DNA of 64,000 nucleotides from Verrucomicrobiaceae bacterium (lineage in GTDB: Bacteria; Verrucomicrobiota; Verrucomicrobiia; Verrucomicrobiales; Verrucomicrobiaceae). Made by a program: the position numbers and the translations under genes. The DNA is taken from contig JAIBCL010000018.1 in NCBI GenBank assembly GCA_019694165.1, positions 1 to 64,000 on the forward strand, given 5' to 3'. The notes beneath the pieces were generated by a model that worked only from the letters and a program-made list of their open reading frames with translations, ran no database searches and was not told the DNA's origin. Shown piece after piece: positions 1 to 64,000 of the stretch (the stretch's first letter is position 1; every line of letters starts with the position of its first letter).

Positions 1-366
1 GCGCCACGCTTGAGGATGTTCGGGGGTGCCTCCGTCTTGTCACTGTGGGTCATAGCCTCTGCTATGACCCAATGGGATCGCCTTTCATAGCTCGTTCACA
101 TGGCGCTTGAGGTGACGCTTACGCTCAAAAGCAGGCTCGGGCAGCTTCCTGCCGCGCGAAACGAGCGTGACTTGCAAAAGCAGATCATCGGCCAGATGCG
201 CTCATGCCAGAGGCAGCCTGAACAAGTTCGCGCCTTCTTCAATTCCAATTCCACCCGCTATGCCGCTTGATGCGCTGTCTTGTTGCTGGATTAATAAAAC
301 CATGCTCGTTTTTCATCCCAAATGGGCACTTAATTCAGTGCCATTCTTCCCTGCCCCCTTTCTGCA
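1..366. other. Left-edge stretch without a convincing gene
   Basis: No reading frame here has the composition of a protein. The only clear structure is the hairpin at 47-70. On the minus strand a short open frame starting at ATG 53-51 reads off the left edge (17 codons visible). It could be the first codons of a gene lying outside the window, but that is too little to support a call. Base composition is less GC-rich than in the housekeeping genes further right, as in the next two genes. Confidence 0.4.
47..70. repeat. Perfect 10-bp inverted repeat (hairpin)
   Basis: GGGTCATAGC, a 4-base loop CTCT, then GCTATGACCC form a perfect stem-loop. No run of T follows on either strand, so a classical intrinsic terminator is not supported. 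It could be a REP-like palindrome, an operator, or an RNA hairpin in the leader of a gene to the left. Confidence 0.6.
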
Positions 367-816
367 TTATCGCCCCGTATCCCTTTCATGCTTCTTCTCT
401 TCTTCCATGAGTTTGTGCATCTGATTGATGTGGCTCTTCATCATGAGTTCTGCTTGATTCGCCGCAGCTTCATCGATACTTGCGTGAAGCGGGTTGCCAT
501 CCATATCAAGCAATAATCGAAGACCAGGTGGTCCGACATAATGTTTTTTACCATCAGCACCCTTGTAAACCTTAAGCTCGACGCCATTGATTTTTTCGAT
601 CTCGAAAGCATCTCCTGGACCGAAAGTTGGAATCGGATCATATTTTTGCTTTTCGCTATTTGGAGCCCGATGATTGGCGTTATTCGCAAAAAATTTATCG
701 ACAATCTGCGCTGGAATTTTTTTTGGCTCCATTGAAAACATAATTGCAAACGCGATGCAAACTATGATAAGCGAAACCGCCAAGGCGATTATCGCGATAT
801 GTATCTTCTTAGTCAT
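367..816 (-). CDS. Small membrane-anchored hypothetical protein
   Basis: A 149-residue protein I do not recognise. Residues 1-4 are polar (MTKK), followed by one strongly hydrophobic segment at about 6-30, so it is probably anchored in the inner membrane with the rest outside the cytoplasm. The C-terminal part is hydrophilic and Lys/Glu-rich and ends in a probable helix (MHKLMEEEKKHERD). The ATG at 816 lies 14 bases after the stop of the 717-residue secreted protein, so the two are probably cotranscribed. Base composition is AT-richer than most of the window. The pairing of a large repeat exoprotein with a small membrane protein could be a cell-surface or toxin/partner cassette, but nothing in the sequence proves it. 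Confidence 0.6.
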   Translation of the reverse strand: MTKKIHIAIIALAVSLIIVCIAFAIMFSMEPKKIPAQIVDKFFANNANHRAPNSEKQKYDPIPTFGPGDAFEIEKINGVELKVYKGADGKKHYVGPPGLRLLLDMDGNPLHASIDEAAANQAELMMKSHINQMHKLMEEEKKHERDTGR

Positions 817-830
817 GCATTAATCAGATT

Positions 831-2984
831 TCAATTTGCCGCATAGGCAGCCAGTTTGCATTTACGTGTCCATTGCTGTTGAAGCCAGACATGAACCCAT
901 CTCCTTGGCGGAACATAGGTGTAGGGTTCTACATAATACGATGTCATCGAATTGCTCACCCAAATCCAATCACCATCCCATTGCAAGCCAGGTGGAGGCG
1001 GAAGATTGGAATCAGGGGGCGGTGGAAACGCACCTGAAATATATCGGGATGAAATCCAACTAAAGCTAAGGAAATCAAATTCCTCCTCGTAGGTGCCGCT
1101 TGACGTCATCGTTATTGATTCCCATTGCTCAAACCTACTCGTCGGCATGTGATCGATATGCGAGTTCGGGTCGTTAGGGTTCGTGCCTGCGGCATGCTCC
1201 GCCGCATCACTATAGCCATCGCTATCAGAATCGGCCGCCCCAACGGTGAATGAGGCAGAGCCTGAGCTGCCGCCGAATGATGCCGAAACTGTCACGGTGG
1301 AAGTCTGGCTACCACCCAATACCGAACATGACGCAAACCCAGAACCATTCGTGCTTGCGTCGCTTGACGTGATGACCGCGTCACCGTTGGTTACAGCGAA
1401 AGAGATCGGCGCGTTGATGGCCGTGCCCGATGCTGGATTTCTGTCTTCATATAGCCCCAAGCTGCTAAGCCATACTTCTTTGGTGGAATAAGAAACTGAG
1501 GCTCCGCTGCCAGATGCCGAGACGGAAACTGAACCCTCGTTATGGTGCCATGCCCAAGTAACTTCGGGCGGTGCCTTTACCGGCGGCGGCTCGCCCGGAG
1601 GAGGTTCGATCGGAGGAGGCTGGAAATTTGGCGCGGTGAAATCAAGCGACGCCGTGGTTGTGCCCAGTGAATAGCTTGCAGAAAGTACGACGTGCGTATT
1701 TTGGTTGCCCATGCTGAAGTTAGCTGTTGCGTTTCCGCTTGAGTCTGTGATCGAGCTGGCTGCGTTGAAGCATCCTCCGGAGAATGACACTGGCGCACCT
1801 ATCGCTGGTCCGGTTGAGTTGTTCCGAATATCCGTGCCACCCTGCCCGTCAACCCATATCTCCCACGATGTGTATTGAACGTTGGCTGTAATCAGGCTGA
1901 GCGACATTTCCGATACGTCCGTCGTTGATCCATCTGACCAAATGGAAGCTGAGATGTAGCCCTCTGTGTGATCATAGTGCCACGGATCCTCGGTGCCCAT
2001 TCCGCCCGTCGTGTCAGCCGGTGGGGAAAAGGCGAGCGTCGCATTGGTCACGCCATCCCCGCTGCCTCCATAGCTCACATCGGCACGCAGCTCGGATGAC
2101 GCGCTTCCCATGGTGAAGGTTATATCCGTATCACCATTGGCATCGGTCTGACCGGCCGCGCCGGCTGGTATCGATCCATCACCACTCTGAATCGACCAAG
2201 AGTATTCTGCATAGGCAGCTGGGATGCTCGTGGCATTCCGTGTCTCGACGTTGCCATGATCGCTCTCCCAGATTTCCCAGCTATCATACCGCGCGTGAAG
2301 ATGGACCTCACGAGTCGTGGCGGGTGTCAGGTCGCCTGTGCTGCCATTTGACGATGTGACTGTAGCGGAGAGCAGGCTCTCAGTCCGAGAGTAACTCCAG
2401 TTTTCCGGTTCTGGGTCGGGGTCTGATCCCGGATCGGGGTCAGTGCCGCTTTCCGGGGGCGTGAAGACCAAGGTGGCGCTGCTCGTGGTCGTGCCGCTCG
2501 GAGACACCGCCACGACTTTCACTACCGCAGCACCCTGCCCCATGGTGAGAGAGAATGTGCTGACACCACTGCTGTCCGTTGCGCCCGAGCTGGCAGACAA
2601 AGTGCCCGGTGCTGCGTCTTCAATCGTGAACGCTAGGGAGGCACCGCTCACCGGGTCGCTGCTGTATTCGCGTGTGTCTGTATGCCCCATATCACTCACC
2701 CAGACTTCCCAAGTGATTCGCTGAACACGAACTTCGACCGCACGCACAGACCCAACCCCTGCATCTGCGGTACCATCAGGGGCATTTAGGCTGACTGAAA
2801 ATGCTTCTTCACCATGCCCATACGACCAAACTTCCTCGTCGCCCCAGCACATCCCAAGTTGTAAAAAAACCAGTAACGCCGAAGACAAAACCCGATGAAC
2901 GAAGGCATCGCGGACAATAAATATCCCGAAGGGTTTGACCGTGCTCGGAAGCACAGTGTGTGTGGAGGGGAGAAAAGTTTTCAT
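831..2984 (-). CDS. Secreted protein with four Ig-like WExW repeats and a calcium-binding type repeat
   Basis: A 717-residue protein with a long N-terminal leader (hydrophobic stretch near residues 31-47, the likely signal peptide). The body holds four tandem repeats of about 110-130 residues. Each opens with W-x-[YW] (WSYGH, WSYSR, WHYDH, WAWHH) and has a central WE[VI]W or EVW motif followed by an acidic turn and DxR/ExR/DxRN. Each ends in a beta-rich segment with the pattern TDSSG-x-[AS] and SMG, which resembles bacterial Ig-like (invasin/Big-1-type) domains. Repeats 1-2 and 3-4 are separated by Pro/Asp-rich and Pro-rich linkers. A thrombospondin type 3-like calcium motif (DSDSDGYSDAAE, then GTNPNDPNS) follows repeat 4, and a Trp- and Pro-rich C-terminal segment closes the protein. 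It is probably exported to the surface or medium. Composition is AT-richer than its neighbours, suggesting acquisition by transfer. Function unknown. Confidence 0.75.
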   Translation of the reverse strand: MKTFLPSTHTVLPSTVKPFGIFIVRDAFVHRVLSSALLVFLQLGMCWGDEEVWSYGHGEEAFSVSLNAPDGTADAGVGSVRAVEVRVQRITWEVWVSDMGHTDTREYSSDPVSGASLAFTIEDAAPGTLSASSGATDSSGVSTFSLTMGQGAAVVKVVAVSPSGTTTSSATLVFTPPESGTDPDPGSDPDPEPENWSYSRTESLLSATVTSSNGSTGDLTPATTREVHLHARYDSWEIWESDHGNVETRNATSIPAAYAEYSWSIQSGDGSIPAGAAGQTDANGDTDITFTMGSASSELRADVSYGGSGDGVTNATLAFSPPADTTGGMGTEDPWHYDHTEGYISASIWSDGSTTDVSEMSLSLITANVQYTSWEIWVDGQGGTDIRNNSTGPAIGAPVSFSGGCFNAASSITDSSGNATANFSMGNQNTHVVLSASYSLGTTTASLDFTAPNFQPPPIEPPPGEPPPVKAPPEVTWAWHHNEGSVSVSASGSGASVSYSTKEVWLSSLGLYEDRNPASGTAINAPISFAVTNGDAVITSSDASTNGSGFASCSVLGGSQTSTVTVSASFGGSSGSASFTVGAADSDSDGYSDAAEHAAGTNPNDPNSHIDHMPTSRFEQWESITMTSSGTYEEEFDFLSFSWISSRYISGAFPPPPDSNLPPPPGLQWDGDWIWVSNSMTSYYVEPYTYVPPRRWVHVWLQQQWTRKCKLAAYAAN

Positions 2985-3055
2985 ATCATTCAGGCGTGGA
3001 ACAGTTGAGATGTCTTTCTCAGATATAGGTTCAGAGTTAATTTCCGAACTCCGTG

Positions 3056-3084
3056 ATTAGACATAAAAATCCTGAAATTGTGAA
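3056..3084 (-). promoter_or_regulatory. Candidate sigma70-type promoter for the repeat exoprotein operon
   Basis: Read on the minus strand, TTCACA (3084-3079) and TCTAAT (3061-3056) match the -35 and -10 consensus at five of six positions each, with a 17-base spacer. Transcription would start near 3049, giving a leader of about 65 bases before the ATG at 2984. The stretch 2985-3147 is AT-rich and otherwise holds no gene. Confidence 0.4.
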
Positions 3085-3147
3085 GCCCATTTTTCGCGAC
3101 TAGGGAGAAATTTTAGCTGCATTGGCATTGTTTGCCTTCGTGGATTC

Positions 3148-4170
3148 TTAGAGCGGTAGGGTAAAAGTAATTTCTGCTGATTGTGAAATCGGGCCGGATT
3201 GAAGTGCGGCAAAAGAAAACATTTGGTCGAAAATTCGAGTGGAAAACGAATTTATGAAGCGCTGAGTAAGTAGTCGGCATTCGGCACGCTGATGGGGGTG
3301 CCCTGGGTCAGGCAACTGTTTGACACACTCTTGTGTGGGGAATGTTCTTTCGAGCTGCTTCTGCACAAAAATCTCCACATCGCCGGGATAGTCGGCGGAG
3401 ATGAGCGGGGCGCGGTTGTTGGCGGCGTGACAGGCAAAATTATAGACGACGGCCCTGGGCTTGCCGTCAGTGCCGGTGAGCGCGAGGAGATCAAACTCGG
3501 GATCGACGGGGCCCTCGGCAGGATACATGTCAGCTTCGCCGGGCTTGAGCTGCCAGCGGTTCCACGCGTTGCCGTTCTTGATTACGCGGCGGCATTCGGC
3601 CACGCCTTCCGCCTTGCCCTTCGCAGCACCAAGCGTGCAGGGCATCAAGTCCTTCGCAGCCCTGGCTACGGCCTCGGCGATGGGCGTGACCAACTTGTCC
3701 GGGTAGCAGCTCCACAACGGACCTGAATGCGTGTGCGAGGAACAGATGACAACATGGCTGGCCGGAATGCCGGTGATCTGTTCAATCTTGGCGCGAGCAC
3801 TCATGGCAAGGTCCACGGGATGCTTCAGTGTGTCGAGCGTGACAATGGCGGCCTTGGTATTGCCCGCTGACAAGACGAGCGCGCGCACATACAGGCGAGT
3901 CCTCACTTCCGAGGTCTTCTTTGGCGAAGGCGAGCCAGCGAGGGTGACCTCGCCTGTCGGCGTGATGTCCACAATGCCAACACCGGCATTGATGAATGCA
4001 CCTTCATCGGCGGAGCGCGCCGGCGAAGCGAAGGCCATCCATACGGCCAGATACATCAAGACAGGGCGCAGGCGGCGATGTCGAGGGATTACGTCGCCGA
4101 GTGCTGGCAAGAGATGGATGGTCGCTTTCATGAGGAGTGATGAGGCGAAAGGTCGAGGTGCGGGGTTCAT
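3148..4170 (-). pseudogene. Truncated neutral/alkaline ceramidase-like protein
   Basis: The first ~270 residues match the N-terminal domain of neutral/alkaline non-lysosomal ceramidase-like proteins common in PVC bacteria. They contain GVGIVDITP near the mature N-terminus, a SSHTHSGP motif with the zinc-ligand histidines, and NFACHAANN followed by SADYPGD. A signal-peptide-like segment (LRPVLMYLAVWMAFASPARSA) precedes it. Alternative starts are ATG 4131 and 4056. After about residue 277 (near position 3340) the family pattern ends; an intact relative would continue with a Gly-rich catalytic segment and be 100 or more residues longer. The last ~60 codons look unrelated and run into AT-rich DNA. 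I read this as a gene truncated or frameshifted where the AT-rich region at 1-3250 joins. A short functional variant is possible but unlikely. Confidence 0.65.
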
Positions 4171-4301
4171 CTGATTTCATCGGAGACCGGGAACGTGCTG
4201 TTGACCAACCCGGTCCGAGGAACGGGTGTCGCTCAGGACGGCACCGGCATGCCTTGGGGACGCGTGCAACGTAGAAGCAGCCCTGCCAAACAAAAAGGAA
4301 G

Positions 4302-4720
4302 GTGGGTCGGCCTTCATAAGCCGGATTCTGTTCTCCCCGGCCCTTGCGGACCGTGAGCGCGGTCATTTGTCTGGCGGACCTCGCGGTCCGGCTCCCGCAT
4401 AGCGCAGGATGCGACTATTACCCGGAGTCATACCCTCTGACGAGGGAGCGGGCGGGCCGCCCTTTCTCCTGTTTTGTCTTGCACCTCATGGGGTTTGTCG
4501 TGCCTCCTTCCTTGCGGTCGGAGCGGTGGGCTCTTACCCCGCCGTTTCACCCTTGCCGCGCTTGCGCGAGGCGGTCTGATTCTCTGTGACACTATCCGTT
4601 GCCCAGGCTTTCGCCAAAGGCCCCCGAAGCTTGCGCCCGGCATGATGCCCTGTGGTGTCCGGACTTTCCTCTCGTCCGCAGGCCTTGCGACCTCGACGAG
4701 CGACCACTCCGGCCGACCCG
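4302..4720 (-). ncRNA. rnpB: RNase P RNA, bacterial type A
   Basis: The catalytic RNA of RNase P, which removes 5' leaders from pre-tRNA. On the minus strand the 5' part carries the conserved GAGGAAAGTCCGGAC (about 4676-4662), followed by ACAGGG and, at the 3' end, GAACAGAATCCGGCTTA, the two universally conserved P4 blocks. The 5' end GGGTCGGCC (from about 4719) pairs with GGCCGACC at 4310-4303 to form helix P1, which fixes both ends. Internal blocks typical of type A RNA are visible: GGGTGAAACGGCGGGGTAAG and the AGAGGGTATGACTCC region. Length is about 418 nt, usual for the family. Several overlapping reading frames here are spurious. Confidence 0.95.
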
Positions 4721-4725
4721 TCGCC

Positions 4726-4753
4726 ATGATACGATGGATGGAATCCGACGCAA
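4726..4753 (-). promoter_or_regulatory. rnpB promoter
   Basis: On the minus strand TTGCGT (4753-4748) and TATCAT (4731-4726), separated by 16 bases, lie immediately upstream of the RNase P RNA. The distance from the -10 box to the first G of helix P1 (near 4719) is six bases, exactly where a start is expected. The fit between promoter and independently predicted RNA end supports both. Confidence 0.65.
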
Positions 4754-4974
4754 GACGCGGAATACCGGCCGCCAAACGCCACAGTGGCAACCCCGGTCAA
4801 CGACGTCGGCGTTCGAGCGGCCGGCAATCGCCTGGCAGCGCCCGGTCAGCTGCGCGCTCGCGGGGACCGAGCACGCCGACCCTTTTTGCCCCCGACCATA
4901 AACTGTTTGTGATCTCCCACGCCATTCCCGACCATCGCCCTTGGCAACGCCGCCATGCGCGGTAGCATCCGCGC

Positions 4975-6327
4975 GTGTTTGATATTCGTGAGAAGCCGGA
5001 GCAGGTGGAGCGGGCCTTGTTGATAGGCGCCTATTTTGACCGCCGGGAGGAAGATGACGCGGCTGCCTTGCTCGAGGAATTGCGGGAGCTGGTGGAGACG
5101 CTCGGCATTGCCGTGGCCGGCGCGGAACTGGTGTTCGTCCGCGAGGCAAATCCGCGCTATCTGATCGGCAAGGGCAAGGCGGCGGAACTCATCGCGCGCG
5201 CGAAGGAACTGAGGGCGGACTGCATCGTGATCGACAACGAACTGGCGCCCGCGCAGCAGCGCGCGTGGGAGCAGGATGCGAACATCTGTGTCATCGACCG
5301 GCATGAGGTGATCCTCGACATCTTCAATATGCGCGCCCGCACCAAGGAGGCGCGGCTGCAGGTGGAGCTGGCGCGGCTGGAGTACTCCCTGCCGCGCCTG
5401 ACGCGCATGTGGATGCACCTCGACCGCCAGGGCGGCAGCGGTGGCGGCAGCGGCAGCGCCGGCGCGGCGCGTGGCGAGGGGGAAACCCAGCTCGAAGTGG
5501 ACCGCCGGCTCGCCTCGAAGCGCATCGACAAGGTAAAGGCCGAGCTGGAAGATGTGAAAAAACAGCGCGACACGGCGCGCAAAGAACGAAGTCGTGTGCC
5601 AGTCCCTCATGCGGCCATCGTCGGCTACACGAATGCGGGCAAGTCATCGCTGCTCAACCGTTTGACGAACGCCGAAGTACTCGTGGAGGACAAGCTCTTT
5701 GCCACGCTGGACACCACCACACGGCGGCTCGAACTGCCCGACGGCCAGTCGCTGCTGGTGACGGATACCGTGGGCTTCGTGCGGAATCTGCCGCACGATC
5801 TTGTGCAATCGTTCCGCGCCACGCTCGAAGAGGCCGTGCTTGCCGACTTCCTCATCCATGTGATCGACGCCAGCTCGAAGCATGTACGCGACTTCTATCA
5901 GACCACGACCGAGGTGCTCGCCGAGCTGGGTGCAGGGGACAAGAAGGTACTGCTCGTACTAAACAAGATCGACCTCATCGACGACGACCGCCTCCGTGAA
6001 CTGCAACGCGAATTTCCCGACGCCGTGCCGATCTCCATCAGGACGGGCAAGGGCATCGATGACCTCACGAACCGCCTGCACCACTTGATGATCGACCGAG
6101 TGGTGCGCCTCTCCCTGGCGATCCCGCTCGACCGGATGGACCTCGTAGCCCTGGCGCATCAGGAGGGCAAGGTGCTCAGCGAGGATTACGAGCGCGGCGT
6201 GGCCGAAATCCAGTGCGTGGTGCCGAAGCGCTGGGAGTCCAGATTTTCCCCTTTCGCCGCCGCCGCGGCGCAGACGGCACCTGCGCGAACCGGCGAAGCA
6301 CGGGCGACATCTCTCACCGTTTCGTGA
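4975..6327 (+). CDS. hflX: GTPase HflX
   Basis: A ribosome-associated GTPase of the TRAFAC/Obg-HflX group that splits stalled ribosomes. The 450 residues hold the HflX N-terminal domain (residues ~1-165, with the conserved ANPRYLIGKGKAAEL-type region and DRHEVILDIFNMRA), a Gly/Ser/Ala-rich loop at about 152-165, a coiled linker, then the G domain. The G domain carries P-loop GYTNAGKSSL, switch DTTTR, G3 DTVGF and G4 NKID. The start is GTG at 4975; no strong ribosome binding site is seen upstream. It is divergent from rnpB, which lies 250 bases to the left. The C-terminal tail is Ala/Thr-rich and poorly conserved, as in many relatives. Confidence 0.93.
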   Translation: MFDIREKPEQVERALLIGAYFDRREEDDAAALLEELRELVETLGIAVAGAELVFVREANPRYLIGKGKAAELIARAKELRADCIVIDNELAPAQQRAWEQDANICVIDRHEVILDIFNMRARTKEARLQVELARLEYSLPRLTRMWMHLDRQGGSGGGSGSAGAARGEGETQLEVDRRLASKRIDKVKAELEDVKKQRDTARKERSRVPVPHAAIVGYTNAGKSSLLNRLTNAEVLVEDKLFATLDTTTRRLELPDGQSLLVTDTVGFVRNLPHDLVQSFRATLEEAVLADFLIHVIDASSKHVRDFYQTTTEVLAELGAGDKKVLLVLNKIDLIDDDRLRELQREFPDAVPISIRTGKGIDDLTNRLHHLMIDRVVRLSLAIPLDRMDLVALAHQEGKVLSEDYERGVAEIQCVVPKRWESRFSPFAAAAAQTAPARTGEARATSLTVS

Positions 6328-6788
6328 CGGGCCGAGAATACGCCCGGACATCCATGAAGTGCACGGCGAACCTGACAATCGCCGTGGCAAACTTTAGTCG
6401 CACGTCCGACTCCGCATCGCGCTTCTGCCAGTCGTATTTCGCCCGCCGGCGCGTGAGTTGATCCGGTGCTGCGGATCGTCGAGCCGTGTCTCTCGGACAG
6501 GAGTCTGAAACGGTGCCACCGCATCGGCGGCAGCACGTCGTGGGGCTGCCACGGGAGTCAGCGTGCAAATGGCTGCCATGATAGGCACAATGCATCGCAA
6601 GATTGATCCGACGAGGCAGAATCCCGAATGAACAAACCGACGGTTTGTGATCGTTTCAAAGAGCGTGGCCCGGCGTTTCATCTGACGCGGGACATTGCTC
6701 GTAATTCAGGCGGCGGGCCACTCGCTTTGAGCCATGCGGTGGCGCGATCCCGACTCTCAGAGCACCGCAAATTCCCCCTTTCGAATCG
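6328..6788. other. Intergenic stretch of about 460 bases
   Basis: No convincing gene. On the minus strand two overlapping short frames (about 6314-6595 and 6394-6681) have a faintly protein-like look, including a hydrophobic, alanine-rich start resembling a signal peptide. They shift frame against each other and neither forms a complete protein, so they could be relics of a small secreted protein. The 13-base palindrome AAACCGACGGTTT lies near 6635-6647. The promoter for the downstream cytochrome gene must lie here, but I cannot point to it. Confidence 0.35.
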
Positions 6789-9700
6789 ATGTCACCTAGA
6801 ACCCTCCGATCCTGGCCGTTGTCGGCGCTGCTGGCTGCGCTTTCGTTTGTCACCGTGCCCGGCGCGCCCGCCGCCCCCGACTGGAAAGCGGCGCAGAAGG
6901 TGCTCGATGCCAAGTGCTACGAGTGTCACAACGAAAAGAAAACCAAGGGAGACATCGACCTGAAGAAGTTTGCCGGTGATCCGCAGTTCGTGAAGCAGTT
7001 CGACGTCTGGCTCAAGGTCAAGGACACCATCGACAACGGCGACATGCCTCCGCCGAAGGCGCATCAGATGACGGAGCAAGAGCACACGGCCCTGATCGGC
7101 TGGGTGAACGCCGAACTGGACACGCTCGCGGCGAAGCAGGCGGGCGATCCGGGGCAGGTGACGATGCGTCGTCTCACGAACGCCGAGTATGATTACACCA
7201 TCCGCGATCTCACCGGACAGGACTTCGGCTTTGGCAAGGAGTTCACCACGGATGGCGGCGGTGGCGAGGGCTTCTCGAACACGGGCGACGTCCTTTTCGT
7301 CAGCCCCGCGCAGTTGGACAAATACTTCGCCGCCGCGCGGAAGATCGCGGATCAGGCGAGCATTCTTCCGGGCACTGGTGTGCAGTTTCAGACGGCCCGT
7401 GTCGGCCTTCGTGGAGCCGAGCAGATGAAGTCGCAGTCCGAGCAGTCGCTCTACATCTGGTATCAAAAGAAGGCCGCGCCGCTGCTGCCGAAGGATGACG
7501 ATGATCTGCGCGAGGCCGACTACATGCTCGCGTGCTGGAAGTGGAAGCACAAGGACAAGACCAGCGCGCAGTCGCTCGAAGCACTGGCGAAGGAGATGAA
7601 GCTGAACGTCGCATTCCTGAACAACTGGTGGAACTTCCTCACCAACAACAAGACCGAGTCGCGCTTCCTCGATCTCACGCGCGTGCCTTGGAACAATCTT
7701 CCACCGCCGGATGCCGCGAAATCGAAGGAGGTGCCCGCTGCTGTGACCACCAGCCTCGCCGCGAACGCCGCGCAACGGAACAGTTGGTATCACAAGCCGA
7801 AGGGAGCGTATGGCAGCGTGCAGCGCTCGCAGCAGGACGCGGACGCGCTCCGCAGCTACCATGTCCAGTCGAAGACCGAAGCCGGCAAGCCTTTGCACCT
7901 CTGCATCGGCGATGATGGCGACGGTTCGAAAGGCGACATCGCGCTGGTGTCCGAGATCACGATCAATATGCCAAAGGGCAAGAAGAAGTATCAGGACGCG
8001 CTGAACGATCAGATCAAAAAGGACCGCGAGGCCCTGACCAAGCCCGGTGCGAAAGTGGAGGAACTCAACAAGCGCATCGCGGCCTGTGAAGCGACTTTGG
8101 CGAGGTTCGGCAAGCATCCGCTGGGCAAGCAGATCAAGGGCGACACGCTCGCCATTGCCGCGCCGCTGGTGATGGATTTGCCCGTGCCGGAAGGTGGCAG
8201 CTACATGGAGGCGAAGTGCAAGCTGGACATTGAAACGCCAGATGTGGATGTGGCGACGATTCAGTGGAAGCTCACTGCGGACACGCCGCCGGACGTGACG
8301 AAGATCATGCCCGGCGTGCTCACCATCTGGAAGACGCGCACCACAGCCTCGCACAAGACGATGAGCGATTTCGGTCGCATGAAGGAAGTCTTCCCGGACG
8401 AGTATGACCGCCGTCTCGAAGAGGTCGCACGCAACTACTACCGCAGCGGCAAAGGGGGCAGCGGCGTCTATTACTACAGCGACGAACAGCTGGGGGCCGA
8501 ATTGAGCGAGTGGGATCGTGAGTATCTCCGCCGCATGAAAGTGGACTGGGGTTACACCGCTTCGGCTGGCAAACTCAATCCTCAGCAATGGAAGGAGTGG
8601 GATCAAATGGTGGTGGGTCACCTCCATTGGTTCGCTGGCCGCGCCTGGCGGCGTCCGCTGGAGCAGGCAGACAAGGACAAGCTCGCGAAGCTGTATGAAG
8701 CAGGTGTCAAAGAGGGCCTCGACCGCGAGTCCGCGGCGCGCCAGGTGATCGTTCGCGTGCTGGTATCGCCGAACTTCCTGTTCAAGGCGGAGACGCTGCC
8801 CGTTGTTGCCGGTGGTGCGGCGGAAATCGCGCTTGGACCTTGGGAGCTGGCCTCGCGCTTGAGTTATTTCCTGTGGGCGTCTTTGCCCGATCAGCAGCTT
8901 GAGAAAGTGGCGGCTGACGGCTCGATCATGAAGAAGGAAGTGCTCGCCGCGCAGGTGAAGCGCATGCTGTCTGATCCTCGCGCGGAGGCCATGGCGCGTG
9001 AGTTCGCCGGGCAGTGGCTGGAGTTCAATACCTTCGGCGGCCACATCGGCGTCGATCTCGCCAAATACCCGCAGTTCACCGATGACTTGCGTCGCGACAT
9101 GCATCGCGAGATCATCACCTTCTTTAGCAAGCTGGTGCGCGAGGACCGCAGCGTGGACGACATCCTCGGTGCCAAATACACTTTCCTGAATGAGCGCCTC
9201 GCGAAGTATTACGGCGTGCCCGGCGTCACGGGCGATGAGATGCGTCAGGTGGATGTGAGCGCGCAGAAGCGCGGCGGCTTGCTTGGCATGGGAGCGATGC
9301 TGACAAAGACCTCGCGCCCGAACCGCACCAGCCCGGTGGTGCGCGGCAATTACCTCTATCAAGTGGTGCTCGGTATCTCTGCTCCGCCGCCACCTCCGAA
9401 TGTGCCGAAGCTGCCCGCTGGTGTGGAGAAGCCGAAGAACATGCGCGAGATGCTGGTGAAGCATCGCACCGACAAAGCCTGCGCGGTTTGCCATGAACGC
9501 ATCGACCCCATGGGATTCGCCTTGGAAACCTTCGACCCGATCGGCCGCTTCCGCGCAAAGGATGAGCAGGGCGATGCGATTGAGGACAGCGCCACCACCA
9601 AGGACGGCACCTTGATCGCCGGTCTCAACGGGCTGCGCACGTTCCTGCAAAACCAGGACGACCAGTTCAAGACACAAGTCTGTCGCAAGCTTCTAGGCTA

Positions 9701-9863
9701 CGCACTTGGCCGCCAGACCATGCCCAGCGACAAGCCGCTCATCGCTGACATGAAGGCCGCGCTGAAGGACAACAGTGGCAAGTTCTCCGCCGCCGTGCTC
9801 AAGGTGGTCACCAGTCGCCAGTTCCTGAACCGCCGCGTGGATAAGAACGTGGCGAGCAACTGA
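6789..9863 (+). CDS. PVC-type secreted c-type cytochrome with DUF1587/1592/1588/1585 domains
   Basis: A 1024-residue exported protein of the planctomycete/verrucomicrobial cytochrome-like family. It has a signal peptide (residues ~1-28), then a PSCyt1-type segment with a CYECH heme motif at 43-47. DUF1587 follows (MRRLTNAEYDYTIRDLTG near 120-140), then a long insertion with Lys-rich segments, DUF1595 and DUF1592 (LSYFLWASLPDQQL). DUF1588 contains SRPNRTSPVVRG and a second heme-type motif CAVCH, and DUF1585 at the end contains KLLGYALGR. These proteins are thought to work in the periplasm in redox steps linked to degradation; the substrate is unknown. The DUF1552 gene begins 42 bases downstream, the standard partner of this family, so the two form an operon. 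Long antisense frames opposite this gene are composition artefacts. Confidence 0.92.
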   Translation: MSPRTLRSWPLSALLAALSFVTVPGAPAAPDWKAAQKVLDAKCYECHNEKKTKGDIDLKKFAGDPQFVKQFDVWLKVKDTIDNGDMPPPKAHQMTEQEHTALIGWVNAELDTLAAKQAGDPGQVTMRRLTNAEYDYTIRDLTGQDFGFGKEFTTDGGGGEGFSNTGDVLFVSPAQLDKYFAAARKIADQASILPGTGVQFQTARVGLRGAEQMKSQSEQSLYIWYQKKAAPLLPKDDDDLREADYMLACWKWKHKDKTSAQSLEALAKEMKLNVAFLNNWWNFLTNNKTESRFLDLTRVPWNNLPPPDAAKSKEVPAAVTTSLAANAAQRNSWYHKPKGAYGSVQRSQQDADALRSYHVQSKTEAGKPLHLCIGDDGDGSKGDIALVSEITINMPKGKKKYQDALNDQIKKDREALTKPGAKVEELNKRIAACEATLARFGKHPLGKQIKGDTLAIAAPLVMDLPVPEGGSYMEAKCKLDIETPDVDVATIQWKLTADTPPDVTKIMPGVLTIWKTRTTASHKTMSDFGRMKEVFPDEYDRRLEEVARNYYRSGKGGSGVYYYSDEQLGAELSEWDREYLRRMKVDWGYTASAGKLNPQQWKEWDQMVVGHLHWFAGRAWRRPLEQADKDKLAKLYEAGVKEGLDRESAARQVIVRVLVSPNFLFKAETLPVVAGGAAEIALGPWELASRLSYFLWASLPDQQLEKVAADGSIMKKEVLAAQVKRMLSDPRAEAMAREFAGQWLEFNTFGGHIGVDLAKYPQFTDDLRRDMHREIITFFSKLVREDRSVDDILGAKYTFLNERLAKYYGVPGVTGDEMRQVDVSAQKRGGLLGMGAMLTKTSRPNRTSPVVRGNYLYQVVLGISAPPPPPNVPKLPAGVEKPKNMREMLVKHRTDKACAVCHERIDPMGFALETFDPIGRFRAKDEQGDAIEDSATTKDGTLIAGLNGLRTFLQNQDDQFKTQVCRKLLGYALGRQTMPSDKPLIADMKAALKDNSGKFSAAVLKVVTSRQFLNRRVDKNVASN

Positions 9864-9905
9864 TTCCCCCTTTCGCTCTCATCCCCCATCAAAAACGCTC
9901 CGTTT

Positions 9906-11231
9906 ATGAAATCATCTCGTCGCAATTTCCTCCGTGGCACTGGTGTCCTGCTTGGCCTGCCCTGGCTTGAATCCATCCCGTCCTTTGGTGCTGAATCCAC
10001 GAAGAAGAATGAGGCGCCGCGCCGCCTCGCTGTCTGCTTCACCGGCAACGGTGTGAATCCCTATCACTGGGGTGCAAGCATGGGGGCGAACGGCATGGAG
10101 TTGCAGAAGTCGCTCTCGCCGCTCGAACCCTTGAAGAACAAGGTCACGGTCTTCAAAGGGCTGTGGAATCCCACGACGGTGCAAGGACCCGGCGGTCACT
10201 ATCCGAAGATGAACATCCTCTCGGGTTTGAAGGTGAAGCAGACCACCACGGACATCGAAGTCGGTATCACTATGGATCAGGTCATCGCTGCGCACACGGG
10301 CAAGGAAACGCCCGTGCCCAGCATGGTGCTCGGCACCGAGCGCCCTGGTTACAGCGTGGACGCGGGCTTCACCTCCATCTACTCGGCCTACATTTCCTGG
10401 AGCAATCCGACGACCCCTGCGCCGAAGGAAATCTATCCGCAGCAGGCTTTCGACCAGCTCTTCGATGACGGCTCGCAGCGCAAGCGCGACAAGAGCATCC
10501 TCGACCTGGTGAATGACGACGCCGGAGCGCTGCGCACACGTTTGAGCCATCGCGACAAGCAGAAGCTCGATGAGTATCTGTCCTCCGTGCGCGAACTCGA
10601 GCAGCGCATTGAGCGTGCCGAGAAGTTCAGCAAGGCCGAGACGAATGGCCAGGGCTGGCAGCCCAGCGTGAAGCAGGTGACGATGAAGCGCCCGGGGCCA
10701 GGCATTCCCGCCGTCGCCGAAGATCATCTTCGCCTCATGTTCGACATCATGGTGCTCGGCTTCCAGATGGACCGCACGCGCGTGGTGACCTTCATGATGA
10801 ACAATGACCTGTCCGGCATGCACTTCGCAGGTCTGCCCGGCATCACCAGCGGCATCCACGAACTTTCCCACCATGCCGGTGACGAGCAGCGTCTCTCGAA
10901 GTATCAGCAGGTGAACGAGTATCAGGTGAAGCTCTGGGCCGAAGCCCTCACGAAGATGGCGAACACCAACGAAGGCGAACGCAGTCTGCTCGACAACTCG
11001 ATGGTCATGCTCACCAGCAGCCTTTTCGACGGCAACGCGCACGACTCCACCCAGCTCCCTGTCGTCCTCGCCGGGCTCGGCGGCGGCACGATCAAGGGCG
11101 GCAAATACCTCGACTACAGCAAGCAGGAGAACCGCAAGCTCTGCCGCCTCCACATGGCGCTCATGGATCGCATGGGCGTCCACATGGGCCACTTCGGCGA
11201 CGCGGACAGCGCGATCAGCGACCTCGCGTGA
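9906..11231 (+). CDS. Tat-exported DUF1552 protein
   Basis: A 441-residue protein with a twin-arginine signal (SRRNFLRGTG at residues 4-13, hydrophobic core to ~25). The body matches DUF1552, a PVC family related to alkaline-phosphatase-like DUF1501 proteins. Family landmarks include CFTGNGVNPYHWG, the MNILSGL segment and DEYLSSVRELEQRIERAE (a predicted helix). Near the C-terminus come SGIHELSHH and the LTSSLFDGNAHDS segment. It is encoded directly after the DUF1592/1588 cytochrome and probably acts with it in the periplasm. The biochemical reaction is not established for the family. Confidence 0.92.
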   Translation: MKSSRRNFLRGTGVLLGLPWLESIPSFGAESTKKNEAPRRLAVCFTGNGVNPYHWGASMGANGMELQKSLSPLEPLKNKVTVFKGLWNPTTVQGPGGHYPKMNILSGLKVKQTTTDIEVGITMDQVIAAHTGKETPVPSMVLGTERPGYSVDAGFTSIYSAYISWSNPTTPAPKEIYPQQAFDQLFDDGSQRKRDKSILDLVNDDAGALRTRLSHRDKQKLDEYLSSVRELEQRIERAEKFSKAETNGQGWQPSVKQVTMKRPGPGIPAVAEDHLRLMFDIMVLGFQMDRTRVVTFMMNNDLSGMHFAGLPGITSGIHELSHHAGDEQRLSKYQQVNEYQVKLWAEALTKMANTNEGERSLLDNSMVMLTSSLFDGNAHDSTQLPVVLAGLGGGTIKGGKYLDYSKQENRKLCRLHMALMDRMGVHMGHFGDADSAISDLA

Positions 11232-11241
11232 ATGGAAAACG

Positions 11242-11615
11242 TTACTTGATGTGCTGAATCAATAGCACCCAGTCTTGGACTGCTGGCTTCACGGACGAGT
11301 CGAAAGGAGGGAGTTCAACGACTTCGGGAAGTGCAGCATTGCCGCCATCGGAAACTCGAACCTTAAGTTCGTTACCGTTGCTTGGGTGGAATCCGGCAAG
11401 TCGGATTTCGTTCAGGAGATGAGCGCCGACTATGCTGACGTCCCGGGTGGCCCGGGCCAATGTGCGTTCGGAGAAAATCGACGACCGCAAAACCTCCAAA
11501 CCAGGGGATCGCCCCGCGAGAAGGAATTGACGGCAGCAAGCGCACAGCGCTGGGAGTGGTCGTCGTCAAAGGCCACTTTCCGGCAAAGGTCGCGCAATCC
11601 GTTTCAGCCTCGCCG
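11242..11615 (-). pseudogene. Remnant of an unidentified minus-strand gene
   Basis: Two protein-like stretches on the minus strand lie in different frames. About 11615-11510 reads GLRDLCRKVAFDDDHSQRC followed by ALAAVNSF, and 11499-11242 reads an 85-residue segment ending PAVQDWVLLIQHIK before a stop. A frameshift near 11500 would join them. A TGA lies just upstream of the first piece. The first piece resembles a helical-repeat sequence; I do not recognise the second. The stretch is the whole spacer between the DUF1552 gene and the heme-binding gene. A chance open frame cannot be excluded. Confidence 0.3.
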
Positions 11616-11641
11616 TATTCCTGTCATCGCCTTGCTCGCTC

Positions 11642-14296
11642 ATGCCTCGCTTTCTCACCCTCGCTCTGCTCCTCGTCGCATCGCTCCGCGCCGCCGACGT
11701 GGTGCCGCTCACCATTCTCAAAGTGCCCGATGACCTCGACGTCACACGTTGGGCCGCATCGCCGATGCTTCACAATCCAACGAGCATCGACACGGACAAA
11801 GACGGTCGCATTTGGGTGGCGGAGGGCGTGGACTATGGCGCGAAGCATTACCAGACGCAGCCGGGCGGGGATCGCATCGTGGTGATCGAGGACACGGATG
11901 GCGACGGCACTGCGGATGCGGTTTCCACGTTCGTGCAGGACCCGGCTCTGCGAGCGCCGCTGGGCATCGCGGTGATCGACAATCAGGTCGTCGTCTCGAT
12001 GGCGCCGAACCTCATCGTTTACACGGATGTGAACCGCGACCGGAAGTTTGACGTGGAGGTGGACCGGCGCGAGGTGCTGCTCACGGGCTTCAACGGGCAC
12101 AACCACGATCACGGCCTGCACTCGCTCACCGTGGGGCCGGACGGGCTGTGGTATTGGAGCATGGGAAACTGCGGTGCGGTCTTCACGGACAAATCCGGCC
12201 GCACCTTCCGCATCGGCAGTCCTTACGACATCCGCTACGGCATGACGCTCGACATGGACCCGCGCGACTTCAGCGGGCAACGCAGCGATGACGGCCATGT
12301 GTATCTCGGCGGCTTCGCGGCGCGCATGAGGCCGGACGGCTCGCGGGTGCAAATCATCGCGCACAACTTCCGCAACAGCTACGAACACACCGTCACGTCC
12401 TTCGGAGATGTGTTTCAAAACGACAACGACGATCCGCCCGCCTGCCGCACCTCCTACGTCATGATGCATGGAAATGCGGGCTACGCGTCGTTCGATGGCA
12501 AACGCACCTGGCAGGCGGATCGCCGTCCCGGCCAGCCTGTGCCTGTGGCGGAGTGGCGGCAGGATGATCCTGGCACCATGCCCGCGGGCGATGTCTATGG
12601 CGGTGGTGCGCCCACCGGGATCGCCTTCTATGAAAACGGTGCGCTCGGCGGGAAGTATGAGGGCCTGCTGCTGAGCTGTGAAGCGGGTCGCAATGAAGTG
12701 TTCGGCTACCTGCCGAAACCCGACGGCGCAGGTTTCAAAATCGAGCGCTTTGACTTTCTCGCGAGCAATCCCGATGCAGCACTCAACAGCTCCGACTTCG
12801 GCTCGAAAAAAGAGGTGCGTATGGAGGAGAAGTTCCTCTTCCGCCCGTCCGATGTCGTCGTCGGTGCCGATGGCGCAATCTATGTGAGCGACTGGTTTGA
12901 TCCGGTCGTCGGCGGTGGTCACAAATACCTCGATGAGACCGCTTCCGGTGCCATTTACCGCATCGCGCCGAAAGGCTTCAAACCCTCCGTGCCGAAGCTC
13001 GATCTCGATCAAGCCGCTGATCAAATCGCTGCGCTGCGCAGTCCCGCCATCCATGTGCGCGCTGCTGGTGCTGCGCGACTCCGCAAGACAGGCGGAAGCG
13101 TCGTGCAAGCCGTTGCCGAACTGCTCAACGACAAGTCCGATTTCATCCGCGCTCGCGCCGTGTGGTTGCTCGCAGCACTCGGTGAAGCAGGTCGCGCACA
13201 AGCGGTGTCCCTTCTCGCCGACAAGAACCCGCAACTTCGCGTCACTGCCTTCCGTGCGCTCATGCAGGAGACAGGCGATGCGCTTAAACTCGCGCAGCGT
13301 CTTGCAGGCGATGCTTCACCTGCCGTTCGGCGTGAAGTCGCCATCTCCATGCGCGATGTGCCGATTGAAAAAGCCCGCGACATCCTCGTCACGCTCGCGC
13401 AGGCTTGCGATGCGCGAGATCGCACCGAGATCGAGGCCATCGGCATCGGCAGCACCGGGAAGGAGGCCCAGGTCTTCGACGCCATCGCCGCGAAAATGGG
13501 AAACGAAGATTCGCTGAAGTGGTCGCCCGCGTTTGCGCGGCTCGCCTGGCGTTTGCATCCCGCAAAGGTCGCTCCGGCGATGAAAGCTCGTGTTTTGGCC
13601 GACTCTCTCACTATGGAGGACCGCCGCGCTGCTCTCGTCGCGCTCGGCTACATTACCGCCGACGAGGCTGCGCTCGCGACGGCCGATCTCGCCACGCAAA
13701 CAGCCGAACCGCTCAAATCCGAAGCCGTGTGGTGGCTGCTCAATCGCAAAGACGACCAGTGGAAGACCGCCGGACTCGCCGACCGCTTGAAGCGCGATGG
13801 CATCTACGATCCTGCGAAGGTGCAGATCGTCGCCGCAGCCGTGCCTCCCGCACCGCCGAGCAAGCTGCCGTCCATCGCCGACATCCTCAAACTACCCGGC
13901 GATGCCAAACGCGGCCTGCAAACCGCCGCCGTGTGCCTCATGTGCCATCGCATCAAAGACCAAGGCGTGGACTACGGCCCGGACATCACCGCCTACGCCA
14001 GGATGCAGCCTGCCGAAGTCGTGCTGCGTGCTTTGATCGATCCCTCCTCCGATATCTCGCATGGCTTTGAAGGTGCCGAGATCCTCACGCAAGACGGCAA
14101 GACCATTCACGGCCTGCTCCTCTCGCAAAGCGATCCCGTCATCGTCCGATCTCAAGGCGGCATCACCCAAATGGTCCCCGCCAGCCAGATCCAGAGCAAC
14201 AAACCTCTTCGCCGCTCCCTCATGCTCTCCGCCGAGCAACTCGGCCTCGGCCCGCAGCAAATCGCGGATGTGCTCGCGTATCTGAAATCGCTTTGA
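11642..14296 (+). CDS. PVC-type heme-binding dehydrogenase-like protein with HEAT repeats
   Basis: An 884-residue exported protein. It has a signal peptide (residues ~1-18), then a beta-propeller-like membrane-bound dehydrogenase domain with the typical NPTSIDTDKDGRIWVAEG and NGHNHDHGLHSL segments and a Ca-type DTDGDGTAD motif. Helical HEAT-like repeats (about 455-700) are rich in Ala/Arg/Leu. A C-terminal heme-binding domain has CLMCH at 765-769 and YGPDIT, and its segment RALIDPSSDISHGFE is typical of TIGR02603. This family is abundant in Verrucomicrobiota and Planctomycetes and probably passes electrons from an oxidised sugar or other substrate in the periplasm. The substrate is unknown. 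ATG 11642 places the signal peptide directly at the N-terminus. Confidence 0.9.
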   Translation: MPRFLTLALLLVASLRAADVVPLTILKVPDDLDVTRWAASPMLHNPTSIDTDKDGRIWVAEGVDYGAKHYQTQPGGDRIVVIEDTDGDGTADAVSTFVQDPALRAPLGIAVIDNQVVVSMAPNLIVYTDVNRDRKFDVEVDRREVLLTGFNGHNHDHGLHSLTVGPDGLWYWSMGNCGAVFTDKSGRTFRIGSPYDIRYGMTLDMDPRDFSGQRSDDGHVYLGGFAARMRPDGSRVQIIAHNFRNSYEHTVTSFGDVFQNDNDDPPACRTSYVMMHGNAGYASFDGKRTWQADRRPGQPVPVAEWRQDDPGTMPAGDVYGGGAPTGIAFYENGALGGKYEGLLLSCEAGRNEVFGYLPKPDGAGFKIERFDFLASNPDAALNSSDFGSKKEVRMEEKFLFRPSDVVVGADGAIYVSDWFDPVVGGGHKYLDETASGAIYRIAPKGFKPSVPKLDLDQAADQIAALRSPAIHVRAAGAARLRKTGGSVVQAVAELLNDKSDFIRARAVWLLAALGEAGRAQAVSLLADKNPQLRVTAFRALMQETGDALKLAQRLAGDASPAVRREVAISMRDVPIEKARDILVTLAQACDARDRTEIEAIGIGSTGKEAQVFDAIAAKMGNEDSLKWSPAFARLAWRLHPAKVAPAMKARVLADSLTMEDRRAALVALGYITADEAALATADLATQTAEPLKSEAVWWLLNRKDDQWKTAGLADRLKRDGIYDPAKVQIVAAAVPPAPPSKLPSIADILKLPGDAKRGLQTAAVCLMCHRIKDQGVDYGPDITAYARMQPAEVVLRALIDPSSDISHGFEGAEILTQDGKTIHGLLLSQSDPVIVRSQGGITQMVPASQIQSNKPLRRSLMLSAEQLGLGPQQIADVLAYLKSL

Positions 14297-14333
14297 ACAC
14301 TCAAAGCCCAAACTAACGCCGATTGGGTTGGCG

Positions 14334-14352
14334 GCATGATCAAAGATCATGC
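14334..14352. repeat. Short perfect hairpin downstream of the heme-binding gene
   Basis: GCATGATC, loop AAA, GATCATGC forms an 8-bp stem 38 bases after the stop of the heme-binding gene. There is no T-run, so it is only a possible transcription end point. It also marks the boundary with the decayed gene on the other strand. Confidence 0.35.
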
Positions 14353-14379
14353 TGCGCAGGCAGCGCAAATCCAGTTCGC

Positions 14380-15106
14380 GCTCGATAAACCAGAGGCGTA
14401 CTCGTGCCGGAATTCGACGGAATCATCCAGTTATTTTGACACGCGGCAACGAGCCCTCCCACCAAGGCGATGGCCCCGCCAGATTCCGGTGCCGCGAGCG
14501 TGGACAAGGAAACATCGTCCACTCTCAACCACGAGTACGACGAGCGCCGCGGCGGCGGCGTGAATGATCTTGAGTTCCGCGCTGGTCCCTGCGAATGCCG
14601 ACACATCACCGGCATAGAGACCGCCAACGAGGGCGCAGTCATCGGAACGGCAACACCGTTCAGCGTGACGCCGAGCGCACCATCCGCCGGCAGCCGAATC
14701 AACCGGGTGCCGGCGGGAATCACGTCGGTCTGACTGATAAATGCCTGCACGCAGCCGCCACTGCCGTCGATCGCGTTCAAGCACCCGCTGTGCAGGCCAT
14801 TGAATAGCGTCCGGCCAGCACCTGCGTCTCAAGCGGATTCGTCGAAGGGCCTGCGTAGTTCGCATCCTGGAGCAAATACCACTGGGACACGCCAAAGTCC
14901 GTGTCGCCGCAGTAAACGAATGAAGTATCCGATCCAGTGCTGTGACCCCAGCCTGGAGCAGCCAGCTACCGGTCGAGAAACCCGAAGCTGGCATCGTTTG
15001 CAACAACCATGGCGCTATCAAAGTTCAGGTTCACAAACGCATTCGGCGCCCGGGCAAACGCGAGGACCAGCGCAGGGGAGAAGCAAGCAAGGCGTGAAGA
15101 AATCAT
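14380..15106 (-). pseudogene. Decayed PEP-CTERM-type secreted protein
   Basis: Reading the minus strand from ATG 15106 gives a signal-peptide-like start and AFVNLNFDSA, the usual mature start of verrucomicrobial PEP-CTERM proteins. A TAG stop at 14968-14966 interrupts it. The same frame continues with APGWGHSTGSDTSFVYCG, then SQWYLLQDANYAG and QVLAGRYSMA, ending at TGA 14779. The next frame supplies AFISQTDVIPAGTRLIRL and GVTLNGVAVPM. A further shift near 14640 gives YAGDVSAFAGTSAELKIIH. A last shift back gives VDDVSLSTLAAPESGG and a short hydrophobic stretch where the PEP-CTERM anchor would be. One stop and about three frameshifts make it clearly non-functional. Intact relatives are exported, surface-sorted proteins of unknown role. 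Confidence 0.7.
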
Positions 15107-15281
15107 GGGAATGGAAATCGCTGGATTCGTCGGGCCGATCATTCATCAAATGGGTGAACATGCCGGCAGCATCGCGCCGGTTCGACTTCGCGTCGCCGAG
15201 TCGGTCAGTACACACCCGGACGGCTTCATGGCCGGACCTTTCGCATGAGTGTGGTCGAAGGCGCGGAATCCGGCGTTTCCC

Positions 15282-16127
15282 TCACGTTGAAAATCCCACC
15301 GCCTCCCGCACCCGCTCCGGCGTCCACCCGAGTTCACGCAGCGCCCGCAGCGAGCGTGCGTCATCGCGTTTGGCGAGGCGGCGGCCGGCTTCGTCGCTGA
15401 TGAGACGATGGTGCCGCCACTGCGGGACAGGCAGGCGGAGCAGCTCCTGCAGCAGGCGGTGCAGGTGGGTGGCTTCAAACAAATCCTCGCCCCGGGTGAC
15501 GAGCGTGATGCCTTGGATGGCATCGTCCACGACCACTGCGAGGTGATAGCTGGCCGGCGTTTCTTTCCGCGCGAGCACCACGTCGCCGAAGACGGCAGGG
15601 TCGGCCTTTTGCATGCCGCGGTCGAGGTCCGCCCAATGCAGCGCGTGCCCTGCGAGCGACGCGGCCTTCGTCACGTCCAGTCGCAATGCATAGGGTTGGC
15701 CGCCAGCGACGCGGTCCGCGGCTTCGGCGGCGGGCCTGCCGCGGCAAGTGCCAGGATAGTGCGGGCCATCCGGTCCGTGAGGCGCCTGACCGGCGCGGGC
15801 GATCTCGTCCTGGATTTCCTTTCGTGTGCAGAAGCACGGGTAGAGCACGCCGAGCGCCGACAGCTTTGCCAGCGCGCGGCGGTAGTCGTCGAAATGTTCA
15901 CTCTGTCTGCGCACGGGCGTTTCCCAAGTGAGGCCGAGCCATGCGAGGTCGTCGTAGATCGCGGATTCGTACTCGGGGCGCACGCGTGTGGGGTCGATGT
16001 CCTCCAGCCGGATGAGGAAGCGCCCGCCAGCCCGCGCCGCTTGCGCGTGGGCAAACAAGGCGGCAAACGCATGGCCGAGATGGAGCCATCCGGTGGGACT
16101 GGGTGCAAAGCGGGTGACGACGGACAT
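15282..16127 (-). CDS. gluQ: Glutamyl-Q tRNA(Asp) synthetase
   Basis: GluQ-RS attaches glutamate to queuosine at position 34 of tRNA(Asp). The protein has 281 residues, the size of the catalytic domain of GluRS without an anticodon-binding domain. Motifs are RFAPSPTGWLHLGH (class I HIGH), the LRLEDID-like RLEDIDPTRVRP, CFCTRKE with a later YPGTC (the zinc-site cysteines/tyrosine) and KRDDARSLR in place of KMSKS. The start is ATG 16127, directly before VVTRFAPSP; an upstream in-frame ATG at 16187 would add 20 residues unlike the family. The gene is divergent from the C39-like gene. Confidence 0.93.
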   Translation of the reverse strand: MSVVTRFAPSPTGWLHLGHAFAALFAHAQAARAGGRFLIRLEDIDPTRVRPEYESAIYDDLAWLGLTWETPVRRQSEHFDDYRRALAKLSALGVLYPCFCTRKEIQDEIARAGQAPHGPDGPHYPGTCRGRPAAEAADRVAGGQPYALRLDVTKAASLAGHALHWADLDRGMQKADPAVFGDVVLARKETPASYHLAVVVDDAIQGITLVTRGEDLFEATHLHRLLQELLRLPVPQWRHHRLISDEAGRRLAKRDDARSLRALRELGWTPERVREAVGFST

Positions 16128-16259
16128 GATGAACCAGCCGGAGGGCTGGCACACCCTGGCGCGGCCACTTGTAGCGGTGAATCTCATTCCGTCATGCGCG
16201 ACGATTGACTTGCGAGGCCGGCGGGCGCTACTTCACGGGCCAAACTCCAATCCGCGTCC

Positions 16260-18032
16260 ATGAACACATCACGAGTCCTGCTGCTGCTCGTCCTTGCGGT
16301 CTCCGCGTCCTCCGCCCGTTCGCAAAACAGCGATGACGGCGGCAGGAGCTACGAGTTCAAGGGCTCGCTCGATGCGGTGCTGAGCCTTGCCGATCCCTTC
16401 GCCCTCACCCCGGAAAAGCTGGAGGCGGCGTATGCGCGGGAGGGATTCAAGACCAGCCCGTTCTTCGCGTGGTCGGCGGACAGGTCCAAGGCACGGCTGG
16501 GACGCCATCCGTATGCCAACATCAACGTTGATTTCACGATGCTCGGCGGGCGGGTGGACGTGGAAGAAGCGGTGATCGTCTTCAAGGACGGCAAGGCGGA
16601 CTCATACGAGATCGAGGTGCCGGACGGTTCACCGGATCCCTCCGCCGTCCTGCGCAGCGTGCTGAAGGACGCGCCTGCCGTACGCCTTGTGAAGACACAG
16701 CGCGGGACGGCGGTGACGTTTTCCTCGTGGGTGCAGCCGCGGGCGGTGATCGTCCACTCACAGGACACCGTGGAAAAACATGCCGGCGTCGTCACGATCG
16801 TGAAGCCCGCCGAGGCCGGACACGCGTGCATCCACAAAGCCGGCGCCGAATTCGCGCTCTTGTGCGACCTGGACTTCCTGCTCGACTATCCCTCCACATG
16901 GCAGCTCTCCGCCGAGTCGATGGACCAGCGTTTCGACTTCGCCGGCCGCGGCTTCAAGGAGCAGCCGTTTTTCAAGTGGCTCTCCGACAAGAAGGACCGG
17001 CTGCGCTTTGCCCGGCAGCCGTTTTCAAACATCACCGTCGATCTCCGGCTCTTCGGCGGGCGGGTGGCCGTGGACGAGGCCACGGTGGACTTCACCAACG
17101 GCCGTGCCTCGCTGGTGAACGTGTCGGTTTACAATCGGGGTGATTCCGGCGGCATGGGGCCGCCGGAGTTTGAGGCGCTCTTCAAGGCGTGCGGGCAGGC
17201 GCTCGGACAGTTGCTGAAGGTCAGCCCGCAGCGCCGGCAGAACGGCGCAAACCAGGCGGTGAAGACCGTGGGCTGGATGTGGCAGGCACCCGTCTGCCTT
17301 GCCCTGATGGAGCACAACGAGTACGGCGGCGGAGGGAAGAAAAAAATGGTGATGCCCGAGTTCCTGCGGCTGAAGCTCGCACCTCCGGCGAACAAAGACT
17401 GGAACTTTGGCGTGAGCGCCACTGGGCTGCTGACTTCCACGGTGACGAAATCCAGCCTCTCGAAGAATGTGACGAAAAAGCCCGAAGGGGATGTTTACAT
17501 CACCGGCGTGCCGATGGTGGATCAAGGAGCGAAGGGCTACTGCGTCGTGGCCTCCTGCCAGAGGCTTTTCGAGTACTACAAGATCGCGTGCGACCAGCAC
17601 GAGATGGCGCAGCTCGCCGGCACCGGTGCGCGCACGGGCACCAGCTCGATGGCGATGGAAGAGACGCTCGGGAAGATCGACAACCGCTTCAAGACGCGCT
17701 TCAAGCCGCTCATCAGCCCCTCGCTGCGCCGCGAGCGGAGCTACCGTGCGCCCGACGAGAAAAAATTTGGCGAGCTGGTGAAGAGCTACGTCACCGAAGG
17801 CGTGCCGCTGTTGTGGGCGCTGGACCTCGGTGTGGCGAAGGAGGACCCGCCGCTGCCCGTCGGCGGCCAGATGAGCGGCGGCCACATGCGCATGATCATC
17901 GGCTACAATGAGACGAAGGGGCAGCTTCTTTTCACCGACTCCTGGGGCGCCGGACATGAGTTGAAACGCATGCGTCTCGACGACGGCTTCCGTGTGACCG
18001 AAGGGCTTTACGTGCTGCAGCCGCGCGGCTGA
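16260..18032 (+). CDS. Secreted protein with tandem duplicated domains and a C39-like peptidase domain
   Basis: A 590-residue exported protein with a signal peptide (residues 1-~21, cleaved near ARSQ). The N-terminal half contains two copies of an uncharacterised ~85-residue module. Copy 1 (about 37-120) has GFKTSPFFAW, ANINVDFTMLGGRVDVEEA and FKDGKA. Copy 2 (about 210-295) has GFKEQPFFKW, SNITVDLRLFGGRVAVDEA and FTNGRA. The C-terminal part is a C39-like cysteine peptidase fold: VPMVDQGAKGYCVVAS with Cys428, GGHMRMIIGY with His542, and a following FTDSWG Asp. All catalytic positions are present. It may process or bind a cell-envelope substrate; the substrate is unknown. It stands alone between gluQ and the operon on the other strand. 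Confidence 0.75.
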   Translation: MNTSRVLLLLVLAVSASSARSQNSDDGGRSYEFKGSLDAVLSLADPFALTPEKLEAAYAREGFKTSPFFAWSADRSKARLGRHPYANINVDFTMLGGRVDVEEAVIVFKDGKADSYEIEVPDGSPDPSAVLRSVLKDAPAVRLVKTQRGTAVTFSSWVQPRAVIVHSQDTVEKHAGVVTIVKPAEAGHACIHKAGAEFALLCDLDFLLDYPSTWQLSAESMDQRFDFAGRGFKEQPFFKWLSDKKDRLRFARQPFSNITVDLRLFGGRVAVDEATVDFTNGRASLVNVSVYNRGDSGGMGPPEFEALFKACGQALGQLLKVSPQRRQNGANQAVKTVGWMWQAPVCLALMEHNEYGGGGKKKMVMPEFLRLKLAPPANKDWNFGVSATGLLTSTVTKSSLSKNVTKKPEGDVYITGVPMVDQGAKGYCVVASCQRLFEYYKIACDQHEMAQLAGTGARTGTSSMAMEETLGKIDNRFKTRFKPLISPSLRRERSYRAPDEKKFGELVKSYVTEGVPLLWALDLGVAKEDPPLPVGGQMSGGHMRMIIGYNETKGQLLFTDSWGAGHELKRMRLDDGFRVTEGLYVLQPRG

Positions 18033-18106
18033 GCACCGAACACTTCGTCACCCCCTGCCCTTTCCATCGCGGCACCAGCCGCCCTTCACCCGGCACCCAC
18101 CTCGCC

Positions 18107-18604
18107 CTACGAGGTGCCGCGCCTGCGCCGCACGGGCTGGTCTTCCCACGAGAAGTCCGCCGTATCTTCCGGCAGCAGGAAGCCCTCCGGTCCGCGCTGG
18201 CTGTTCAGGTAGTCCTGCAAGATGACGACCGCCGCGAGTTGATCGACCACTTCGTTCCGCTCCCGCTTGCCGGTGACGCCCGCGCGCGCGAGCGCAGCCT
18301 CGGCTTCGACGGACGAGAGACGCTCGTCCACAAAATCGACGGGCACCTGATGTCGCAGTGCCTTGCTCAGACCGGCTCCAAATCTCTCCACCCGCTCCGC
18401 AGCTCCGCCTTTTTCGCCGCTCATGTGCAGCGGCATGCCGATGACGATCTTGCCGATGTGCTTGTCCCGCACGATGCGCGCGATCTCGCGCTCCGGCTCG
18501 TCCCGCGCCTCGATGGTCTTGAGCGGGCTGGCCACCAGCTCCAGCTCGTCGCTGATTGCGAGTCCGATGCGGACTGTGCCGTGGTCGATGGCGAGAATGC
18601 GCAT
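18107..18604 (-). CDS. ruvX: Putative pre-16S rRNA nuclease YqgF/RuvX
   Basis: A 165-residue RNase H-fold protein of the YqgF family, which processes the 5' end of 16S rRNA and was earlier proposed to be a Holliday-junction resolvase. It starts with MRILAIDHGTVRIGLAISD (first catalytic Asp), contains VIGMPLHMSGEKG and the second acidic motif VDERLSS, and ends with NEVVDQLAAVVILQDYL holding the third Asp. The length is typical, with a short Arg-rich tail. It is the last gene of the minus-strand operon, 24 bases after the phosphodiester glycosidase. Confidence 0.92.
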   Translation of the reverse strand: MRILAIDHGTVRIGLAISDELELVASPLKTIEARDEPEREIARIVRDKHIGKIVIGMPLHMSGEKGGAAERVERFGAGLSKALRHQVPVDFVDERLSSVEAEAALARAGVTGKRERNEVVDQLAAVVILQDYLNSQRGPEGFLLPEDTADFSWEDQPVRRRRGTS

Positions 18605-18628
18605 GGGATGCGGGACGAGGGTTGTTCT

Positions 18629-19555
18629 TCAACGGGGAACGATGGCGATGAAATTACGAACCGTGCTCCAACCTGGTTCGGAGATTTCTTCTCCGGCCGC
18701 AGTGCGCATCCAGATGGCGGAGGAACGGCCGCCGTCGAGATTGAGCGCCCGTTGCACCCGGAGGCCGGGCAGGACGCCGGGAGTGGCCAGCATCTCGGCG
18801 AGCTCGCCAAGGCTCGTGGATTTCACCACGCCAACTGCCCAGCCGTGGCCGCCATCGGTGGCGATGAAGGTGCGCGGGCGGGACTTCGAGCGGTCCAGTT
18901 TCGGGAGCGGCCTGCTCTCATCGACCAGGCGCGGGCCTGCCTGCACGAGATCCGTGGTGGCCGCGGCGTGGGAATACTCGCTGCGCCACAGCAGCCGCGG
19001 GCTTCCGCCCGTCGAGACAATCAAACCGCCGAGCAGGGTGGATGTCACCAGGCTGCCCGTCGGCTTTCCGTGCGAGACCATAAGACCCAGCGGCCGGAAT
19101 TCCGGCGTGAAGTAGCCGCCGTTCACCCCGCCCACGGCATTGATCTCGCGCATCGATGTCGCGATCTCGCCGCCGCCTGCATACGCGTGCGGCTGGTCGA
19201 TCACACGCAGGGCGCACTGGCGGCTGTCAAAGACGATCACGTCCATGTCAGCCGATGAGACGCCTTCGGACACGCGGCCCGTCACGCGCATGGCGCCCGC
19301 GGCGGCGAGGGCGCTGGTTGAAAGGTTCTCGATCCGCCAGCGATACGCGGCCGTCTCGGCGAGCGTCCGCCTCCGAGCCTGCACTTCCTCGTCGATGATG
19401 CGCGGATCGACGACCACGGGTTGCACCGCCGGCAAATCAGGCGGTGCGATGGAAGTCAGCACCTGGGCCGCTGGCGGCCTCACTGACGAAGTCTGCACGC
19501 ATGCCGCGAGACACGCTGCGGCACATGCCGTGGCTGCGGCGGAGCGCGCGTTCAT
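18629..19555 (-). CDS. Lipoprotein with phosphodiester glycosidase (NAGPA-like) domain
   Basis: A 308-residue protein with a lipoprotein signal (LAAC, Cys19). The mature part matches the phosphodiester glycosidase family, named for mammalian N-acetylglucosamine-1-phosphodiester alpha-N-acetylglucosaminidase. Its landmarks are MREINAVGGVNGGYFTPE, GLMVSHGKPTGSL, FIATDGGHGWAVG and, near the C-terminus, ALNLDGGRSSAIWM. Bacterial members act outside the cytoplasm and are proposed to remove GlcNAc from phosphodiester-linked or envelope glycans. It lies 3 bases downstream of rdgB in a tight operon that also encodes a PIG-L deacetylase and a NagB-like protein, which supports a role in amino-sugar recovery. 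Substrate inferred only. Confidence 0.82.
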   Translation of the reverse strand: MNARSAAATACAAACLAACVQTSSVRPPAAQVLTSIAPPDLPAVQPVVVDPRIIDEEVQARRRTLAETAAYRWRIENLSTSALAAAGAMRVTGRVSEGVSSADMDVIVFDSRQCALRVIDQPHAYAGGGEIATSMREINAVGGVNGGYFTPEFRPLGLMVSHGKPTGSLVTSTLLGGLIVSTGGSPRLLWRSEYSHAAATTDLVQAGPRLVDESRPLPKLDRSKSRPRTFIATDGGHGWAVGVVKSTSLGELAEMLATPGVLPGLRVQRALNLDGGRSSAIWMRTAAGEEISEPGWSTVRNFIAIVPR

Positions 19556-19558
19556 CCT

Positions 19559-20170
19559 TCACTTCTCCGGCTGCGCCGCGAGCCATTCGATCACCTGCGC
19601 CAGCGCACGCGCCCGGTGGCTGAGCCTGTTCTTCGTTTCCGACGGCAGCTCGCCAAAGGTTTGCGCGAATCCCTCCGGCACGAACAACGCATCGTAGCCA
19701 AACCCGCCTTCACCCTGCTCCGCCATCACGACTTCGCCCTCCACCGCGCCGCTGAATGTACGCAGCACGCTGCCACCGCGCGCCACCGCCATGCAGCAGC
19801 GGAAACGTGCGCAGATTCTCGCCCCCTCGCCGGCACCCGGCATCTTCGCCAGTTCGCGCTTCAGCTTTTCGCGATTGTCCGCATCAGTCGCCCGCTCGCC
19901 GGCATAGCGCGCAGACTTCACGCCGGGCTGCCCGCCCAACGAATCGACCTCGAGACCCGAGTCGTCCGAGAGCACCAGCACATCCTGCAGCTCGCGGCTG
20001 GCACCCTCGGCCTTGATGATCGCGTTCGCCTCGAATGTATCTCCCGTCTCCTCCGGCAACGCGAGTGCGGGGTGCGCCCGCATGTCGAGCACGCGCCACG
20101 AGGGTCCGAGCATCAACTGGATTTCCGCCGTCTTGTGGGCGTTCGAGGTGGCGACGAGGAGCTGCTGCAT
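19559..20170 (-). CDS. rdgB: XTP/dITP diphosphatase (non-canonical purine NTPase)
   Basis: RdgB/HAM1 hydrolyses dITP, XTP and ITP to monophosphates and keeps deaminated purines out of nucleic acids. The 203 residues start LLVATSNAHKTAEIQ (nucleotide-binding SNxxK motif) and contain LSDDSGLEVDSLGGQPGVKSARYAG, GYDALFVPEG and the C-terminal SHRARAL. ATG 20170 is chosen because the family motif follows immediately; the longer frame to 20326 would add 52 Arg/Pro-rich residues and overlap the PIG-L gene. It is a housekeeping gene inside the amino-sugar operon. Confidence 0.93.
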   Translation of the reverse strand: MQQLLVATSNAHKTAEIQLMLGPSWRVLDMRAHPALALPEETGDTFEANAIIKAEGASRELQDVLVLSDDSGLEVDSLGGQPGVKSARYAGERATDADNREKLKRELAKMPGAGEGARICARFRCCMAVARGGSVLRTFSGAVEGEVVMAEQGEGGFGYDALFVPEGFAQTFGELPSETKNRLSHRARALAQVIEWLAAQPEK

Positions 20171-20252
20171 GGTGCGCGGATGCGGATGAAACGCATTCAC
20201 ACCTAGCAGGCCCGCGCCCGCATCCAAGTCCGAAATCCCCCGTGCTGCGGTT

Positions 20253-20963
20253 TCACCACGCGCGGGTGCGCTTGAAGGCGGCGTGCGGGCGGAAGGCTTC
20301 CGCGGCCGCCGTGCCCGCCTGCGCACCGCGAGTGCGGCATTGCAGCCGCATCAGCTCCAGCAGCGGCGAAAAGTCGCCGTCTGCTCCTCGTGCCACCTGG
20401 CTCTTGTGGCACGCGAGCATCTTCTCCTTCAACTCGACGAACCCGCTCACGTCCACGAAGAATGACGGCGTAAATCCGTGCGTCTGGATCGTGTCCATCC
20501 ACCACAACGCGGGCGGCACGCCGAGAGCCGGTGACTTGGTCTTGTGCCCGCGCGACGCGCAGAACCACGACGCCGCCTCCGCCAGCGCGGAGGCAGCGCG
20601 GTGATCGGGATGATAGTCCTCGCGGGCGTGGGCCAGCACCAGCGTGGGCCGAAACCGCCGCATGATTTCGATCACGCGCGACCGCTGCTCGGGCTCATCC
20701 ATCAGGCGGCCATCGCTGAACTCGCCGGAGAACAGCTCCGCCCCGAGCAGTTTCGCCGCCGCACGCATCTCCCCACGCCGGGTGGCGGCGAGGTTCTTCG
20801 CCGGCTTGCTCGACCGGCCTTTGTCGCCGCGGCACAGCACGGCGATGCCGATGGCCGCGCCGTCGGCTTTCGCGCGCGCCAGCGTGCCGGCGCAGAGCAG
20901 CTCGGCGTCGTCGGGATGGGCGACGACGGCGAGCACACGCTCGTTTGCAAAGCTCAGCTTCAT
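20253..20963 (-). CDS. PIG-L/LmbE family N-acetyl-sugar deacetylase
   Basis: A 236-residue zinc-dependent deacetylase of the PIG-L family, which removes acetyl from GlcNAc in GlcNAc-PI, GlcNAc-malate, diacetylchitobiose or related substrates. The zinc motif AHPDDAE lies at residues 15-21; RxxE-type and HxDHR-type residues follow (GEMRAAAKLLG, and HAREDYHPDHRAAS with the distal His ligands). No signal peptide, so it is cytoplasmic. Its ATG is one base after the stop of the NagB-like gene (TGAAATG), implying translational coupling. In this operon it could supply the deacetylated amino sugar that the NagB-like protein uses. Bacillithiol synthesis is an alternative, but no partner gene for that is nearby. 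Confidence 0.85.
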   Translation of the reverse strand: MKLSFANERVLAVVAHPDDAELLCAGTLARAKADGAAIGIAVLCRGDKGRSSKPAKNLAATRRGEMRAAAKLLGAELFSGEFSDGRLMDEPEQRSRVIEIMRRFRPTLVLAHAREDYHPDHRAASALAEAASWFCASRGHKTKSPALGVPPALWWMDTIQTHGFTPSFFVDVSGFVELKEKMLACHKSQVARGADGDFSPLLELMRLQCRTRGAQAGTAAAEAFRPHAAFKRTRAW

Positions 20964-20964
20964 T

Positions 20965-21789
20965 TCATCTCAACTGGATGTGCGGCGGCGCCGCGACGCA
21001 ATCGGCCACGGTGATCCTTGCATCGGCGTGCAGGCGCAGCAGCGATGCGGGACATGCGGACGTGATGGGGCCGTGCAGCACGCGGCGCACCACGGCGCTC
21101 TGCCACGGACGATTGCAGTAAAAGCGCAGCCGGCGCGCGGCGAGGATTTCCTTCATGCCGACGGTCACCGCGCGCCGCGGAATCACCTCGATGCCGCCGC
21201 CGACGGTGACTGAATTGATTGTGCGCGTCTCGCGCGAGAGGGTGAGCACCCGCGAGGGAAGCGCGGCGAAATCCCCGGCCGACATCGTCTCGCCCGGCTC
21301 GGGCGGCTCGTTGAAGGCGATGTGCCCGTTGATGCCGATGCCGCCGAAGCATGCATCCACGCCGCCGCGCGCATCGATCATGCTCTGAAGCGCGCCGGGG
21401 TCGCGCGGATCAGGGAAGACGCGGTTCTCCGGCCGCGGTACGAGATCGGAATCGAGCCGCGAGTAGAACGCGCGGTCCATGTAGCCGCGAAAACTCAGCG
21501 GGTGATCCGTCGGCACGAACTCGTCGGAGTCGGTGAGATACTCGTCCATGTTGATGAGCATGACGTCACGGCAGTCGAGCCGCCCGGAGTTGATCGCCTC
21601 AGCGAGAATCGGAAACTGATCGACCGGCCCGACGGGAATGATGAGCGTGGCCGCGGGCTTCACGCGGATTTCCTGCATCATCGCATCGGCGAGGTCGCGC
21701 GCGATGGACGCCATGTCTCCGAGCATCCGGATTTTCACCGATGTGCCCTGGCCGAGTTCGGCGGCGGAGATGCGCAGGTAATCGTGCAT
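20965..21789 (-). CDS. NagB-like glucosamine-6-phosphate deaminase/isomerase
   Basis: A 274-residue member of the NagB family, which converts glucosamine 6-phosphate to fructose 6-phosphate and ammonia. The catalytic-base region INMDEYLTDSDEF is intact (Asp82, equivalent to E. coli Asp72), as are HPLSFRGYM and GHIAFNEP (His156 and Glu161, equivalent to His143 and Glu148). The residue equivalent to Asp141 is Asn154: the motif reads GIGINGHIAF where NagB normally has NDGH. This changes the ring-opening triad and may mean altered activity or substrate. The start codon abuts the stop of the isomerase gene (TGAATG). Family certain, reaction likely but not proved. Confidence 0.82.
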   Translation of the reverse strand: MHDYLRISAAELGQGTSVKIRMLGDMASIARDLADAMMQEIRVKPAATLIIPVGPVDQFPILAEAINSGRLDCRDVMLINMDEYLTDSDEFVPTDHPLSFRGYMDRAFYSRLDSDLVPRPENRVFPDPRDPGALQSMIDARGGVDACFGGIGINGHIAFNEPPEPGETMSAGDFAALPSRVLTLSRETRTINSVTVGGGIEVIPRRAVTVGMKEILAARRLRFYCNRPWQSAVVRRVLHGPITSACPASLLRLHADARITVADCVAAPPHIQLR

Positions 21790-23154
21790 TCAGTTGAGAA
21801 ACGAAACGTTCGTCAGCCGGGCGAACCGACGCAGCTTGTCCGCGTGCCGGCCCTCGGCGATGGACAGGTGATGAGGCATTCCCGCGTGGCAGAGTTCATC
21901 GAACCAGCGTGGCACGGAACGCTCGAGATGGAGCGCGATGGAATTGCCTGCGAGCGGCAGCTTCAGTCTCTCCGTGCGCGCCTCGACCGCCATCAGGTGA
22001 TAGCGACCGTCGCACGACCAGAGGCGAAAGAGGGTGACATCCATGCCGGCCCGCAGTTCGGCATCCACGCAGAGCGGCTTGCGGTTGTTGAAATGACGCG
22101 CAAGCCGCGGGCCGCCCGGCTCGCCAGCGGCGGGGCAAAGCTGAAACGGCGCCATGCCCGGATGCCACGCGGTGATGGTGTGCTCGTCGTGCGCGAGCCA
22201 GTCGGTGATGAACGAGGGACCGGCGCCGATGAGTTCGGAAATGAGGGCGCAGAGCGCGCCGTCCGCATCGCCTTCGAGCGCGACGGCCTTGTGCTCGGAG
22301 GCGAGGCGCGCCATCGCGAGGTAGGGCCACTGTCCGACGAGATCGGGCAGCTCCGGCCAGCAGCGCACCGCGAGCGCGGCGAGTCCTTGCGAGGCCATCG
22401 TTTCCTCCATCGCGAGCGAGTAGCGGGCGTCCGTGTCGAGCTCCGCATCTCCGATGCCTTCCTCCGCCGGGAGCCGGAGCGCGCGAATCTTGTCCAGCTC
22501 CGCCTTCACCCGGGTTTCGTCCATCGTTCGCGCAAGTTCGATGAACTCGTGCAGGCCGAGTTGCACGAGATGCGCCCCGAGCGAGCGGGTGAGGCACGCT
22601 GAATCCACCGCCATGTTGGAGAAGCCGGGCACATGCGAACCGACCAGACCGCCCTTCGCGCGCTTGATGGCACATGCGGCATGGATGAGATGCATCGCAT
22701 CGCCAAGCGCAGTTTTGGTCGCGGGATCATGTGGCGGGCCATAGACGATCTCGAATGGCTGATGAAGCTGCCGCAGCACCGACGCGAAGAGGTGCTGACC
22801 CACGAGCGCGCAGGCTGTGACCTTGTCCGCGCCGGGTCGTTCGGGCGTGGCCCACAGCAGCACAGGGTCATTCCAAATCTGCCCGATCGTCGGCGCGAGA
22901 CGGCCGTCGCCGATGGTAGGCTGCACGATGGTGAGCGTGCTCACACCGGAGGCGCGCAAGCCCGCGAGGGCCTCGCGGAGTGATTCATCGTCCGCTGCGC
23001 GCGCCTTTGTGACGGCACCGAAGCCGAGCGCGTTCAGCGCATCCAGCGCCGCGGCCTCGATCTCCTTCGCCCACTCCACATCGAAGCCGGGACGCTTCCG
23101 CCCGATGACCAGCAGGCCGGGGTTGAGAGTGGGGACTGAACCGGAGCCGCTCAT
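21790..23154 (-). CDS. L-fucose/L-arabinose isomerase-like protein
   Basis: A 454-residue protein of the L-fucose isomerase-like superfamily of metal-dependent aldose-ketose isomerases. Early landmarks are TIVQPTIGDGRLAP and IWNDPVLLWATPE. The core holds GSHVPGFSNMAVD and the metal-site region ALEGDADGAL, followed by FITDWLAHDEHTITAWHPG with the Asp and His ligands. It lacks a signal peptide. It lies 7 bases from the aldehyde dehydrogenase and abuts the NagB-like gene. The sugar is unknown; the surrounding genes point to a hexose or amino-sugar route rather than classic fucose catabolism, since no fuculokinase or fuculose-phosphate aldolase is nearby. Confidence 0.8.
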   Translation of the reverse strand: MSGSGSVPTLNPGLLVIGRKRPGFDVEWAKEIEAAALDALNALGFGAVTKARAADDESLREALAGLRASGVSTLTIVQPTIGDGRLAPTIGQIWNDPVLLWATPERPGADKVTACALVGQHLFASVLRQLHQPFEIVYGPPHDPATKTALGDAMHLIHAACAIKRAKGGLVGSHVPGFSNMAVDSACLTRSLGAHLVQLGLHEFIELARTMDETRVKAELDKIRALRLPAEEGIGDAELDTDARYSLAMEETMASQGLAALAVRCWPELPDLVGQWPYLAMARLASEHKAVALEGDADGALCALISELIGAGPSFITDWLAHDEHTITAWHPGMAPFQLCPAAGEPGGPRLARHFNNRKPLCVDAELRAGMDVTLFRLWSCDGRYHLMAVEARTERLKLPLAGNSIALHLERSVPRWFDELCHAGMPHHLSIAEGRHADKLRRFARLTNVSFLN

Positions 23155-23161
23155 GCGCGCT

Positions 23162-24589
23162 TCAATTGATCACGAACGACGCATGTTTGGTTTCGAGGAA
23201 GGCGTCGAGGCCCTCCGCTCCGAGTTCGCGCCCCCAGCCGCTCTGCTTCACGCCGCCGAAGGGTGCATTGCTCGTGGTTGGCACGCCATCATTGATGCCG
23301 ATCATGCCGGCTTCGAGCACGTCCATCAGGCGGAAGGCGCGGTTGAGATCACGCGTGAAGACGTAGGCGGCGAGGCCATAAGGCGTGTCATTCGCGCTCT
23401 CCACGGCCTCGGCTTCGGCGTCGAAGACGTTCACATAGGCGACGGGCGCGAAGGTTTCCTCACACATGCCGAGCGATGCGCCGGGCACATCGGTGAGGAC
23501 GGCTGGTTCGAGGAAGCTGCCGCCCGCTTTGTCCATCCGCCGGCCGCCCCAGAGCAGCTTCGCGCCGCGGGCCTGTGCGTCAGTGATGTGTTTCAGCGCG
23601 TTGTCGGCGGCAGTGGCATTGATCAGCGGTCCGATCTCAACACCGGCTTCGAGACCGTTGCCGACTTTCAGAGCCTTCACGCGGCTGACAAAGGCGGGGA
23701 TAAACTGTTCTGCGATGCCCCGCTGCACATAGACACGATTGGCCGCGATGCATGACTGGCCGGTGTTTCGGAACTTGGCGATCATCGTCTGCTCGACGGC
23801 AGTGGCGGGGTCGGCGTCGTCAAACACGATCACGGGCGAGTGGCCGCCGAGCTCTAGCGAGAGCGGCTTCACCTGCGCGGCGGCACCGGCGATGAGTTTC
23901 TTCCCAACTTCGGTCGAGCCCGTGAAGGTGATCTTCCGGCAGCGCGGGTTTTCGAGAAACTCAGCCGCAATCTCCGATGCGACACCGGCGACGAGCTGGA
24001 ACACGCCTGCTGGCACGCCCGCCTCGTGGACGCACTCGGACAGGAGCGCCGCGCAGACCGGCGTGGCGCTGGCTGGTTTCAGCACCACGGTGCAGCCGGC
24101 GGCGAGCGCGGGCGCGATCTTCCGCACGGCGAGCACGAGTGGAAAATTCCACGGACTGATGGCGGCGACGACACCGACGGGTGTCTTGACGACGACGTGG
24201 CGCTTCCCGTCGGCCTGCGGCGGAATCGTGCGGCCGTAGCCGCGCCGTGCCTCCTCGGCAAACCACCGCAGATGGTCGATGGTCATGGCTACCTCTCCGT
24301 GGCTCTGCGCGAGCGGCTTGCCGTTTTCCAGAGTGATGGTGCGCGCGATCTCGTCCTTCCGCCGCTCGATCCCGGTGGCGATCTTCAGGAGAAAATCACC
24401 ACGCGTTTTGCCGACGACGTTCCGCCATGACGCAAACGCCGCGTGCGCGTGGGCCAGAGCCTGCGCGACATGCGCGCGGTCACACGCGCACATCTGTGCG
24501 AAGATCTCTCCCGTCGCCGGATTGCGCACCGGCAGCAGCGTCCCGGTGGTGACGAACTCTCCATTGAGATAGAGCGGGAGCGTTTTCAT
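23162..24589 (-). CDS. NAD(P)-dependent aldehyde dehydrogenase (succinate-semialdehyde dehydrogenase-like)
   Basis: A 475-residue class I aldehyde dehydrogenase closest by motif to GabD-type enzymes. It shows PWNFPLVLAVRKIAPALAAG (cofactor pocket), FTGSTEVGKKL, the general base in LSLELGGHSPV, the catalytic Cys in NTGQSCIAANRVYVQ, and TSNAPFGGVKQSG-type C-terminal signature (NAPFGGVKQSGWGRE). ATG 24589 overlaps the aldolase stop as ATGA, indicating translational coupling; the longer frame to 24880 would add 97 Arg-rich residues. In context it may oxidise an aldehyde (for example glyceraldehyde) released by the neighbouring aldolase or isomerase route. Substrate not determined by sequence. Confidence 0.9.
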   Translation of the reverse strand: MKTLPLYLNGEFVTTGTLLPVRNPATGEIFAQMCACDRAHVAQALAHAHAAFASWRNVVGKTRGDFLLKIATGIERRKDEIARTITLENGKPLAQSHGEVAMTIDHLRWFAEEARRGYGRTIPPQADGKRHVVVKTPVGVVAAISPWNFPLVLAVRKIAPALAAGCTVVLKPASATPVCAALLSECVHEAGVPAGVFQLVAGVASEIAAEFLENPRCRKITFTGSTEVGKKLIAGAAAQVKPLSLELGGHSPVIVFDDADPATAVEQTMIAKFRNTGQSCIAANRVYVQRGIAEQFIPAFVSRVKALKVGNGLEAGVEIGPLINATAADNALKHITDAQARGAKLLWGGRRMDKAGGSFLEPAVLTDVPGASLGMCEETFAPVAYVNVFDAEAEAVESANDTPYGLAAYVFTRDLNRAFRLMDVLEAGMIGINDGVPTTSNAPFGGVKQSGWGRELGAEGLDAFLETKHASFVIN

Positions 24590-25239
24590 TGCGCCTGCGC
24601 CACGGCCTTTGCCCAGTCTTTGAGAAACACATCGAGCCCCGTGTCGGTGAGCGGATGGTCGTAGAGCAGCTTCAGCACGTCGAAGAACATGGTGCAGACG
24701 TCCGACCCGGCGAGCGCGGCCTGGAGGACGTGTTCCGGATGGCGTACGGCGGCGGTGAGTATCTGCGTCTTGAAGTCGTAGTTGTCGTAGATGGTGCGAA
24801 TCTGCCGCACGAGGTCCATGCCGACGTGGCCGACGAAGTCGAGCCGGCCGACGAAGGGGCTGATGTACGTGGCGCCGCACTTTGCCGCGAGCAGCGCCTG
24901 AAGCGGGGAGAAATTGAGCGTGACGTTGGTCTTGATGCCGTCGGCGGAGAGTTCCTTCACCGCCATGAGGCCCTCGCGGATGACGGGCACTTTCACCACG
25001 ACGTTGGGGCCGAGCTTCGCCAGCGCGCGTCCTTCCTTCACGATCGTTGGCGCATCCGTGGCGATGGTCTCGAGCGAAACGGGACCGTTCACCACTTCCA
25101 AAATCTCGCGATAGACATCGCCGGGCTTCCGGCCCGTTTTCATCACATGTGTCGGATTTGTGGTCACGCCGTCAACGATGCCCCAGCTCCAGGCTTCCTT
25201 GATCTGCGCGACGTCGGCGGTATCGATGAAGAGTTTCAT
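24586..25239 (-). CDS. Fructose-6-phosphate aldolase/transaldolase-like protein
   Basis: A 217-residue TIM-barrel aldolase of the FSA/TalC group. It starts MKLFIDTADVAQIKEA, has GVTTNPTHV, the Schiff-base lysine in VVVKVPVI (Lys83), NVTLNFSPLQALLAAKCGA and ISPFVGRLD. The length is that of fructose-6-phosphate aldolase rather than full transaldolase, so it may split fructose 6-phosphate into dihydroxyacetone and glyceraldehyde 3-phosphate or transfer a dihydroxyacetone unit. It is the first gene of the minus-strand operon. A fructose-6-phosphate-using aldolase next to a NagB-like, fructose-6-phosphate-forming protein is a coherent pathway. Confidence 0.88.
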   Translation of the reverse strand: MKLFIDTADVAQIKEAWSWGIVDGVTTNPTHVMKTGRKPGDVYREILEVVNGPVSLETIATDAPTIVKEGRALAKLGPNVVVKVPVIREGLMAVKELSADGIKTNVTLNFSPLQALLAAKCGATYISPFVGRLDFVGHVGMDLVRQIRTIYDNYDFKTQILTAAVRHPEHVLQAALAGSDVCTMFFDVLKLLYDHPLTDTGLDVFLKDWAKAVAQAQ

Positions 25240-25357
25240 GGCGTGCGGCGGTGAGGTTCAGGGTGCGCGTGCCGGTCGTCCAGCAAAACGACCCTGCGAA
25301 AATTGTGCTGCCAAAATTGCTCTGGACTCGCCGCTCCCGGCTCCCGACGATGCGCGC

Positions 25358-26578
25358 ATGTCCTTCGTCACGCACCTCGAATGCGCCAACTGCGGCCAGC
25401 GCTACGACGCGGCGCTGATCCACAACCTCTGCACCGCCTGCCAGCGTCCGCTCTGGGTGCGCTACGATCTTCCGGCGTTGAAAGCCGCGTTTCCGAAGCG
25501 CAAGCTAGCCGGCCGGCCGCCCACCATGTGGCGCTATCTCGAGATGCTCCCCGTGCGCGACGCGGTGCACATCGTCTCGCTGACGGAAACGGTCACGCCG
25601 ATCCTCGAGACGAAGCGGCTCGCGTCACACTTCGGCGTGGAGCGGCTTTACATGAAGGACGAGAGCCGGCTGCCCACCGGCAGCTTCAAGTCCCGCGGCA
25701 TGGCGATGGCGATCTCGAAGGCGAAGGAGTTTGGCATCACGAAGGTGGCGGTGCCGACTGCCGGCAATGCAGGCGGCGCGCTGGCCGCCTATGCGGCGCG
25801 CGCGGGGATGGAGGCGTTCGTTTTCATGCCCGACGACACGCCGGTCATCAACCAGAAGGAATGTTTCCTCGCCGGTGCGAAAACGTTTCTGGTCAACGGC
25901 CTCATCACCGACTGCGGGCGCATCGTCGGCGAAGGCAAGGCGAAGAAAGGCTGGTTCGATGTCTCGACGCTCAAGGAGCCGTATCGAATCGAGGGCAAGA
26001 AGACCATGGGTCTCGAACTCGCGGAGCAGTTCGACTGGGAACTGCCCGACGTGATCCTCTACCCAACCGGCGGCGGCACCGGACTCATCGGAATGTGGAA
26101 GGCATTTGCTGAACTCGACGCGCTCGGCTGGCTCACGTCGCCAAAGAAGCCGCGGATGATTTCGTGTCAGAGCGACGGTTGTGCGCCGATCGCCGAGGCG
26201 TTCCGGAAAGGCGAACGCTTTGCCACGAAATTCGAAAACGCCGCCACGATCGCCAGCGGCATCCGCGTGCCGGCTGCCGTGGGTGACTTCATGATCCTCG
26301 ATGCCGTGCGCGAAAGCGGCGGCGTGGCCATGGCGACCCCGGAGGCAGACATCCCCAGGTGGATGCAACTCGCCGCATCGAGCGAGGGCATCGCACTCTG
26401 TCCCGAGACGGCGGTTTGCCTCGGCGCGCTCGAAGTGCTGCTGGCGCAAAAGAAAATCAAACCGGACGAGCGCATCCTCATCTTCAACACGGGCGCGGCG
26501 CAGAAATACCCGGAGGCCGTGCGGGAGAAGCTGTCGCGGCTCGACTGCACGAAACCGATCGACTGGGAGGCGATCTGA
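25358..26578 (+). CDS. thrC: Threonine synthase
   Basis: A PLP enzyme that converts O-phosphohomoserine to threonine. The 406 residues begin with a zinc-ribbon-like segment (CANCG...CTACQ) usual in this threonine synthase branch. Then come the PLP lysine motif LPTGSFKSRGMAMA, the VPTAGNAGGALAAYAARAG phosphate loop and LYPTGGGTGLIGMWKA, all family landmarks. ATG 25358 is preferred because the zinc ribbon follows at once; the longer frame from 25160 would overlap the start of the divergent aldolase gene. The D-2-hydroxyacid dehydrogenase starts 5 bases downstream, forming an operon with an amino-acid biosynthesis flavour. Confidence 0.92.
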   Translation: MSFVTHLECANCGQRYDAALIHNLCTACQRPLWVRYDLPALKAAFPKRKLAGRPPTMWRYLEMLPVRDAVHIVSLTETVTPILETKRLASHFGVERLYMKDESRLPTGSFKSRGMAMAISKAKEFGITKVAVPTAGNAGGALAAYAARAGMEAFVFMPDDTPVINQKECFLAGAKTFLVNGLITDCGRIVGEGKAKKGWFDVSTLKEPYRIEGKKTMGLELAEQFDWELPDVILYPTGGGTGLIGMWKAFAELDALGWLTSPKKPRMISCQSDGCAPIAEAFRKGERFATKFENAATIASGIRVPAAVGDFMILDAVRESGGVAMATPEADIPRWMQLAASSEGIALCPETAVCLGALEVLLAQKKIKPDERILIFNTGAAQKYPEAVREKLSRLDCTKPIDWEAI

Positions 26579-26583
26579 GCCAC

Positions 26584-27531
26584 ATGGACATCCTCGTCAC
26601 CGAAGAACTCGACGCGCCGGCGATTCAGCGGCTGGCGGAAAAGCACCGCCTGCTGCGCGACGGCACGCTGTGGAAGGATGCCGCGAAGTTGAAGGCCGCG
26701 ATCCGCGAGGCGCGCGCGGTGATGGTGCGCAATCAAACGCAGATCACGGCGGAAATCATCGCCGCAGCGCCGCAGCTCGTCGCAATCGGCCGCCTCGGCG
26801 TCGGGCTGGACAACATCGACGTGCCGGCCGCTTCGAAAGCGGGCGTTGTCGTCATCGCGCCGCTCGACGCAAACGCGACGAGCGTTGCGGAGCTGACCCT
26901 CGGCCTGATGCTCGCTCTCGCACGGAAGATTCCGGCCGGCGACCGCTCGACAAAAGCAGGCGGCTGGGACCGCAAGGGCTGCACCGGCATCGAGCTGGAT
27001 GGCAGGACGCTCGCGCTCTGCGGCTACGGCCGCATCGGGCGAAGAGTCGCGGCACGCGCAGAAGCATTCGGAATGCGGGTCGTCGTGTTCGATCCCTTCG
27101 CCGGCGCGGAGACGCCGGGAAGGTGCGGACGGCTGGAGGACGCGCTGGCGCAGGCGGACTTCGTCAGCGTCCACATGCCGCTCAGCGCCGAGACGAAGCA
27201 CATGTTCGACACCGGAAAATTCGACGTGATGAAGCGCGGCGCGTTCTTCATCAACACCTCGCGCGGCGGCCTCGTGGATGAAGCGGCGCTCGTGGCGGCG
27301 CTGCGCAGCGGACAGCTTGCGGGCGCAGGGCTTGACGTGCGCGAAGTCGAGCCGCCAAGAGCTGCGACGGAACTGGAAACGCTCGACAACGTGATCCTCA
27401 CCCCCCACATCGGCGCGTTCACGGCGGAAGCACAGACGCGCACCATCGAGGCGGTGGCCGCCGACATCGACCGCGTGCTGCGCGGCGAGCCGGCGCAGAA
27501 CTTCGTCAACTTTGCTCAGCCGCGCAGGTGA
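26584..27531 (+). CDS. D-2-hydroxyacid dehydrogenase (phosphoglycerate dehydrogenase-like)
   Basis: A 315-residue NAD-dependent dehydrogenase of the SerA family without the C-terminal ACT domain. The substrate-binding half has IGRLGVGLDNIDV; the Rossmann segment has CGYGRIGRRVAARAEAFG followed by the acidic FDPF. Catalytic residues are Arg in NTSRGGLVDEAAL, Glu in REVEPP and His in LTPHIGAFT. ATG 26584 follows the threonine synthase stop by 5 bases. It could make 3-phosphohydroxypyruvate for serine synthesis or act on another 2-hydroxyacid; sequence alone does not decide. Confidence 0.88.
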   Translation: MDILVTEELDAPAIQRLAEKHRLLRDGTLWKDAAKLKAAIREARAVMVRNQTQITAEIIAAAPQLVAIGRLGVGLDNIDVPAASKAGVVVIAPLDANATSVAELTLGLMLALARKIPAGDRSTKAGGWDRKGCTGIELDGRTLALCGYGRIGRRVAARAEAFGMRVVVFDPFAGAETPGRCGRLEDALAQADFVSVHMPLSAETKHMFDTGKFDVMKRGAFFINTSRGGLVDEAALVAALRSGQLAGAGLDVREVEPPRAATELETLDNVILTPHIGAFTAEAQTRTIEAVAADIDRVLRGEPAQNFVNFAQPRR

Positions 27532-27610
27532 TGTCGTCGGCACTGCCGGGACCGATCAGGCGGCGGTGGATGCCTGCTTGCTTCACCACCGCCCTTCGCC
27601 TTCTTGCCGC

Positions 27611-29449
27611 ATGATTCGCACGTTTTGGTTTTGCTTTTTGCTGTTCATCGCCGGCGGTGGTGGTCACGCCTTTGCGCAGGCGCTCACGATCGACAGCCCG
27701 CGCGAGCTTCAGGTGATTCAGCGGCACACGAAGGACGAAGGCACCGTGCGACTCAGCGGCACGGCGGCGGCTGGTGTGCGGTATCGGATTGGCGACGGGT
27801 GGCGGAAGATCGCTGTGGATGCGAAGACGCATCGGTTTGAGGCAGACGTCGGCGTGCCAGCGGGCGGCTGGTACCGGCTCGAAGTGGAGGCGGGAGGCGA
27901 GACGGCTGTGGTGGAAAAATTTGGCGTGGGCGAAGTCTTCATCGTCGCCGGCCAGTCGAACGCGGCGAATCACGGGAGCGAAACACTGCGGACGCAGACG
28001 GGGCTGGTGAGTTCATTCGATGGAAGGGCGTGGCATGTGGCGGACGATCCACAGGCGGGCGCAAGCGGCCAGGGCGGCAGTTTCATGCCGGCTTTCGGAG
28101 ATGGGATGGCGCGGCGCTTCGGCGTGCCGGTCGGCCTCGTGCCGGTGGCCGTGGGTGCCACCAGCGTGCGCGAGTGGCTGCCGAAGGGCATCCGCTTCAA
28201 GCAAAACACGACGACCGGCAAGGGGGTGAAGCAGGCGGACGATGAATTTGAATCGACAGGTGCGCTCTTCGACAAGCTGACCGTGCCGATGAAGGCGCTG
28301 GGAACCGCGGGCTTCCGTGCCGTGCTCTGGCATCAAGGCGAGAGCGATGCAGGGCAGGCGCGGGGAGGTTTTCCGGCGGACAGGCAGATCAGCGGTGCGC
28401 AATACGTCGAATTCATGGAGCAGCTCATCCGCCGCTCACGGAATGCGGCGGCGTGGCCCGTGCCGTGGTTCACGGCGGTCACCACCTTTCACAGCGAGCA
28501 GGACGCGCGTGATGAGGAGTTCCGTGACGCCATGCAGTCGCTCTGGCGCAAGGGCCTGTCGTGGCCCGGCCCGGACACCGACACGCTGCGCGGTGATCTG
28601 CGCGCGGGCGTTCACTTCAATGGCAAAGGCTTGCAAAAGCACGGCGATCTGTGGGCGAGGAAAGTGGGCGCATGGCTCGACGACATGCTCGCTCCGCCGC
28701 GTGACGGCCCGCCGCCGGGCAGGGATTACAAGCTTGTCTGGCAGGACGAATTTGACGGGCCAAAGCTCGACGAGACGAAGTGGTCGCACCGCAGCGTGGG
28801 CCAGCGGCGCGGCGCGTGGATCGACCCGGAGTGCGTGAGCTTCGACGGCCGGGGACACATGCTCATCAGCGTGAAGAAGGTCGGCGATCAATTTCACGGC
28901 GGCATGATCGGCACCGAGAAAAAGGGCATGTGGACGCACGGCTACTTCGAGTGCCGTGTGCAGGTCGCCACAGAGCCGGGCATGAACACGGCCTTCTGGA
29001 TTCAAGCACCACGCATGGCGGCGCCGGACAACGGCAAGGGCATCGCCGATGACACCGCGCACAACGGCACCGAGATCGACATACTCGAATACATCGCGCG
29101 GCAAGGGGATGTAGCCCACTTCAACCTGCACTGGAACGGCTATGGAAAGCTGCACAAGAGCGCGCCCGCGGACAGTTGGCTGCACGGACTGCGCAAAGGC
29201 TTCCACGTCTATGGCGTCGAGTGGACCGATGCCGGATACGACTTCTTCATCGACGGCCATCACTGCTGGCACACGGGCGAGGCGGTCTCGAACACGGACG
29301 AGTACATCATCCTTGATCTCGAAGTCAGCCAGTGGGCGGGCGGCATCGAGAATTCACGGCTGCCGGTGAGCGCGGTCTTCGACTGGGTGCGTGTGTGGAA
29401 GAAGCCGTCGCAGGCCACGTTCACCCAACCTCAAGCACATCCGCCATGA
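27611..29449 (+). CDS. Secreted sialate-O-acetylesterase-like / GH16 fusion enzyme
   Basis: A 612-residue exported protein with two catalytic modules. A signal peptide (residues 1-~23, MIRTFWFCFLLFIAGG...AFAQ) is followed by a beta domain. Next is an SGNH/SASA carbohydrate-esterase domain with VIVAGQSNAANHG-type block I (GQSNA) and the WHQGESDAG block. About residue 375 onward is a glycoside hydrolase family 16 domain: LVWQDEFDG opening, then the catalytic motif GTEIDILEYI (nucleophile and acid/base glutamates), HWNGYG and YGVEWTDAGYDFFIDG. GH16 enzymes cleave beta-1,3/1,4-glucans or galactans such as agar and carrageenan. The combination suggests deacylation plus cleavage of an acetylated polysaccharide. 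Its stop overlaps the next start (ATGA). ATG 27611 was chosen for the signal peptide. Confidence 0.88.
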   Translation: MIRTFWFCFLLFIAGGGGHAFAQALTIDSPRELQVIQRHTKDEGTVRLSGTAAAGVRYRIGDGWRKIAVDAKTHRFEADVGVPAGGWYRLEVEAGGETAVVEKFGVGEVFIVAGQSNAANHGSETLRTQTGLVSSFDGRAWHVADDPQAGASGQGGSFMPAFGDGMARRFGVPVGLVPVAVGATSVREWLPKGIRFKQNTTTGKGVKQADDEFESTGALFDKLTVPMKALGTAGFRAVLWHQGESDAGQARGGFPADRQISGAQYVEFMEQLIRRSRNAAAWPVPWFTAVTTFHSEQDARDEEFRDAMQSLWRKGLSWPGPDTDTLRGDLRAGVHFNGKGLQKHGDLWARKVGAWLDDMLAPPRDGPPPGRDYKLVWQDEFDGPKLDETKWSHRSVGQRRGAWIDPECVSFDGRGHMLISVKKVGDQFHGGMIGTEKKGMWTHGYFECRVQVATEPGMNTAFWIQAPRMAAPDNGKGIADDTAHNGTEIDILEYIARQGDVAHFNLHWNGYGKLHKSAPADSWLHGLRKGFHVYGVEWTDAGYDFFIDGHHCWHTGEAVSNTDEYIILDLEVSQWAGGIENSRLPVSAVFDWVRVWKKPSQATFTQPQAHPP

Positions 29450-30501
29450 CCCAGCCCAGCACATCCCGTCGTTCATTCATCACCACGCTCGCAGCTTCGG
29501 CGGCGGCGTCACTCGCCGCCCGTGACTGGAGCGGCAAAGTGCCCGAGCGCTACCCGGATCCCGACGTGATCGCCCTCGACAAGGCGTTCGAAAAGCTCAT
29601 CCAGGGGAACTCTCCCATCCGCCGGCTGCACACCGGCCTGCTCTGGGCGGAGGGTCCGGCCTGGAACGGATCCGGCAGCTATCTCGTCTTCAGCGACATC
29701 CCGAACAACGCTCAGATGCGCTACATCCCCGAGGACGGACACGTCTCTGTGATGCGGAACAACTCGAACTTCAGCAACGGCAACACCTTCGACCGCGAAG
29801 GCCGCCAGATTTCATGCGAGCATGCCACGCGCCGCGTCACGCGCTATGAGGCCGCCGGCGGCATCACCGTCCTGGCCGACAAGTTCGAAGGGAAACCCTT
29901 CAACGCTCCGAACGACGCCGTCGTCCATCCGGACGGCGGCATCTGGTTCACCGATCCCGGCTACGGCAGCATGGGCGACTATGAGGGAAACAAGGGCGAA
30001 CTTTTGCTCAAAGAAGCCGTCTATCGCATCGACCCGTCGGGCAAAATCGCAAAAGTCACCGATGATCTCGCGAAGCCGAACGGCCTGTGCTTCAGCCCCG
30101 ACTACAAGAAGCTCTACATCGTGGACACCGGCGATCCGAAGAACATCCGCGTCTATGATGTGGCCGGAACGAGCCTGAAAAACGGGAAGGAATTCTGCCA
30201 GATGAACCAGCCCTACAACCTGTCGGCTGAAATCGTGGTGGATGCCAAAGGCAAAGGCGGGTCAGACGGCGTGCGTTGCGACGTGGACGGCAACGTGTGG
30301 GCCAGCGCCGGATGGGCCGGCGCCGGCTTTGACGGCGTGCACGTTTTCTCGCCCGAGGGGCGGCGCATCGGCCTCATCAGGCTGCCCGAAACCGGTAGCA
30401 ACCTCTGTTTCGGCGGACCGAAAAGGAACCGGCTTTTCATGACCGCCAGCCAGAGCCTCTACTCGCTCTACGTGAACACGAGCGGCGCCCACTGGTGCTG
30501 A
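29446..30501 (+). CDS. Tat-exported SMP-30/gluconolactonase-like protein
   Basis: A 351-residue six-bladed beta-propeller of the SMP-30/gluconolactonase family, which opens sugar lactones. It has a twin-arginine signal (SRRSFITTLAAS), LLWAEGPAWNGSGSYLVFSD with the metal-binding Glu, NSNFSNGNTFDREGR, FNAPNDAVVHPDGGIWFTDPGYG and KPNGLCFSPDYKKLYIVDT. Its ATG overlaps the stop of the esterase-GH16 gene as ATGA, so the two are translationally coupled, implying both work on the same exported sugar pathway. The exact lactone is unknown. It converges on the PhnP-like gene, only 9 bases away. Confidence 0.9.
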   Translation: MTQPSTSRRSFITTLAASAAASLAARDWSGKVPERYPDPDVIALDKAFEKLIQGNSPIRRLHTGLLWAEGPAWNGSGSYLVFSDIPNNAQMRYIPEDGHVSVMRNNSNFSNGNTFDREGRQISCEHATRRVTRYEAAGGITVLADKFEGKPFNAPNDAVVHPDGGIWFTDPGYGSMGDYEGNKGELLLKEAVYRIDPSGKIAKVTDDLAKPNGLCFSPDYKKLYIVDTGDPKNIRVYDVAGTSLKNGKEFCQMNQPYNLSAEIVVDAKGKGGSDGVRCDVDGNVWASAGWAGAGFDGVHVFSPEGRRIGLIRLPETGSNLCFGGPKRNRLFMTASQSLYSLYVNTSGAHWC

Positions 30502-30510
30502 ATGCGCGGG

Positions 30511-31293
30511 TCACCAGGCGAGCCGCAGGCCGTCGAACGCGAAGCGCACATGCGGCGGCATCTTCGGCTCGTCCCTGGCGTGCATGACTTCGCACTGGAA
30601 GTGGGTGAAGAAGGCGGCGCGCGGTCTGAGCGTGTCCACGAAGGCCAGCGACTCCTCGATGTTCATGTGCGTGGGATGCGGCGTGAACCGCAGTGCGTCG
30701 ATGATGAGAGTGTCCACTCCCTGCATCGCCGCCAGGGACTCCGGCGGCACGCTTTTGCAATCGCAGAGGTAGGCGCAAAGCTTGTTGCCGGCGCGGGAGA
30801 AAAGGTAGCCGATGGTCTCGAGCTTCCCGTGCAGCACAGCCAGCGGCGTCACCAGGGTCTCGCCGATCTTGAAGGGACCATGCACCGGCATCGGCCACGG
30901 CTTCAAGTAGCCGCGGTAGCGGTTTTCGCCATTGAAGGCGTACTCGAACATGCGCTCCAGCGAGGCGAGGCACGCCGCCGTGGCGTGGACGGGCAGGTAG
31001 TGATCCTGCTCCACCGTGAATCGGCGCAGTTCGTCAAAGCCCGTGACGTGGTCCATGTGCGCGTGCGTGTAGAGGGCGGCGTCAAGGCGGCGGATGCCTT
31101 CGCGCAAACACTGCGCGCGGAAGTCCGGCCCGGTGTCCACCACCCACGCCGCCTCCGGCGTCCGGCACCAGACGGAGCAGCGCGTACGCTTGTCCCGCTG
31201 ATCGGTGCTCCGGCATGTCTCGCAGTCACACCCGATGGCCGGCACGCCGATGGACGTGCCGGTGCCGAGAAAAGTGAGTTCGAAGTCCGGCAT
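30511..31293 (-). CDS. PhnP-like metallo-beta-lactamase-fold hydrolase
   Basis: A 261-residue MBL-fold hydrolase close to PhnP, a cyclic ribose phosphate phosphodiesterase. It starts ELTFLGTGTSIGVPAIGCDC and has a Cys cluster (C22, C24, C27) that in PhnP binds a structural zinc. The metal motif is THAHMDHVTGFDELR, with later GYLFSRAGNKLCAYLCDCK and LRFTPHPTHMNIEESL carrying distal ligands. ATG 31293 precedes the family's first strand. No phosphonate genes are nearby, so a general phosphodiesterase role is as likely as phosphonate catabolism. Confidence 0.87.
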   Translation of the reverse strand: MPDFELTFLGTGTSIGVPAIGCDCETCRSTDQRDKRTRCSVWCRTPEAAWVVDTGPDFRAQCLREGIRRLDAALYTHAHMDHVTGFDELRRFTVEQDHYLPVHATAACLASLERMFEYAFNGENRYRGYLKPWPMPVHGPFKIGETLVTPLAVLHGKLETIGYLFSRAGNKLCAYLCDCKSVPPESLAAMQGVDTLIIDALRFTPHPTHMNIEESLAFVDTLRPRAAFFTHFQCEVMHARDEPKMPPHVRFAFDGLRLAW

Positions 31294-31451
31294 CGAATTC
31301 CAATCAAAGCGCGGAATCGCCGCACCGCCAGCGGGAGCATCGACACCCGCAAAATGGCGGCCGCGCCTTTGATGGACCGGCAGCTGTGATGGCCGGGCGG
31401 TGAATTGGCGTTGAGCGCAAGATGTTGCCGTGAATGCGGGTATGGTCGGGC

Positions 31452-32519
31452 ATGTTGTATCAGAAGCCGTTGGACGCATTCGCCTGTAGGGACGGGGCGT
31501 TTTGCCGCCGCCGCCAGTTTCTGACGAGCGCCTCGGCGGGCTTTGGCATGCTGGCGCTGCGTGCGATGGCAGGCGTGCCGTTTCATCAGCGAGCGAAGGC
31601 GAAGAACATCATCTTCTGCTTCATGGACGGCGGGCCGAGCCATGTGGACACGTTTGATCCGAAGCCGATGCTCAAAAAGCACGAGGGCAAGGCCATCGGG
31701 GAGAGCGCGGTGACGAAGCGCTCGCAGTCGAACGCAGGGCGCGTGTGGTTTGGCAGTCCGTGGGAGTTCAAGCAGCGCGGGCAGAGCGGCCTGTGGGTGA
31801 GCGAGCTGTTCCCGCACATCGCGCAGGTCGCTGACAAGCTCTGCGTGGTGCGCTCGATGGTCGGCGAGCTTCCGTTGCATGGTCAGCAGAACCTGTTGCT
31901 GCACACCAGGCGCCGAGCTTTGGCGCGTGGGTGTCGTATGGACTCGGCACGGAGAACGCAAACCTGCCCGGCGACGTCGTGCTGAACAATGACTGGGTGC
32001 CAAATGGCGGCCTCGAGAACTTTGGCAGCTCGTTTTTGCCCGCGAGTCATCAGGCGACGCTCCTCCGCGCGAAGGGCGTGCCGGTGGATAACATCGCGCC
32101 GCAGGACGCTGCGGCCATGCAGCGCCGCAAACTCGCGCTCATCGCCGGGCAGGATGCTGAGTTCGCCGCGAACACATCGGATGCGCGGGCTTCTCGACGA
32201 AACCATCGTTTTGTGGGCCGGTGAGATGGGCCGCACGCCGCACACGCCAAAAGTCACCGACACCTGCGGCCGCGATCATCATGTGAACGGCTACTCGAAC
32301 TTCATCTCCGGTGGTGGCTTCAAGGGCGGCATCGCCTTTGGTGAAACGGATGAGTTCGGCAACGCCGTCGTCAGCCAACCGCTCGACATTCACGACATCC
32401 ACGCCACGCTGCTGCACCAGATGGGCATCAACCACGAGAAGCTCACATTCCGACATGGCGGTCGAGATCACCGCCTCACGGATGTGAGCGGGCGGGTGAT
32501 TCGTGAGCTGCTGGCGTGA
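31452..32519 (+). pseudogene. DUF1501 gene with two deletions and frameshifts
   Basis: The first part (31452-~31903) encodes a Tat-type start (CRRRQFLTSASAGFGML), the DUF1501 hallmark FCFMDGGPSHVDTFDPKP, and then GQSGLWVSELFPHIAQVAD. At LLLHT a deletion shifts the frame; the next frame continues APSFGAWVSYGLGTENANLP up to LALIAGQDAEFAA. A second, larger deletion near 32165-32185 removes roughly 170 residues. A third segment resumes with GLLDETIVLWAGEMGRTP, GRDHHVNGYSNF and HDIHATLLHQMGINHEKL and runs to the stop at 32519. Intact relatives have about 450-490 residues; the intact paralogue at 41911-43404 shows what is missing. No cytochrome partner gene adjoins it. Confidence 0.8.
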
Positions 32520-32590
32520 TCCGGAAGCAGATCAGGGAGCCGGTAAGTTCTCACTTGTGCGATCCCGCCGGACACGGCATCGCTTCGCGC

Positions 32591-33049
32591 ATGATCCTCG
32601 ACATTCTCGACAACGCCTCTCGCTACGCCTCGCTGAATTCGCGTTTTGCGAAAGCCTTCGAATACCTGCGCACCGTCGATGGCACGCAGACGCCGGGACG
32701 GGTCGATCTCGACGGCGACCTCTGCTTTGCCCTCGTCCAGACCTATGAGACAAAGCCGGCGGACAAGGCGCTCTTCGAGGCGCACCGAAAGTACATCGAC
32801 GTGCAGTTCGTGCACGGAGGTCGCGAGACAATCCTCTGGGCGCCGCTGGCCGCGATGAAGGAAGAAACGATGGCCTACGACGAAGGCAAGGATGCCGCGC
32901 TCTGGAAGCTGGTGCCAGACGCCACCCCACTGCACATGTGTGCCGGGAGCTTCGCCATTCTGTGGCCGCAGGATGCACACGCGCCGTGCATCGCCCGGGA
33001 GAAGCCGGAACATGTTTTCAAGGTCGTGGTGAAAGTGGCCGTGGAGTGA
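32591..33049 (+). CDS. YhcH/YjgK/YiaL family protein
   Basis: A 152-residue cupin-like protein of the DUF386 family (YhcH, YiaL, EbgC), often tied to sialic acid or other sugar catabolism and proposed to be a sugar epimerase or lyase accessory. Typical segments are YETKPADKALFEAHRKYIDVQFVHGGRE, containing the conserved histidine and glutamate of the metal pocket, AYDEGKDAALW, and a C-terminal HVFKVVVKVAVE strand. ATG 32591 fits the family start MILDILDNA. It follows the broken DUF1501 gene and precedes the Tat protein by 22 bases. A neighbouring sugar-pathway role is plausible, the substrate unknown. Confidence 0.82.
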   Translation: MILDILDNASRYASLNSRFAKAFEYLRTVDGTQTPGRVDLDGDLCFALVQTYETKPADKALFEAHRKYIDVQFVHGGRETILWAPLAAMKEETMAYDEGKDAALWKLVPDATPLHMCAGSFAILWPQDAHAPCIAREKPEHVFKVVVKVAVE

Positions 33050-33071
33050 AACCGGCGCGCGTCGCGACGTA

Positions 33072-34595
33072 ATGTCCGGCATGAAGCCACGCTCGCGATC
33101 CTCCACGTCGATGAACCGCCGCCGGTTCATCACCACCACAGGCACCCTCGTCATTGCGCCGCCGCTCATCGCCGCCGGCAGTTCGTCAAACATCATCCAG
33201 CGCGAGAATGCGAAGCCCGGCACGCGCGACTGGATGCTGACGAAGACCGCGGTCGATCCGAAGACCAAGTATCGCTGTCCGTGGATCGAAGGTTACTGCT
33301 CACGCACCAGTGTGAAGGCGGGCGAGAAAATCGGCTTCCACGTCAGCACGAATCCGCCTTCGCCTTTCACGATCGATCTCTTCCGAATGGGCTGGTATGG
33401 CGGCGAAGGCGGACGGCATGCGATGAGTCTCGGTTCATTCAAAGGCACAACGCAGCCCGATCCGGCGATCGGCAAGAACCGTGTGCGCGAGTGCCAGTGG
33501 GAGCCATGCACCGAGATCACGATTCCCGAAGATTGGGTGAGCGGCGTGTATCTCGGCAAGCTCACTGCCGAGCGCGATGGCTGGCAGAGTTATGTGATCT
33601 TCATTGTGCGCGATGACCGCCGCACAGACTTCTTGTTTCAATGCTCCGACACGACGTGGCAGGCCTACAATCGCTGGCCCGATCAGTTCGCGCTCTACGA
33701 TGACGGCAAGGACAAGTGGTATTGCGGCCCCGGTGTGGACGTGAGTTTTGACCGGCCCTACGGACGGTATTGCCAAATCCTCGATGCACCGCTCACCACC
33801 GGCTCGGGATCGTGGTTCCTGTGGGAATTTCCATTCGCCTTCTGGCTGGAGCAGCACGGCTACGACGTGAGCTACATCTCCAATCTCGACACGCACGCGG
33901 ACCCAAAAGGTCTCCTGCGCGCGAAGGGTTTTCTCAGCATCGGACACGATGAATACTACTCGCTCGAAATGTATGACCAGCTCAAGACCGCCATCGGCGC
34001 GGGCTTGAGCGCATGCTTCTTTTCCGGCGACACTTGCTGGGGCAGGATTGATCCGCGTCCGTCATCAAGCGGCGTGCCAAATCGCATCTTCAGCCGCATC
34101 GATGCCTTCGGACCGCTCTTGCCCGGAGCCGATACCTGGGCGGGCGTGAAGAAGTTCCCGTATCAAACACCGAGCGAATCCTTGCTCATCGGCGCGCGCA
34201 ACGCACCGCCCGTGAGCGGCGGCGGACCGTGGGTGTGCTCGTTGCCCAATCACTGGATCTTCGAAGGCACCGGCATGAAGCAAGGCGATAGCATCCCGGG
34301 ACTCGTCGGCTTCGAATACAACGGCATGCCCGCCGACATCCCCGGACTCGAGGTCGTCTCCATCGGTCCGACAACCACCGGACCGAAAGGCAAGAAGGGC
34401 GAGTATGCCGCCACTGTTTATCCCGGACCAAAGCAAAACATCGTCTTCAACGCCGCCACCTGCTGGTGGGCCGACAGCTTGTCCGAACCGCCAGGTTACC
34501 TGCGGCCCAAAGTTTACACCGAACCCAAAGGCCCCGACGCACGCGCGCAACGCATCACGCGGAATGTGTTGGAGAAGATTCGACTCAGCTCGTAG
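33072..34595 (+). CDS. Tat-exported N,N-dimethylformamidase large-subunit-like protein
   Basis: A 507-residue protein with a twin-arginine signal (NRRRFITTTGTLVIAPP; M at 33111 is an alternative start). The body resembles the C-terminal part of the N,N-dimethylformamidase beta subunit. An Ig-like domain (YCSRTSVKAGEKIGFHVST, then FRMGWYGGEGG) is followed by a segment with TDFLFQCSDTTWQAYNRW and FLSIGHDEYYSLEMYDQL, and NAATCWWADSLS near the end. The known enzyme uses iron held by Tyr and Glu ligands and a small alpha subunit. No small-subunit gene is near, and export by Tat is unlike the cytoplasmic enzyme, so the substrate is probably different. Confidence 0.75.
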   Translation: MSGMKPRSRSSTSMNRRRFITTTGTLVIAPPLIAAGSSSNIIQRENAKPGTRDWMLTKTAVDPKTKYRCPWIEGYCSRTSVKAGEKIGFHVSTNPPSPFTIDLFRMGWYGGEGGRHAMSLGSFKGTTQPDPAIGKNRVRECQWEPCTEITIPEDWVSGVYLGKLTAERDGWQSYVIFIVRDDRRTDFLFQCSDTTWQAYNRWPDQFALYDDGKDKWYCGPGVDVSFDRPYGRYCQILDAPLTTGSGSWFLWEFPFAFWLEQHGYDVSYISNLDTHADPKGLLRAKGFLSIGHDEYYSLEMYDQLKTAIGAGLSACFFSGDTCWGRIDPRPSSSGVPNRIFSRIDAFGPLLPGADTWAGVKKFPYQTPSESLLIGARNAPPVSGGGPWVCSLPNHWIFEGTGMKQGDSIPGLVGFEYNGMPADIPGLEVVSIGPTTTGPKGKKGEYAATVYPGPKQNIVFNAATCWWADSLSEPPGYLRPKVYTEPKGPDARAQRITRNVLEKIRLSS

Positions 34596-34596
34596 C

Positions 34597-34688
34597 ACGA
34601 CCCGTCCCGGTCGTCATCAGTATTGCGGGCGTCTCCTCCGGTGCGAGCGGGATGGTCGCGCTACCGGCAAACGACCGGGACGGATCGT
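34597..34688. repeat. 18-bp imperfect inverted repeat between convergent genes
   Basis: ACGACCCGTCCCGGTCGT (34597-34614) and ACGACCGGGACGGATCGT (34671-34688) are reverse complements with one mismatch, and a short run of T follows the right arm. The 56-base interior is GC-rich. The position, directly after one stop codon and just before the convergent stop at 34702, suits a bidirectional terminator. The long arms also resemble a small non-autonomous mobile palindrome. Confidence 0.6.
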
Positions 34689-34701
34689 TTTACGCAACGC
34701 C

Positions 34702-35532
34702 TCACCTCAGCCCCACGATCCCGCGCTCGAGTTTGAACACCTGCATCACTTCCTCATCCGTCAGCGCGCGATCGAATACCGCCAGATCATCCTGCCTGCC
34801 GACATACGAAGCACCGAGCACCATCGCCACCGACGCCGGGTCCCATGCGAAGCTGAGGTCCCAGTTCTCGATGCGGCCTTGCAACTTGCCATTGAGATAG
34901 AGACTGCCCGAGGGCTTCGCAGACTTCTCGTTCAGCTTGTTGAGCGTGAAGGCCACATGCGTCCACGCATCGCGCGAGAACGGAGCCTTTGCCACCTGCA
35001 CCATCGGACGCTTCTCGAACGGGATGTCCGCCCACTGCACATTCGTGGGATTCCAGATCTCCTTCAGCGGCCGGATGGCGAAGCGGAAAAAGCGCGGCGT
35101 CTCATCCTTCGACCACTCAAGGAAAATGAAGCCCTTGTTCGTGTCATTGCCCGTGATCTGCACCGGATCGCAGTAGCCCGGCTCCAAGTCTTGATCCGGC
35201 GTGAGCCGCAGCCACACCGACACCGTCGCGCTCCACGACGTGTTGTTGTAGCCCAGCACGTTCACGCCACTGAACTGCGGACGCGTCACGCCCTTCTTCG
35301 GAAAGTGCAAGCACCCGCCGAACTTCCCGCCCGTCGCATCCAGCTTCACGTCGTCATTGAAGCTTGCCGGCACGAACTCCTTCCCCTTTCGCACCACGCA
35401 GTTCTTGTCACCCCTGCTGAAGTCCGCGTTTAGCCCTGCATCAAACGACGCATGGAACACCAGCGATGACTTGAGCGCATCCTGCGCGGACACGATGGAG
35501 GCGAGGCAGACGAAGAGGGCAGTGAGTTTCAT
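34702..35532 (-). CDS. Secreted LamG/concanavalin A-like domain protein
   Basis: A 276-residue protein with a signal peptide (MKLTALFVCLASIVSAQ) followed by one LamG/ConA-like lectin fold. Landmarks are SSLVFHASFD at the start, LHFPKKGVTRPQFSG, SVSVWLRLTPDQ-type strand (ATVSVWLRL), WTHVAFTLNKL, GSLYLNGKLQG and GRQDDLAVFDRALTDEEV at the end. Such proteins are numerous in Verrucomicrobiota and Planctomycetes and bind carbohydrate or act as accessory domains; no catalytic residues can be named. Convergent with the dimethylformamidase-like gene. Confidence 0.82.
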   Translation of the reverse strand: MKLTALFVCLASIVSAQDALKSSLVFHASFDAGLNADFSRGDKNCVVRKGKEFVPASFNDDVKLDATGGKFGGCLHFPKKGVTRPQFSGVNVLGYNNTSWSATVSVWLRLTPDQDLEPGYCDPVQITGNDTNKGFIFLEWSKDETPRFFRFAIRPLKEIWNPTNVQWADIPFEKRPMVQVAKAPFSRDAWTHVAFTLNKLNEKSAKPSGSLYLNGKLQGRIENWDLSFAWDPASVAMVLGASYVGRQDDLAVFDRALTDEEVMQVFKLERGIVGLR

Positions 35533-35577
35533 GGCTGCGAGTTACGGAGCACCGCGCAGCCTTCTCGCTGTTTTGGC

Positions 35578-36693
35578 TCAAGGAACAGTGAGCACCACCG
35601 CATGAGCCTCCGCCAGCGTCGGCACCTCGACTTTCTCCGCCAGACGCCGAATCACACTCTCGGGCACCGAAGCATCGCGCTCCTTGTTTTGCTTCAAGAC
35701 CGTGCTCAGCGGCGGCTCCAGATAGACGATCTCCACTCGCGCTCCGTAGTCGGCAAACAGATCGATCCATCGCTTCCGAAGCTGCGCGGTGATGTTCGTG
35801 GCGTTGAACGCGAAGTCGCGACGCGCGCGCAAGTGCTCGCGGCATTGCTCGCGCGCGGTCTGGATGACGGTGCCCTGATTGTCCGTGGCATCGACATCGA
35901 GTTCCTCACGCACGGCATCGAGCGATACGACAGGCAGATCAGGCCGCTCGTGAGCAAGCCAGGTGTCCTTGCCCGCACCAGGCAGCCCGCTCATCAGCGT
36001 CACCGTGCAGCGATAGTCTTCGTGCGGTGTGTAGTGCAAGCTCGTGAGTTCATCGCGATAGAACAGGAACCGCGCTTGATCATTGGCGAACGCATAGCCG
36101 CTCGTGAAACAGCCGTGCTCGGTCGCCGTGTCGCGCCAGAGATGAAGTGTGTCCTCCGGGCGGGACATTTCTTTGCTCGTGCGTCCGCGTGTGTCAGCGA
36201 GAGCGAAGAGGTAGAGCAGCTTGTTCGACAGCAACCATGACAAACGAATCACCTCGCGCTCGGGATCGCGAGACTCCAACAAGTAAGGTGGACGGCCATG
36301 ATAGCGCACCAGATTCACGATGTGCTCGCGCGTGGGCAGATCACACTTCAACTCACGCAGCACCTCGCGTGCGAGCATCGCACCGACCAGCGAGTGCTTC
36401 GGCGAACGTGTGCGTCCGGTCTCAGGATCAATGATCGTCGTCGCTGGCTTCCCAGCGTCGTGCAGCAGCGCTACGAAGAGCAGCATCACTTGCTCATCAC
36501 GAGCTAGCGTTGCGTAGCTATCGAGTCGTGTGACTTGATCGAACACCATGCCTGTGTGCGTCCACACATCGCCCTCGGCATGCCACTCCGCGTCCTGCAT
36601 GCAGGCGCGCATCGGCCCGGCCCAGGCTTGCGAACCAGCCCAGCGCAGGATGTCCGCATCCGCGGCACCCAGCATGTCAGCCCACGTTCTCAT
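35578..36693 (-). CDS. HD-domain phosphatase/polynucleotide kinase (HD-Pnk type)
   Basis: A 371-residue two-domain end-healing enzyme. Residues ~35-165 form an HD phosphohydrolase domain: WTHTG (His46), LLHDAGKP (His78-Asp79), [14 protein letters not shown] (His100) and VRYHGRPP. Residues ~229-371 form a P-loop polynucleotide kinase with [10 protein letters not shown] (235-244), SLDAVREEL (Asp259 and Arg262, the Dx2R motif), NATNIT and a lid segment [13 protein letters not shown]. The same order, HD phosphatase then 5'-OH kinase, is that of Runella slithyformis HD-Pnk, which removes 2',3'-phosphates and phosphorylates 5'-OH ends. It overlaps the RNA ligase gene upstream by four bases (ATGA). 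Together they could heal and seal cleaved RNA. Confidence 0.87.
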
Positions 36694-37430
36694 GACCAGA
36701 TGTCTGCGTCGGGAGCGAGCTGGTTCGGCACCATCTGCTGATGCTGCCAGTGCTCGCTCTGTTTCACCTTCTCGACAAACTCCGGCCGCACGATCTTCGC
36801 GCGCCCTGTCGCTTTGCCATCCGCTTCGATGCGCAGATACAAGCCCTCCATGCGCGCATCCATCTTTCCGGTGAGCGGATTCTCAAACTGCGCACCAAAC
36901 GCCGATTCGCTGATCAACGCCTGCAACTCATCTTGCTTCGCCTTGCCCTGATGCACCACCGGCACGGTGTGAATGCCCGTGCCGTCGAGCAATTCCAGCC
37001 GTCGCTCCAGCGAGAGGAAGCAGGACGCTTCTTTGTCATAGATGTCGAACTCGAAGAAGTAATGCGGCAGGGCGGTGTAGAACACGCTGTGCTTCGCATA
37101 CAGCCACTCGCCAAAGAGGATGAACCGGTCCGCGAGCATCGCCTCCAGCTCCGCTCGCTTCACCGCCACCCATTGCTTGAATAGATCATACTGCGGATGC
37201 ATCCCCTCCGCGATCTCGTGCCCGCGACACTGTAAAACCATGCGTCCCGTGCTCAGGAAGTGAATGCCGACATTCGTCCCGTCGAGCTTCTCTTCCACAA
37301 TCAACGACGTATCCGCGATGAACGCCGCCGAGTCCTTCGCGTTCATATGGCGGTCATCATCCGTGCCCTTCGAACCAAAGAGGTGCGGGGTGCGCGGGTA
37401 TTTGATGAAGCTGTCCGTGGAAGCGCCCAT
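36690..37430 (-). CDS. ATP-dependent RNA ligase family protein
   Basis: A 246-residue covalent nucleotidyltransferase. After [17 protein letters not shown], a start typical of this bacterial ligase group, come all core motifs. These are motif [11 protein letters not shown] (adenylylated Lys48), motif [17 protein letters not shown], motif IIIa YFFEFDIYD, motif [11 protein letters not shown] and motif [10 protein letters not shown]. The size suggests a minimal Rnl2-like ligase with a short C-terminal tail. ATG 37430 is chosen because the longer frame adds 40 atypical residues. Its stop overlaps the start of the HD-kinase gene, so ligase and healing enzyme are made together, consistent with an RNA repair pathway, for instance of tRNA cut by anticodon nucleases. 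The in vivo target is unknown. Confidence 0.88.
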
Positions 37431-37581
37431 GGCAAAAGAGGGGCCGGTGCAACGGGCGAGAGCGCACTTGCTTAGGCCCGCATGTCTTTCGATTGGGGGA
37501 ACCGCCAACAAGAATGTTGTGCAACTCGATGGTTGGACTCCTTCCGTCACGGATTCGGCAGTTCCGTGGCACCCAGGTCAG

Positions 37582-38418
37582 CTACTTCAGCGTCTTCCGA
37601 AGCCAGTCGATGAGCTTGGTCTGGTAGTCGGAGCCGAGCTTTTCCCAGCCGCCCATGCCGTGGATGCCGCCGGGGATGGTGATGGTTTCGCAGGTGTTGC
37701 CGGCGGCTTTCATCTTCTTCTCAAACTCCACGCTCTGGCTGTGCGGCACCTTGTCGTCTTTGTCGCCGTGGATTTGCAGGAAAGGCGGCAGACCCGGCTT
37801 GATGCGATTCATGGGTGACATGTCAGCGAGCTTCTTCATCGTCGCGTCGCTCATCTCTTCACTACCGACCAAACCGGCGAGACCGCCGAGAGCGTTGCGC
37901 ATCTTGACTTGCACCACGAGATCGTGCGGGGCGTAGAAGGGCACGACGGCGGCGACGCGGGTGTCGCCTTCGCCCGTCACGCCGGCCCAGGAGACGAGGT
38001 GTCCCCCGGCGGATTCGCCGATGAGGGCGATGCGTTTCGGATCGACCTTGTAGTCGGCGGCGTGGGCTTTCACCCACTTGATCGCGGTGGCGACGTCATC
38101 CGCGCACGCGGGCCACTGATGCTGTGGGGCGAGGCGGTAGTTGATGGTGAACCATGCGAAGCCAGCCTTCGCGAGCGGCTCGAACAGGGGTTTAATGAAG
38201 GATTGCTTGTCGCCCTTCGTGAAGCCTCCGCCATGCACGAGGATGCAGGTGGCGAAGGGGCCTGTGCCTTCGGGCACAAAGGCGTCAAGCGTGAGCGACA
38301 CGTCGCCGACCTTGGCGAATTCGATGTCGTGCTTCATGCCGGGGAGGTCGAAGGGCTTGTCAGCAGCGTGAAGAAGGGACGCGGCGAAGAAGGCGAGAGC
38401 GAAGAGACGGCGGTGCAT
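37582..38418 (-). CDS. Secreted alpha/beta-hydrolase esterase
   Basis: A 278-residue exported alpha/beta hydrolase of the BD-FAE/acetyl-esterase type. It has a signal peptide (MHRRLFALAFFAASLLHAA), the oxyanion motif ILVHGGGFTKGD, the nucleophile elbow IGESAGGHLVSW, the acid region LQIHGDKDDKVP and the His in GGIHGMGGW. Such enzymes remove acetyl, feruloyl or similar groups from polysaccharides. ATG 38418 gives a proper signal peptide. It is divergent from the truncated DUF1501 gene. Confidence 0.87.
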   Translation of the reverse strand: MHRRLFALAFFAASLLHAADKPFDLPGMKHDIEFAKVGDVSLTLDAFVPEGTGPFATCILVHGGGFTKGDKQSFIKPLFEPLAKAGFAWFTINYRLAPQHQWPACADDVATAIKWVKAHAADYKVDPKRIALIGESAGGHLVSWAGVTGEGDTRVAAVVPFYAPHDLVVQVKMRNALGGLAGLVGSEEMSDATMKKLADMSPMNRIKPGLPPFLQIHGDKDDKVPHSQSVEFEKKMKAAGNTCETITIPGGIHGMGGWEKLGSDYQTKLIDWLRKTLK

Positions 38419-38509
38419 GCTTCCACTGAACGTCGGTGCGGACGGTGAATTGCAGGGGATGCGGGCGCGGGGCTGAAACAAGCCAACGCTGGCGAAAGCA
38501 GGTTGGCGC

Positions 38510-39292
38510 GTGAACCTCTGGCTCAAACAACGCGCCTGCATCGCTGTCGATCCGCAGCGACGGAAGTTGTTGCGCTTGCTCCCGGCGGGTGCGCTGGGGC
38601 TGAGTTTGCCCGAGTGGCTGACACTGGGGGCGCGCGCGAGTTATGGGCCGGAGCTTCGCGTGCAAGGACAGGCGAAGCGTGTGCTCGTCATTTATGAAGA
38701 AGGCGGCATCAGTCAGGTGGATTCGTTTGATCCGAAGCCGTACGCATTGATCGACCATCGCTCGCCGTTCAAGCCGATCCCGACGAGTGTGCCCGGCACG
38801 CATTTCTCATCGCTGATGCCGCTGACGGCGAAGATCGCGCACCGGCTCTCGGTGGTGCGCTTGATGACTTCCGCACCGACCGCCGGGTATCCCGAGTGCT
38901 GCAAGGAGTTCATCAAAGGCTGGCGCAACACGAATGCGTTCGAGCCGCCGGACATCGGCAGTATGGTGACGGAGTTGCTTGGCGCCGAGCGCAAGGAATT
39001 GCCGGCCTACATCTTTTGCCCTGGCATCAACATGCCGAACGCGGTTACGAGCACCGGCTTCCTGCCCGCGGCACGCACGCCGTGGAAGCTGGGCACGAAG
39101 CAGCTCGATGAGGACTTGAATGATCCGCAATGGAAGGTGCGATCTCTGGAACCTCTGCCCGGTCTGCCGCGTCAGCGCATCATGGAGCGGCATCGTTTGA
39201 TGGAGTCGCCCGACACCGCGCGGCTTGAGCGTCCGAACGGCGTGCCCGTGCCGTTGTCGGATGGGGGCAGGCCAATTCGCGAGTTGTTTTGA
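38510..39292 (+). pseudogene. Internally deleted DUF1501 gene
   Basis: 260 codons where DUF1501 proteins usually have 430-490. The N-terminal half is well preserved: RRKLLRLLPAGALGLSLP, VLVIYEEGGISQVDSFDPKP, SSLMPLTAKIAHRLSVVR and the PAYIFCPGINMPNAVTSTG segment. After RQRIMERHRLMESPD the sequence jumps directly to the extreme C-terminal pattern GVPVPLSDGGRPIRELF, so the entire metal/GEFGRTP/GRDH half is gone. The deletion kept the frame, so a short protein may be made, but it cannot have the usual fold. The start is GTG 38510. It lies 9 bases before the cytochrome gene, the usual partner order reversed. Confidence 0.65.
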
Positions 39293-39301
39293 GCAAGAGA
39301 C

Positions 39302-41914
39302 TTGGCTCCGAGCGTGTCAAGATCAGGCGCGTTCCCGGCGTATTTCAGCGCCGTGCACTATTCCGTCTTGTCCCCTCATGGCCGCCTCTTGATGATCGTC
39401 GCCACCTCGATGGCATGGCCGGGCCTTTGTTCCGCTACGCCTGCCAATTTGAAGAGCGCGGAGAAGTATTTCGACAGCTTCCTCGGTGCGCAGCAGGCGA
39501 AATGCACGCTGTGCCATCTGCCGTCGGACAAGGCATCGCCGCAGAGCCTGGAGGAGTTTCCGCACAATGCATTCGGCAATCGTCTGCATGAACTCGGCGA
39601 GTCGCTGAAGACGGAGAAACAGGACGCGACGATCGCGGTGAGGCTGGCGATGATCGCGAAGGAGGACGCGGACAAAGATGGTGTGGCGAACCTCGCGGAG
39701 ATTCTGCTCGGCGCGATGCCTGGTGATCCGAAGAGCAAGCCGGAGTCGATGGTGGCACTGACGGAGAAGCAGCGCGCTTGGGACAAGTTCCTGGCGCGCT
39801 ATCCGTGGGAGCCGTTCAAGCCTTTGAAACGCCCGAGCGTGCCTGCGTCCGTGGCACGGCATCCGATTGATGCGTTCATTGGCGACGAGCTGGTGGCGCA
39901 TGGTTTGAAAGCGCTGCCGGAGGCAAAGCCAGCCATGATCGCGCGGCGGATTTACTTTGATCTCATCGGCCTCGCACCGTCGCCGGAGGAGGTGGCCGTG
40001 TTTGTGCGCGAGTGGGATCGGTCGAATCAGACTGACCAGTCCGATCATGCTTCGCAGATCCGCACGCTCACAGCGCGGCTCGTCTCAGACCCTCGTTACG
40101 GCGAGCGCTGGGGTCGGCACTTCATGGACATTTGGCGCTACTCGGACTGGGATGGCTACAAGGAAGCCGTGCGCGTGAGCCAGCCGCACATCTGGCGTTG
40201 GCGCGACTGGATCATCGAGTCGCTGAACGCGGGCAAACCCTTCGACCGCATGGTGCAAGAGATGCTCGCGGGTGATGAACTCGCGCCCGAGGACAACAAC
40301 ACGCTGCGTGCCACCGGCTTCCTCGTGCGCAACTTCGATGGCGACCGCCTTCAATGGATGGACAACGTGGTGGAACACACCAGCAAGGCCTTCATGGGTC
40401 TCACGATGAACTGCGTGAAGTGCCACGATCACAAATACGATCCGATCCCGCAGGCCGACTACTATGGCATTCGCGCGGTGTTCGAGCCCTACACCGTGCG
40501 CACGGACCCGGTGCCTGGGTTTGTCGATACGGCGAAAAACGGCATGCCGCGCGCTTACGATTCGAGCCTGTCGGCGGTGACGTATTTGCTGCAACGCGGC
40601 GACGAGCGCTTCCCGATGAAGGACAAGCCGATCATTCCCGCCGTGCCCGCGATGTTTCACCAGAAGCTCGACGTAAAACCCGTGAGCCTCCCGCTCACTG
40701 CGCAGCAGCCCGAGAAGCGCGACTACTACAAGGCCGCGATGATGGCCGAGATCGAATCCGCACCCGCATCGAAGCTGCGCGAGATGAAGCGCAAGACGCT
40801 GGAGCAGCAGCTTCAACTCGAAGCGATGGAAGACAAAGGCATGAACAAGAAGTCCGATGCTTGGAAGGCCATGGCGCTTCTGATCGCCGCCTCGCAAAAG
40901 CAGATCGCCGTGCTCGAAGCGCGCGAGGAGAAGGTGAAAGCCGATGCCGCCGCGAAGAATCCGAAAGACGCGAAGGCGAAAACGAAGGCCGCTGATGCTA
41001 CGAAGAAACTCGCCGCCGCCGAGAAAGCTGCCGCGAGCGAAGCGAAGGCGGAAGACTACAAGCCGCGTGCGATGAAGAGCTATCCGGCCATGAGCACGGG
41101 CCGCAGGACTGCCTTTGCCAAGTGGCTCACGTCGCCGCAGAACACCTTGTTCGCCCGCGTGACGATGAACCACCTGTGGCTGCGTCACTTCGGTGTCGGC
41201 ATCGTTGGCACGCCCGATGAGTTCGGCGCGAATGGCAAGAAGCCCACGCACCCTGCGCTGCTCGACTGGCTCGCCGCGGAGTTCATCGCGAGTGGCTATG
41301 ATTTGAAACACATGCACACGCTCATCATGACGAGCGAACTGTATCGTCGGTCGAGCGGTGAGCCAGGCGTGATCAGCGCGAACCTCAAGACCGACCCCGA
41401 CAACATCTGGTATTGGCGCTCGCCCATCCGTCGCATGGAAGGCGAGCTGGTGCGCGACAATTTGCTCCATGTCTCCGGGCTGCTCGATCCAACGATGGGT
41501 GGTCCCGACATCGACCACAAGGAGGCTGAGATCAGCCGCCGTCGCAGTCTGTATCTGCGCCACGCGCAGGAGAAGCTCGTCGAGTTCGTGCAGATCTTTG
41601 ACGGCTCACGCCCCAACGAATGCTACCAGCGCGACCGAAGTGTGAAGCCGCATCAAGCGCTCGCGCTGTCGAACAGCAAGGTCACGCTCGATGCATCGGT
41701 GAAGCTGGAGCAAACGCTCAGCCTTTTGGTCAAAGGCGACTACAACACCTTCATCACGGAAGCCTTCGAGCACATCCTCAATCGCGCGCCCAAATCCGAA
41801 GAAGCCAAACTCAGCGCGACCTTTCTCAATCAATCCGGCAAAGACACCACGCGCCTGCGCCAGCAGTTGATTGGCGTGATCTTCAACCACAACGATTTCA
41901 TCACGATCCGATGA
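39302..41914 (+). CDS. PVC-type DUF1549/DUF1553 cytochrome protein
   Basis: Up to 870 residues. A hydrophobic export signal ends near residue 45; the true start may be a downstream TTG or ATG 39392, since the first 25 residues are not signal-like. A heme motif CTLCH lies at 68-72. DUF1549 follows (HPIDAFIGDELVAHGLKAL and ARRIYFDLIGLAPSPEEV), with VKCHDHKYDPI as a second cysteine/histidine site. Then comes a Lys/Ala-rich coiled segment near 490-580, and DUF1553 (GRRTAFAKWLTSPQNTLFAR, MNHLWLRHFGVGIVGTPDEF, LIMTSELYRRSS). The family is thought to act with DUF1501 proteins in the periplasm. Its stop overlaps the DUF1501 start (ATGA), confirming the pair. Confidence 0.92.
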   Translation: MAPSVSRSGAFPAYFSAVHYSVLSPHGRLLMIVATSMAWPGLCSATPANLKSAEKYFDSFLGAQQAKCTLCHLPSDKASPQSLEEFPHNAFGNRLHELGESLKTEKQDATIAVRLAMIAKEDADKDGVANLAEILLGAMPGDPKSKPESMVALTEKQRAWDKFLARYPWEPFKPLKRPSVPASVARHPIDAFIGDELVAHGLKALPEAKPAMIARRIYFDLIGLAPSPEEVAVFVREWDRSNQTDQSDHASQIRTLTARLVSDPRYGERWGRHFMDIWRYSDWDGYKEAVRVSQPHIWRWRDWIIESLNAGKPFDRMVQEMLAGDELAPEDNNTLRATGFLVRNFDGDRLQWMDNVVEHTSKAFMGLTMNCVKCHDHKYDPIPQADYYGIRAVFEPYTVRTDPVPGFVDTAKNGMPRAYDSSLSAVTYLLQRGDERFPMKDKPIIPAVPAMFHQKLDVKPVSLPLTAQQPEKRDYYKAAMMAEIESAPASKLREMKRKTLEQQLQLEAMEDKGMNKKSDAWKAMALLIAASQKQIAVLEAREEKVKADAAAKNPKDAKAKTKAADATKKLAAAEKAAASEAKAEDYKPRAMKSYPAMSTGRRTAFAKWLTSPQNTLFARVTMNHLWLRHFGVGIVGTPDEFGANGKKPTHPALLDWLAAEFIASGYDLKHMHTLIMTSELYRRSSGEPGVISANLKTDPDNIWYWRSPIRRMEGELVRDNLLHVSGLLDPTMGGPDIDHKEAEISRRRSLYLRHAQEKLVEFVQIFDGSRPNECYQRDRSVKPHQALALSNSKVTLDASVKLEQTLSLLVKGDYNTFITEAFEHILNRAPKSEEAKLSATFLNQSGKDTTRLRQQLIGVIFNHNDFITIR

Positions 41915-43404
41915 GCAAGCATCTCCATTCACACGGTTGCACCGGCACACGCCGCCAGTTCCTGCTCGACACCGGCATGGGCTTCACGGGTCTCGCCTTG
42001 AGCGCGATGATGTTCCGCGATGGTGTCGCAGTAGCGGCTCCGGCGCAGGACGTGCTGACGAAGTGGCAGACGGGCGAGGCGAAGGCGAAGTCGGTGATTT
42101 GGATCTTCATGATCGGCGGCGTGAGCCACATGGAGAGCTTCGATCCAAAGCCGGAGCTGACGAAGTATGCGGAGAAGTCGATCGACGAGACGCCCTACCG
42201 CGAGGTGGCCGATCAAGGGAAGATCAACAAGATCCTCGCCGAGCCCGGCAAGGAGAAGCGCGAGGTCTTCAAGAAGATCTTCCCGCTCATCTCGGGCTTC
42301 AAAAAGTATGGCCAGAGCGGCATCGAAGTCAGTGATCTGTTCCCGCACATCGGCGGCGTGATCGACGACATCGCGTTGCTGCGTGGCATGTGGACTATCG
42401 ACAACAACCACGGCGCGCAGCTCACCTTCCATACGGGCCGCAAGATCGGCGACACCGGGCATCCTACCGTTGGCGCGTGGGCGAGCTACGGCCTCGGCAC
42501 GCTGAATGCGAATCTGCCGGAGTTCGTCGTGCTCGGTGAGCCGAGCGCCGACTGCTGCGGACGTTCCTTCACGTATGGCAGCGCGTATCTGGGACCGGAG
42601 TATGGTGGTGTGCGGCTCAAGGTGGATGCAAAGGATCCGCTCTCGTATGTGCATCCTGCCGATCCCAAACTCACGCTCGCGGAGCAGCGCGATGCCTTCA
42701 GCCTCATCGGCCAGCTCAATCAAATCAGCGGCATCGATTACCCGACCGACGATGAATTGCGCGCGCGCATCAAAGCCTACGAACTCGCCTTCCAGATGCA
42801 GATGGCGGTGCCCGAGCTGATGGACTTCGCCAAGGAGTCCGAGCACACGAAGCAACTCTACGGCATCGACCGCAAAGAGACTGCCGCCTTTGGCTCGCAG
42901 TGCCTCGCGGCGCGTCGGCTGGTCGAGCAAGGCGTGCGCTTCGTGCAGCTCTTCCACGGATACAGCGGCAACGCCGGACGCTGGGATCACCATGCGAACA
43001 TCGGCAAGCTCATGCCGCCGCTATGCCTGGAGATTGATCAGCCGATCGCGGGTTTGATCAGCGACTTGAAGCAACGCGGGATGCTCGATGAAACGCTGGT
43101 CGTCTTCGGCACCGAGTTCGGCCGCACACCCGGCGCGGAGTTCCGCGAGAGCAGCAAGGGCACAGGCCGTGACCACCATCCGCACGGCTTCACCTGCTGG
43201 ATGGCTGGCGGTGGCGTCAAAGGCGGCATGGTCCACGGCGCGACCGATGAACTTGGCTTCCACGCCATCGAAGGCCGCCACTACGTCACCGACATCCACG
43301 CGACGGTGCTGAATCAGCTCGGCCTCAATCACTACATCATGCACCCGAACCGCCAGCGCCTGCCGCGTGATTTCGGTGACGTGATCACCGAAGTGATTGC
43401 ATGA
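41911..43404 (+). CDS. Tat-exported DUF1501 protein
   Basis: A 497-residue intact DUF1501 protein of the alkaline-phosphatase-like superfamily. It has a twin-arginine signal (TRRQFLLDTGMGFTGLALS), WIFMIGGVSHMESFDPKPEL, GQSGIEVSDLFPHIGGVIDD, SYGLGTLNANLPEFVVLG, QCLAARRLVEQGVRFVQLFHG, WDHHANIG and DETLVVFGTEFGRTPG. GRDHHPHGFTCWMAGGGVKGG and YVTDIHATVLNQLGLN follow. ATG 41911 overlaps the cytochrome stop. It serves as an in-window reference for the two damaged paralogues at 31452 and 38510. Confidence 0.93.
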   Translation: MSKHLHSHGCTGTRRQFLLDTGMGFTGLALSAMMFRDGVAVAAPAQDVLTKWQTGEAKAKSVIWIFMIGGVSHMESFDPKPELTKYAEKSIDETPYREVADQGKINKILAEPGKEKREVFKKIFPLISGFKKYGQSGIEVSDLFPHIGGVIDDIALLRGMWTIDNNHGAQLTFHTGRKIGDTGHPTVGAWASYGLGTLNANLPEFVVLGEPSADCCGRSFTYGSAYLGPEYGGVRLKVDAKDPLSYVHPADPKLTLAEQRDAFSLIGQLNQISGIDYPTDDELRARIKAYELAFQMQMAVPELMDFAKESEHTKQLYGIDRKETAAFGSQCLAARRLVEQGVRFVQLFHGYSGNAGRWDHHANIGKLMPPLCLEIDQPIAGLISDLKQRGMLDETLVVFGTEFGRTPGAEFRESSKGTGRDHHPHGFTCWMAGGGVKGGMVHGATDELGFHAIEGRHYVTDIHATVLNQLGLNHYIMHPNRQRLPRDFGDVITEVIA

Positions 43405-43509
43405 CCGCCGGGTCGGTCTTCCGCGCGAGCGTGGCCAAGTTGAAAGGCGGCGCAGCTCACGAAGACGATCCGGTGGATCACGCAGTGAAGGCACCAGAAG
43501 AAGCGGATG

Positions 43510-43700
43510 CCCGTTGCATGTGTTTCAGCACACGCTTTTCCTCGAAGACCAAGCTGCTGAACAACCACTCTCACCGGAGCTTGATACGCTTCTGAGTGCT
43601 GGAGAAAAGCCGGTCGTTTTCACGCTCGGCGGCGCGAACATTCAGGCGCGGCGCTTCTTTGATCCCTCATTCAGAGCAATTGAATCCAGGCGTGTCAGAA
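43510..43700 (+). pseudogene. Fragment of a nucleotide-sugar-dependent glycosyltransferase
   Basis: A short stretch reads VFQHTLFLEDQAAEQPLSPE, then LDTLLSAGEKPVVFTLGGAN and IQARRFFDPSFRAIE. This matches the region just before the nucleotide-sugar-binding half of UGT/MGT-type glycosyltransferases (pattern LPPELxxFLxAGxxPVVFTxGS). Neither the upstream acceptor domain nor the downstream sugar-nucleotide motif is present; the frame decays on both sides. It fills the space between the DUF1501 gene and the convergent permease. Confidence 0.5.
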
Positions 43701-43713
43701 TCATGCGGCCGCT

Positions 43714-45126
43714 TCAGTCGCTGCCGGCGTTTGCCGCCGACTCAAAAGGCCAGCGCTTGGTAGCCCCCGCCCAGACTAAATAAGCCACACAGCCCAGCGC
43801 GAGACTGCCGAGTGCATACCAGACCTTTTCCTGCGACGTGCAGAAGACATAGAGCCAGCCGACGGTCGCGACGAAGAGCGGCAGCGGATAGAGCCACACT
43901 TTGTAGGGGCGCGGCATGTCGGGTTTCAAGCGACGGAGCATCACGAGCGCGCCGATTTGCCCGAGGAACTGCACGAGAATGCGCAGCACCACGAGCGTCT
44001 CGATGACGGTGCCGAGGTTCACGAAGCTGCATGCGACTGAAAGCAGCGCGAGCAGCAGCAGCGAGCGATGCGGGAACTGCTTCGTCGGATGCAGCTTGCC
44101 GAAGAACGGGAAAAACGTGCCGTCGCGTGCAGCGGCATACGGAATGCGCGAGTAGCCGAGTAGCAGCGCGAAGATACACGAGGCCGCTGTCCACAACAGC
44201 ATCACGGTGAAAACGATGGCGGCCGTTTTGCCCCATGCGCGCTCCATGCAGATGGAGGCCACGTATTTCGCGAAGTCGGGCTCGGGCTGGCCGGCGACAG
44301 GTGTGAATTCGCGCCACGGCACCACGCCGATGATGGAGAGATTGATGCCGACGTAGAGGATCGCCACGCACACGAGGCTGCCGATCACGGAGCGCGGGAT
44401 GGTTTTGCCGGGATCGCGCACTTCATCGCCGACGTAGCAGATGTCGTAGTAGCCGAGGTAATCGTAGATGCCGATGCGCGAGCCTTGCGCGAGGCCCATG
44501 AGAAAGCCCCACGAGAAATCAAACGCGTGCGGCGGGAAGTCGAAGGCGCGCGCTGCATCGAACTTCACCGCGCCGGTAAAAAGCACCGCACCGACGGTGA
44601 GCAGCACGCCCACCCAGATCGCCACCGTGAGTGCGGCGATGTGGGCGATGCGCCGATACAGCGCCAGCACGACGATGCCCATGAGCACGAGCACGACGGC
44701 GATGCCACGCTGATTGAAGAGATTGTCCGCCGACACGCCGGGCCAGAGGTAATCGAGATACTGACCGAAGCCGATGATGCCGGTGCCGATCTCCATCGGG
44801 CCGCTGATGATGAGCTGCCAGATGAAGAGGAAGGCCATCAGCCGTCCCCACTTCTCCGCGCCATAGCCTTCGCGCAGCCATTTGTAGGTGCCGCCGCTCG
44901 CGGGCATCGCCGCGCCGAGTTCGCTCCACACGAGCGCATCCGGCAGCGTGATGAGCAGAGCGGCGAGCCAGCCGATGATCGACTGCGGTCCGCCGAGCGT
45001 GGCCATCAGCGCCGGCAGCGTGATGAAAGGTCCGACGCCGATCATGTTCGACATGTTCAGCGCCAGCGCCGACCACGGGCCCATGCGCTTTTCGAGATGA
45101 TGATCGGGAAGAATGGGCTGGGACAT
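43714..45126 (-). CDS. APC-family amino-acid permease
   Basis: A 470-residue inner-membrane transporter of the amino acid/polyamine/organocation superfamily with about 12 hydrophobic segments. The N-terminal helix motif GPWSALALNMSNMIGVGPFI, the loop ELGAAMPASGGTYKWLREGYG and the IYDYLGYYDICYVGDEVRDPG segment are typical. The last is characteristic of a subgroup close to glutamate/GABA or neutral amino-acid permeases. Substrate not predictable. It starts at ATG 45126 and is divergent from the Uma2 gene. Confidence 0.9.
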   Translation of the reverse strand: MSQPILPDHHLEKRMGPWSALALNMSNMIGVGPFITLPALMATLGGPQSIIGWLAALLITLPDALVWSELGAAMPASGGTYKWLREGYGAEKWGRLMAFLFIWQLIISGPMEIGTGIIGFGQYLDYLWPGVSADNLFNQRGIAVVLVLMGIVVLALYRRIAHIAALTVAIWVGVLLTVGAVLFTGAVKFDAARAFDFPPHAFDFSWGFLMGLAQGSRIGIYDYLGYYDICYVGDEVRDPGKTIPRSVIGSLVCVAILYVGINLSIIGVVPWREFTPVAGQPEPDFAKYVASICMERAWGKTAAIVFTVMLLWTAASCIFALLLGYSRIPYAAARDGTFFPFFGKLHPTKQFPHRSLLLLALLSVACSFVNLGTVIETLVVLRILVQFLGQIGALVMLRRLKPDMPRPYKVWLYPLPLFVATVGWLYVFCTSQEKVWYALGSLALGCVAYLVWAGATKRWPFESAANAGSD

Positions 45127-45294
45127 GTGCGACGGGAATGACGGATGCTGAATGCCGAACGGGGAGTCCCCACGACGACGCGACGATCAAAGCGCAAGCG
45201 GCAACGGGCCGTCAATGCGTGATTTCCGAGAACCTTCGCACGCTGCGCATTGTGCTGCCTTGCCATGCCGGGTGACGGAGCTTATTCTCCGCCC

Positions 45295-45963
45295 ATGCCC
45301 GCCACACTTAGCGCAAAACCACCCGCGCGCCGCATGAAGCGTCCGGCCACCGTCGAGACATCGCTCGGCCGACTCAGCGTGCCGTTGCCGGCACCGGGCG
45401 AGCAGGCATCCATCGGCCTGACGAACTGGGAGAGCTACGAGGGCCTCGATCGCGTGCTTCAGGATCGCGGCTATCGCGTGAAATTCTTCAAGGGAGTCTT
45501 CGAAATCATGAGCATCTCGTTTGAACACGAAGCAGTCGGCGGAAACATCGGAAGCTTGATCGAGGCGTTCTGTGATTGGGCAGGCATCGACTTCCAGGTC
45601 TGGGGCAGCACCACTCAAAGACAGGAAGGCGTGGCGGGCGGCGAGCCTGATGAGTCGTTCACCTTTGGTACCAAGAAAAAAAACAAGCCCGACCTCGTCG
45701 TCGAAGTCGGACTCACCACCGGCGGCATCGACAAGGTGGAGTTCTGGCGCACGCTCGGTGCGCGGGAGGTGTGGGTGTGGCAAAACAATCGCCTGCACGG
45801 TTTCGCCCGCGCTGACAACCAGGACGCACTCGAACCCGTGACGGAAAGCCGCCTGCTCAAAGGATTGAAGCTCGCCCTCGTGCAGCGCTTCGCCGGCATC
45901 CAGCCAACGTCGAAGGCCGTCCGCGAATTCCGCGCCGAGCTGGCGAAGCACCACCAGAGCTGA
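45295..45963 (+). CDS. Uma2 family (DUF820) nuclease-like protein
   Basis: A 222-residue protein of the Uma2 family, a PD-(D/E)xK restriction-endonuclease-like fold expanded in cyanobacteria, Planctomycetes and Verrucomicrobiota. The catalytic region reads KPDLVVEVGLTTGGIDKVEF followed by WRTLGAREVWVWQ, with Asp, Glu and Lys in the expected order. An upstream FEIMSISFEHE carries the first acidic/His pair. ATG 45295 is used. The cellular role is unknown; a link to defence or mobile elements is often suggested, not shown. Confidence 0.85.
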   Translation: MPATLSAKPPARRMKRPATVETSLGRLSVPLPAPGEQASIGLTNWESYEGLDRVLQDRGYRVKFFKGVFEIMSISFEHEAVGGNIGSLIEAFCDWAGIDFQVWGSTTQRQEGVAGGEPDESFTFGTKKKNKPDLVVEVGLTTGGIDKVEFWRTLGAREVWVWQNNRLHGFARADNQDALEPVTESRLLKGLKLALVQRFAGIQPTSKAVREFRAELAKHHQS

Positions 45964-46016
45964 TCGGCTGCCGGAAAGGCGGGTGGCAGGCGCTCTGCAT
46001 GGCGCGATGTGCGCCC

Positions 46017-46919
46017 TCACAGTTTCAACCCGTGCTGCTGCCAGAACGACACGAGCGAGGCGTGGGAGCCTTTGAAGACGTTTCGCTCCACGGGTCGGTC
46101 GAGATTGCCGAAGTAGGTGGGGAAGTGGTAGCGGCCGTTTGAATAGACCTTGGGCTGCGAGCGGCCATGCTGCCAATCGACTCCTCCGTATTGCCACAGC
46201 GACCAGTCGGACCAGACGTTGTATTGCCGCGTGAGTCCCTCCGGGCTGCCGGGCGCAGGCAGGACGCGGCCCGCGCCGCCAGTGTGATTGTACAGTGCGC
46301 ACCAGTAGGGCGCGCGGCGGAGCTTGGCCTTTGTGCCCGAGTCCGCTCCACTGAGCAGCAGGCGGAGTTGCTCGCTGTTTTCCAGATAGACGACCGGTGT
46401 GACGCCGGTGCGCGATTCGACGCGATCGAGAAAGCGCGTCATGTCGCTGAGACGTGAGTTCGCATCAAAGTCGGCGCACAGCAGCAGCGCGGGCGCGCTC
46501 CAGCTCCGTCCGCGCGCGATGGACTGCACGCGGCTGATGAACTGGTCCGCCTGCTTCACGGCATCGACGTGCGTTTGCAGCCGGTAATAGACACCCGGCA
46601 GCATTCCGGCTCGATCAGCGGACGAGAGGAAGGTTGCGCACTTCGTGTCGAGGTTTCCACCTTTGCCTGCGCGAGCGATGAGCGCGCTCGCTCCGTTCGC
46701 TCGCAGTGCGGAGACATCGTTCTCGGAATAGCTGCGACCATTGCGCTGGCGTTCCTTTGGATCGTAGGCGGAGACGTTGATGATCTGGATCATCCCGCCG
46801 CTGCTCGCTGCCGGTGCAGGCGCGGACGCGGGTGATGAAGCAGCAGCCATCAGCCTGCGTGGGGCGCTGCTGCATTGGGCGAGGAGGACGAGAAGAGGAA
46901 GAGCGACGAGTCGATTCAT
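46017..46919 (-). CDS. GH25-like lipoprotein
   Basis: A 300-residue lipoprotein (LLAQC, Cys16), followed by an Ala/Ser/Pro-rich linker and a TIM-barrel domain resembling glycoside hydrolase family 25 lysozymes. Support comes from INVSAYDP at the strand where GH25 has DVSxxQ, SALIARAGKGG, PGVYYRLQTHVDAVKQADQF, LLLCADFDANSR where GH25 has DxE, TPVVYLENSEQL, and the late LWQYGGVDWQ. The usual DxE is not exact (ADFD), so muramidase activity is uncertain. It is exported and anchored, consistent with cell-wall binding or turnover. Confidence 0.65.
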   Translation of the reverse strand: MNRLVALPLLVLLAQCSSAPRRLMAAASSPASAPAPAASSGGMIQIINVSAYDPKERQRNGRSYSENDVSALRANGASALIARAGKGGNLDTKCATFLSSADRAGMLPGVYYRLQTHVDAVKQADQFISRVQSIARGRSWSAPALLLCADFDANSRLSDMTRFLDRVESRTGVTPVVYLENSEQLRLLLSGADSGTKAKLRRAPYWCALYNHTGGAGRVLPAPGSPEGLTRQYNVWSDWSLWQYGGVDWQHGRSQPKVYSNGRYHFPTYFGNLDRPVERNVFKGSHASLVSFWQQHGLKL

Positions 46920-46942
46920 GAGCGAGTCCGTCTTGGACCAGA

Positions 46943-47077
46943 TTACTTCGTGGATGTTGGAACCGGTTTGGATTCACCGCTGAAAAGCGGCGCGGATTTT
47001 TTCACGGACTGATACACGCCCCAACTGAGCGGGAGCGCCACCCAGGTCCAAGCAATGAGCAATGAGATGGTTTTCAT
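46943..47077 (-). CDS. Small single-helix subunit of the OFA-family transporter
   Basis: A 44-residue protein, shorter than the usual gene-finding cut-off. It reads MKTISLLIAWTWVALPLSWG at the start and ends PVPTSTK. The hydrophobic helix with W-x-W-V-A-L-P-L-S-W-G-V-Y is the pattern of the short 'MFS transporter small subunit' proteins found just downstream of oxalate/formate antiporter-like genes. Its ATG lies 9 bases after the transporter stop, and AGAGG-like purine sequence (CCTCTCATGAAAA read on the plus strand as the reverse) precedes it. Probably an inner-membrane partner of the transporter. Confidence 0.75.
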   Translation of the reverse strand: MKTISLLIAWTWVALPLSWGVYQSVKKSAPLFSGESKPVPTSTK

Positions 47078-47086
47078 GAGAGGCGA

Positions 47087-48433
47087 TCAGGCTTTGGGTT
47101 TTTCGGCGACGTGGTATTTCGGATCGACGGGACGCACAAGGAGATTGGCGATGAGACCGACTGCGAGCAGGCCGACCATGAGGTAGAAGATCGAGTTGTA
47201 AGCGTGCGCAGGCGGCACACCGGCGTCTTTGTTTGCCTTCGAGAGACGATCGACGAGCTGCGGTCCGAGGATCGCCGCCATCGACCACGCGGTGATGAGC
47301 CGGCCGTGTATCGCGCCGACTTGATAGCTGCCGAAGAGATCGCGCAGATAAGCGGGGATCGTGGCAAAGCCGCCGCCATACATCGTGAGGATGAGTCCGG
47401 TGACGACGACGAAGAGCGTCACGTTCCCCCGGCCCTGCGTCCATGGGGCGCTCATGTAAAGCAGCGCGCCGAGGATGAAGTAGATGCAATAGACGCCCTT
47501 CCGCCCGGTGAGATCGGACATCGACGACCAGAAGAAGCGTCCGCCGAGATTGCAAAGCGAGAGCAGCCCCACATAGCCCGCGCCTGCGGCTGCCGACACG
47601 CCGAACATGTCCTGAATCATCGGCGATGCCTGGCCGATGATGCCGATGCCGGCGCTCACATTCATGCAGAGCACGATCCACAGGCACCAGAACTGCGGCG
47701 TCTTCCACGCGACATCCACGGACACATTCGCATTCGTCACGAGCGGCTTCACATGCTCCTTCGGCACCCAGCCTTCCGGCAACCATCCGTCTGGCGGGAC
47801 GCGCACGATGATTGCGCCGAAAATCATCGAGATCGCATACAATCCCGCCATCACGAGCATCGCTTCCTGTGCGCCGACGGAGGTCGCGGAAGCAAATCGC
47901 TTCATCAATTCCTCCGCCAGCGGTCCACCGATGAGTGCGCCACCGCCGAAGCCCATGATCGCCATGCCCGTCGCCATGCCGGGCCGATCGGGGAACCACT
48001 TCATCAAGGTGGACACCGGAGCAATGTAGCCGAGCCCGAGCCCGATGCCGCCGATGAGTCCGTAGCCCGCGTAGAGCAGCCAGAGCTGATGCGTGCGCAC
48101 GGCAAACGATGCGAGCACCAGTCCGCTGCAAAAACAGATCATCGAAGCCAGCATCGTCTTCCGCGGCCCGCTGCGCTCCACCCATTTTCCAAACACCGCC
48201 GCCGAGATGCCGAGCAGCGCGAGTGCGATGGAATACGCCACGCCGATGTCCGCCTCCGACCACGCGACGAATCCCGCCGGTTCATTGCCGAGAAGTTTCG
48301 CCAGCGGCTTCTTGAAAACGCTGAAGCCATAGACCTGCCCGATGCACATGTGCACGGCGATGGCCGCCGGAGGCACGAGCCAGCGGGTGAATCCAGGTTT
48401 GGCGACGGTGGCTTCGCGAGAGAGGCAATTCAT
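47087..48433 (-). CDS. OFA-family MFS transporter (oxalate/formate antiporter-like)
   Basis: A 448-residue, 12-helix major-facilitator protein. Family landmarks are CIGQVYGFSVFKKPL in helix 1, VERSGPRKTMLASMICFCSG, GLIGGIGLGLGYIAPVSTLMKWFPDRPG (the OFA signature), and a GFGGGALIGGPLAEELM segment. It presumably exchanges small carboxylates across the inner membrane; no oxalate decarboxylation genes are near, so the substrate is open. It forms an operon with the 44-residue small subunit downstream. Confidence 0.9.
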   Translation of the reverse strand: MNCLSREATVAKPGFTRWLVPPAAIAVHMCIGQVYGFSVFKKPLAKLLGNEPAGFVAWSEADIGVAYSIALALLGISAAVFGKWVERSGPRKTMLASMICFCSGLVLASFAVRTHQLWLLYAGYGLIGGIGLGLGYIAPVSTLMKWFPDRPGMATGMAIMGFGGGALIGGPLAEELMKRFASATSVGAQEAMLVMAGLYAISMIFGAIIVRVPPDGWLPEGWVPKEHVKPLVTNANVSVDVAWKTPQFWCLWIVLCMNVSAGIGIIGQASPMIQDMFGVSAAAGAGYVGLLSLCNLGGRFFWSSMSDLTGRKGVYCIYFILGALLYMSAPWTQGRGNVTLFVVVTGLILTMYGGGFATIPAYLRDLFGSYQVGAIHGRLITAWSMAAILGPQLVDRLSKANKDAGVPPAHAYNSIFYLMVGLLAVGLIANLLVRPVDPKYHVAEKPKA

Positions 48434-48509
48434 GGAGGCGATGGCTGGGGCAAGAGTGCGTGGTTTTAGCCCGTGGCACGCTGCGGTGGCAAGAGGAAAC
48501 CGGGCCGTG

Positions 48510-49448
48510 CTAGGGCCTTGCTTCGGCAGACAGGCGCTGCTCGAACATCCAGGCGTGGAGTTCCGTCTTCGCGTAAACGACGCCGGTGATGCCGTGGCCT
48601 TCTCCGGCGAGTTCGGAGTACTTCACGAGCGTGCCGCCGGCGTCCTGGATGGCTTTGAAGATCGTGCGGGAGCGCTCGACGGGCACCATGTCGTCCTTGT
48701 CGCCGTGGAAGATCCACATCGGCACGGGCTTGAGCGCCTCGGCGGCCTTGGGGTCACCGCCACCACAGAGCGGAACGGCGCAGGCGAAGACATTCGGATA
48801 CTTCGAGGCGAGATTGAAGGTGCCGAAGCCGCCCATCGAGGAGCCGGTCAGATAGATGCGGCGCTCGTCGATGGGAAGCTTGTCCACGAGGTCGCCGAGC
48901 AAGGCCATCAAATTGTTGGCGACCTCCTTGTTCCAGCCGATCGAGGCGTCGGGGCACTGCGGCGCGATCATGAAGCATGGACGCGCCGCCTGATTCGACT
49001 CGCTGGTGAAAACCTTCGTCGCGCCGCCCATCTGCGCCTCGTTGTCGCCGCCGCTGCTGCCGGAGCCGTGGAGGAAGATCACGATCGGATAACGCTTCTT
49101 GCCGTCCCACTTCGGGTTTCCAAAGATCTGATAGTTCAGCCCTTGTTTCGAAGTGTTTTTCTCGAACTGGCCGGTGATCTTCGCGGCATACGCTCCCGAC
49201 TTGATGCCGGCGTCGCGGTTCTGCTCGTGCACGATGCCGCGCACGATTTTCTGGTCTTCCGCAGACAGCCGCTCGACGGGAACCTTCACGATCTGGAAGT
49301 CGGTGGCGCGCTTGAGCTTCACTTCCTTCTCGCCGGCCTCGAGCAGTTCCGCCTGCATCGACTTGCCGTCGCTGGACGTCCAGGTGCGCGGAGCACCGCT
49401 GGCGAGTGTGGCAAGGCAAAGGGCGAGGAGCAGCAGCGTGGCTTTCAT
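48510..49448 (-). CDS. Secreted SHD1-domain carboxylesterase
   Basis: A 312-residue exported protein with a signal peptide (MKATLLLLALCLATLASGA). An SHD1-like domain at about 20-68 follows (RTWTSSDGKSMQAELLEA, VKLKRATDFQIVKVPVERLS), a module common in Planctomycetes/Verrucomicrobiota. Then comes an alpha/beta-hydrolase domain with IVIFLHGSGSSGGDNEAQ, the nucleophile LTGSSMGGFGTFNLA, MWIFHGDKDDMVPVE and GEGHGITG. It resembles the esterase part of PHB-depolymerase/feruloyl-esterase-like proteins. Probably an extracytoplasmic esterase for polymeric substrates. Confidence 0.87.
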   Translation of the reverse strand: MKATLLLLALCLATLASGAPRTWTSSDGKSMQAELLEAGEKEVKLKRATDFQIVKVPVERLSAEDQKIVRGIVHEQNRDAGIKSGAYAAKITGQFEKNTSKQGLNYQIFGNPKWDGKKRYPIVIFLHGSGSSGGDNEAQMGGATKVFTSESNQAARPCFMIAPQCPDASIGWNKEVANNLMALLGDLVDKLPIDERRIYLTGSSMGGFGTFNLASKYPNVFACAVPLCGGGDPKAAEALKPVPMWIFHGDKDDMVPVERSRTIFKAIQDAGGTLVKYSELAGEGHGITGVVYAKTELHAWMFEQRLSAEARP

Positions 49449-49497
49449 GGCGGGCGATGGTAGGCGGATCGGGCGTGGTGCATCAAGCGCAAAAACA

Positions 49498-49673
49498 CTC
49501 CCTGCAGCAGGGCTTACGCATGAATTGCTTCTGAGTGAATTCCCACGGATTCAGGGCGACCACGGATTGGACTTCTTCTGAATCCATCTGTGGAATCCTG
49601 AATCTTGCGGGGCAAATCATAGATTTGAGGCTTGTGCCTTCGGTTCATGCGCAAGCCCTGTCCCTGCAGGAGC
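49498..49673. repeat. MITE-like nested palindromic element of about 176 bp
   Basis: CAGGGCTTACGCATGAA (49508-49524) and TTCATGCGCAAGCCCTG (49645-49661) are inverted copies with one mismatch; the match extends outward through CTCCCTGCAG / CTGCAGGGA-type ends. Inside, GATTCAGGG...CC and GGAATCCTGAATC, and CCACGGATTCAG and CTGAATCCATCTGTGG, form further nested inverted pairs. The whole unit could fold into one long hairpin. It holds no gene. Its location between two genes and its layout suggest a non-autonomous transposable or REP-like element. Confidence 0.6.
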
Positions 49674-49771
49674 GTTGCCACCACATCCAGTCCGCAACCG
49701 TGGCACGAGCAATGCCAAGATTACCACGCCGGATTGCTCGTTATTCCACAGCCCTCAGCGACCCGTCCTTC

Positions 49772-50275
49772 ATGAATCCGACCTCCCCTTCCCCCGATGC
49801 TGCCGCTGTCATGCTGAAATCTCCGGCGTCGTGCACCGACGAGGAACTGTCAGCGTTTGAATCCGCACTGCAAGCCGCGGGCGAAGCGGCGTCGCAGCCG
49901 CTTCTGGAGCGCATTCGTCGTGCGGAGTGTCTCGCCTTCGTGCGCGGGGCAAACGGCGAAATGGAAGCGGTGGGTGCGCTGAAATGTCCGAAGCTGGAGC
50001 ACCGCACAGCCCTGTTCCGCAGGGCTTCGGCGCAGGTGCCTCCGGAGCCATTCACGATGGAACTCGGCTGGCTTGCGGGCAATGAAAAGGCCATGCCGCT
50101 GATCGTGGCTGCGCTGGTGGAACATGCCGGAGAGCGTCCGGTATTTGTGATCGCCGGAACGGCTGAGACGACACTGCAAACACTGCTCGCACAGCAGGGA
50201 TTCCGCACGGGCAGCCCCGTTTACGCCAGTTCTCACGGAGCGTATTCCAATCAAATCTACGTCCGCGGCAATTGA
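49772..50275 (+). CDS. GNAT-like acetyltransferase family protein
   Basis: A 167-residue cytoplasmic protein that resembles GNAT N-acetyltransferases in its strand order. It contains ECLAFVRGANGEMEAVGALK (strand and turn), MELGWLAGNEKAMPLIVAAL, and a C-terminal LAQQGFRTGSPVYASSHG, where GNAT proteins have their last strand. No clean acetyl-CoA pyrophosphate loop (Q/RxxGxG/A) is visible, so activity is uncertain. ATG 49772 is preferred; the longer frame from 49535 would run through the palindromic element. The oxidoreductase gene follows after 30 bases. Confidence 0.55.
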   Translation: MNPTSPSPDAAAVMLKSPASCTDEELSAFESALQAAGEAASQPLLERIRRAECLAFVRGANGEMEAVGALKCPKLEHRTALFRRASAQVPPEPFTMELGWLAGNEKAMPLIVAALVEHAGERPVFVIAGTAETTLQTLLAQQGFRTGSPVYASSHGAYSNQIYVRGN

Positions 50276-50305
50276 ACCATCCAGCAACTCGAACTCCTCA
50301 ACTCC

Positions 50306-51709
50306 ATGAATTCGCAATCTCCGACCATGTGCAACGAACCATCACCGCCGTCTGCCCCGGCATCGCCGCCCGCCATTTCCCGTCGTGATGTGTTGCGCAC
50401 CGGCGGTGCGATCGCGGCATTTGGCATTCTGCCGGGGCGCATGAAGGGCGGAGTACGGCAGTTGTCAGCAAACGACAAGGTGAACATCGCCGGCATCGGC
50501 GTCGGCGGCATGGGCGCATCGAATCTCGCGGCAATCGCGGCTGCGAACGAAAACATCGTCGCGCTTTGCGATGTGGATCACGAGTACGCTGCAAAGACGA
50601 TCGCCAAATACCCGGGCGCGAAACTTTGGACCGACTACCGCGAGATGCTGGAGAATCAGAAGGACATCGACGCGGTGGTCATCGCCACGCCAGACCACAC
50701 TCATGCCGTCATCTCGATGGCCGCGATGCGTGCGGGCAAGCACGTCTATTGCCAGAAGCCCCTCTGCCACGACATCTATGAGGCCCGGATGCTCGCGAAG
50801 GCCGCCGAGGAGACGAAAGTCTGCACCCAGATGGGCATCCAGGGATCGAGCAGCGAGGGACTGGCGCTGGTTTGTGAATGGATCTGGGACGGTGCCATCG
50901 GCGAAGTGCGCGAGGTGGATGCGTACTGCGCCCTCACCTATTACCCATGGGGCCACAAATCATGGAGTTCCAAGTGGGGCACGCGTCCCGAAGACAAGCC
51001 GCCGCTGCCCGGAGACTTGAAATGGGACCTCTGGCTCGGCCCCGCGCCGGAGCGTGCCTATCATCCCGCTTATCACCCGCGCACATGGCGCTGCTGGTGG
51101 GATTTTGGCAATGGCATGATGGGCGACCGTGGCGCGCACACCTTCAATCCCATCGTCACCGCGCTGAAACTCGGTGCGCCAACGAGCATCGACGCGACAT
51201 CGACCGATCTGAATCCCGACGTGCATCCGGTCGCATCGATCATCACCTTCGAGTTCCCCGCGCGCGGTGCCCTGCCGCCGGTGAAGGTGACGTGGTACGA
51301 AGGCACGCGCCCGCCGCGGCCCGCCGAATTTGAAGACGGACGGAAGCTGCCGACCGAAGGCGGCGCGATTTTCAAAGGCAGCAAAGGCAGCCTCGTGTGC
51401 GGCGTGTATGGCGAGAGCCCGCGGCTCATCCCCGAGGCGAAAATGCAGGCGTACAAGCAGCCGGCCAAATCCCTCCCGCGCATCAGCGGCACGCACGAGA
51501 CGCATTGGACCGAGTGCATCCGTGCCGGCAAGCAGGCCAACGCCGCCTTCAGCTACTCCGCCCCGCTGACGGAGACGTGCCTTCTCGGCAACATCGCCAA
51601 ACGCGCCGACACACGCATCCTGTGGGACGCCGCAAACATGAAGATCACGAACGTGGCTGATGCGAACCGGTTCGTCCGTGCCGAGTATCGGCAGGGCTGG
51701 AGTTTGTGA
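50306..51709 (+). CDS. Tat-exported Gfo/Idh/MocA-family oxidoreductase
   Basis: A 467-residue NAD(P)-dependent oxidoreductase. A Ser/Pro-rich N-terminus carries a twin-arginine signal (SRRDVLRTGGAIAAFGI). The Rossmann domain follows (VNIAGIGVGGMGASNLAAI, ALCDVDHEYAAKTIAKYPGA, DAVVIATPDHTH, GKHVYCQKPLCHDIYEARM, with the EKP-type lysine in QKP), then the C-terminal alpha/beta domain (WWDFGNGMMGDRGAHTFNP with the catalytic His). The cofactor is presumably loaded before export by Tat. Such proteins in PVC bacteria are linked to sugar modification. It converges with a second member of the family 20 bases away. Confidence 0.92.
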   Translation: MNSQSPTMCNEPSPPSAPASPPAISRRDVLRTGGAIAAFGILPGRMKGGVRQLSANDKVNIAGIGVGGMGASNLAAIAAANENIVALCDVDHEYAAKTIAKYPGAKLWTDYREMLENQKDIDAVVIATPDHTHAVISMAAMRAGKHVYCQKPLCHDIYEARMLAKAAEETKVCTQMGIQGSSSEGLALVCEWIWDGAIGEVREVDAYCALTYYPWGHKSWSSKWGTRPEDKPPLPGDLKWDLWLGPAPERAYHPAYHPRTWRCWWDFGNGMMGDRGAHTFNPIVTALKLGAPTSIDATSTDLNPDVHPVASIITFEFPARGALPPVKVTWYEGTRPPRPAEFEDGRKLPTEGGAIFKGSKGSLVCGVYGESPRLIPEAKMQAYKQPAKSLPRISGTHETHWTECIRAGKQANAAFSYSAPLTETCLLGNIAKRADTRILWDAANMKITNVADANRFVRAEYRQGWSL

Positions 51710-51728
51710 TCTTGATGCGGTTGGCCGC

Positions 51729-53112
51729 TCAAATCTCCGTCCAGATGCCGGGCACGGGCGCGGGGTAAAACCCGTCGGCATCAGCGGTGAATGGCGCCTC
51801 GCCATCGAGGGTGAGCTTGTCAGCGCCAGGGAAGAACTGGAAGTTTGAAGCCATGGCCTCCTCCCAGGTGATGGTGCGGCCCATGTGCATGGCGGCGCGG
51901 CCCATGATGGCGGCGAGGTTGGATTCAGCGGCGCGCTTCGCTTCGTTGAAGGGCTTGTTGTTTCGAATGGCGTCGAGGAAGTCATTCCAGTGCATCTGCC
52001 ATGCGGTCAGTTCTTCCTTGGGGGCGCGCCAGTCGATGTGCTCGCGGCCGACGCGCTGGTCCTTGTAGGTCTGCGTGGTGCCGGCGTGCGTCATGCCGGA
52101 GAACTGGGCGGCGCGTTTGGTGCCGTGGATGAACGTGGCAAACTCGGTCTCCGTCTTCGGGATGTAGCGCACCACGTCGTAGCCCTTGGAACCGTTCGGG
52201 AAGGTCCACTCGACGGAAAAGGAATCGAGATTCTGGCTGTGGTCCTGACTCTTCGCGACGCGACCGCCCACGCCGTGCGCGGAGACGGGCAGTGCGCCAT
52301 GGATCCAGCACAATTCGTCGATTTGATGAATGTCCATTTCCGACCACAGGCCGCCGGAAACCCAATAGAACTTGGTGAAGTTGCGCAAATGCCATTCGAG
52401 TTCCGCTTTGTCCGCGGGCCGCGCCGGCATGGGCGGGATGCCCTGCATGCGGTAGGCGCGGGAGAACATGATCTCGCCCAGCTCTCCCTCGCCGATCCTT
52501 TTCATCAGCTCCATGCGGTTGCGCGAGTGACGGCACATGAGGCCGGCGGCGATCTTCACGCCCTTTTTCGCCGCTGCTTCACCGGCCGCGATGACGCGGC
52601 GTATGCCCGGAGGATCGACCGCGAAGGACTTCTCCATGAAAACATTCACGCCGCGCTCGACGGCGTACTCGAGATGGCGCGGTCGGAAGCCCGCGTAACC
52701 GGTGAGCATGGCGATGTCTCCCGAACCGGGCCGCAGGCAGTCGATGGCCTGCTTGAATGCCTCGAAGCCGATGAACTGCCGCTCGCTGGGCACATCGACG
52801 CGCTGCTCGAATTTCGCGTTGAGCGCCGTGTGGGAGGATTGGAGGCGGTCTTCGTAGAGATCGGCCATGGCGACGAGCTTTGTGGTGCTGCCGGTGGCTT
52901 CCATCGCATTAGCCACCGCGCCGCTGCCGCGGCCGCCACAGCCGATGAGCGCAAGCTGCACGGCATCACTGCCTGCGGCGTGGACATGGGGGATGGCCAC
53001 GCCCGCGAGCACGCTGCTCGTAATGGCGGAGCCTGAGCGGGAGAGGAACTGACGGCGGGTGAGGTCGGAAGCCTTGCCGGCCGGTGAATCATCGCGGTTC
53101 GTCGTCTTCATG
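51729..53112 (-). CDS. Second Tat-exported Gfo/Idh/MocA-family oxidoreductase
   Basis: A 460-residue paralogous family member with a twin-arginine signal (TRRQFLSRSGSAITSSVLAGVA). Landmarks are QLALIGCGGRGSGAVANAME, MADLYEDRLQSSH, ERGVNVFMEKSFAVDPPGIR with the EK lysine (EKSF rather than EKP), LMCRHSRNRMELMKRI, WSEMDIHQIDELCWIHGALP and a C-terminal Phe/Pro-rich tail. ATG 53112 gives the signal; the longer frame to 53504 adds Arg-rich residues. It is too divergent from the neighbour at 50306 to be a recent tandem copy. Confidence 0.92.
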
Positions 53113-53323
53113 GATTTTGACTGGGGGTTGTGTCCGGCCGCGTTCTGCGGGCGGACTGGCTGCGAAAGCACGCCGGGTGGCGTGTGAAGAAAACGCGGCT
53201 CGGCCCGGCGGCATCTTGCGCTAGAGCCTGCGAGAATTGCGCAGCGCGGGCAGCCCCCGGGGATGGGGCCATGGGGCGTCGCGCCGCCGCAGCAGCGCCC
53301 GTCATCCACCTCCCCGCTGCATC

Positions 53324-53956
53324 TCACTTCACTTCTTTCGGCGCCGTCATCTTGAGCATGACGAAGTAAAGCACGCTGATGAGCAGCACGCCGAGCGCCA
53401 CGAGGTGCGACTTGTGCTTCAACTGGCCGAGAAAGTAGTCCGCGGTCATCGTCGCATCCGGACCATCGACCAGGCTCTGGCCGAACCACGCGAGCACCGA
53501 GCACCAGATGGCGGAGCCGATGATGGTCATCAGGCTGAAGACACCGAAGCGCATCTCGAGGATGCCGGCTGGAATCGAGATGAGATGCCGCACCACCGGC
53601 AGCAGCCGCGCGAAGAAGATGCCGCCGGCCTCGTAGCGCTGCGCGAAGTGTTCGGCGCGCTTGAGCTTCTCCTCAGTGATGAAGAAATAGCGGCCCCACT
53701 TGCGGATGAATACGTGGCCGAGCCAGCGGCTCACGCCGTAGGTGATGGCAGAACCGGCCCAGGAGCCGAAAGTGCCCGCGAGGATCACGCCCGAGAGGCT
53801 CATCTTTCCCTGCGCGGCGAGAAAAGCGGCGGGCGGCATGACGACCTCGCTGGGCACGGGGAAAATGGAGCTTTCCATCGCCATCAGCAGGACGACGCCC
53901 CAGTAGCCCCAGTCATTGACCCAGTGAAACCATGTGTTGATCAGCTCGTGCAGCAT
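53324..53956 (-). CDS. DedA-family membrane protein
   Basis: A 210-residue inner-membrane protein of the DedA/VTT family, which recycles undecaprenyl phosphate or other lipids and supports envelope homeostasis. It has WGYWGVVLLMAMESSIFPVPSEVVMPPAAFLA (the E-[FS]-x3-P-x-P-[GS]E motif), GSWAGSAITYGVSRWLG, FARLLPVVRHLISIPAGILEM (the conserved Arg/Pro/Gly loop) and a last hydrophobic helix near 190-205. ATG 53956 is preferred over the upstream 54037. About 100 bases separate it from the kinase gene. Confidence 0.92.
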   Translation of the reverse strand: MLHELINTWFHWVNDWGYWGVVLLMAMESSIFPVPSEVVMPPAAFLAAQGKMSLSGVILAGTFGSWAGSAITYGVSRWLGHVFIRKWGRYFFITEEKLKRAEHFAQRYEAGGIFFARLLPVVRHLISIPAGILEMRFGVFSLMTIIGSAIWCSVLAWFGQSLVDGPDATMTADYFLGQLKHKSHLVALGVLLISVLYFVMLKMTAPKEVK

Positions 53957-54058
53957 CGGGTCCGGTAGCAGCGGACGGCGGAGGGCGCAACCCGGATGAG
54001 CCGCTGCCGCTCCACCAGCCCGCATTTGATTCTCCACGCCGCTCCGCGCGAACGTCTG

Positions 54059-56299
54059 CTACTTCTTCGCGGGCGGAGCGGACTTCGACGGAGTCTGGAA
54101 GTAGTAGTCGCGGAGCTGTCCTTCGGTCGCCACCATCTGATCCGGCTTCAGCGCCATGGAGAAGACGATGATTTCGCCGATGAAGCCGCTGAAGCAGTCG
54201 GCCTTGGTGACGGGCTGGTTGTTCGTGCCGAGCACGCGGCCGAGTTGCAGCTTGCCCATCGCCTTGCCCGGGGCGTTCATCTTGGCGGGCGACTCGCTGC
54301 GGAAGGTCTTGCCGTTTGCATCGCGCGCGGCGATCTGGATTTCAGCCGGATTGCTGCCCCAGCTCACGGTGGCCACACAGGGCGCGGCGCCGTTCACGTC
54401 CTTCGTCTTGAGATCGACCGAGCCGCCGGGCGCGCGGGCTTCGGCCACGAGATTCTTCTGCTCATCGATGCGCAGCGAAAGCGTGGCGCCATCGGCGCTG
54501 GTGAGCGTGAAGAGGCGCGTGGGCAGATCCTGCTGGCTGGCCTGGAAGACGACGGCGACGGTGAGGCCGGGTGAGAAGGTGAACTTCTCCACCTGCGTGC
54601 TCGAGCCGAAGGGCAGGCTCTCGATCATCGATTCGGGATCGGTGAGATTCATCGCCGAGGGCGTGCCATCGCGGAGGCGGAAGTCGAGGCACGGGCGGTT
54701 GGGCTTCGCACCGGCCACGTTCGGCTGCGAGGGCCAGTTCACGCGACGGGGGCTGTGATCGGCGGAGGAATTGAAGGAGCGCAGCAGGTTGTCGTTCCCA
54801 AGAGGTGCCACATCGTGCCACTCGAAGACGGCCTCGTTCGGGTTTGGCTCCGCCGGCCTGCCTTTGTCATCCTTCCGATTCGCGACGGGGCCGCGGTTCC
54901 CGACGAAATGCATGCAGATCGTCTGCGACACCGGCGGGAAGACCCGGTCCTGCGGCAGCTCGAAGGTGACCTTCGGCGGACCGCCAGGGCCGATGAGCGT
55001 TGCGTCAGCTTTGCCTCCGCTGTCAGCGCTGCCACGTCCACGGCCGAGCAGCAGCCATCCCACCACCGCTACACCGAGCACGGCGCCACCGATGAGATAT
55101 ATCTTCTTGTTCCGCCCCGCTCCGTCAGTGACTGCAGACGGCGATGCGCCGGCCGGGCGCACAGGTGAAGATCCCGTGCGTACTCCCGCACGCGTCTTCA
55201 CCGGCGCTGATGACTGGCGCACGGGCACGGCCGCCACTGCGGGCACTTCATCGCCCTCGTCTTCCACGGCCTGGGCCACGAGCACGGGATCTTCGGCGGC
55301 GTTTTCGGCTGGTTGCGGTGCGTAAACAGGCACCTGTCCGCTCGTGTCGTGCGGCGCGTAGTAGCCGGGCTGAGCCACCTGCTGTGCATAGGCCGGATCA
55401 GCATATGGCACCGGCACTGCGTAGGCCGGATGGTAGGCCATGGGCATCCACGGTCCCACCGGCACCGCAGGCATTTTTTCCCAGGCGCGAAATTCCTCGA
55501 TGGCCTGCCCTGCATCTGCCGGACGGTCCTCCGGCTTCCCGCTCATGAGCCGGAGCACCCACGCGCTGAGCCACGGCTGCACCCAGGGCGCCACGACGTG
55601 CAGCGGCACGATCTCGTGATTGATGTGCCTGTCGATCACGTCGTTCATCGACTCACCATCGAACGCGCGCTTCCCCGAGAGCGCCTCGTAGAAGACGCAG
55701 CCCAGTGAGTACAAATCCGTGCGCGCATCCACCGGCTCACGTGTGAGCTGCTCGGGCGCCATGTAAAAGATTGATCCCATGACCGTGCCGGCCTGGTCCT
55801 CCGTCTGCTTGCGCCCTCGCAGGCCGGCCCGGGCGAGGCCGAAGTCGATGATCTTCGACTGGAGCCGGCCGCCCGGCAGGCGCTCGATCTTGATGTTCTC
55901 GGGCTTGATGTCGCGGTGCAGGATGTGGTTCTGATGCGCGGCCAGCAGGCCCTCGAGCGTCTGTGTGGCCAGCTCCTTGAAGTCATCGTAGCTCAACGGC
56001 CCGCGGGCGAGCACGTCGGCGAGGTCCTCGCCCTCGAGCAGCTCCATGACGATGAAGAGCCCCTCGTCATCGCTGGCCACGTCGAAGATGGTGACGATGT
56101 TCGGATTGCGCAGGGAGGCCAGCGTGTCCGCCTCGCGGCGCAGCTCGGCGGTGTCGGGATCATTGCTGCTGGCCTCGGTGGCGCTGAGCAGTCGCTTGAT
56201 GGCCACCCAGCGTTTCAACTGCGAGTCATAAGCCCGGAAAACGGCGCCCACGCCGCCCGCGCCCATCTTCTCGTAGATCTTGTATCGCTGCTCCGCCAT
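54059..56299 (-). CDS. Transmembrane Ser/Thr protein kinase with LamG-like ectodomain
   Basis: A 746-residue sensor kinase. Residues 8-272 are a Hanks-type kinase: GAGGVGAVFRAYD loop, Lys35 (VAIKR), HRDIKPEN (128-135), DFGLA (152-156), MAPEQ (180-184) and DLYSLGCVFYEALSGKR. All catalytic residues are present, so it should be active. Residues ~280-395 are a Pro/Tyr/Ala-rich linker, 400-418 a single membrane helix (IYLIGGAVLGVAVVGWLLL), and the rest a concanavalin A/LamG-like domain outside (VAVVFQASQQDLPTRLF, GKLQLGRV and SGFIGEIIVFSMAL). The layout suggests sensing of a carbohydrate or envelope ligand. ATG 56299 follows a non-conserved longer frame. Confidence 0.92.
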   Translation of the reverse strand: MAEQRYKIYEKMGAGGVGAVFRAYDSQLKRWVAIKRLLSATEASSNDPDTAELRREADTLASLRNPNIVTIFDVASDDEGLFIVMELLEGEDLADVLARGPLSYDDFKELATQTLEGLLAAHQNHILHRDIKPENIKIERLPGGRLQSKIIDFGLARAGLRGRKQTEDQAGTVMGSIFYMAPEQLTREPVDARTDLYSLGCVFYEALSGKRAFDGESMNDVIDRHINHEIVPLHVVAPWVQPWLSAWVLRLMSGKPEDRPADAGQAIEEFRAWEKMPAVPVGPWMPMAYHPAYAVPVPYADPAYAQQVAQPGYYAPHDTSGQVPVYAPQPAENAAEDPVLVAQAVEDEGDEVPAVAAVPVRQSSAPVKTRAGVRTGSSPVRPAGASPSAVTDGAGRNKKIYLIGGAVLGVAVVGWLLLGRGRGSADSGGKADATLIGPGGPPKVTFELPQDRVFPPVSQTICMHFVGNRGPVANRKDDKGRPAEPNPNEAVFEWHDVAPLGNDNLLRSFNSSADHSPRRVNWPSQPNVAGAKPNRPCLDFRLRDGTPSAMNLTDPESMIESLPFGSSTQVEKFTFSPGLTVAVVFQASQQDLPTRLFTLTSADGATLSLRIDEQKNLVAEARAPGGSVDLKTKDVNGAAPCVATVSWGSNPAEIQIAARDANGKTFRSESPAKMNAPGKAMGKLQLGRVLGTNNQPVTKADCFSGFIGEIIVFSMALKPDQMVATEGQLRDYYFQTPSKSAPPAKK

Positions 56300-56628
56300 G
56301 CGGCTGAATAATCGGCGGAGGCTAGCAGAATCGCCGGGACCTGCCAATCAAACAATCGCCGCCGGGACAAGGCGACTGGTATGCCAGGAGCTGGAAGTAG
56401 GCCGGCCCGCGAGCCGTGGGCAGCCACCGGGTGCTCGACGTCACCTTTGGCGAGGACCACTGACAATTGCGCCACCGCGCCGCTCTCGATTCCGACTTTC
56501 GCCTTCAGATACTCGGCGAGCTTCATGCGTAAGCTCTGAAGTTGCTCGGCCAGCTTTGTTCTGCTCCTTGCGCTCGTGCCTCAATTGTCTACTTTGCGTG
56601 CCTTTTTTCTGAAATCTTATAGCCTCGT
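56300..56628. other. Intergenic stretch between divergent kinase and pdhA genes
   Basis: About 330 bases. On the minus strand a frame starting at ATG 56526 reads MKLAEYLKAKVGIESG and then AVAQLSVVLAKGDVEHPVAA, which looks protein-like. It then runs into the kinase gene out of frame and ends at 56215, so a relic or a small overlapping gene is possible but not supported further. The candidate pdhA promoter lies at the right end. Confidence 0.35.
56594..56623 (+). promoter_or_regulatory. Candidate pdhA promoter, possibly giving a leaderless mRNA
   Basis: TTGCGT (56594-56599) and TATAGC (56618-56623) are separated by 18 bases, with an AT-rich spacer unusual for the window. A start site 6-8 bases after the -10 box would fall on or next to the ATG at 56629, and no Shine-Dalgarno sequence is present between them. 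Both facts point to leaderless or near-leaderless translation, unless the true start is further downstream. Confidence 0.4.
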
Positions 56629-57705
56629 ATGGCAACTGCTCTCGCCCCAGTGACTCTTCATGCCGATGCGCCGGTCAATCGAAAATTGACCGAGGAGGAC
56701 AAGCTTGCGCTGCACCGCCAGATGGTTCGTATCCGGGCTTTTGAGCAGCTCTCGTTGCAACACTATCAAGGGGGCAAGATGGCTGGTTTCCTGCATCTCT
56801 ATATTGGGCAGGAGTCGGTGGCGGTGGGCACCATTTCTTTGCTGGGCGAGAACGACCACATCATTACAGCGTATCGTGATCACGGCCACGCCCTGGCGGT
56901 CGGCATGTCGATGAACGAATGCATGGCCGAGCTGTTCGGGAAGGCGACGGGGTGCTCGAAAGGCAAGGGGGGCTCGATGCACTACTTTGCTCCCGACAAG
57001 AATTACTGGGGCGGACATGGCATCGTGGCCGGCCAGACGCCGCTGGGTTTGGGGCTGGCCTATGGACTCAAATACAAGGGAATCAGAGGAGCGGCGCTTT
57101 GCTATCTGGGCGACGGTGCCGTAAACCAAGGAGCCTTCCATGAATCCTTGAATCTCGCGGCCTTGTTTGATCTGCCGGTGATTTTTGTGATAGAAAACAA
57201 CGGGTACTCAATGGGCACGAGCCAGCATCGCTCCTCCGCTTTCAAGTCCTGCCTCGCCGAACGCGCCTCCGGCTATGACATCGACTGGGAGCTTTTTTCG
57301 GGCGAGGATATTTATGAGGTCCGCGCACGCACGCAGATTGCCGTTGAGCGTGCGCACAACGAAAGCCGCCCAAGTGTTCTGGAGATCGCCACATATCGAT
57401 GGGAGGGCCACTCAGTGGCGGATGCCAACAAGCTCAAGTACCGGACGAAGGAGGAGGTGGAGCGCCATCAACAGCAACATGACCCCATCCAGATATGGAA
57501 ACGCCATCTCCTGGCCGAAAGGGTCGCGACAGAGGACGAATTGAAGCAGATGGACCGTGAGGCATTCAAGGAGGCGGAGGAGGCGGCGGAATTCGCCAAG
57601 TCCAGCCCGTTCCCGGAACCTGAATCGATCTTTGAAGATGTGTATTGGGAGGTGGACAACCGAACAGAAAGCGGCCGGACAGGGCGCCACTTCTTTAATG
57701 ACTAG
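56629..57705 (+). CDS. pdhA: Pyruvate dehydrogenase E1 component, alpha subunit
   Basis: The thiamine-diphosphate-binding alpha chain of the E1 component, which decarboxylates pyruvate. The 358 residues contain GFLHLYIGQESVAVG, ITAYRDHGHALAVG, KGKGGSMHYF and the ThDP motif GDGAVNQGAFHESLNLA followed by VIFVIENNGYSMGTS. Typical alpha-loop residues are present (RWEGHSVADANKLKYRTKEE). It is followed by the beta subunit after 41 bases and by E2, forming a pdhABC operon without E3 in the window. Confidence 0.95.
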   Translation: MATALAPVTLHADAPVNRKLTEEDKLALHRQMVRIRAFEQLSLQHYQGGKMAGFLHLYIGQESVAVGTISLLGENDHIITAYRDHGHALAVGMSMNECMAELFGKATGCSKGKGGSMHYFAPDKNYWGGHGIVAGQTPLGLGLAYGLKYKGIRGAALCYLGDGAVNQGAFHESLNLAALFDLPVIFVIENNGYSMGTSQHRSSAFKSCLAERASGYDIDWELFSGEDIYEVRARTQIAVERAHNESRPSVLEIATYRWEGHSVADANKLKYRTKEEVERHQQQHDPIQIWKRHLLAERVATEDELKQMDREAFKEAEEAAEFAKSSPFPEPESIFEDVYWEVDNRTESGRTGRHFFND

Positions 57706-57746
57706 AGTTCAAACCCGTTCATCGCCGCAACATTCTTCTATCACCC

Positions 57747-58742
57747 ATGCCGCGCTCGCTTTCGTACCGTCACGCCCTCCGCGAAGCCTTTGATGAGGAA
57801 CTTGCCCGCGATCCGATGGTCGTGGTAATGGGGGAGGAAGTTGCTCAATACAACGGTGCGTACAAGGTCACTGAGGGACTATGGGAAAAGTGGGGTGACA
57901 AACGAATCGTGGACACGCCGATCAGTGAAGCGGGCTTCATCGGAATGGGCATCGGGGCCTCCATGCTCGGCGTGCGGCCAGTGATGGAGTTGATGTTCTG
58001 GAGCTTCTATACCGTCGCCTGGGATCAGATCATCAACAATGCGGGGATGGTCCGGTACATGAGCGGTGGAAAAATTCACTGCCCCATTGTCATCCGCGGT
58101 CCGGCCAATGGCGGTACTGGCGTAGGAGCCACGCATTCGCACACGCCGGAAAACATCATGGCCAGCTTCCCGGGCATGAAAGTCGTTTGCCCCTCGAACG
58201 CCCATGACGCGAAGGGATTGATGAAAACGGCGATTCGTGACAATGATCCGGTCATGTTCATGGAGAGCACGGCTCTTTATGGCGAACTTTGGGATGTGCC
58301 AATGAACGACGAACTGCCCGGCGGTGAACTGCTCATTCCGATGGGGGTGGCCGATGTGAAACGCGCGGGCACCGACCTCACCCTCATCGCGCACGGCCGC
58401 GCAGTGATCACATGCTTGAAGGCCGCCGAGATGCTCAAGGCGGAACACCAAATTGATGCCGAAGTGCTCGACTTGCGCACCATCCGGCCGCTTGATGAAG
58501 AAGCAGTACTTCAGTCCGTCGCAAAGACTCATCGCGCCATTTATGTGGAGGAAGGCAAGCCGTTCTGCGGCATCGGCGCGCAGGTGGCTTACCTCATTCA
58601 AAACAAGATATTCGATGAGCTTGATGCCCCGGTGCAGCGTGTGTGTTCCCTTGATGCGCCGGCCATCTACAGCCCGCCGCTGGAAAAAATCCAGCTCCCC
58701 TATCCGGAGGTGGTCGTTGCGAAGGCACTGAGCATTTGCTGA
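57747..58742 (+). CDS. pdhB: Pyruvate dehydrogenase E1 component, beta subunit
   Basis: The 331-residue beta chain of E1. It begins SYRHALREAFDEELARDPMV, followed by VMGEEVAQYNGAYKVTEGL (catalytic Glu region), FIGMGIGASMLGVRPVMELM, GPANGGTGVGATHSH, VVCPSNAHDAKGLMKTAIRD and AEVLDLRTIRPLDEEAVLQS, all standard. The beta chain completes the E1 active site at the heterotetramer interface and docks on E2. It lies in the pdh operon between pdhA and pdhC. Confidence 0.95.
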   Translation: MPRSLSYRHALREAFDEELARDPMVVVMGEEVAQYNGAYKVTEGLWEKWGDKRIVDTPISEAGFIGMGIGASMLGVRPVMELMFWSFYTVAWDQIINNAGMVRYMSGGKIHCPIVIRGPANGGTGVGATHSHTPENIMASFPGMKVVCPSNAHDAKGLMKTAIRDNDPVMFMESTALYGELWDVPMNDELPGGELLIPMGVADVKRAGTDLTLIAHGRAVITCLKAAEMLKAEHQIDAEVLDLRTIRPLDEEAVLQSVAKTHRAIYVEEGKPFCGIGAQVAYLIQNKIFDELDAPVQRVCSLDAPAIYSPPLEKIQLPYPEVVVAKALSIC

Positions 58743-58828
58743 ACCGCGCAGGCCCTGCGATGGATTGAGCCGTTTGAGTAGAATTGAGCGCCGCGCGCAG
58801 CCATCACCGACCCCACCTTTCCAGTTCC

Positions 58829-60142
58829 ATGCCCAAGATCATCGAAATGCCCAAGCTCTCCGACACCATGACGGAGGGCACGCTCGCCAAGTGGACCGTC
58901 ACGGAAGGTGATCTGGTGACCGTCGGCCAGACCATTGCTGATGTGGAAACGGACAAGGCGACGATGGAGATGACTTCGTTTTTCACGGGGGCCATCCACA
59001 AGCTTGTCGTCAAGGCTGGCGACAAGATTCCACTCGGCGGTCCGATGGCCGTGGTGTTGGAAGAAGGTGAAAGCGCGCCCTCAGATCTCGATGAGATCAT
59101 TGCCAAAGCCGCTGCTGCCGCCGTTGCCAGCAAGAAACCCGCGCCGGCCGCCGCCGCCGCGGGATCGCCCGCCAGAAAGTCTGCCGGTGTCTCAGTGGCC
59201 GGACTGATCCTGCCACTCGCACCGGGATACACCCGCCGGTCGGCCGCCGAATCGAACGGCATTCGCATCAAGGCTTCGCCGCTCGCCAGAAAAATTGCCG
59301 CAGAGCTTGGCGTCGATCTGTCGCGTCTTGCCGGAACGGGGCCGGGTGGACGCATCGTTCGCCGTGATGTCGATCAGGCACCGACGGCTGGCGGACGGAA
59401 CGGCGGGGCTGCTTCAAGTCTGCCGGTGATTCGTCCGGTCGCAGGTCCGGATGACGAACGCATCACCACGTCAAACATGCGGAATATCATCGCCGAGCGT
59501 CTGCTCGCGTCGAAAACGCAAATCCCGCATTTCTATCTCCAACTCGAAGTCGATGCTGCGCCGCTGATGCAGTTCAGGGCGCACTTGAACAGCTCGAATG
59601 AAAAAACCAGCGGCAACAAGTACACGGTCAATGATTTCGTGCTCAAAGCGGTCGTCGCCGCCACGCAAGCCCAGCCGTCGGTCAATGCCGCCTGGGATGG
59701 CGATGCCGTCGTGAAGTTCAAATCGGTCGGCCTGTGTGTCGCCATCGCTGTGGAAGACGGCCTTGTCACGCCGGTCATCAAACAAGCGGAGAAGAAGACA
59801 CTGCTCGAACTCAGCCAGATTGTGAAGGATTTCGCGGTGCGCGCGAAGAACAAGAAGCTCACGCCCGAGGAATTCCTCGGCGGCACCATTACCGTCTCGA
59901 ACCTCGGTGCCTACGGGATCGATCAGTTCGCCGCGATCATCAACCCGCCGCAGGCTGCAATCCTCTCCATCGGCTCCATTCGACATGTGCCCGTCGTGAA
60001 TGACAAAGGAGCCGTCGTCGCCGGTCAGCGCATGTGGATCGGCCTCAGCGGCGATCATCGCGTCGTCGATGGAGCGGTTGCCGCCACATGGCTGGCCGAG
60101 TTTCGCAAGCTCATTGAGAATCCTGCCTTGATGCTCGTTTGA
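58829..60142 (+). CDS. pdhC: Dihydrolipoamide acetyltransferase (E2 of pyruvate dehydrogenase)
   Basis: A 437-residue E2 with one lipoyl domain (residues 1-~78; lipoyl lysine in VETDKATMEM), an Ala/Pro linker (~95-120) and a peripheral-subunit-binding domain (KASPLARKIAAELGVDLSRL, GTGPGGRIVRRDV). The catalytic acyltransferase domain carries SGDHRVVDGAV near the C-terminus. It transfers the acetyl group to CoA in the core of the complex. ATG 58829 precedes the lipoyl domain directly. The E3 gene is not in the window and must be elsewhere. Confidence 0.95.
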   Translation: MPKIIEMPKLSDTMTEGTLAKWTVTEGDLVTVGQTIADVETDKATMEMTSFFTGAIHKLVVKAGDKIPLGGPMAVVLEEGESAPSDLDEIIAKAAAAAVASKKPAPAAAAAGSPARKSAGVSVAGLILPLAPGYTRRSAAESNGIRIKASPLARKIAAELGVDLSRLAGTGPGGRIVRRDVDQAPTAGGRNGGAASSLPVIRPVAGPDDERITTSNMRNIIAERLLASKTQIPHFYLQLEVDAAPLMQFRAHLNSSNEKTSGNKYTVNDFVLKAVVAATQAQPSVNAAWDGDAVVKFKSVGLCVAIAVEDGLVTPVIKQAEKKTLLELSQIVKDFAVRAKNKKLTPEEFLGGTITVSNLGAYGIDQFAAIINPPQAAILSIGSIRHVPVVNDKGAVVAGQRMWIGLSGDHRVVDGAVAATWLAEFRKLIENPALMLV

Positions 60143-60415
60143 TGGCGGCTGATGCGGCTGTCGAGCTCGAACACCCGGCCCGACCTGTTCTTCATCGCGT
60201 CGATGAAACACGATGAATCGTGCCGCATCCGTGACCGCATTCTGCAGGTGCCAGCCGTTTCAGCTTCTTTTCAAGCAGCCAGAGCAGCACTCAATTGATC
60301 CTGCCATTTTTTACGCAGTGATCGGCCGCCAGACCGTTTCGCGGGCCGAAGCGGGCGGGGCTGCCATGCATAATTCGTGTGGACAAGAAAATCGCCTCTC
60401 GTCACACTGCCGGCC

Positions 60416-61174
60416 ATGAAAACCCTGACTCTATCCATTGCGCTTCTACTGCTTCCTGCCGTCCAGGGCACCGTCCTCGCGCAGGACAAGGTCGGGCCGG
60501 TACGCGTGGCGCTTTTTGATGACAACGGCAGCTTCGGCAAGGGTGTGCCCAGCGTGTCGGAGCAGCTCGGCAAAGACGGCGCATTCGTCGTCACGAAACT
60601 CAAGGGTCCGCAGATCGGCGATGGCACGCTCAAGCATGAATCCTTCGACGTGGTAATCTTCACCGGTGGAAGCGGGCACAAACAAGCCGATGCCATCGGA
60701 CCCGCCGGCCTCGCGCAAGTGAAGGCTTTTGTCGAGCAAGGCGGCGGATACGTCGGCATCTGCGCGGGGGCATACCTCGCCTGCGATGGCTTTTCGTGGG
60801 GCGTGAAGATACTCGATGCGAAGACCGTCTCGCCGAAGTGGCGGCGCGGCGAAGGACAGGTGAAGATACAGGCCACCGACAAAGGTCGGGAGATTCTCGG
60901 CTTCCCTTCCGACCAACTCGACATCCGTTATGCAAACGGCCCCATCTACAAAGCCGCGGGCTCGCCCGGCATCCCGGACTTCGAACCGCTCGCGTTCTTC
61001 CGCACGGAACTCGCCGAGCACGACTCGCCGAAGGGCGCGATGGTAAACGCCCCGGCGATGGTCGCCGGCACCTTCGGCAAAGGTCGGGTCATTTGCTCCA
61101 GTCCGCACCCTGAGCAGACGGCGGGCATGGAGGGGTTTATCGTCCGCGCGGTGAAGTGGACGGCGGGCCGGTGA
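60416..61174 (+). CDS. Secreted BPL-N / type 1 glutamine amidotransferase-like protein
   Basis: A 252-residue exported protein with a signal peptide (MKTLTLSIALLLLPAVQGTVLAQ). A flavodoxin/amidotransferase-like fold of the BPL-N type follows: VRVALFDDNGSFGKGVPS, FDVVIFTGGSGHKQADAIG, GGGYVGICAGAYLAC with the nucleophile-elbow Cys, and late SSPHPEQTAGMEG with His. Such proteins occur in PVC bacteria in sugar-utilisation contexts; the reaction is unknown. ATG 60416 gives the signal peptide. The 273 bases before it hold no gene. Confidence 0.8.
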   Translation: MKTLTLSIALLLLPAVQGTVLAQDKVGPVRVALFDDNGSFGKGVPSVSEQLGKDGAFVVTKLKGPQIGDGTLKHESFDVVIFTGGSGHKQADAIGPAGLAQVKAFVEQGGGYVGICAGAYLACDGFSWGVKILDAKTVSPKWRRGEGQVKIQATDKGREILGFPSDQLDIRYANGPIYKAAGSPGIPDFEPLAFFRTELAEHDSPKGAMVNAPAMVAGTFGKGRVICSSPHPEQTAGMEGFIVRAVKWTAGR

Positions 61175-61202
61175 AAGCCTGATGCATCGTCTTGCGATTT
61201 GG

Positions 61203-61217
61203 TCGCCCTTCGGGCGA
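61203..61217. terminator. GC-rich hairpin after the BPL-N gene
   Basis: TCGCCC, loop TTC, GGGCGA forms a 6-bp stem 29 bases after the stop. No clear T-run follows, so it is a weak candidate terminator. The rest of 61175-61459 holds no supported gene; a 61-codon open frame (61199-61384) has no recognisable features. Confidence 0.3.
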
Positions 61218-61459
61218 ATCAATCTCTGGTTGTCGCTCGCTTGACGGGTGCCGAACCCAGGAAGCTTTCGGTTCGCCTGAACGCAGGGGTGTTCGTGATC
61301 GTGCACGCAACAGTGGTGAAGGGCGGGGTCGCGCGAATCAGGCGCGCCGACTCCTTCGTTGCCAATCAGATGCGAGGCGGGTAGTATGGCGCTTGTTTTG
61401 CGGTCCCGGCCCCAAGAAAACCGGCGGGGAAGTCGTGAAGCTTTTGTTTTCACCCTGGC

Positions 61460-62698
61460 ATGAGTGCCTCTGAAGAAATCCTGCACATCCCCGGCGCCGA
61501 CGGTTTTCAGACCTGGCGGACGCGGGGGCGTGTGGAGGCGGCACCGGATCCCGGTGGCCGGATGGCGAAGCGGGCGGACTGGATCGGCATTCCGGCGAAG
61601 GCGCTGGTGTCCATCCCGATGCGCTTCCACGGCATCGACGCCGGGCGTCGGGAGGCGGCGGCTCAGCTCGAACTTGAGGGCGCGGGCCTCGGTGCTGAGA
61701 CACAGCAGCCGCACCTGTTTGAGACGCGCGTGCACGACGAGGATGCACGCGACCAGCGTGCGTGGACATGCGTGCAAGCCGCGCCGCTGCCCAAGGACGT
61801 GCTGGATGCGGGGCTCGATGCGCGCTATGCGCCGTCAGTGTGTTTTCAGCATCTGAAGGCAGGGCAGGCGGCGGTTTGGGAGGAGTCCGGTGGTCTCGCT
61901 CTGGCGCTGCCGGACGCGAACGGCCAGCCGCTTCATGTGCAGGCGCTCACGAGCCGCGAGGCGGATGGTGATGCGGCGGCGGAAATCCGCTGCATCCTCG
62001 CGGCCGCAGAGCTTTCCGGCGCTGCACCGGACATTGATGGCGTGGAGCTGCGCATGCAGGATGCGGGGAGTCAGGACGCGGCCGGCACGGCTGTGCGCGA
62101 GGAATTTGTCAGCTCGATGGACTGCCCTGTGAGGTGGGAAAAACCGCAGGCCCCGCATCGCCCGGCGGGAGCATGGAGGCTGGTTCCGGAACCGGTGGTG
62201 CGCCGACGGCAGGCGCGCAGCCACCGCCGTATGCTGGTGCTCTTCACCACGGCGGCGCTCATTGTCATTGCCGCGGGCCTGTCGGCGTTCGCGGCAGGCT
62301 TGTGGAAGCGGCAGGAGGGCCTGAAGGTCGAGGCGGCGCGGCTCGCGATGTTGGAGCCGCGGCTGCAGCAGATCCGTGATGCGCGTGCGCGCTGGGCTGG
62401 CCTCGAGATCGCCCTGACACCACAGCACTATCCGGTGGAGTTGTTTCATCAGGTGGTGCAGTTGCTGCCGCCCGAGGGGATCCGGCTGACGTTGTTCGAG
62501 CTGAATGCCGACAAGCTCACCATCGCCGGTGAGGCATCGAGCGTGAATCACGCGATCTCTTTCCGTGAGGATCTTTCCGGAGCGCCCGCATTCAAAGACT
62601 GGGGCTTTGCCGCCAACACGCCGAGCGTGCTGCCGGATGGCCGCGCCACCTTCCAGGCTGAGGGGACGAGGCCCTCTCTCGCCGCCGCCGCACCATGA
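61460..62698 (+). CDS. GspL/PilN-like pilus or secretion assembly protein
   Basis: A 412-residue inner-membrane protein. About 260 cytoplasmic residues (poorly conserved, reminiscent of the GspL/PilM actin-like part) are followed by a basic segment (RRRQARSHRR) and one membrane helix (MLVLFTTAALIVIAAGLSAF, about 255-280). The periplasmic coiled segment and small ferredoxin-like domain are typical of PilN/GspL (VELFHQVVQLLPPEGIRLTL, LTIAGEAS). Its stop overlaps the next start (ATGA). The order PilN-like, PilO-like, then a Pro-rich protein is that of type IV pilus/type II secretion inner-membrane platforms in Verrucomicrobiota. Confidence 0.7.
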   Translation: MSASEEILHIPGADGFQTWRTRGRVEAAPDPGGRMAKRADWIGIPAKALVSIPMRFHGIDAGRREAAAQLELEGAGLGAETQQPHLFETRVHDEDARDQRAWTCVQAAPLPKDVLDAGLDARYAPSVCFQHLKAGQAAVWEESGGLALALPDANGQPLHVQALTSREADGDAAAEIRCILAAAELSGAAPDIDGVELRMQDAGSQDAAGTAVREEFVSSMDCPVRWEKPQAPHRPAGAWRLVPEPVVRRRQARSHRRMLVLFTTAALIVIAAGLSAFAAGLWKRQEGLKVEAARLAMLEPRLQQIRDARARWAGLEIALTPQHYPVELFHQVVQLLPPEGIRLTLFELNADKLTIAGEASSVNHAISFREDLSGAPAFKDWGFAANTPSVLPDGRATFQAEGTRPSLAAAAP

Positions 62699-63219
62699 AC
62701 ACGCGGGAGAAGAAACTCTTCATCGGCCTGCTCGTGGTGTTGCTTGGCGGCATTGCGTATCTGGGTTTCGATCACCTGCACAACTGGAAGCGCAGGCTGG
62801 ATGCCGAGGAGCGCAAGCTCGGCGTGACGGAGGCCGAGGTGACGGACATGATGAAGCAGGAGACGCTGTGGAAAGAGCGGTCCGCCTGGCTCGCGGGCGC
62901 GGAGCCAGCCTACGGGAACCGCAAGGACGCCGAGCTGGCCCTCATCCAGCTCGTCGAAGACAGCACGGGCAGACACACGGTAACGGTGACCAAGAAGCAG
63001 CCCACGGAGCCGGTGGACCTCGGCGACATGATCGCCGCCACGATGCTCGTCGAGGCCAAGGCCGACCTCGAGAAGATGATGGAGTGGTTGCATGATCTGC
63101 AGAAGCCCCCCGCCTTCCTCAGCATCCCCACGCTCCGCCTCCTGCCAGATCAGGAGGACACCGCGAAGGTGTCGATCAGCATCAACGTGCAGAAGTGGTT
63201 CCGCAAAAATCCGTCATGA
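62695..63219 (+). CDS. PilO/GspM-like assembly protein
   Basis: A 174-residue bitopic protein. A short basic cytoplasmic start (NTREKK) precedes a membrane helix (LFIGLLVVLLGGIAYLGF), a coiled coil (about 28-70) and a C-terminal ferredoxin-like domain with VEAKADLEKMMEWLHDL and the FLSIPTLRLLPDQEDTAKVS segment. This is the layout of PilO/GspM proteins, which pair with PilN/GspL in the periplasm. It overlaps both neighbours by ATGA, so all three are translationally coupled. Confidence 0.7.
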   Translation: MNTREKKLFIGLLVVLLGGIAYLGFDHLHNWKRRLDAEERKLGVTEAEVTDMMKQETLWKERSAWLAGAEPAYGNRKDAELALIQLVEDSTGRHTVTVTKKQPTEPVDLGDMIAATMLVEAKADLEKMMEWLHDLQKPPAFLSIPTLRLLPDQEDTAKVSISINVQKWFRKNPS

Positions 63220-64000
63220 CGCGCTTGGTTGCCATCCTTCTGTTCAGCTCCGCGCTCGTCATCGCCCAGACTGCCGCGCCCGTGACTCCGCCTCCGCTGC
63301 CCACCCCGGGCGCGCCGGTGCCCGTGCCATCTGCCCCACCCGCGCCGGTTGCACCCCCGGCAGCGTCATCGTCACCCGCACACGCGGAAGTTCCTGCGCC
63401 GGCACCTGCTGCATCACCCGGGCTCCCGCCGGCGAAGACCGATGCCGCAGTCAAAGCAACGGATGCGAAAGCGCCGGCTGCTTCATCCGCCGGCGTGCAG
63501 GAAGCCGTCATTCCGCAGGCATTCCCGCGCGAGCGCTACGAGGCGAGCTGGAAAAAGAATCCCTTCCTGCTTAAGACCGCGCCCGTGGTGCAGGCGAAGG
63601 AATCATGGGGCGCGGACTGGGCCCTCACGAGCATCGCGAAGATCGGCGGCACCTACCGCGTGGGCATCAAGAACAAGAAGACCGGCGAGCCGAAACGGCT
63701 GGTGGAGGGATCGGACGCGAACGGTGAATTCAAGATTGTGAACGTGAATTTGCAGAAGGACCGCAAATCATCATCCGTCGAGGTTGAGAAGGGCGGTGAG
63801 AAGGTGTCGCTCACCTATGACGCGGCGATGATGGCGGCGCAGCCGCGTGCCGGCGCGCCAGGAGCCGGAGGCAGACCCGGTACCATGCCCACCATTCCGG
63901 GCCAGCCCGGCGGCAACATCCCGATGCCCAACATCCGCACCACTTCGACCGGCGGCGGCTACCCTGGCGGCACCGGCAGCTCGCGGGTGACGGTGCCCGC
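63216..64000 (+). CDS. Proline-rich secretion-system protein (PilP/GspC-like), runs off the right edge
   Basis: ATG 63216 overlaps the PilO-like stop (ATGA). I read the frame as open to the window end, giving 261 complete codons with no stop. It has a signal peptide (MTRLVAILLFSSALVIAQ), a long Pro/Ala-rich stretch (about 19-95), and a small beta domain with WALTSIAKIGGTYRVGIKNK and KKTGEPKRLVEG. A Gly/Pro-rich segment containing TMPTIPGQPGGNIPMPN comes last. The beta domain and position suggest the PilP/GspC role that links the inner platform to the secretin. C-terminus not seen. Confidence 0.6.
   Translation, partial: MTRLVAILLFSSALVIAQTAAPVTPPPLPTPGAPVPVPSAPPAPVAPPAASSSPAHAEVPAPAPAASPGLPPAKTDAAVKATDAKAPAASSAGVQEAVIPQAFPRERYEASWKKNPFLLKTAPVVQAKESWGADWALTSIAKIGGTYRVGIKNKKTGEPKRLVEGSDANGEFKIVNVNLQKDRKSSSVEVEKGGEKVSLTYDAAMMAAQPRAGAPGAGGRPGTMPTIPGQPGGNIPMPNIRTTSTGGGYPGGTGSSRVTVP

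Follow-up and report, generated by a model that had tools for sequence, protein, structure and literature searches.

The 64,000-nucleotide stretch of Verrucomicrobiaceae DNA that we analysed, referred to below as the window, carries two overlapping genes on its minus strand whose products are predicted to mend broken nucleic acid ends. The first gene (36690-37430, minus strand; start ATG at 37430, stop codon at 36690-36692) encodes an ATP-dependent RNA ligase of 246 amino acids, assigned by its PF09414 match, its motif residues and its predicted fold. The second (35578-36693, minus strand; ATG at 36693, stop at 35578) encodes HD-Pnk, a protein of 371 amino acids in which Pfam matches, residues and fold identify an N-terminal HD phosphoesterase and a C-terminal P-loop 5'-OH kinase. 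The ligase stop and the HD-Pnk start share an ATGA at 36690-36693 on the minus strand, just as the first-pass annotation of this DNA had read it, and the two genes overlap in 22 of the 27 loci measured, the window included (21 of 26 relatives). Overlap and orientation suggest that both genes are transcribed together; a simple scan for a sigma-70-like promoter serving the pair found none, where 0.7 would be expected by chance. The immediate flanks of the pair are an esterase gene (PF20434) upstream and a gene for a LamG-like protein (PF13385) downstream, followed farther out by DUF1501, PSD1/PSCyt2, YhcH and amino-acid permease genes, and none of these neighbours bears on nucleic-acid repair. 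We likewise saw neither rtcB nor hen1 adjoining the pair in the window, and no nuclease or toxin gene, which agrees with the earlier description of the cassette. An Rfam scan of the window returned RNase P only, a bacterial class A RNA (RF00010, 169.7 bits) at 4299-4720 on the minus strand, far from the pair. The DUF1501 gene (31434-32519, plus strand) seems to be split across overlapping reading frames: only the first fifth of the family is covered by the frame at 31434-31985, and later frames seem to carry on, possibly reflecting a frameshift or a pseudogene.

The ligase matches the RNA_ligase family (PF09414) with an E-value of 1.3e-35 and 123.5 bits against a cut-off of 27, and it is the single PF09414 protein encoded in this genome. 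In line with the first-pass annotation, which had credited the ligase with all nucleotidyltransferase motifs, I, III, IIIa, IV and V are present, with K48 (in EEKLDGTN), R69, E108, E195 and K212 as motif residues; across 28 relatives the motif residues are invariant or nearly so, and K48, D50, G51, N53, R69, E108, E195, K212 and R215 are strictly invariant. The same alignment supports the start codon at 37430, since M1 and G2 are invariant as well. An AlphaFold2 model of the protein (pLDDT 90) has its closest folds in Naegleria Rnl, Trypanosoma brucei RNA editing ligase 1, archaeal Rnl and T4 Rnl2, with TM scores of about 0.5-0.6 by query; the matches are mostly RNA ligases, which rank above DNA ligases. 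The ligase consists of the nucleotidyltransferase domain only, its chain ending 31 residues past the motif V sequence RAKIVR, and with no C-terminal accessory domain it falls outside the T4 Rnl2 subfamily sensu stricto.

HD-Pnk bears out the proposal of an HD phosphatase joined to a P-loop kinase downstream of the ligase, with the motifs and coordinates as first read and with Pfam matches to HD (PF01966, 5e-7) and AAA_33 (2e-22). It has the full N-terminal HD histidine and aspartate set, and its kinase domain has the Walker lysine, the catalytic aspartate, the DxxR arginine and the lid arginine. In an alignment of 29 sequences, 28 of them from Verrucomicrobiota and Planctomycetota and one from the Cytophagales, the metal-binding set (H46, H78, D79, H100, H132, D167) and the kinase residues (K242, D259, R262, R339) are invariant; the six metal-binding residues are also matched in a protein of phage RM378. 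The predicted structure (pLDDT 92) finds polynucleotide kinases first in a fold search, and its kinase residues align with those of Clostridium Pnkp, whose kinase domain scores a TM of 0.73 by target. By analogy with characterised relatives we predict that HD-Pnk removes 2',3'-cyclic phosphates and phosphorylates 5'-OH ends. The best PDB sequence matches are instead L-seryl-tRNA(Sec) kinase and the HD domain of poly A polymerase, and the protein scores close to the HD domains of CCA-adding enzymes, as might be expected if it acted on small molecules or at another tRNA step and the ligase were a mere neighbour. We regard this explanation as very improbable, given that the best fold matches are polynucleotide kinases, that domain order and residues are those of Deinococcus radiodurans DRB0098, a proven polynucleotide kinase (PMC1997131), and that HD-Pnk and the ligase are strictly paired.

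This pairing is apparent at several phylogenetic scales. Full HD-Pnk matches occur in 13 of 59 sampled Verrucomicrobiaceae genomes, so the pair is patchy in the family (about a fifth of the sample); these 13 and no others have a close ligase, adjacent in every case, which upholds the conserved co-occurrence and order that had been put forward as a check. In two of the 13, both draft genomes, apparent frameshifts split a gene of the pair, the ligase in G017 and HD-Pnk in G018. Separately, six short patterns run against 84,980 species genomes yielded 25 loci, in 22 of which the ligase lies directly upstream of HD-Pnk. The remaining three are a locus at a contig edge (L054), whose genome has two further ligase/HD-Pnk loci, one of them cut by a contig end; a Cytophagales HD-Pnk (L055; 39% identity) without an adjacent ligase; and a fragment (L056). 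The Cytophagales gene adjoins another HD-domain protein (HD plus HD_assoc_2; L055:1115-3640). Across the phylum, 3 of 195 genomes encode a full HD-Pnk, each with an adjacent ligase, one of which is very divergent. Moreover, the protein distances of ligase and HD-Pnk co-vary (r=0.82; none of 5000 permutations was as high, the best reaching 0.35), with the species history shared by both contributing to this value. Nearly all family genomes also gave weak HD matches (E about 1e-8 to 1e-11), which we did not count as HD-Pnk because they cover only about 100 HD residues, mostly in open frames of about 440-520 amino acids; NCBIfam and PDB matches indicate that these are probably CCA-adding tRNA nucleotidyltransferases.

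When 391 neighbouring open reading frames were clustered, rtcB alone, at two loci, was seen to recur directly beside the pair. The window genome has its rtcB on another contig (C7), and the pair itself does not represent RtcB-type repair, its sealing partner being the PF09414 ligase. In two soil relatives (L038 and L039) RtcB directly follows HD-Pnk, its ATG in L038 lying 1 nt past the HD-Pnk stop; these loci (from L038:7112 onward, and just after L039:2995) have the appearance of three-gene operons with two kinds of RNA ligase. Within the family, RtcB occurs in 12 of 13 genomes with the pair versus 27 of 46 without it, which argues that the pair is no substitute for RtcB, although genome size may confound this comparison; the window genome measures 7.8 Mb. 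At a further locus (L056:745-2898) an HD-Pnk fragment of about 125 matched residues adjoins a convergent rtcB gene, in a 7.3-Mb metagenome-assembled genome labelled Akkermansia muciniphila, a size at odds with the label.

Taken together, the domains and residues, the fold matches, the pairing in 13 of 13 genomes, the co-variation and the presence of ligases beside HD-Pnk in other phyla and in an uncultured phage lead us to favour, with reasonable though limited confidence, a general heal-and-seal repair unit with RNA as its main substrate. Gene content, residues, folds and conserved pairing were observed here directly, and the chemistry that we attach to them is extrapolated from characterised relatives. 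Breakage by a nuclease or by chemistry would produce one end with a 2',3'-cyclic phosphate or a 3'-phosphate and another with a 5'-OH. Removal of the 3' phosphate by the HD domain would expose a 3'-OH, accompanied on RNA by a 2'-OH, and phosphorylation of the 5'-OH would fall to the P-loop domain. The small ligase would then take AMP onto K48, pass it to the 5'-phosphate and join this end to the 3'-OH, while the ATGA overlap may allow co-translation and so keep the partners together. The likeliest main substrate would be RNA, perhaps cleaved tRNA or something similar. We favour RNA because of the Pfam RNA_ligase family, the RNA-ligase fold matches and the RtcB-linked relatives, and we consider it the least certain part of our reading.

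What is known of D. radiodurans bears on this choice from both sides. Its HD-Pnk has demonstrated 5'-OH kinase activity (PMC1997131), whereas its ligase DRB0100 becomes adenylylated but alone sealed neither DNA nor RNA, and DNA ligation was not seen when the operon partners were added (PMC1997131). We count this failure to seal, together with the missing accessory domain of the window ligase, against the heal-and-seal reading on RNA. Alternatively, the pair could serve the DNA damage response by mending broken DNA, or mixed DNA/RNA, strands that end in 3'-phosphate and 5'-OH. DRB0098 phosphorylates 5'-OH ends of DNA (PMC1997131), the DRB0098-DRB0100 operon is strongly induced by irradiation (PMC1978522), and according to the title of a 2018 J. 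Bacteriol. paper, as given in the reference list of PMC9146567, HD-Pnk helps D. radiodurans to resist ionizing radiation and mitomycin C; to the extent that a title can, this keeps DNA breaks in view. Disruption of DRB0100, however, left radiation survival unchanged (PMC1978522), the window ligase matches RNA ligases first by both profile and fold, and an alignment of 17 regions upstream of the ligase revealed no conserved regulatory motif. We therefore hold repair of DNA to be a serious but rather unlikely explanation. Both Verrucomicrobiota and Planctomycetota yield repeated examples of the pair, which would lend itself well to deciding between RNA and DNA as the substrate of HD-Pnk pairs.

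A possible connection to defence, which the first-pass annotation had suggested looking for near homologues, was found only at one remove: the loci that we read show no recurrent defence gene next to the pair, but a sister lineage of the ligase adjoins the candidate system HEC-03. Profile searches recovered six more distant ligases (G154, G217, G062, G247, G013 and G004), all of which stand in three-gene rows of an AAA ATPase (HEC-03B), the small HEC-03A and the ligase; HEC-03A appears PIN-like by eye and has no Pfam match. The HEC-03 assignment comes from PADLOC for the proteins of two loci (L069 and L077), and the other rows were joined to these by similarity or by a genome search with HEC-03A. 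The rows lie in six Verrucomicrobiota genomes (L067, L068, L069, L070, L077 and L078; for example L077:5800-8377), with a BREX-type helicase beside one and a PglX-type methyltransferase beside another. At one other HEC-03 locus (L097), which lies close to the start of its contig, no ligase was seen. The HEC-03-linked ligases group in a single clade (support 100/100), sister to the ligase of the pair. PADLOC gives no model for them, and they may be an unlisted component of HEC-03; these rows point concretely to a possible defence unit with a ligase of its own. Could the pair itself then be a defence-linked antidote, reversing RNA cleavage by an anticodon nuclease of the cell or of an invader? 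The sister clade as third gene beside HEC-03A and HEC-03B at six loci and the patchy occurrence of the pair (13 of 59 family genomes) would fit such a role, which we nonetheless judge improbable: genes for nucleases, toxins or defence do not recur next to the pair, whose neighbours vary among relatives, and the sister ligases come without HD-Pnk. In addition, PADLOC matched neither protein of the pair (P0001 and P0002) to an HEC-03 model, the flanking genes differ, and an HEC-03A search of the window genome returned no match. Returning to the general repair unit that we prefer, we can speculate, with little more conviction, that a common stock of ligases has been traded between general RNA repair (the HD-Pnk pair) and defence (the AAA/PIN-like/ligase units). 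On this view the pair would carry out, on its own, the repair side of a cycle of RNA damage and repair; where rtcB is adjacent, in some Verrucomicrobiota from soil, it would belong to a three-gene operon offering two routes of RNA repair.

The division of labour between a healing and a sealing enzyme places the window pair alongside several named systems. T4 Pnkp and the ligases Rnl1 and Rnl2 divide the work into two steps, as the pair is predicted to do, and the window ligase has an Rnl2-like nucleotidyltransferase domain. The T4 phosphatase is a C-terminal domain of HAD type, and Rnl2 of T4 carries an additional C-terminal domain that the window ligase lacks. Clostridium thermocellum Pnkp is similar to window HD-Pnk in kinase fold and residues, and heal-then-seal logic is common to both. 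In the Clostridium Pnkp/Hen1 system, 3' healing is performed by a calcineurin-type phosphoesterase that shares one polypeptide with the ligase, and Hen1 is added; the window pair has an HD domain instead, a separate ligase and no Hen1, and is thus not a Pnkp-Hen1 system. Closer in kind is the HD-Pnk of Runella slithyformis, which has the same bifunctional architecture as the window protein; in work by Munir and Shuman in 2017 it was reportedly characterised biochemically, with HD-Pnk genes said to lie frequently in operons with a putative ATP-dependent ligase. In the alignment of 29 sequences its place was taken by the Cytophagales HD-Pnk (L055).

For the alignment of catalytic residues, which had been named as the check that could overturn the first reading, we used the D. 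radiodurans proteins as reference in place of Runella HD-Pnk, and the residues proved to be in register for both enzymes. DRB0098 shares the domain order of window HD-Pnk, to which it is 32.6% identical over 89%. All six HD positions align, as do K, D and R of the kinase; the lid arginine is ambiguous, with R375 aligned here and R371 the residue mutated in PMC1997131. DRB0100, which like the window ligase is encoded upstream of HD-Pnk, is very divergent from it (about 28% identity) and did not seal in vitro (PMC1997131), yet the lysine and the R, E, E, K and R that follow, including residues of motifs I, IV and V, are in register, and motif IIIa differs. The minimal window-type ligase is intact in its motifs, unlike this very divergent, non-sealing enzyme. 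The D. radiodurans operon also differs in having a macro-domain gene between the HD-Pnk and ligase genes, and about 2 kb from it the plasmid pMP1 encodes a second, separately annotated RNA ligase (ATP) (L089:7266-8294).

HD-Pnk homologues are further encoded on plasmids of Bosea, Rhizobium, Pseudomonas, Variovorax, Deinococcus and a cyanobacterium, and in the phages RM378 and an uncultured one with a 462-kb genome. An "RNA ligase family protein" stands beside HD-Pnk in Bosea, P. aeruginosa and D. radiodurans (in the last with the macro-domain gene between), and an unannotated or "hypothetical" ligase does so in Sphaerospermopsis and the uncultured phage; we detected no neighbouring ligase for the HD-Pnk of Miltoncostaea, Pseudomonas sp. 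Leaf58 or RM378. The plasmid pairs of Bosea sp. RAC05 and Pseudomonas aeruginosa pF051, annotated as "RNA ligase family protein" and "AAA family ATPase", have the identical gene order and no macro gene, and differ from the window pair in a gap of 15 to 164 bp as annotated, without overlap, and in sequence (35-41% identity). The D. radiodurans operon DRB0098-DRB0100 was described in 2005 (PMC1274311) and 2007 (PMC1997131). Given these plasmid pairs and the published operon, the suggestion that a complete two-gene unit is unusual does not hold: the window pair is a further example of a described repair pair and nothing new in kind.
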